A stretch of 20,735 nucleotides of DNA. It comes from a virus. The position numbers and the translations under genes were made by a program. Within the stretch, counting starts at the first letter, position 1, and the number at the start of each line of letters is the position of its first letter. The DNA is taken from IMG/VR virus record IMGVR_UViG_3300046804_005603, positions 1-20,735 of that record. One strand, 5' to 3'. Of this stretch, positions 1 to 20,735 are shown one piece after another. The notes beneath the pieces were generated by a model that saw nothing but the letters and a program-made list of their open reading frames with translations, made no database searches and was not told where the DNA came from.

Positions 1-525
1 ATGTTTTTTTAACATAATGGAAAGAAATTTATCAATGCCATTTTTAGCAATTAACATATTATTCAGTTTTAAATCTTTGCAGATAACTGGCATCAAACAA
101 TATTGATATTCATTATTCTTACTAGGGAATAACGGAATGAAATTCAACTCCTTATAAAGATTTACGTTATTTTTAGTAAAAAGCTGTAGTGCTGATGCTT
201 GACGTTCAAATGATAGTTCAAAAAATGTATTAAGTAAAAACGTAAAATGTCCTTGATTGCGATATTTTTTAGGTGTAAACAATCTTTCAATATACTCTAT
301 TGTACCGCTTTCACCTATCCAATGTCGTGACCAAAAAATCACACTCACTAATTCTTTTTCATCATCAGTAACTAAAGCAAACAGGGGCGGTTGATGTGAT
401 GTCCAATAATTTTTATTATCCCAACATTTTATGCAATCGTTTATGCAATAGTCTTTTGTTTCATCATCAAAAGCATGTGCATACTCCAACAATTCTGTTT
501 TTGTGGCGATTAATTTAATTTTCAT
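1..525 (-). CDS. GNAT-like acetyltransferase, 3' end outside window
   Basis: The reading frame is open from the ATG at 525 down to base 1, so the C-terminus is missing; 175 codons are visible. The middle carries a pattern typical of GNAT N-acyltransferases: a strand ending in FTPKKYRNQGH (the acetyl-CoA-binding R/Q-x-x-G-x-A/G loop region), then a long helix (FTFLLNTFFELSFERQA), then a strand and NLYKELNFIPL, which resembles the GNAT 'N-x-Y-x-K-x-G-F' end motif. The substrate cannot be told. The start overlaps the stop of the TGT-like gene by 11 bases, so the two are probably translated from one minus-strand message. Family assignment is by motif only; another small acyltransferase-fold protein is possible. 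Confidence 0.6.
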   Translation of the reverse strand, partial: MKIKLIATKTELLEYAHAFDDETKDYCINDCIKCWDNKNYWTSHQPPLFALVTDDEKELVSVIFWSRHWIGESGTIEYIERLFTPKKYRNQGHFTFLLNTFFELSFERQASALQLFTKNNVNLYKELNFIPLFPSKNNEYQYCLMPVICKDLKLNNMLIAKNGIDKFLSIMLKKH

Positions 526-1324
526 ACGGTGCAACTATTTTTTTAAATTCTTTAATATTATACTTTATAAGATCGTATTGATCATCAGTAAGTTTAATAT
601 TTAAGTTATCAGCCAACAATCCTTTTGGTTTTTCATTCAATCCAAGTTCGCTGCAATATTTCAAACCTGTAATACCTGCCATAACTGGATTGCTTGTATC
701 ACAACTTCTAATATTATATACACTATGTTTAATATAATGCTTAAACTCTTGTGGTAATGCACAACCTAAAAGGTGATGTGGTTTATTCCAATTCCAAATA
801 CAGTTATCAATCAAATCTTGAATGAGTTTTTGTCTACCTGAAACAAACTTTTCAAATTTAGTATTACCTAATCCTGTTAATTGGTAATATGAGAAGTCAA
901 AACTGATTGCGATATAATCAGCATTATCTGACATATGTTTATAACATTCAACAATTTCCTGATAAGTTTTCCCTTGCACTGCACCAATTTTCTTACCAGG
1001 TAGATTTGGATATGCTTTTACAAAGGTATTCCAACTTCTAATTGTTGCCTCTGATTGTTCTAATACATCTGGTACAATATAAAATGTTGGTTGCAACTCC
1101 AATATTTGTTTGGCATACTCACTTGGTTCAAATGCAACACCAAGTTCAAAGATTGAATTATCCAACAAAACTTGTCTATTGCTCAGCACTGCTCGTTTAA
1201 AGAATGATTTATACTCTGGATACTTATCGAGAAGATGTACCAAACAATAATCGTAATCATTATAGGACAATGATTCTTCTAATAGAGTAAGAGGAGATTC
1301 ATGAGAGACTAAAATTTTATGCAT
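515..1324 (-). CDS. TGT/DpdA-like TIM-barrel protein
   Basis: 269 residues. The motifs fall in the order expected for the tRNA-guanine transglycosylase superfamily, which includes phage DpdA enzymes that exchange guanine for 7-deazaguanines in DNA. They are LLDNSIFELG (residues 53-62, matching the D-S-G-G-F-Q substrate loop), VPD (84-86), GAVQGK (104-109, matching G-I-V-Q-G-G), HHLLGCALP (183-191, matching the G-G-L-x-x-G loop) and SCDTSNPV (207-214, matching the catalytic Asp strand, here D209). The TGT zinc site with its cluster of Cys is not seen, as in DpdA proteins. The role is inferred: base exchange on DNA or tRNA. No preQ0-synthesis genes (folE, queD, queE, queC) are in the window, so the modified base would come from the host or from genes elsewhere. 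It is the first gene of its minus-strand unit and divergent from the hub genes. Confidence 0.55.
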   Translation of the reverse strand: MHKILVSHESPLTLLEESLSYNDYDYCLVHLLDKYPEYKSFFKRAVLSNRQVLLDNSIFELGVAFEPSEYAKQILELQPTFYIVPDVLEQSEATIRSWNTFVKAYPNLPGKKIGAVQGKTYQEIVECYKHMSDNADYIAISFDFSYYQLTGLGNTKFEKFVSGRQKLIQDLIDNCIWNWNKPHHLLGCALPQEFKHYIKHSVYNIRSCDTSNPVMAGITGLKYCSELGLNEKPKGLLADNLNIKLTDDQYDLIKYNIKEFKKIVAPYEN

Positions 1325-1357
1325 GATTAAATGATAGCTGGTATTATAAAGAAATCA

Positions 1358-1365
1358 ACTAAATA
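1358..1365 (+). promoter_or_regulatory. T4-type late promoter box (ACTAAATA)
   Basis: ACTAAATA lies 5 bases before the ATG at 1371. It is a one- or two-base variant of the T4 late box TATAAATA and has the same position relative to the start codon as the boxes of several other structural genes here. It would drive the two plus-strand baseplate genes. Confidence 0.5.
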
Positions 1366-1370
1366 TCTTT

Positions 1371-1931
1371 ATGTTAAAGGCACAACTTGTCACAGCATCA
1401 ACAGCATTTAGTAATATAACAAAGATTGCTAAAGGTTTATTATGTTTACCATCTTTATTAAAGCAGTATAAGACTGCAAATTCATTTTCAATAACTGGTG
1501 CTATTAAGCAAATAATACCGCAACTAACTGATGCATTAAAGCAAGTTATTAGCAGTCAAATTGAATCTTTAATTAGTTCAGCTGCTGGGACTATAATAGG
1601 CCCGCTCAAAGATCTTTTAAGTGATTTGCAAGTAACTGCAAAGAACGTTGGTAATTTCACCAAAGAAGTATCACAATCAACACAAGAGCTTGTAGATTTT
1701 GTAAAGAACCAACAAAACTGCGCGGCTCAAGGCGCATCAATATTTAATTGTGTGTCTCAATTAGTGGCTAACAATATTTCGAAAAAGACTGTAAGAGACA
1801 ACAGTAGTGCAGATTCTATTGTAAAGAAGATACAAGATGAGACTGCTGGTGTTCAAGGTGTAATAAGTGCAGTAACTGAACGAGAGCTTCAATGGGCAAA
1901 CAAATTACGGCGCCAAATTCAACTACAATAA
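1371..1931 (+). CDS. Hypothetical protein upstream of the hub/spike gene
   Basis: 186 residues, not recognised. It looks mostly helical: an N-terminal stretch of small and hydrophobic residues, an amphipathic run around residues 44-90 (repeated I/L spacing with Q, S and K), and a charged C-terminus rich in R and Q. Cysteines occur around residues 25, 117 and 127. There is no signal peptide or clear membrane span. It lies 6 bases upstream of the hub/spike gene on the same strand and behind a late-type promoter box, so it is probably a virion or assembly protein of the baseplate hub, perhaps a chaperone or plug. That role rests on position only. Confidence 0.7.
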   Translation: MLKAQLVTASTAFSNITKIAKGLLCLPSLLKQYKTANSFSITGAIKQIIPQLTDALKQVISSQIESLISSAAGTIIGPLKDLLSDLQVTAKNVGNFTKEVSQSTQELVDFVKNQQNCAAQGASIFNCVSQLVANNISKKTVRDNSSADSIVKKIQDETAGVQGVISAVTERELQWANKLRRQIQLQ

Positions 1932-1937
1932 ATTCAC

Positions 1938-4592
1938 ATGTTAAAAATATCAAACCCTATTAATGACAAATACTACGGTTTTTACAAAGGTATTGTAATT
2001 CAAAACAATGATCCTAGCCGACGCGGTCGTGTAAAAATCTTCACACGAGAACTAGCACCTCAAATCATACAACATTTATATTTCAATCAAAATTCAACAA
2101 GCGGTGAAAATGCTACAGGAACACAATTACAAGAAGACTTCACCACATTATTTGCAGGTGGTCAAAATATTGAAACTTGCATGACTGATGAGTTTAGAAC
2201 ATTTGCACAACTCATTACAAGATGGGCAGAGCAAGCATCTCCACTTGTAGGAGGTGGTAGTGCTGGTTATTATAATGCTCAAAAAGATCTTGCAACTAAA
2301 TCATCTTCTAACAAGAATGAGAAACGATTTAATTCTAGTGCTGTGGGTCAAACAGATCAAACAGTTTCAGGTGATTCTATTACACCAGACGGATCCGGTG
2401 TAAACACTGCAGCATTAGTTGAGCGTAATCCTGAAATAGGTGGTCATGAAAGTTACTTAAAAGATAACACTAATAACCCCAACACGCATAACAATTCCAT
2501 TTCACCAGTTTCTTATACAAATCAAACATCTGGTATGTTTGGAGTTCCTAATGTGGGTGCACATGTTTGGGTGTTTTTTGAAAACGGTGATTTGGAATAC
2601 CCGGTTTATTTTGCATATAATTATGATGATAAAGACTGGCAGGGTGCTTATCATGCTATAGATGGTTTTTCACCAGGTAAAGACTATCCTGATAGCAGTG
2701 AAAATGTTAAAGAGCTTTCTAAAGATCAAGAATTTTTTCTTAGAAATAAGACAGTATTAAAAAGCAAGGCAGGTTCAATAGAACTAGTAGACTCTGATCA
2801 AACAGAATCTATTAGAATAAACCATTACAATGGATCATGTATTCATCTCACACCATTTTGCAATTTAGATTTTTCAAACACGAACAAAACAACTTTAATA
2901 AACGAAGATAATTGGACAACAGTAAAAGGAATTAATAGTACCAATGTTCAAAAAGACAATGATATAATGATTGATGGTAACAATTATCACAAGATAGGCA
3001 AACCAAAATTTGTTCAAAAGTTTCTAGAATGGTTAGAAAAGTATACACCTGTTGCATTAATGCTTGCTGGTTTTGAAACTATGCGAGCTCGCGTTGCAGC
3101 TACATCACCTGTATATGGTATACCACAACCAACAATGCAACAAGCTGGAACACCTGACCAACATCCTGTTTTTTATGAATACAATCCAACAACAACAGTA
3201 ACAGGTGAAATAGAAAATGAGCCAATAGAAACTGTAAACAACAGTATACAAATACCATTTAAAGAACCGCCTGCTTATTCTATTAATATTAACGATACTC
3301 CCACTGCAATCATACAACATTATAAAAATGACAACCCTTCATTAAATCAAGTAAAGGATGCTCAAAAGCCAGAACAACTTCCTACAGTTGCAGAGATGCC
3401 CAGCCCGTCGTCTAAAAAGGGTACATGGACTCCCAACACTCAAAAGACTGCAGCGACGGAACAATTAGGACAATTATTAGGAACTGAGTTATCTAAAATT
3501 GAAAAAGACATGAGTCCGGGCGGAACTGAAATTGTTCATATATTAAAAGATAAAGTAGAAACAATAGGAGCAGTAATGAATAATTTACCTGCAGTTAGAG
3601 TTGACACTACCGGTGATATTTCTGTTAATAGTGTATTAATAGATCAATACAGCACATATCCAAATTATCGCGAGCACCCTTATTATGAACCCACTGGTCT
3701 TGGCGCACCGTTTCCAGGTGGTAACTACACAATAGTTGCACAAAACGTATACAATGTAATTGCAGGAGCAGGGGGAATACAATTAAAGACGCACGGTATT
3801 ACGCAAATTGGTGGTGGTGTTGTTAATATTTCTGGCGATGCCGAAACAACTATTAGCTCTAATGGAAATGTAAGAATTAACGCTGCTGGTAAAATTCAAA
3901 TTGGTAGTAAAACCACTGATAATATTGTAACATTAGAGCATCCGGTGCAAGTTGCAGTTGATAGTGGACTAGGTATAAAGACTAATTTAACAGTTGGTGG
4001 TAGTTCATACACTGAAGGAGAAACGTATATACAGCATATAACTGCTCCGTGTGAAATTCAAGAAACGGAATCAACAAAAGTATATGGTGAAACATGCTCA
4101 GGCGCAGTGATTGGATATATTAACATGACTGAACTAGTAGCAGCTTTAGCCACATGGGGTATTATAGCCACTGAAGAAACGGGTCAACTAGCAGCTGCAA
4201 TATATGGTCTTTCTAGTGAAAGTTATATAGCATCGTTGCAAGCTGCACAAAAGCAAGAACAAGACCAAACAGTTCTTCAACAAATTACAGAAGAAATTGC
4301 AAAACACGCCGAAGCTGTAATTCTTACAGAGTCTAGTTTGGTATTTGCAGATACACAACAGCTTGTTGCATATCCACATGCTCACGCATTTAAGAACTTA
4401 CCATTAACATTAGTAGCAGGTAACAAAGATGTTCGCGCCAGTGCAATTAACGGCGGCCTTAATGAGGGCAAACGCGGTGTTGCATCTCCACAAAAGCATG
4501 AAAAGAAGCAAGTAGAGGAAGTGGAATTATCTGCAACTTTAGGTAATGATGCTGGTTCAGTCAATAAATCTAAATATGCTAATGTTAGTTAA
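1938..4592 (+). CDS. 5: Baseplate hub/spike protein, gp5-like, without lysozyme domain
   Basis: 884 residues. The N-terminus has the gp5/VgrG OB-fold signature: KYYGFYKGIVIQNNDPSRRG (11-30) followed by RVKIFTREL. The closing part of the fold comes only at 199-232 (MFGVPNVGAHVWVFFENGDLE...), so about 150 residues of low-complexity Ser/Asn/Thr-rich sequence are inserted into the OB domain. Residues 270-352 look like the beta-strand region that follows the OB fold (AGSIELVD, IRINHYNGSCIHL, TVKG). A glycine- and asparagine-rich repetitive beta segment (about 555-665, e.g. GGVVNISGDAE, NVRINAAGKIQIGSK) fits the needle-like beta-helix. The last 200 residues are Ala/Gln/Glu-rich and helical, then basic. 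I do not see the T4-lysozyme E-x8-D-x5-T pattern. It probably forms the trimeric puncturing spike under the baseplate. Its 3' end overlaps the converging guaC gene by 8 bases. Confidence 0.82.
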   Translation: MLKISNPINDKYYGFYKGIVIQNNDPSRRGRVKIFTRELAPQIIQHLYFNQNSTSGENATGTQLQEDFTTLFAGGQNIETCMTDEFRTFAQLITRWAEQASPLVGGGSAGYYNAQKDLATKSSSNKNEKRFNSSAVGQTDQTVSGDSITPDGSGVNTAALVERNPEIGGHESYLKDNTNNPNTHNNSISPVSYTNQTSGMFGVPNVGAHVWVFFENGDLEYPVYFAYNYDDKDWQGAYHAIDGFSPGKDYPDSSENVKELSKDQEFFLRNKTVLKSKAGSIELVDSDQTESIRINHYNGSCIHLTPFCNLDFSNTNKTTLINEDNWTTVKGINSTNVQKDNDIMIDGNNYHKIGKPKFVQKFLEWLEKYTPVALMLAGFETMRARVAATSPVYGIPQPTMQQAGTPDQHPVFYEYNPTTTVTGEIENEPIETVNNSIQIPFKEPPAYSININDTPTAIIQHYKNDNPSLNQVKDAQKPEQLPTVAEMPSPSSKKGTWTPNTQKTAATEQLGQLLGTELSKIEKDMSPGGTEIVHILKDKVETIGAVMNNLPAVRVDTTGDISVNSVLIDQYSTYPNYREHPYYEPTGLGAPFPGGNYTIVAQNVYNVIAGAGGIQLKTHGITQIGGGVVNISGDAETTISSNGNVRINAAGKIQIGSKTTDNIVTLEHPVQVAVDSGLGIKTNLTVGGSSYTEGETYIQHITAPCEIQETESTKVYGETCSGAVIGYINMTELVAALATWGIIATEETGQLAAAIYGLSSESYIASLQAAQKQEQDQTVLQQITEEIAKHAEAVILTESSLVFADTQQLVAYPHAHAFKNLPLTLVAGNKDVRASAINGGLNEGKRGVASPQKHEKKQVEEVELSATLGNDAGSVNKSKYANVS

Positions 4593-5535
4593 CAACAGCG
4601 TATTCTACACGTTTAAATGCTGATAAGTTTTTGCCACCAGCATAAGAAATAGCAGATTGCAAATCTTGTTTAATTTCTATTAATTTATCCTCATACGTCA
4701 TACCATTATTAGACATTAGATTTACTTTACCTTCTACATGATTTGAATGTCCTTTATTCTCTGCAGATGCTGAGCCAAAATATACCTTAGTACCATTAAT
4801 ATTCTCTGCTGGAGAATCTGTACATTGTGCAAATAATCCACCAGCCATTACCCAGCTTGCACCAGCTACTAATGCTTTAGCGATATCACCATTTGTTTGT
4901 ATGCCACCATCAGCTATAATTTTATCACTATACATATAATCAATAGAATTGACAATTTCTTTAATAGTTGAAAACATTGGAGTGGTGAACCCTGTTTTTA
5001 ACTTAGTTGTACATGCTGCGCCTTGACCAATACCAACTTTTACATAATCCGCACCATTCATAAATAATATTTTAGCACCTGTAGTAGTAGCAACATTACC
5101 AGCAATAATAGTCACATCTGGTGCAATTTTTCGCAACTCTTTTAATGCTGTAACCATCATTATACTATCTCCATGTGCAATATCAATAGTAATATAATCA
5201 ATTCGTTGATTATCGTTAATGAGAGATTTAATAGTTTGAATATCAACTATTGATGCACCGATTGAAATAGATATAACTGGCCACGATTCTGAATTAGCTG
5301 TCCTAACAAATTCATCAATATTAATATCAAATCTATGCATAACATAGAAATAATTGTTAAAAGACATCCATTTAGCAATTGGAGTGTCGATAACACATTT
5401 CATATTAGCAGGAATAACTGGTAATTGAAATACTTTTCTACCAATACTTATTGAAGTATTGCCATGACTTCTATGTTCGAGCACACCAAAACGTGGCACC
5501 AAAGCAATATCATTATATGTTAACCATTTACTCAT
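4585..5535 (-). CDS. guaC: GMP reductase (Bacillus-type GuaC)
   Basis: 316 residues, close to the usual length of about 326. GuaC converts GMP + NADPH to IMP + NH3 + NADP+ in the cytoplasm. Seen in order: LTYNDIALVP at the N-terminus, YFYVMHRF (62-69), ITIDIAHG (115-122), IIAGNVAT, the loop VGIGQGAACTTK (167-178) with catalytic Cys175, IIADGGI.T.GDIAKALVAGA (206-225), and YFGSASAENKG (252-262) followed by VEGK. The FGSAS...VEGK ending and the C-terminal DLQSAISYAGG (291-301) are those of Bacillus/Staphylococcus GMP reductases; IMP dehydrogenase would have CBS domains, about 480 residues and a different flap. It is the last gene of the thyX operon, 2 bases after the AAA ATPase, and converges on the hub gene with an 8-base overlap. 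The loop has QGAACTT where bacterial enzymes have PGxxCxT, a small change that should leave activity intact. Confidence 0.88.
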   Translation of the reverse strand: MSKWLTYNDIALVPRFGVLEHRSHGNTSISIGRKVFQLPVIPANMKCVIDTPIAKWMSFNNYFYVMHRFDINIDEFVRTANSESWPVISISIGASIVDIQTIKSLINDNQRIDYITIDIAHGDSIMMVTALKELRKIAPDVTIIAGNVATTTGAKILFMNGADYVKVGIGQGAACTTKLKTGFTTPMFSTIKEIVNSIDYMYSDKIIADGGIQTNGDIAKALVAGASWVMAGGLFAQCTDSPAENINGTKVYFGSASAENKGHSNHVEGKVNLMSNNGMTYEDKLIEIKQDLQSAISYAGGKNLSAFKRVEYAVVN

Positions 5536-5537
5536 AA

Positions 5538-6551
5538 TTAAAATCCTACTTTCTTACTAGCAAATCCAACACTCGGTTTAAAGTCTTCGCTTGAAGCAGT
5601 GCTACTAATTAATTCTTTAATACGTTCTACAGATTCATTAAAATCATTATTCAAACATTTAACTGAAATTAACAATTCTGCTAATGCAGCAAATGTAAAC
5701 CCTTCTGTGGCAACTGCCCATTTAGATAATTCTGCATCTTTAATCCCGAGTTTATGTTTAAAATAAAACTCACGCATTGAAGCATCAGGGTAACCAATTT
5801 TAACCAATCTATCAAATCTTCGTGGGCGTCCTACGATTCGTCTATCTAATCGTTCTGGATAGTTGGTGGTTGCAATGTTTAATACATGATCAATAACGTT
5901 TTCACCATCAAGTAAATTCAACATATCTTCTTCACCATATTGTCTAATAATTGTATCAATATCTTCAAATACACAAACAACTTTTCGTGCTGGTTCAATG
6001 TCTCGAAATACCTTCAATCCTTTACTAACAATATCTGGTCTATAGTCACAGATAAACACAATTCCTCCATTTTTCACAATGCGATCTATAATTTGTTTAA
6101 TCAAAACGGTTTTTCCTGTGCCTGGGGGCCCGTATAATATCATTCCTCTTCGATGCAATACTTTATATTGCTTAAAGACCTTTTCTTGTGACCAAAATGT
6201 TTCAATTTCCTTTTCTACTTGATTGATTAATGAATCTCTAAATGTGAGCCATTCATCCGATTGTATTTCTATTTTTGTGTAATAAACACCTGCATCATTT
6301 ATGCCAATATTATATGTTCCTGGGTCTAATTTTTTTACTGTATTACCTGCAGCATAATATGAGCTACCATGTATTGTATATTGTTTAGGAAGCTGTAATT
6401 TTTCCATTGCTGCATAAAGTTCTTTTTCACATGTAGGTTCTATGGGTCTATCTGTATAGAAGTCTAATGCATCTGAAGTTAGTTTATTTGCACTTGCACC
6501 TTCATTATATTCATCACCATTTTTACCGAATTCGTCTAATGCGTTGTTCAT
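5538..6551 (-). CDS. AAA+ family ATPase
   Basis: 337 residues. Walker A is GPPGTGKT (141-148), Walker B VVCVFEDID (191-199), sensor 1 ATTN (227-230), and the arginine-rich end of the AAA module is RRIVGRPRRFDR (237-248), typical of classic AAA proteins (BCS1/FtsH/CDC48-like) that form hexamers and remodel proteins. The first 100 residues are not AAA; they include a beta-rich patch (HGSSYYAAGNTVKKLDPGTY) that may bind a partner. There is no protease domain or membrane segment. The substrate is unknown. Its ATG overlaps the thyX stop by 4 bases (ATGA), which suggests translational coupling, and guaC follows after 2 bases. It is not the clamp loader gp44 or the terminase, both of which have different motifs. 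Confidence 0.85.
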   Translation of the reverse strand: MNNALDEFGKNGDEYNEGASANKLTSDALDFYTDRPIEPTCEKELYAAMEKLQLPKQYTIHGSSYYAAGNTVKKLDPGTYNIGINDAGVYYTKIEIQSDEWLTFRDSLINQVEKEIETFWSQEKVFKQYKVLHRRGMILYGPPGTGKTVLIKQIIDRIVKNGGIVFICDYRPDIVSKGLKVFRDIEPARKVVCVFEDIDTIIRQYGEEDMLNLLDGENVIDHVLNIATTNYPERLDRRIVGRPRRFDRLVKIGYPDASMREFYFKHKLGIKDAELSKWAVATEGFTFAALAELLISVKCLNNDFNESVERIKELISSTASSEDFKPSVGFASKKVGF

Positions 6552-7174
6552 AAATTAAAAGCTTTAAGAGTATATTGAAAAGGATTTCCTTCAATATTTT
6601 TAACAAGATCTAACATTGTTACGGCAATATCTCTAATTTCTTTTTGTGCATGTGATGTATTTCTCAATCGTTGGAAATGCACAAATGATCTAAAATTAAA
6701 CATAATATCACATTCAATTTGAGTATTATATCCCCGGAAGAATCGAGCAGTTTCTTTAATACGCTTTCTATCCAGACCATGATGTTCTTGTAAAGATTTA
6801 CAAGCTAAATGGTACAATTCTAATCCCTTTTGCGTATATTCTTGCAATATATTTTGCCATTCTTCAGGCCAGTCCGACGGAATGTAAAATCTATCTTCTT
6901 TAATTTCTTTGTATCTTGCAGATTCACCGTTGATTGATACCGCAATTCTATGCTTTAACATATGAATGTGTGATGCAATATCTGATGTTACTAGAAAATG
7001 TAAAGACGATTTTTCAAATGGAGTTTCATGTCCATTTGACGCCAATGATTCTAACATTGCTGGAATTCTGCTACGTTTTTCTTCTGTAAGATCTCTATTT
7101 GTGGAAGTCCATGCACTACAAGCATGCGTTTCATCAGAACCGTAATAACCGATTAATTCAATAGCGTTATTCAT
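6548..7174 (-). CDS. thyX: Flavin-dependent thymidylate synthase ThyX
   Basis: 208 residues, normal size. ThyX makes dTMP from dUMP using FAD, NADPH and methylene-tetrahydrofolate. The signature R-H-R-x7-S-x-R-Y region is present as KHRIAVSINGESARY (74-88), with Lys in place of the first Arg. NGHETPFEKSSLHF (47-60) is the FAD/dUMP-binding H-x-T-P-F-E segment. The C-terminal LRNTSHAQKEIRDIA (170-184) matches the L-R-x-x-x-x-A-Q-x-E-I-R dUMP-binding helix, with Asn where Asp is common. The enzyme is frequent in phages, where it supports DNA synthesis. It has one of the few good ribosome-binding sites in the window (AAAGG, 4 bases before ATG). The next gene overlaps it by ATGA. Confidence 0.93.
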   Translation of the reverse strand: MNNAIELIGYYGSDETHACSAWTSTNRDLTEEKRSRIPAMLESLASNGHETPFEKSSLHFLVTSDIASHIHMLKHRIAVSINGESARYKEIKEDRFYIPSDWPEEWQNILQEYTQKGLELYHLACKSLQEHHGLDRKRIKETARFFRGYNTQIECDIMFNFRSFVHFQRLRNTSHAQKEIRDIAVTMLDLVKNIEGNPFQYTLKAFNL

Positions 7175-7203
7175 TTACCTTTTAAATATATTGGTGTTCC
7201 GAT

Positions 7204-7413
7204 TTATTTCAATATCTTATTTTTTGTATTTTCAAACAATTCTTTAAATTCAGGTTTTACTTTTGATTCGAATTGATTGAACTGATGTGCAACCCAATGT
7301 TTTTTCAAATAACAAAAATCATATAATTTAGATGTTTCTGGTAGTTGAGTAACATACCATAATATGCAAAATTCATCATCAGTTAATGAATTTAACTGGA
7401 ATGTTGTAATCAT
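7204..7413 (-). CDS. Small hypothetical protein (69 aa)
   Basis: Not recognised. The sequence begins MITTFQLNSLTDDEFCILWY and is rich in aromatic and charged residues. The N-terminal 'LTDDEFCILWYV' segment looks like an amphipathic helix; the C-terminus is Lys/Glu-rich. Its ATG overlaps the stop of the preceding 74-residue gene by 4 bases (ATGA), and thyX starts 29 bases downstream, so it belongs to the nucleotide-metabolism operon. The coupling arrangement is the main reason to accept it as real. Confidence 0.65.
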   Translation of the reverse strand: MITTFQLNSLTDDEFCILWYVTQLPETSKLYDFCYLKKHWVAHQFNQFESKVKPEFKELFENTKNKILK

Positions 7414-7634
7414 ATATCCATAGTTTTTGCAAGAGATCCTGAGGGTATTTTATATACTCTATTTTGCACTTTACCTATAGAAATTTCACATAAAGCTGAC
7501 ACAACGTTATTATTAACGATTGGTTGATTTAAAATTTTACAATTAGTATTGATTACGCAGGCAATATTACCTGTGGAAGTATCGAATACTTTAATTTTTG
7601 TTTTTTGATACGCAACTGCGGAGTATACTTTCAT
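7410..7634 (-). CDS. Small hypothetical protein (74 aa)
   Basis: Not recognised. Predicted to be mainly beta strand (KVYSAVAYQKTKIKVFD, GNIACVIN, VVSALCEISIG, NRVYKIPSG), suggesting a small beta-barrel or Sm/OB-like fold. Coupled by 4-base overlaps on both sides: its ATG with the stop of the 114-residue gene, and its TGA with the next ATG. Function unknown. Confidence 0.65.
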   Translation of the reverse strand: MKVYSAVAYQKTKIKVFDTSTGNIACVINTNCKILNQPIVNNNVVSALCEISIGKVQNRVYKIPSGSLAKTMDI

Positions 7635-7975
7635 GATTGTGCTAAAATGTTATTAATTAGTTGTTCTACTTCTGGATCTGATCTTTTGGTATTAAAATTT
7701 TCCAGATCTATTATATTTGTTCGTAAATTTTTGGTAATAGCATCTAAATCTATCTTTTCAATTTTAGGCAGATCAGCACCATTTAATTTTAACATATTTC
7801 TAATATCATCGACAGAGTATCCTTTTTTCAATAAATTCTTTGCATATTTACAAACATATCTATTTTCTAGATTTTGCGCACCTTCAAACTCTTCTACCTT
7901 TTTTTGGTAATAATCTTTATTGATTGTAATTGACCTGCCTGTTATTACACATATGAGCTTATTGTAAGTTGACAT
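7631..7975 (-). CDS. Hypothetical protein (114 aa)
   Basis: Not recognised. It starts with a short strand ending in CVITGRSITINKDYYQKK, then a charged helix, then RYVCKYAKNLLKKGYSVDDIR, which reads like a small helix-turn-helix or UBA-like pair ('LLKKGYSVDDIRNML'). The C-terminal half is acidic and helical. One Cys lies in the 'CVITGR' segment and one in 'YVCKYAK', and a zinc-binding role cannot be excluded. It is the first gene of the operon that runs through thyX, the AAA ATPase and guaC. No late box lies in front of it, consistent with early or middle expression. Confidence 0.7.
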   Translation of the reverse strand: MSTYNKLICVITGRSITINKDYYQKKVEEFEGAQNLENRYVCKYAKNLLKKGYSVDDIRNMLKLNGADLPKIEKIDLDAITKNLRTNIIDLENFNTKRSDPEVEQLINNILAQS

Positions 7976-7992
7976 TTTAATAATGATAATCT

Positions 7993-8187
7993 CTATTTTT
8001 TCTTTTTCAACTTTTTCTTTTTATGTGGTAGCGCATTAAATAGTCCACCAGGTATTTGTTCAGTATTAGAAGAAGATGGTACATTAGAAGGAAATATTAC
8101 ATTAGGAACATTCGGACGTCTTAATATATTATCACCTGTCATTGGTGCAAACTCGACCATTAGTTTTGTATACAACTCATCAAACAT
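7993..8187 (-). CDS. Small hypothetical protein with poly-lysine tail (64 aa)
   Basis: Not recognised. The middle is Pro/Asn/Ser-rich and probably disordered (RRPNVPNVIFPSNVPSSSN), and the protein ends in a run of lysines (HKKKKLKKKK), which suggests binding to nucleic acid or to an acidic surface. A late-type box (AATAAATA, 8205 to 8198 on the minus strand) lies 10 bases before its ATG, so it may be a late, virion-associated gene. Divergent from the plus-strand gene beginning at 8220. Confidence 0.55.
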   Translation of the reverse strand: MFDELYTKLMVEFAPMTGDNILRRPNVPNVIFPSNVPSSSNTEQIPGGLFNALPHKKKKLKKKK

Positions 8188-8197
8188 AAGTTATTAG

Positions 8198-8214
8198 TAT
8201 TTATTGAATAAATA
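8198..8214. promoter_or_regulatory. Palindromic double late-promoter box
   Basis: The 17 bases TATTTATTGAATAAATA form a perfect inverted repeat with a single central G (8206). Read on either strand it gives AATAAATA, the late-box pattern of this genome. One arm points to the minus-strand gene starting at 8187 (10-base spacing), the other to the plus-strand ATG at 8220 (5-base spacing). It probably serves both divergent genes. Confidence 0.55.
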
Positions 8215-8219
8215 TGATT

Positions 8220-8564
8220 ATGAGATCGACCGATGTGGATAATATTTATCTTGAATATTCAAGTCAAGTACAGCCTGGTAATGCACCAATTCTACCTGAG
8301 CCAAGTAGTTCATACTTAACAACACAAAGTATGAATGGTCCAGGGAACGGCCCACATACATTATCAGATCATAATTCAGTTATAGATGGTAATGAAGGAA
8401 CAATGATACCAGGCTTACGTAAAAAGGATAATACTTTAATCAAGAAAAAAGAATTGATTAAAGTTATTAACAAGCTTATAAATGCAAGTGAAGCTAGAAA
8501 AATGAAATATGCTACTGATGTTTTAGTACAGCTTAAAAATGCTATTAAACATCTTTCTGCTTAA
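8220..8564 (+). CDS. Hypothetical late protein (114 aa)
   Basis: Not recognised. The first 60 residues are Ser/Pro/Gly/Asn-rich and probably unstructured (QPGNAPILPEPSSSYL, GPGNGPHTLSDHN). The last 50 are basic and helical (KKKELIKVINKLINASEARKMKYATDVLVQL). An in-frame ATG exists at 8214, but it overlaps the AATAAATA box. I chose 8220 because it puts the ATG 5 bases after the box, the spacing seen at several other late genes. Its 3' end overlaps the converging membrane-protein gene by 20 bases. Probably a minor virion or assembly protein. Confidence 0.65.
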   Translation: MRSTDVDNIYLEYSSQVQPGNAPILPEPSSSYLTTQSMNGPGNGPHTLSDHNSVIDGNEGTMIPGLRKKDNTLIKKKELIKVINKLINASEARKMKYATDVLVQLKNAIKHLSA

Positions 8565-8841
8565 GTTTAACTGTTATTTGCTGTATACATTGAACAATTG
8601 AATCTGCAGTCCAACTACACGCAGCAGATATAAGCGGTGCTAGTATACACCGACTATGCAGACTATCAATAGTAAATGGTAATAATATTACACCAGACCA
8701 AAACCCAAGACAAAGAGAACATTTAAATAATTCATCTAATTTTTCTGATCTTTGTACTAAGTAATCTCGGATCGGTTTTAAAATATGACCATATTTTAAA
8801 ATAAAAGTCAATCCGATATTAGCTAATATTACCCAGATCAT
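8545..8841 (-). CDS. DUF1360-like small membrane protein
   Basis: 98 residues with three hydrophobic segments: about 2-21 (IWVILANIGLTFILKYGHIL), 39-58 (FKCSLCLGFWSGVILLPF) and 65-85 (CILAPLISAACSWTADSIVQ). The 'CSLCLGFWSG' motif at the start of the second segment is the hallmark of DUF1360, a family of small membrane proteins common in phages and Bacillus, of unknown function. The N-terminus has no separate signal peptide. The ATG overlaps the 3' end of the 64-residue gene before it by 23 bases, and its own 3' end overlaps the converging plus-strand gene. Confidence 0.75.
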   Translation of the reverse strand: MIWVILANIGLTFILKYGHILKPIRDYLVQRSEKLDELFKCSLCLGFWSGVILLPFTIDSLHSRCILAPLISAACSWTADSIVQCIQQITVKLKQKDV

Positions 8842-9013
8842 ATTGCGCGAGTTTTTCAGTTAGCTCGATCAATTCATCTTTTTGCAAAAGAATCTTTCCT
8901 CCAAAATCATCGGTAATTTCAAATAAATTGCTATTTACATCAGTTTGTGAAACTGTAGGGCAGCCATTGCCACCACAGCAAAGCTTGAATTGGATTTTTG
9001 ATTGGTTGTTCAT
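8819..9013 (-). CDS. Small Cys-containing hypothetical protein (64 aa)
   Basis: Not recognised. The segment LCCGGNGCPTV (12-22) holds three cysteines and could bind a metal or a flavin. The rest reads as a short beta hairpin (NLFEITDDFGGKILLQKDE) followed by a helix. The last 23 bases are shared, in another frame, with the start of the membrane-protein gene, which suggests co-translation. A near late box (AATAAAAATA) precedes the ATG but is not an exact match. Confidence 0.6.
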   Translation of the reverse strand: MNNQSKIQFKLCCGGNGCPTVSQTDVNSNLFEITDDFGGKILLQKDELIELTEKLAQYDLGNIS

Positions 9014-9022
9014 AAAATATTT

Positions 9023-9370
9023 TTATTGCGCGAGGATTGATCCTGTATAAAACGCTGTACGATACGAAACTGTTATTGCGCTTGAAGCGCTTGCACTTAC
9101 CACGCTAGTCGACGTCATACCTTTAAATTTAAATTGAGTTGCACCGTTATTATTAAGCGGAATTGTTAATGCATTTACAAAATCATTGTTATCATAAAGA
9201 GTGACAGTTGCTGTGCTTGCAGGGAATATAAAATCAATTTCAGAACATGCTGTTTGTGTTCCACACAAAGAGCGTAAAGTTGTGGTGAATAATTGTGTAT
9301 ATGATTGACAAATATTCTTATTATAATATGTAGAACCGTTATTTGTAGTAAGTGGTACAGGGGTAGCCAT
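9023..9370 (-). CDS. Probable small virion protein (115 aa)
   Basis: Not recognised by family. The composition is that of a beta-sandwich structural protein: Thr/Ser/Asn/Ala-rich, few charges, alternating strands (ATVTLYDNNDFVNALTIPL, ATQFKFKGM, SAITVSYRTAFYTGSI). Two cysteines lie at about 36 and 42. A GATAAATA box ends 5 bases before its ATG, the same arrangement as gp21, so late expression is likely. It could be a head-decoration or tail-associated protein; the sequence alone does not decide. Confidence 0.65.
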   Translation of the reverse strand: MATPVPLTTNNGSTYYNKNICQSYTQLFTTTLRSLCGTQTACSEIDFIFPASTATVTLYDNNDFVNALTIPLNNNGATQFKFKGMTSTSVVSASASSAITVSYRTAFYTGSILAQ

Positions 9371-9371
9371 G

Positions 9372-10121
9372 TTAATATTTATCTATCTCGTCTAGAAATG
9401 TCTTCACTTTTAGCTTAAATCTTTGCCATAATTTTGGAGATTTAGATAACGCATCTAACATATCTACTTTATTTTTAAATGCAAATGGTAACAAATTCAA
9501 ATCGTAATTTTCCCAAGGACTTTTAAGAAACGTTAATAAGCTATTCTTAAATTTTTGTATAAAAATATTGCGCACAGGTTGTGGCAAATTTTTAGCTTTT
9601 TGTAATGTTTCTTGTAATCTATGAAAAACTTCAGCTTCTTGTGCATCTAATTCATGAGGTGCACCATAATAAAAAAACTCATTCTCAAACCCCTTTTTAC
9701 CTTGCAAATGTTTTGTATATGATTTATGTGCGTGTTTATACTGCTGTGTGGCGTGGCGCAATTCATGCTTTAAATGGTTTATCATATTATTTTCATGTCG
9801 CGGATCTAAAGCCATAATATAATTCAATACAATTATATTGTATTTGCGTGTTATAATATCAAATCCTTTATAATATGCTGGTTCTTTAATTTTACCGATA
9901 AATACAGTAACATTTATTTTTTTGTTTGTAGATTTATCTATTGTTGATATTTTACCAATGGGTACACGTCTTGTATGTGCAAGCGATTTAATTTTTGCAA
10001 CTTTTTCTTTTGTGTTGTATTTTTTTAAAAGTTGATGAATTAACATTTCTGCTTGTTTTTCGTCTTGGCTGGATAATGATGGGAAACGCTTTTCTAAAAT
10101 GTATGTTTTAAATGTTCGCAT
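9372..10121 (-). CDS. Putative zincin metallopeptidase
   Basis: 249 residues. The central motif LKHELRHATQQ (117-127) fits H-E-x-x-H of zinc metallopeptidases, with zinc-binding His119 and His123 and catalytic Glu120. APHELDAQEAEVF (154-166) supplies acidic residues (E157, D159, E162) placed about 35 residues later, as the third ligand of gluzincin-like enzymes often is. The N-terminus MRTFKTYILEK resembles the short 'M-R/K-T/S-F-K-x-[FY]' leaders seen on internal head proteins of T4-like phages. A late box precedes the gene, so it may be packaged in the head or act in head maturation. This role is inference. A degenerate protease fold without activity is also possible. Confidence 0.6.
   Translation of the reverse strand: MRTFKTYILEKRFPSLSSQDEKQAEMLIHQLLKKYNTKEKVAKIKSLAHTRRVPIGKISTIDKSTNKKINVTVFIGKIKEPAYYKGFDIITRKYNIIVLNYIMALDPRHENNMINHLKHELRHATQQYKHAHKSYTKHLQGKKGFENEFFYYGAPHELDAQEAEVFHRLQETLQKAKNLPQPVRNIFIQKFKNSLLTFLKSPWENYDLNLLPFAFKNKVDMLDALSKSPKLWQRFKLKVKTFLDEIDKY
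9376..9383 (-). promoter_or_regulatory. T4-type late promoter box (GATAAATA)
   Basis: Minus-strand GATAAATA, 5 bases (TTAAC) before the ATG at 9370 of the 115-residue protein. It lies inside the last codons of the upstream metallopeptidase gene. Confidence 0.6.
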
Positions 10122-10130
10122 TTTATTATA

Positions 10131-10138
10131 TATTTATT
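10131..10138 (-). promoter_or_regulatory. T4-type late promoter box (AATAAATA)
   Basis: Minus-strand AATAAATA, 9 bases before the ATG at 10121. Its first two bases are part of the TAA stop codon (10139-10137) of the upstream endonuclease gene. Confidence 0.55.
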
Positions 10139-11684
10139 ATATTAATTGAAATAAGTAATTCCCGCAGTCCCATATTCTTGTATATCCATTATTAGTCATA
10201 TTAACATGTTCTGTTAAATTAGGATCGTATATCTTTAATAGTTTGGGAAGCTCTGTTTTTCTATATTTCCATCTGTGTTCTCTCACGATAAAGTGCTTTG
10301 TATACCAATAATTAGGAACAGTTTCTCTCACAAGTTCAAATCCAGCTTTAATATAAGTGTTACCCGCAGACCACCGTTTATCGCAATAGCTATAAATTAT
10401 AGAATCAGATCTTAACTGTTTGAAATATTTTATAAGTTTCGACAAACCACCAGTAATTGCAAAATTGTTTATAGTTGCGTATCTAATTAATTCGAAATCA
10501 TTAGAACGAGATTGTTTAAACCCGGTCACGCGTCTCATTTTACCAAATGTAGCAACCGCAACTAATCTATCTTTATAAAATAATCCGACATTTGTATTAC
10601 TTGGCGCATCTCCTTGAAGGTGATATTTTTCCATAAACGATTTTTTTGTTTTTGTATTAAGTAATTGCACTGCGCACTCTCTCGCACCAATTTTATATCT
10701 GGTTTTATGTAATAAATGTTTTAATTTAGATAATACCACCTTTCTTTTGAATTGTAACTCATCTTCAAATATTTGAATCAATTGTATACCTTTTTGTTTG
10801 AAAAATTCTTGTTTATTTACATGGTAATGTTTGTCTAAAAGCTTTTCTGAATGCCAGTATAAACCGTTAATTTCTATACCAAGTTTATATTCCGGAATAT
10901 AAACATCAATTTCATATTCATTATCAAATTCTTTTCTTGCGCGATATATGTAATTAATACCTAAATTATCAAGAAATTTTTTGATTAATTTTTCATTTTT
11001 AGTACCTTTTTCTGGATTGCAAAAAGGACAAATTTGTTCGTTCAATTTTTGTCTACCTAATACATACTCAAATGTGTTATCACATTTTTTACATTTTAAT
11101 TGATATCTATGATATGTTCCTTTATATTCATTAAAGTTAAATGCTGGCAGTATATAGTCGTTATTCAGTAAATAGTTATAGTATTTTAGTTTATGCGTTA
11201 ATTGAATTTTATTTCCACAATGAGTTCTTTTAATATCACCGTTTTTAATTCTTTGTTTATATTCATTAGATTGTGTGTAATTTGATACACCATATTTAGA
11301 TTGAAGGGTTTCATTTTTTTTAGATATACCATGTTTACTAATCAACACATTCGATGCTCCATATCGTTCAATATTCGTTTTGCGTTTTTTGTCTTGAATG
11401 TTTTTAATATCAGAGATTCTACATTTATTTGAACAGTATAATTGCCATCCGTTGTTACTATTAAATTTTACGTTCTTATTACAACATTTACATACTGGTT
11501 GCGCAACGATATTATTTACCCAGCAATACACTTTTAATGAAAATGGCTTATCAATAAATGATATTTCTTTGTTTATTTTTGTGTGACAATCTTTACCAAA
11601 TTTGTTTATGAACATTTGCTCTTTAATAAATCTGTACGATCCTTTGTAATTTGTTTGTATAAAATCTTTAATTTGGTCTTGCAT
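10137..11684 (-). CDS. Freestanding Vsr-like / homing-type endonuclease with zinc fingers
   Basis: 515 residues, a family scattered through large phages. Domains in order: a zinc finger CKCC...YCSNKC (C65, C68, C84, C88); short repeats of the type N-x-x-x-Y-G-x-S-N (103-112 and 124-135), probably DNA-binding; a zinc ribbon CKKC...CPFC (198-222); a Vsr/PD-(D/E)xK-like nuclease core YEIDVYIPEYKLGIEINGLYWHSEK (257-281, split: D260, E271, N273, H278), followed by LIQIFEDE (302-309); and a C-terminal domain (about 340-515) with GNTYIKAGFEL (441-451), a GNAT-like pattern. Such genes behave as mobile, intron-less homing elements in phages. It stands between the capsid gene and the metallopeptidase, with its own TATAAATA promoter and just after the capsid terminator. 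Codon use is AT-richer than in the capsid gene. Confidence 0.8.
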   Translation of the reverse strand: MQDQIKDFIQTNYKGSYRFIKEQMFINKFGKDCHTKINKEISFIDKPFSLKVYCWVNNIVAQPVCKCCNKNVKFNSNNGWQLYCSNKCRISDIKNIQDKKRKTNIERYGASNVLISKHGISKKNETLQSKYGVSNYTQSNEYKQRIKNGDIKRTHCGNKIQLTHKLKYYNYLLNNDYILPAFNFNEYKGTYHRYQLKCKKCDNTFEYVLGRQKLNEQICPFCNPEKGTKNEKLIKKFLDNLGINYIYRARKEFDNEYEIDVYIPEYKLGIEINGLYWHSEKLLDKHYHVNKQEFFKQKGIQLIQIFEDELQFKRKVVLSKLKHLLHKTRYKIGARECAVQLLNTKTKKSFMEKYHLQGDAPSNTNVGLFYKDRLVAVATFGKMRRVTGFKQSRSNDFELIRYATINNFAITGGLSKLIKYFKQLRSDSIIYSYCDKRWSAGNTYIKAGFELVRETVPNYWYTKHFIVREHRWKYRKTELPKLLKIYDPNLTEHVNMTNNGYTRIWDCGNYLFQLI

Positions 11685-11695
11685 GCTTTTAATAC

Positions 11696-11703
11696 TATTT
11701 ATA
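11696..11703 (-). promoter_or_regulatory. T4 late promoter box (TATAAATA)
   Basis: An exact minus-strand match to the T4 late consensus, 11 bases before the ATG at 11684 of the endonuclease gene. It lies after the capsid-gene terminator, so the endonuclease is transcribed independently of gp23. Confidence 0.65.
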
Positions 11704-11734
11704 TTAGCACCGATAATATTATCAATATGATTTA

Positions 11735-11773
11735 GAATAAAAAAGGAAACGCTCTCATTTCTGAGAGCGTTTC
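11735..11773 (-). terminator. Strong factor-independent terminator after gp23
   Basis: On the minus strand, a perfect 12-bp stem (11773-11762 with 11757-11746; arms GAAACGCTCTCA and TGAGAGCGTTTC) is capped by a GAAA tetraloop (11761-11758) and followed by C and six T residues (11745-11739). It lies 23 bases beyond the gp23 stop. The GNRA loop and the U-tract make it a textbook intrinsic terminator. Confidence 0.92.
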
Positions 11774-11795
11774 GATTGCTTGACTAATCCGAAGA

Positions 11796-13283
11796 TTAGA
11801 AGTATACTGATTGATTACCCGGAGTAAACGCGGTACCAAGACCCTGAACGAGCACGAGGTGGTAATAAAGATTAGCACCAAAGATGTTGTCTACAACACC
11901 ATAACGTGTTAATAGACCAACTCGAGGAGCAAAATCGTTAGGACCGATTGTGCGTTGAACCATTACTGGGATATATGGGCAGTAGATGATACCTGTATCA
12001 TAGAATTCGCTACCCTTGAAACCAAGGAGAGCATACTCAATACCACTTGTCTGTCCAGAGTAACCGTTGCCGGTTCCATAAACAGATGTGTTTTGAGATT
12101 CTGTGCGTGTATCACGATAAACGTTGAAACGTCCACCTAAGCTACCAACCTTAGCAACGCCTGTTGGCTGGGTATTGACGGTGCCCTGGACGGTCACCCA
12201 CTGGAATTCAGGGAGTGCTTCCAAGATTGCGCAAACGCGTGGAGTTGCAACGATAAAGTTTGCAGAACCACGGCGGTTACGTACTGCCATACGATTTGCT
12301 TCGTTGATGAGCTTCTGATAGAAGTCACGGCTACGTTCTACTAACCAACGACCATCAGCAGATGCTGGATTCCAAATAGAAATACCAGGACCAAATCCAC
12401 CATTTAAGGCAGACTGGATCATACGAAGAACCATTTCACGGTCGATTTCTGCTTGAAGTTCATATGCCATAGCATTTGTGATTTCAGCATCGATATCGAT
12501 ACCATTCATGTTCTTAAGATCCTGCTCGAGTTCTACCGACCAGCGAGCACCAAGTCTACGAGTACCTGCTTCAACAGCAGTCTTTTCGAAACTGATGTCA
12601 ACTGTTGGGATATTGGCATTGATTTCGAAATTCTTGAGAATTTCTGCAACACCCTTATCTTGATCAGCAAATGACCAGTAGCTGGAGTTACCAGTTAATG
12701 CGGTTGAGCTTGTGCCAGTGAAGCGGGTATCAAGGTGTTGATAACCTAATTCATTGTTTTTTGCAGAACCGGAACCGGTGTATTGTCCACCGTACTGAGT
12801 ACGGGTACCAACAGTCTGTGCATTTGGTGAATCAACACCATCGCCACCGCCAAGTGTGGTTGTACCATACTTATAACGGAGAGCAAATGCTAGACCAACT
12901 GGACCGCTCATTGGCTGAACGCCGACGATTTCGTTAGTAATAAGTTCAGGGAAAGTACGACGAATCATGGGAATCAAAATCTTTGGAAGACGAGCATCAT
13001 TTGCAGCATATGTATCACCGGATGTGATCGTATTTGGTGGATTATAGTTCCCCCCTGCGGAAGAACCGAATACGCTACCAGTTGGACCGCCAGCAACATT
13101 TGCTTCGTTAAAGCAGTATGTCTCTTGGTTCTCAAGCAACATAGCTGTGTTTAAACGAACGTGTTCATCTTCAATCGGTGCTACATTCTTCGATGAATAG
13201 TCGAGGACTGCGCCCCACTTTTCAAGAAGTTGTGAAGCACGATCTTGATTGATATAAGCCTGTGTAGGTTTAATCTTATTCAT
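11796..13283 (-). CDS. 23: Major capsid protein precursor gp23
   Basis: 495 residues; T4 gp23 is 521. It forms the hexamers of the head. Conserved T4-family segments: LLENQE (49-54), the cleavage region CFNE/ANVAGG (57-66), LIPMIRRTFPELI (102-114), GVQPMSGPVGLAFALRYKYG (120-139), and the long helix with MAYELQAEIDREMV. The T4 precursor is cut by gp21 after Glu in FLTE/AEIGG; here the aligned cut would be after Glu60, giving a mature protein of 435 residues. The last third ends in the usual 'GPNDFAPRVGLLTRYG' region. Base composition is visibly richer in G and C than in its neighbours, with more frequently used codons, as for a highly expressed gene. Its leader has AAAGGAAA about 12 bases before the ATG, and a strong terminator follows. 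Confidence 0.97.
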   Translation of the reverse strand: MNKIKPTQAYINQDRASQLLEKWGAVLDYSSKNVAPIEDEHVRLNTAMLLENQETYCFNEANVAGGPTGSVFGSSAGGNYNPPNTITSGDTYAANDARLPKILIPMIRRTFPELITNEIVGVQPMSGPVGLAFALRYKYGTTTLGGGDGVDSPNAQTVGTRTQYGGQYTGSGSAKNNELGYQHLDTRFTGTSSTALTGNSSYWSFADQDKGVAEILKNFEINANIPTVDISFEKTAVEAGTRRLGARWSVELEQDLKNMNGIDIDAEITNAMAYELQAEIDREMVLRMIQSALNGGFGPGISIWNPASADGRWLVERSRDFYQKLINEANRMAVRNRRGSANFIVATPRVCAILEALPEFQWVTVQGTVNTQPTGVAKVGSLGGRFNVYRDTRTESQNTSVYGTGNGYSGQTSGIEYALLGFKGSEFYDTGIIYCPYIPVMVQRTIGPNDFAPRVGLLTRYGVVDNIFGANLYYHLVLVQGLGTAFTPGNQSVYF

Positions 13284-13373
13284 AATTGTTGTGTGTTTCC
13301 TTTCTTGTTAAATGTCGTAAGAAAATATTACGACGTTCAGATATATGACGTATATATCTCTACTTAAAAACTA
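13284..13373 (-). promoter_or_regulatory. gp23 leader with two hairpins
   Basis: The 90 bases between gp22 and gp23 hold two potential RNA hairpins on the minus strand. One has a 7-bp stem GATATAT/ATATATC (13358-13340) with a 5-base loop. The other has a 7-bp stem GTCGTAA/TTACGAC (13334-13314) with a 7-base loop. They are followed by AAGAAAGGAAAC, a possible ribosome site. No NATAAATA box is present. The region may stabilise the capsid message or mark a processing site between gp22 and gp23. Confidence 0.5.
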
Positions 13374-14252
13374 TTAATATCGTGAAAGTTCACTCAAATA
13401 TGTGTTTAATTGAGGATCAACGTTCTCATTGATTATTTCTTCAACGTTTTCTTCAACCACCACATCTTCTTTAACTGTACGATTATTGAAAGCTTCTTCT
13501 TTTAATGTCTCGAGACGCTCTTCATCCTTTTTGTCGAAAAGGCTAAGTGTATAATCAATGTTCTCGGTTATAAACTTAGGAGATTTTCCGGCTAGCACGC
13601 GCTTTGCGTAAGCCTTCTTCTTCTCAGGAAGTAAAGCAGTCTTCTGTTCTAATATAAGATCAGCTTGCGTTTTAGCTAAGCTTTCTCTAAGAACAGCAAT
13701 TTGCTGCTTATGTGTCTCAAGCTCTTTAAGAGCTTCATCTATTTGTTGTTTACCATCAAGGATACCTTCTTTGATGGAATCGTTCATTAATGCGGAATCT
13801 ACTGCAAGTGATTCGCGCAAACTCTTTAAGATAATTGTGGCTTTTTTGTTCTTTACAGCCTCGTTTATCGTTTCTTGTGGAATTACTTCATCAAGATATG
13901 TTTCTAAATATAAACTAATATCATTGATAAGTTTTTCTTGTAAATTCTTTGCATCTTCTGTGATGGCGCCACTATAACGTTTTACAACTGCCTTTAATTT
14001 TTCAGCATTGTTTGCATCAATTGCTTCAACTACGTTTGTGAGCTTCTTAGAGTGATCAGCATCAATCGCTTCTAATAATGCTTGCAATTTTTCTGTGTAC
14101 TCAGCATCTTGTTTGTCAAGAGCTGCTTCAACATTTAATTGAACTTTTGAATCAACTGCTTCTAAAAAGGCAGTTTCGATTTGATTAAGAGAATCATCTG
14201 TTAAAAGACCTTGTGTCGCTTCTTTTAATAATGGTTTGATGTCTTTTGTCAT
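13374..14252 (-). CDS. 22: Prohead core scaffold protein gp22
   Basis: 292 residues; T4 gp22 is 269. Highly charged, helical and coiled-coil forming, as expected for the main prohead scaffold, which is degraded by gp21 during maturation. Residues 41-90 contain three tandem repeats of about 15 residues built on V-E-A-[IL]-D-x-x-x-x-x-K-L. The central part (160-225) has a long K/E/Q helix (GKQQIDEALKELETHKQQ). The C-terminal SPKFITENIDYTLSLFDKKDEERL resembles the conserved C-terminal end of T4-like scaffolds. The tail is very acidic (VVVEENVEEIINENVD). Position between gp21 and gp23 confirms the identity. The ATG follows the 48-residue gene by 7 bases. Confidence 0.88.
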   Translation of the reverse strand: MTKDIKPLLKEATQGLLTDDSLNQIETAFLEAVDSKVQLNVEAALDKQDAEYTEKLQALLEAIDADHSKKLTNVVEAIDANNAEKLKAVVKRYSGAITEDAKNLQEKLINDISLYLETYLDEVIPQETINEAVKNKKATIILKSLRESLAVDSALMNDSIKEGILDGKQQIDEALKELETHKQQIAVLRESLAKTQADLILEQKTALLPEKKKAYAKRVLAGKSPKFITENIDYTLSLFDKKDEERLETLKEEAFNNRTVKEDVVVEENVEEIINENVDPQLNTYLSELSRY

Positions 14253-14259
14253 ATTTTTG

Positions 14260-14406
14260 TTAAAAAGGTTTTACACTCTTCATAGCCTTCGAAATACGTG
14301 TTTTAATCTTTTCGTTGACTATTTGCTGTAAGTATTTATTCGCATCGTTGTAATTATTTTCGGATAAACACTTTAAAAAGTTAAGAATCTGTCGTTTTTG
14401 ATTCAT
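14260..14406 (-). CDS. Small prohead core protein, gp68-like (48 aa)
   Basis: A 48-codon frame from ATG 14406 to TAA 14262-14260. The product is basic and helical, beginning MNQKRQILNFLKCLSENNY and ending KSVKPF. In T4 the small core proteins gp67 and gp68 lie just upstream of gene 21. Here the small gene lies between 21 and 22, but its size, composition (KTRISKAMKSVK) and the perfect late box TATAAATA 10 bases before the ATG argue for a real gene of that kind. The helix 'YNDANKYLQQIVNEKIKTRI' is typical of such proteins in marine T4-like phages. Orthology to gp68 is an inference. Confidence 0.65.
   Translation of the reverse strand: MNQKRQILNFLKCLSENNYNDANKYLQQIVNEKIKTRISKAMKSVKPF
14333..14340 (-). 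promoter_or_regulatory. Possible late promoter box (AATAAATA) for gp22
   Basis: Minus-strand AATAAATA inside the 48-residue gene, about 80 bases before the gp22 ATG. It could give gp22 its own transcript. As it encodes codons of the small protein (Asn-Lys-Tyr), chance occurrence is possible. Confidence 0.35.
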
Positions 14407-14416
14407 ATTATATTGT

Positions 14417-14424
14417 TATTTATA
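14417..14424 (-). promoter_or_regulatory. T4 late promoter box (TATAAATA) before the small core gene
   Basis: Exact late consensus on the minus strand. The TAA stop codon of gp21 (14422-14420) lies inside the box, and the small core gene starts 10 bases after it. Confidence 0.65.
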
Positions 14425-15091
14425 TTCTCGCTTTGATTTTATTGATGAAATCGATAACACTTTCTAATAAAAATTTTTCTACATCCTTTTTAGGTAGATC
14501 AGAAATACCTTTTTGAAAGTCTTCATACACTTCTTCAAACTTATTTGATGTGTTGCATACCCATTGTTTGGATTCTAATATACCATTAACAAATGCTGCG
14601 GGATACGATGGATCTGCGACGCAATCAACTGCAATTAAACGCATGTTTTTAACTTTGTTGCAACCATTACCTTCAATTAATTGGCCTAAAGCACGTGAAC
14701 TCATACCAACTTTAACACCATCATTAATAAGCGATCTTACTATTAATCCACATGGTGTTGATAAAACTTTGCTCTTTCCATAGAAAATATTACCACTTTG
14801 AGTTATTTCTGTAACCATGTGACATGCACGCTCTAAATCCACTTCTGCATTTGTCGGATGGTTAAGCTCACCCATTGCTCTATTATTAGCAATCATTTCA
14901 CTGCGATATCTTTCAATTTCGCGGGTCATTTCTTCTAATGGATATAAACGATTGTTGCGGTTTTTACCTTCAGCCATCATATACGGACCTTTAATGTATA
15001 AAGTTGATGGAGAATGACGATCTTTCTCTTCTAAAATATATTCGAATTGTTCTTCTGGGGCAGGTTTCTCAACAATTAGTTTTAGTAACAT
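14420..15091 (-). CDS. 21: Prohead maturation protease gp21
   Basis: 223 residues; T4 gp21 is 212. A serine protease of the herpesvirus-assemblin type that degrades the scaffold and cuts gp23 inside the prohead. Visible: NRNNRLYPLEEM (44-55), the catalytic-His motif MGELNHPT (73-80, His78), the nucleophile motif VGMSSRALG (128-136; Ser131 or Ser132), and DCVADPSYPAAFV (156-168), the conserved acidic strand and loop after it. The C-terminus is helical and charged, as in precursors that cut themselves. The ATG lies 5 bases after a CATAAATA box. It is followed by the small core gene and gp22, the usual T4 order. Confidence 0.93.
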   Translation of the reverse strand: MLLKLIVEKPAPEEQFEYILEEKDRHSPSTLYIKGPYMMAEGKNRNNRLYPLEEMTREIERYRSEMIANNRAMGELNHPTNAEVDLERACHMVTEITQSGNIFYGKSKVLSTPCGLIVRSLINDGVKVGMSSRALGQLIEGNGCNKVKNMRLIAVDCVADPSYPAAFVNGILESKQWVCNTSNKFEEVYEDFQKGISDLPKKDVEKFLLESVIDFINKIKARI

Positions 15092-15096
15092 AAAAT

Positions 15097-15104
15097 TATT
15101 TATG
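15097..15104 (-). promoter_or_regulatory. T4-type late promoter box (CATAAATA) for gp21
   Basis: Minus-strand CATAAATA, 5 bases (ATTTT) before the gp21 ATG at 15091. A second, looser copy (TATTAAATA) lies just upstream. Confidence 0.6.
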
Positions 15105-15140
15105 TGTATTTAATAAACTTTTTCAAAAAACTAGTAATAA

Positions 15141-15593
15141 CTATTTAATGTTCAAATGTTTTTCTGTCAAAATAAGAAACTCCCATCCGCGTTTTTGAGC
15201 ATATTCAGTTGCACTTGCCCATTTTGCTTGGTTAGTTATCCACCGGGTCGCCTCAGTTAATATAGTCGTTTTTTTCTTTCGTTTAGTGGGCACCGGTTGA
15301 ACTGTGTGAGCGGCAGGTTTTATCTCAATTAAGTATTTTTTAATTCCTGTGCTTTCTTTAATTTCAATAAAGTTATCTACGAAATATTTGTGAGGCTTTT
15401 GATCAATTGGACTTATATAAGGTATTATAATGTTTTCTGATCCCCATTTTATTACATTGTCATTTAAATCTGCCCAGCGCATAAATGTTAACTCATAACT
15501 TGATCTATACGTTGCAATTGTTCCAAGATATTTGTGCTTGTTTTTAGGTGTGTATATTCCTTGTTTGAATTTCGAATTACGTTGAAATGTCAT
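15141..15593 (-). CDS. 4: Head completion protein gp4 (TnsA-like nuclease fold)
   Basis: 150 residues, the same length as T4 gp4 (also called gp50/65). Protects or trims DNA ends as the filled head is closed. Conserved: NSKFKQGIYTPKNKHKYLG (6-24), YRSSYELTFMRWAD (29-42), VIKWGSENIIIPYISPID (47-64), YFVDNFIE (70-77), YLIEIKPA (87-94) and the C-terminal GWEFLILTEKHL (136-147). Glu34, Asp73, Glu90 and Lys92 form a PD-(D/E)xK-type active site. In T4, gene 4 sits with other tail and head-completion genes (2, 64, 50, 53) far from gene 21; here it is inside the head cluster. No late box is obvious, so it is probably read through from gp13. Confidence 0.85.
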   Translation of the reverse strand: MTFQRNSKFKQGIYTPKNKHKYLGTIATYRSSYELTFMRWADLNDNVIKWGSENIIIPYISPIDQKPHKYFVDNFIEIKESTGIKKYLIEIKPAAHTVQPVPTKRKKKTTILTEATRWITNQAKWASATEYAQKRGWEFLILTEKHLNIK

Positions 15594-15617
15594 GTTTTTG
15601 AATCAAAATTTCTACTG

Positions 15618-16808
15618 TCAACCTATGAAAAACATTGGTGGTTCCGCATCGAACCCTGCAACAGCACCAGTATATAGACGCTCTTCAAGCTCTTTCTTTT
15701 CTGCAGTGCCTTGTGTGAATAGATCGGTCGCGTTAAATGTTTGGCCACCGAATAATGTCAAATTACCGTATTTACCTCTTACAAGAGCTACTGATAATTT
15801 AGTTAATGCTAGCGCATATTGATAAACCCACGGCTCTTTAATAATGTCGCGTATAGGTCTTTCTACATAACAAGAAATAATACCGTAGTATCTAGTTGAT
15901 GTGGATGGTTGTGGATATAATTTTAAATATTGTGTTCTATCATTAAATTCAAATGATTGCTTGGTTGCTAACATTTTTTCTCTGGTTTCAAGCCAGTTCT
16001 TTAAAACATACCAACTAATTAAATCGAAACCATAGTTACCCATTGCGTAACTAAAATATGTTTGTTGTGCAAGTGTTTGTTCAATTGTAAATAATGTGTT
16101 TATTCCTGTTGTGGAACCTTCTTCAAAATCCGTAACAGCTATAACTTTTCGGTAATCCATAACATCGTAATCAAACATATTGTTGAATTTGACTGATGAT
16201 GTATTAACTGAACCAGATGGTGCACATGTACCACCTGTTATAAAATTAGGTAAACGTGATTGATTAAAAAACGCTGAAATAGGTACAGATGATACTGATA
16301 CATTATTTGCAAATGATGAAACTATATCATTATATGTTGTTGCGTCCAACAACTGATGAGTATGCACACCTTCTGTAAACACTGAAGATAATGTATTAAT
16401 ATATGCAAAATATGTAGCAGCAATTGAAGAAGTTGCAACGTAAACAGACTGCGGTGTTGTTAAATATGGTGCAGTATCAATTGATTCAGTAGAATGTGTA
16501 ACTTTATTAGCTAATGTTAAATCTGTATTAGCTAATGTATATAATATGTCTAATCTAATACCTTTATTCTGTTCATATAAATCTGAATCAAAAATCAAGT
16601 ACTCTTTTGTATAGCCTGCAAATTTGGTAAACATTTCACACGCAATCGAAATGTTTTCAAATAATTGGTCTTGATGAATTTCTACACTAATAAGTGGTGC
16701 ACCGAGGGCGCGAACGATTCGATCACTAAGTCTACCAAAGCAATCAATTTTACTATTTAAATTGGTAGATTGAAAAGCTGAAACTGGTGTTATCGTGCAT
16801 GTTGCCAT
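15618..16808 (-). CDS. 13: Neck protein gp13-like
   Basis: 396 residues; T4 gp13 is 309. gp13 forms the collar ring between the portal and the tail. The N-terminal LSDRIVRALGAPLISVEIHQDQL (27-49, in parts) matches the L-R-x-L-G-x-P-[VI]-x-x-[IV]-x-[VI]-x-x-x-Q pattern of marine T4-like gp13, followed by ENISIACEMF. The C-terminus KYGNLTLFGGQTFNATDLF and the final PPMFFIG resemble the end of gp13 (N-L-x-x-x-x-G ... P-P-x-x-x-x-G). A middle part of about 100 residues is Thr/Ser/Asn-rich and is probably an insertion. The ATG lies 6 bases after a CATAAATA box that overlaps the portal stop codon. Weaker alternative: another connector protein. Confidence 0.65.
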   Translation of the reverse strand: MATCTITPVSAFQSTNLNSKIDCFGRLSDRIVRALGAPLISVEIHQDQLFENISIACEMFTKFAGYTKEYLIFDSDLYEQNKGIRLDILYTLANTDLTLANKVTHSTESIDTAPYLTTPQSVYVATSSIAATYFAYINTLSSVFTEGVHTHQLLDATTYNDIVSSFANNVSVSSVPISAFFNQSRLPNFITGGTCAPSGSVNTSSVKFNNMFDYDVMDYRKVIAVTDFEEGSTTGINTLFTIEQTLAQQTYFSYAMGNYGFDLISWYVLKNWLETREKMLATKQSFEFNDRTQYLKLYPQPSTSTRYYGIISCYVERPIRDIIKEPWVYQYALALTKLSVALVRGKYGNLTLFGGQTFNATDLFTQGTAEKKELEERLYTGAVAGFDAEPPMFFIG

Positions 16809-16814
16809 TTTTTA

Positions 16815-16822
16815 TATTTATG
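16815..16822 (-). promoter_or_regulatory. T4-type late promoter box (CATAAATA) for the gp13-like gene
   Basis: Minus-strand CATAAATA, 6 bases (TAAAAA) before the ATG at 16808. The portal stop codon TAA (16820-16818) is contained in the box. Confidence 0.6.
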
Positions 16823-18614
16823 CAGTTGGTGGCGCTTCAGGCGCCGGAGCTGCTGGTGTTTCTGGTGACATTTCACCGCCTGGAGCCATTCCTGCTTCAG
16901 TACCTTCAGGTGCTGTCGCTGCTGGACCACCAGTAAAGGCTGGCGGCATTCCTCCACCACCTGCTGGTGCACCTTCCATTCCTTCCGCACCAGTTGTTGC
17001 ATTTGCACCAGCAATTACATTATTTTGCCAGTTAGGACCACCAGCTTCAATTTGTGATAGTTCCCATGCAAAGGCTTTATCCTTACGTAAAAATTCACGG
17101 TTTGCTTTAATTTCAATATCGCTCCAACCCATATACTTCTTAAGTGCAAATGTAGGTGAAATGTTTTGATTGTTACTGATATTGTTGAAATTGTTAACTT
17201 TTAATTCTAATCTTTGTGCTTCCCTAACTTCATAGAAATTTGTAGGAACATTAAACGTTAAATTAATGTTTTGCTCTTTCAAATTATACTGTTTCCACAT
17301 TCCTTTAAACTGCAAATGTGTTATAAAACCGTTTTTTAGTCCTTCTGCAAACTGCTGTTGAAGTCTAATGATGAATTTTGCAAACTTTAATTCTTCACGA
17401 AGCATATCTGCTCCATCACGAAAAGCATCTTCAGGATCTAATCTAGTTGTAGGAACTTTTAATGATTTGTATAATTTCTTAACAAAATACATTAAATCTG
17501 CCAATTCACCTAAATTTTGGCCACCAGGCAATGATATGACACTAGTGCCTTCTGAACCTGCGCGTTTTGCAAACCAAAATGAATCAAGCATTGATTGTGG
17601 ATTCATTTTTTGCACTGGTCCAGCTTGATTTACATCAAAAGTTTTAGATGACCAATAATTTTGCATTAATTTGCGCAAATATGCTTCTGCTTTTGGAGCA
17701 GGCATATTACCAACATCAACGTTAAATACTAAACGTTCTGGAGCTCGAACCAATCTATAAATGACAATTGCATCTTCAATTAAACTAAGTTGACGGTACG
17801 CTCTTCTAGAATTTTCTAAGAATGGCAAGCGCATCGTTTTATTTTCATTCCAAATATGTGAATGCACATACGTTACTTGATTCTTATCCATTGGAATGTA
17901 TTCTATTCCTACTTGTTTTAATGGATTGTTTGGATCAAATTTAGGTTTGCGATATAAGTAGCCTTTGACCAAAATGTTTTGAATATTAGAGTAAACAGGA
18001 TCTATCAACTCAGACGGTATTAATATTACACCTAAAACACCTTCATTTACATGTTCTTTATGGATGATATGTTCCCAATAAATTTCTCCTTCTACTAAGA
18101 GTTGGCGAAAATACTCCCAACCTTTATGATTTAAGTCAAAATAATTGATATATCGATTAAACTCATTAATAATGAGTTGTTTTTCATTTTCTTGAATGTT
18201 TATATTATTTGTATCAATTTTAATACAGACGCCTCCGTTATCGACATTAATGGTTTCGTCGCAAATCTCATCTAATGCATCTGAAACTTCAGCGAAGGCA
18301 GCCATGACTCGATAATCCCTGATTCTCGCTGGTTTATCCTTTTGGATATTAGCGTACATTATATCATTGTATCGCTTATCGTTGCTTGCTGTGCCAAGCG
18401 GTTGATTATTAAAATCGTATGACTGTGTTACAGAATTCCGTGATAATGCTTCAGCTCGCTGAGTTCCTGTATTTTGAAAATACTTATATTTTGGATTTAA
18501 CGAATCTGTTACACTAGCAAGAGTATTACCAGTGTATGGTAATTTTTGCGAGATGTAGTTCATTAATTCTCTTCCAAAAGTAGAAGATCTTCCGTCATCA
18601 GAAACGTAATTCAT
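16818..18614 (-). CDS. 20: Portal protein gp20
   Basis: 598 residues; T4 gp20 is 524. Twelve copies form the portal through which DNA enters. Conserved: MYANIQKDKPARIRDYRVMA (86-105), ALDEICDETI (113-122), SFWFAKRAGSEGTSVISLPGG (345-365, in parts), NLGELADLMYFVKKLYKSL (367-385) and VPTTRLDPE (387-395), all hallmark gp20 segments. Residues 537-598 are an added tail of Gly/Pro/Ala/Glu with few other residues, absent from T4, and of clearly higher GC than the rest of the gene. It is preceded by AATAAATA, 6 bases before the ATG, and followed by the gp13-like gene. Confidence 0.95.
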   Translation of the reverse strand: MNYVSDDGRSSTFGRELMNYISQKLPYTGNTLASVTDSLNPKYKYFQNTGTQRAEALSRNSVTQSYDFNNQPLGTASNDKRYNDIMYANIQKDKPARIRDYRVMAAFAEVSDALDEICDETINVDNGGVCIKIDTNNINIQENEKQLIINEFNRYINYFDLNHKGWEYFRQLLVEGEIYWEHIIHKEHVNEGVLGVILIPSELIDPVYSNIQNILVKGYLYRKPKFDPNNPLKQVGIEYIPMDKNQVTYVHSHIWNENKTMRLPFLENSRRAYRQLSLIEDAIVIYRLVRAPERLVFNVDVGNMPAPKAEAYLRKLMQNYWSSKTFDVNQAGPVQKMNPQSMLDSFWFAKRAGSEGTSVISLPGGQNLGELADLMYFVKKLYKSLKVPTTRLDPEDAFRDGADMLREELKFAKFIIRLQQQFAEGLKNGFITHLQFKGMWKQYNLKEQNINLTFNVPTNFYEVREAQRLELKVNNFNNISNNQNISPTFALKKYMGWSDIEIKANREFLRKDKAFAWELSQIEAGGPNWQNNVIAGANATTGAEGMEGAPAGGGGMPPAFTGGPAATAPEGTEAGMAPGGEMSPETPAAPAPEAPPTA

Positions 18615-18620
18615 TGTATG

Positions 18621-18628
18621 TATTTATT
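18621..18628 (-). promoter_or_regulatory. T4-type late promoter box (AATAAATA) for gp20
   Basis: Minus-strand AATAAATA, 6 bases (CATACA) before the portal ATG at 18614, and 13 bases beyond the gp15 stop codon. Confidence 0.6.
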
Positions 18629-18641
18629 TGGAATTGGCTTA

Positions 18642-19829
18642 TTAACTACTTCTACTTAATTGAATTCCTGCATTTTTTGTAGATCCCCAACCTGCTTCGT
18701 TTATTACTATAATATCAAAGTTACCAGCTGCTGTTAAAGCCGGTAAATTCACTGTTATAATTTTTGGTGTTAATACTTGATAATTTGTTGTTGGTAATAC
18801 ATATCCAGTAATTGATGGATAATATGTAAAATCTAAACTTGTCAAGTTTTGATAGAAATTACTAGTTGATGCACTAAGCAATACTGCAGTGGTGTATTGC
18901 ATCATCTTACCTTGCAATGTTATTGACCCGCTACTATTAACTGATGTAATTGTTAAAGAATCATATGGTTGACTCACATTATTAGCAAAAGAAAAGAATA
19001 CATCTAATATTTGCGGGGCGGCAGAAACACTAATTGTTTCCATATTAGGTGTATTCAATCCAGAACTTACTGGATATACAAAATTAGTGCCTGACAATGA
19101 TTGATATTCATCATATCCTGTGAATTTATTGATATAATTATACTTTGCTTGTTCGAACCCTGTTACAGAATAGAAATTGCTATTAATGAAAAATATGTTT
19201 TTATATGGATCATTAGGCACTGCTGGAAACAACCAACCTTTAATAATAAATGATGTATCTGCAGATATTCTCGGTTTTTTATTTGGAGTTAACTCAATAG
19301 GATAATCCATCGTAATATTACCATCCCATAAAACTTCGGATCGTATTTCTTGTGTATATCCCAATCCAAACTCTTCCGGTAATTTCCAAGAAATGATTAT
19401 GTATGGATTATTATATGGAACAAAGTTAGATATGATCTGATCCATGTCGCTTTGATATTCAGTTAGCACGGACATTGAAATACCAATATTAACAGGTACG
19501 GGCATACCAATCTGCCTAGTATATTTTACATCTTGCTTATTAAAAGTAGCTGTTTCAGGATGATAGAACCCTGTAAGCTTATTAAAGACACGTTCAGGGT
19601 CTCTTGCAATATTTGTTATATTAATTGCAATTACAGGTAAAGTAAGATTTTGAGCTTTGTTAACAATATCGTATAAGACCTTTTCCTTTGGTGAGTATAC
19701 GTATCTTACTTCGAGCGTAGATTTTTCTGCACGATTTTTATCAAATCTCCCAATTACGACATCATCAAACGCAGCTGCGAACTGGATAATTATATCTTTG
19801 ATTTCCCAGAAAAATGCTCGTTCTTTCAT
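18642..19829 (-). CDS. 15: Tail sheath stabiliser gp15-like, with C-terminal Ig-like extension
   Basis: 395 residues; T4 gp15 is 272. The first 200 residues match gp15: FDDVVIGRFDKNR (21-33), VRYVYSPKEKVLY (41-53), LPVIAINITNIARDPERVFN (64-83), MPVPVNIGISMSVLTEYQSD (109-128) and NPYIIISWKLPEEFG (141-155). gp15 caps the tail tube and sheath and joins them to the neck. About 270-395 is extra: strand-rich with SVSAAPQILDVFFSF and a final FDIIVINEAGWGST, a pattern typical of IPT/TIG-type Ig domains ('G-x-F-D-V-x-V-x-N-x-x-G'). Such domains on phage particles may bind surfaces. It stands upstream of the portal, not next to gp14/gp16/17 as in T4. A box CTTAAATA lies 14 bases before the ATG. Confidence 0.72.
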   Translation of the reverse strand: MKERAFFWEIKDIIIQFAAAFDDVVIGRFDKNRAEKSTLEVRYVYSPKEKVLYDIVNKAQNLTLPVIAINITNIARDPERVFNKLTGFYHPETATFNKQDVKYTRQIGMPVPVNIGISMSVLTEYQSDMDQIISNFVPYNNPYIIISWKLPEEFGLGYTQEIRSEVLWDGNITMDYPIELTPNKKPRISADTSFIIKGWLFPAVPNDPYKNIFFINSNFYSVTGFEQAKYNYINKFTGYDEYQSLSGTNFVYPVSSGLNTPNMETISVSAAPQILDVFFSFANNVSQPYDSLTITSVNSSGSITLQGKMMQYTTAVLLSASTSNFYQNLTSLDFTYYPSITGYVLPTTNYQVLTPKIITVNLPALTAAGNFDIIVINEAGWGSTKNAGIQLSRSS

Positions 19830-19843
19830 ATATGTGTTTCATA

Positions 19844-19851
19844 TATTTAAG
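19844..19851 (-). promoter_or_regulatory. Possible late promoter box (CTTAAATA) for gp15
   Basis: Minus-strand CTTAAATA between the helicase stop and the gp15 ATG, 14 bases before the start. It differs from the consensus at its first bases, so confidence is lower. Confidence 0.4.
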
Positions 19852-19857
19852 ATATAG

Positions 19858-20735
19858 TTAGAGAAATCTTTCAATAAAGAATGCCGGAAGCTTTTGCTTG
19901 TTGTTGATCACTGCGTCAGTAATGCAACCGTCTAATATATACGTGCTACAATAGTCGTCAGATGATCTTACACCTCTACCACATGCTTGAATTAAATTTG
20001 TGAGCATTTTATTTAAGTACCATTCAGGATCTTCCTTGAATAATTTTTTAATTCTCTCGTCTCCAAGAGGTAAGTAAGCTGCTTTTACAATAACTTGAAA
20101 TCTAGCAAGATCATCTTTTAAGTCCACACCAAAGCTCAACGACGGACTAATCAATACAGTATTTTCTGATGATTCTAAATGTTTTTTGATAATATATTCA
20201 TTATCTTGACCAGGTTCACGGAAAATAAATCTATCATTTTTATACAATTTTGATTTTAAGAAATCCGTAATCTCCATTGTATGTGTATGAATAATACCCT
20301 TTTCATTTTTATGAAAATCGCAAACCTTTTCAACTTGTTGAATTACCCACGGTAGTGAAGTTTTCAGATTTTTATAATTCAATCTAACTTTATTTGTAGT
20401 GTAAATCGGCGCTTTTTTAGGATCAAAAACAGATTTAGCTTCTACATATGCAAAGTCTGTAATACCTAATGTTTTTGCAAAATTCTTTGGATCGATAATA
20501 GTTGCTGACATAAGCAACACTTTATCAGCAAAATCGAACAAATATTTTGATAAAGTATCAACTTTAAGCGGTGTTAGCTTATAACCATTAATATCTTTTT
20601 CTAGCAAATATTCACAAGTATCCCATGTTTCTAAAGTGGTCTCTAATGACATCATTAAATTTTTGTATAATGAGTATCTTTGTCTATCTGCCAAAGAAGT
20701 ATCATTACCTTGACGTTTGAAACGTTGTTTTAATG
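19858..20735 (-). CDS. DinG/XPD-like DNA helicase, 5' end outside window
   Basis: The frame is open to the right edge; about 291 residues of the C-terminal part are visible, starting before a TTG codon that need not be the start. Superfamily 2 helicase motifs seen: VLLMSATI (motif III), GIIHTHT (motif IV), SPSLSFGVDLKDDLARFQ (motif V and the 'G-x-D-x-x-x-x' strand), and QACGRGVRSSDDYCSTYILD (motif VI, Q-x-x-G-R-x-x-R). The insertion FQVIVKAAYLPLGDERIKKL is the 'F-x-x-V-x-x-x-x-L-P-[FL]' segment of DinG/XPD-type (Rad3-related) helicases. The iron-sulfur and Walker regions would be upstream. Probable role: DNA repair or recombination on structured DNA. It is directly upstream of the late structural cluster with only 28 bases between. 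Confidence 0.82.
   Translation of the reverse strand, partial: LKQRFKRQGNDTSLADRQRYSLYKNLMMSLETTLETWDTCEYLLEKDINGYKLTPLKVDTLSKYLFDFADKVLLMSATIIDPKNFAKTLGITDFAYVEAKSVFDPKKAPIYTTNKVRLNYKNLKTSLPWVIQQVEKVCDFHKNEKGIIHTHTMEITDFLKSKLYKNDRFIFREPGQDNEYIIKKHLESSENTVLISPSLSFGVDLKDDLARFQVIVKAAYLPLGDERIKKLFKEDPEWYLNKMLTNLIQACGRGVRSSDDYCSTYILDGCITDAVINNKQKLPAFFIERFL

Follow-up and report, generated by a model that had tools for sequence, protein, structure and literature searches.

How close to a start codon can a late promoter of the T4 type stand, and what then becomes of the leader of the message? The question is raised by a 20,735-base fragment of the viral record IMGVR_UViG_3300046804_005603 (the window), in which T4-like head genes are encoded, namely gp20, gp21, gp23, one gp13-like gene and one gp4-like gene. 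Both leaderless messages and T4 late promoters are familiar phenomena, and late transcription in T4 is textbook material. In the window, boxes of the T4 late type lie directly in front of several ATGs, and an initial annotation proposed that head genes of this phage are translated from leaderless messages. The analysis makes it very probable that these boxes are T4-type late promoters moved against the coding sequence, and that the messages of early as well as late genes are leaderless or nearly so.

Ten T4-type late boxes were confirmed base by base at the places first proposed. Nine are exact matches to NATAAATA; the tenth, before 1371, is the variant ACTAAATA, one base off NATAAATA. Four boxes end 5 bases before an ATG. 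They are GATAAATA at 9376-9383 (-) before the gene of a 115-aa protein (ATG 9370), CATAAATA at 15097-15104 (-) before gp21 (ATG 15091), AATAAATA at 8207-8214 (+) before the gene at 8220, and the variant at 1358-1365 (+) before 1371. Two others end 6 bases before the ATG, CATAAATA at 16815-16822 (-) before the gp13-like gene (ATG 16808) and AATAAATA at 18621-18628 (-) before gp20 (ATG 18614). A second group has spacings of 9-11 and comprises AATAAATA at 10131-10138 (-), 9 bases from ATG 10121, AATAAATA at 8198-8205 (-), 10 bases from ATG 8187 (predicted 5-nt leader), TATAAATA at 14417-14424 (-), 10 bases from ATG 14406, and TATAAATA at 11696-11703 (-), 11 bases from ATG 11684. For the 8220 gene another ATG in the same frame, at 8214, overlaps the box; the spacing is fitted by the 8220 start only. 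In relatives, the CTAAATA variant seen before 1371 peaks at -12/-13 from the ATG, i.e. at the same position. Additionally, an exact AATAAATA box at 14333-14340 (-) is 80 bases away from the downstream ATG at 14252, whose gene has the position of gp22, and it is possibly an ordinary leadered late promoter of that gene.

The T4 late box covers -13 to -6 relative to the transcription start (PMC1524935), so the earlier arithmetic, with a start about 6 bases past the box, was right, and at a distance of 5 the message would begin with the A of the ATG. With the start position transferred from T4, +1 would lie at the start codon or no more than about 5 nt away from it. Accordingly spaced genes in the window include the gp21 homolog (head maturation protease; 14420-15091, -; PHROG 207, E 3e-59), predicted to be leaderless, and the gp13-like head-tail adaptor, a neck gene (15618-16808, -; PHROG 211, E 3e-23), and the gp20 portal (16818-18614, -; PHROG 213, E 1e-103), each with a predicted 1-nt leader. 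The distances of 9-11 predict leaders of 4-6 nt, which are too short for a Shine-Dalgarno (SD) sequence. The proposed difference from T4 also held up, as the T4 box lies 12-94 bases from the ATG with a mode of 27-28.

An exact box stands at distance 5-6 before 5 of the 24 window genes, against a shuffled mean of 0.066, and none of 5000 shuffles reached 5. For distances of 5-11 the count is 9/24 (shuffled mean 0.23; 0/5000 shuffles). Over the whole window there is no excess of box-like sites, with 93 one-mismatch sites found and 86 expected. It is thus the placement of boxes relative to ATGs that is unusual in the window, not their number. The flat total would suit a reading by chance or composition, by which TATAAATA-like sites and ATGs abound in an A/T-rich phage and well-placed ones were picked out, but the shuffles of upstream regions speak against it, and so do the relatives.

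Relatives were fetched from viral contigs via gp23 and gp20 and near-duplicates were removed, leaving 91 loci with 1.03 Mb and 645 boxes; for each box, the distance to the ATG was scored for ORFs of at least 80 aa. This wider scan, which had been set beforehand as a refuting test, gave a very strong peak at 5-6. The counts for distances 5, 6, 7, 8, 9 and 10 were 115, 44, 27, 13, 19 and 14, and nearly all other distances had 0-5 (maximum 9, about 2 elsewhere). The peak begins abruptly at 5. In the same loci no peak was given by the motif's reverse complement, by its reversed form or by most altered versions, though one of the latter, NTTAAATA, gave a weaker peak at the same place. Each of five long contigs, scanned over its whole length, has its own peak, with 14, 9, 11, 16 and 11 starts at distance 5. 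Starts at 5-7 fall into 53 protein families, 32 of which have a member at 5.

Moreover, the spacing is kept among orthologs of the window genes at 33-82% protein identity while the spacer letters differ. Distances of 5-7 were found for 33/35 gp13-like orthologs, 41/55 gp21 orthologs and 26/34 gp20 orthologs (34/34 at 5-15, with 6 preferred). All five orthologs of the 115-aa protein (9370) have the box at 5, as do 8/16 orthologs of the gene at 14406, whose window copy has 10. Together, the shuffles, the flat motif controls and this conservation refute the chance reading, the probability of which is negligible.

An in-frame upstream ATG is absent for 109/115 distance-5 starts, and the start codons at distance 5 in the 91 loci are 115 ATG, 10 GTG and 2 TTG, so that AUG is strongly preferred. 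The ten GTG starts lie exactly 5 bases past the box, which suggests that some messages are leaderless with GUG. Many of the boxes are located where an upstream gene of the same orientation ends, so the genes behind them may also be carried by longer read-through messages. About one-fifth to two-fifths of the genes of long contigs belong to no class.

The sixth base past the box corresponds to +1 in T4, and A is overrepresented there also at starts where it is not part of the ATG. In the 91-locus family an A occupies this position in 34/54 cases at distance 8-12 (63%, p 3e-4) and in 19/26 at distance 7 (73%). The figure is 43/60 (72%, p 1e-5) for SAR11/OM43 isolates at distances of at least 13, and 10/15 (67%) in T4. 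Some subsets give little or no such signal (family at 13-59, p 0.05; long contigs at 8-12, none). This enrichment away from the ATG fits an initiating A. A related possibility is that the boxes are promoters from which the late polymerase of this clade starts slightly upstream, or slips at the A/T-rich start, giving near-leaderless messages with 1-6 nt leaders. The tail of distances at 6-11 already implies such leaders under T4 rules, and gp20 orthologs prefer 6; however, the distances have both their mode and their abrupt lower limit at exactly 5, which together with the A at box+6 points to a start on the ATG in the main class. This variant is therefore rather unlikely as the general account, though it keeps an appreciable share of the probability.

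The claim that no SD could fit was borne out. The spacer is too short by construction, and at distances of at most 7 an SD was seen in 0/51 cases in four long contigs and in 3/25 in the fifth. The lack of an SD and the constancy of the spacing invite another reading, in which the box is an A/T-rich, Kozak-like translation signal as in Bacteroidia and the 5' ends of the messages lie further upstream. Elements of the Kozak-like kind occur in hosts that are SD-blind. Bacteroidia do without SD and are described as SD-blind (PMC9976891). In favour of such a signal, the conserved quantity is the spacing to the ATG, and SD above the shuffled level is absent in four of the five long contigs. Nevertheless, the motif is letter for letter that of the T4 late promoter, and gp55 is encoded in relatives. 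In HTVC008M and Mosig the same box is also found at SD-led starts, 13-60 bases upstream of them. An excess of A at box+6 occurs also where the ATG lies elsewhere, and the Bacteroidetes-type -7 motif TAnnTTTG is not enriched. Two further observations, a second class of promoters and the exceptional leader of gp23, bear on the same reading.

Close placement reaches beyond late head genes to promoters of the sigma70 type. In genes of the relatives without a late box, TTGATT/TTGACA peaks at -34/-35 and TATAAT at -12 from the ATG. Of 66 strict sigma70-type promoters in the 230-kb contig G001, 19 have the leaderless spacing of 6; the 91 loci contain 17 with this spacing, and a reversed control gave none. 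In contig G002 no strict sigma70 promoter is spaced in this way. Judged by these motifs (TATAAT at -12 to -7, TTGA at -34/-35), early-type genes in contigs G001-G005 look leaderless as well. The window has one sigma70-type promoter with leaderless spacing, before the gene at 1324 (-), predicted to be of the early type. Its -10 element, TATCAT at 1331-1336 (-), lies 6 bases from the ATG, and its -35 element, TTGATT at 1353-1358 (-), lies 16 bases from the -10. The latter adjoins the late-type box for 1371 (+), and the two divergent promoters have base 1358 in common.

Could the boxes themselves be ordinary -10 elements of host sigma70 rather than gp55 promoters? In favour of this, TATAAATA is similar to TATAAT, and leaderless sigma70 promoters are in use in these genomes. 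However, the registers are one base apart, as TATAAT begins at -12 and the late box at -13. Furthermore, a -35 TTGA accompanies 53/95 TATAAT starts (56%) and only 24/247 late-box starts (10%), a contrast that marks the two classes as distinct, and classic T4 late head genes are among those that the boxes precede. This reading is accordingly improbable. The two classes also weigh on the translation signal, because a quite different pair of motifs, TTGA/TATAAT, yields the same start position. That two unrelated motifs agree on the start of the message is the strongest argument against it.

The major head protein is the exception. The initial proposal of leaderless head genes is supported, as a prediction, for gp20, gp21 and the gp13-like gene, but gp23, the most abundant head protein, falls outside the class. 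The window gene (11796-13283, -; PHROG 138, E 3e-84) is without a late box close upstream, and 68/75 gp23 orthologs have no box within 50 nt. Its leader (13284-13373, -) contains two predicted hairpins and the SD-like GAAAGGAAAC. The two hairpins are conserved in the leaders of about 40 relatives (e.g. L046, L024, L036), where the pattern is CCUGA...GAGGC-GCCUGA, a second hairpin, GGUCGA and then AAGGA(G)A before the ATG; the window leader keeps both hairpins and lacks GGUCGA. The first hairpin has changes on both sides among relatives. No Rfam family matched the gp23 leader. SD pairing at -4 kcal/mol or better is found for 76% of gp23 orthologs and for 17% of shuffled sequences, and the ribosomes concerned thus probably do use SD. 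A Bacteroidetes-type host was rejected on two grounds, the unenriched TAnnTTTG promoter motif and the SD of gp23. With SD seemingly read in this clade, the translation signal is even less probable than the host sigma70 reading, and the loss of leaders elsewhere looks like the work of phage promoter placement, not of an SD-blind host.

With late promoters set against the coding sequence as the preferred reading, a mechanism can be proposed. A gp55-type sigma factor on the host RNA polymerase would read the boxes, and selection would have moved them until transcription began at the first base of the ATG (distance 5) or 1-6 bases upstream (distances 6-11). Ribosomes would then probably bind the 5'-terminal AUG directly, and in bacteria most leaderless initiation proceeds by 70S ribosomes binding such an AUG directly (PMC9031893). 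Sigma70-type promoters at the equivalent position would extend leaderless expression across early and late genes. Downstream genes often overlap or abut the preceding gene, and genes packed in this way are probably translated by coupling, while gp23 would retain its structured leader with an SD-like sequence. A bolder version holds that the whole clade is mostly leaderless via two sigma factors and keeps an SD-led structured leader only on gp23, of which most protein is needed, so that the mode of ribosome entry sets head stoichiometry. The chances of this version are put at slightly below even.

Genes for the proposed machinery were sought in 12 long relatives. A gp55 gene is present in 8/12 and the clamp gene gp45 in 3/12; gp33 had no match in the 12, and its query matched nowhere at all and is hence uninformative. 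In the window's own record, a 20.7-kb fragment, gp55 was not seen. Genes for the ribosomal protein bS21 occur in records G010 and G001 and also in HTVC008M, Mosig and Melnitz. Phage bS21 was rejected as a cause, as it is found in only 2/12 long relatives and also in SAR11/OM43 phages that mostly use SD, and so does not track the trait. Contig G001 also carries tRNA-Met genes, which were examined as possible initiator tRNAs. In a portal tree, the window falls within a clade of 38 metagenomic sequences on a long, fully supported branch apart from all isolates. By gp23, cyanophages come closest to the window among isolates, with about 34% identity. A gp23 scan of genome contigs for host assignment gave two distant matches only (about 30-32% identity).

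The T4 late promoter thus appears to double as a signal that places the start codon, stripping the leader from head-gene messages. No report of leaderless messages in T4-like phages was found in the literature searched, which was mostly without subscription papers. Nor did that literature offer a precedent for a T4-like clade in which late messages are as a rule leaderless and sigma70 messages are leaderless too. Late promoters were not found in pelagimyophages by cyanophage methods (PMC7029224), and close placement may explain why they were missed in these Pelagibacter myophages. For uncultivated phages, gene finders gain a strong start-codon signal.

Compared with known systems, the promoters of the window and its relatives are nearest to those of T4 (gp55/gp33/gp45; TATAAATA), with the same 8-base box, without a -35 element, before the same head genes, and with gp55 in relatives. 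However, the T4 box is mostly 12-28 bases and at most 94 bases before the ATG, which leaves room for an SD (present in 12/13 box genes sampled), whereas relatives of the window mostly have 5-7. Cyanophage late promoters follow NATAAATA as a relaxed consensus with any base first (PMC2984593). S-PM2, Syn9 and P-SSM2 share this consensus with the window, but their boxes are mostly 19-40 bases from the ATG, with no peak at 5, and boxes of cyanophages, Vibrio phage nt-1 and Sinorhizobium phage phiM7 lie mostly 19-55 bases before it.

The Pelagibacter phages HTVC008M and Mosig and the OM43 phage Melnitz, all far outside the window's clade in the portal tree, have 9, 6 and 3 late boxes exactly 5 bases before an ATG, a class with no mention in the literature examined on them. 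In HTVC008M these genes are at 6280, 7562, 16007 (-), 18916 (-), 19456, 31132, 49760, 75559 and 142360. Two late-promoter classes coexist in HTVC008M and Mosig, one at 5 bases without SD and one at 13-60 bases with SD in between; in HTVC008M, SD is found in 7/7 genes with a box at 13 or more and in 2/8 with a box at 7 or less. The DNA end protector gp2 is in the close-box class in HTVC008M and Mosig, and probably, by position, in Melnitz. Unlike in the window's clade, most late genes of these three phages have SD-led leaders, and their sigma70 promoters are without a clear leaderless peak. As the three have both classes and cultured hosts, leaderless and SD-led late genes can be compared in one infection.

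Among cellular systems, a TA-like signal some 12 bp upstream of the start is an accepted mark of bacterial leaderless genes, and the TANNNT of Actinobacteria and Deinococcus has the same geometry as the sigma70-type promoters described here (PMC3160421). The difference is that here the same end is predicted to be reached also via a second, phage-encoded sigma factor, and in a virus. Among phages, the classic leaderless message is that of lambda cI, translated from a 5'-terminal AUG. That is a single gene, whereas the relatives of the window have dozens of predicted leaderless starts per genome.
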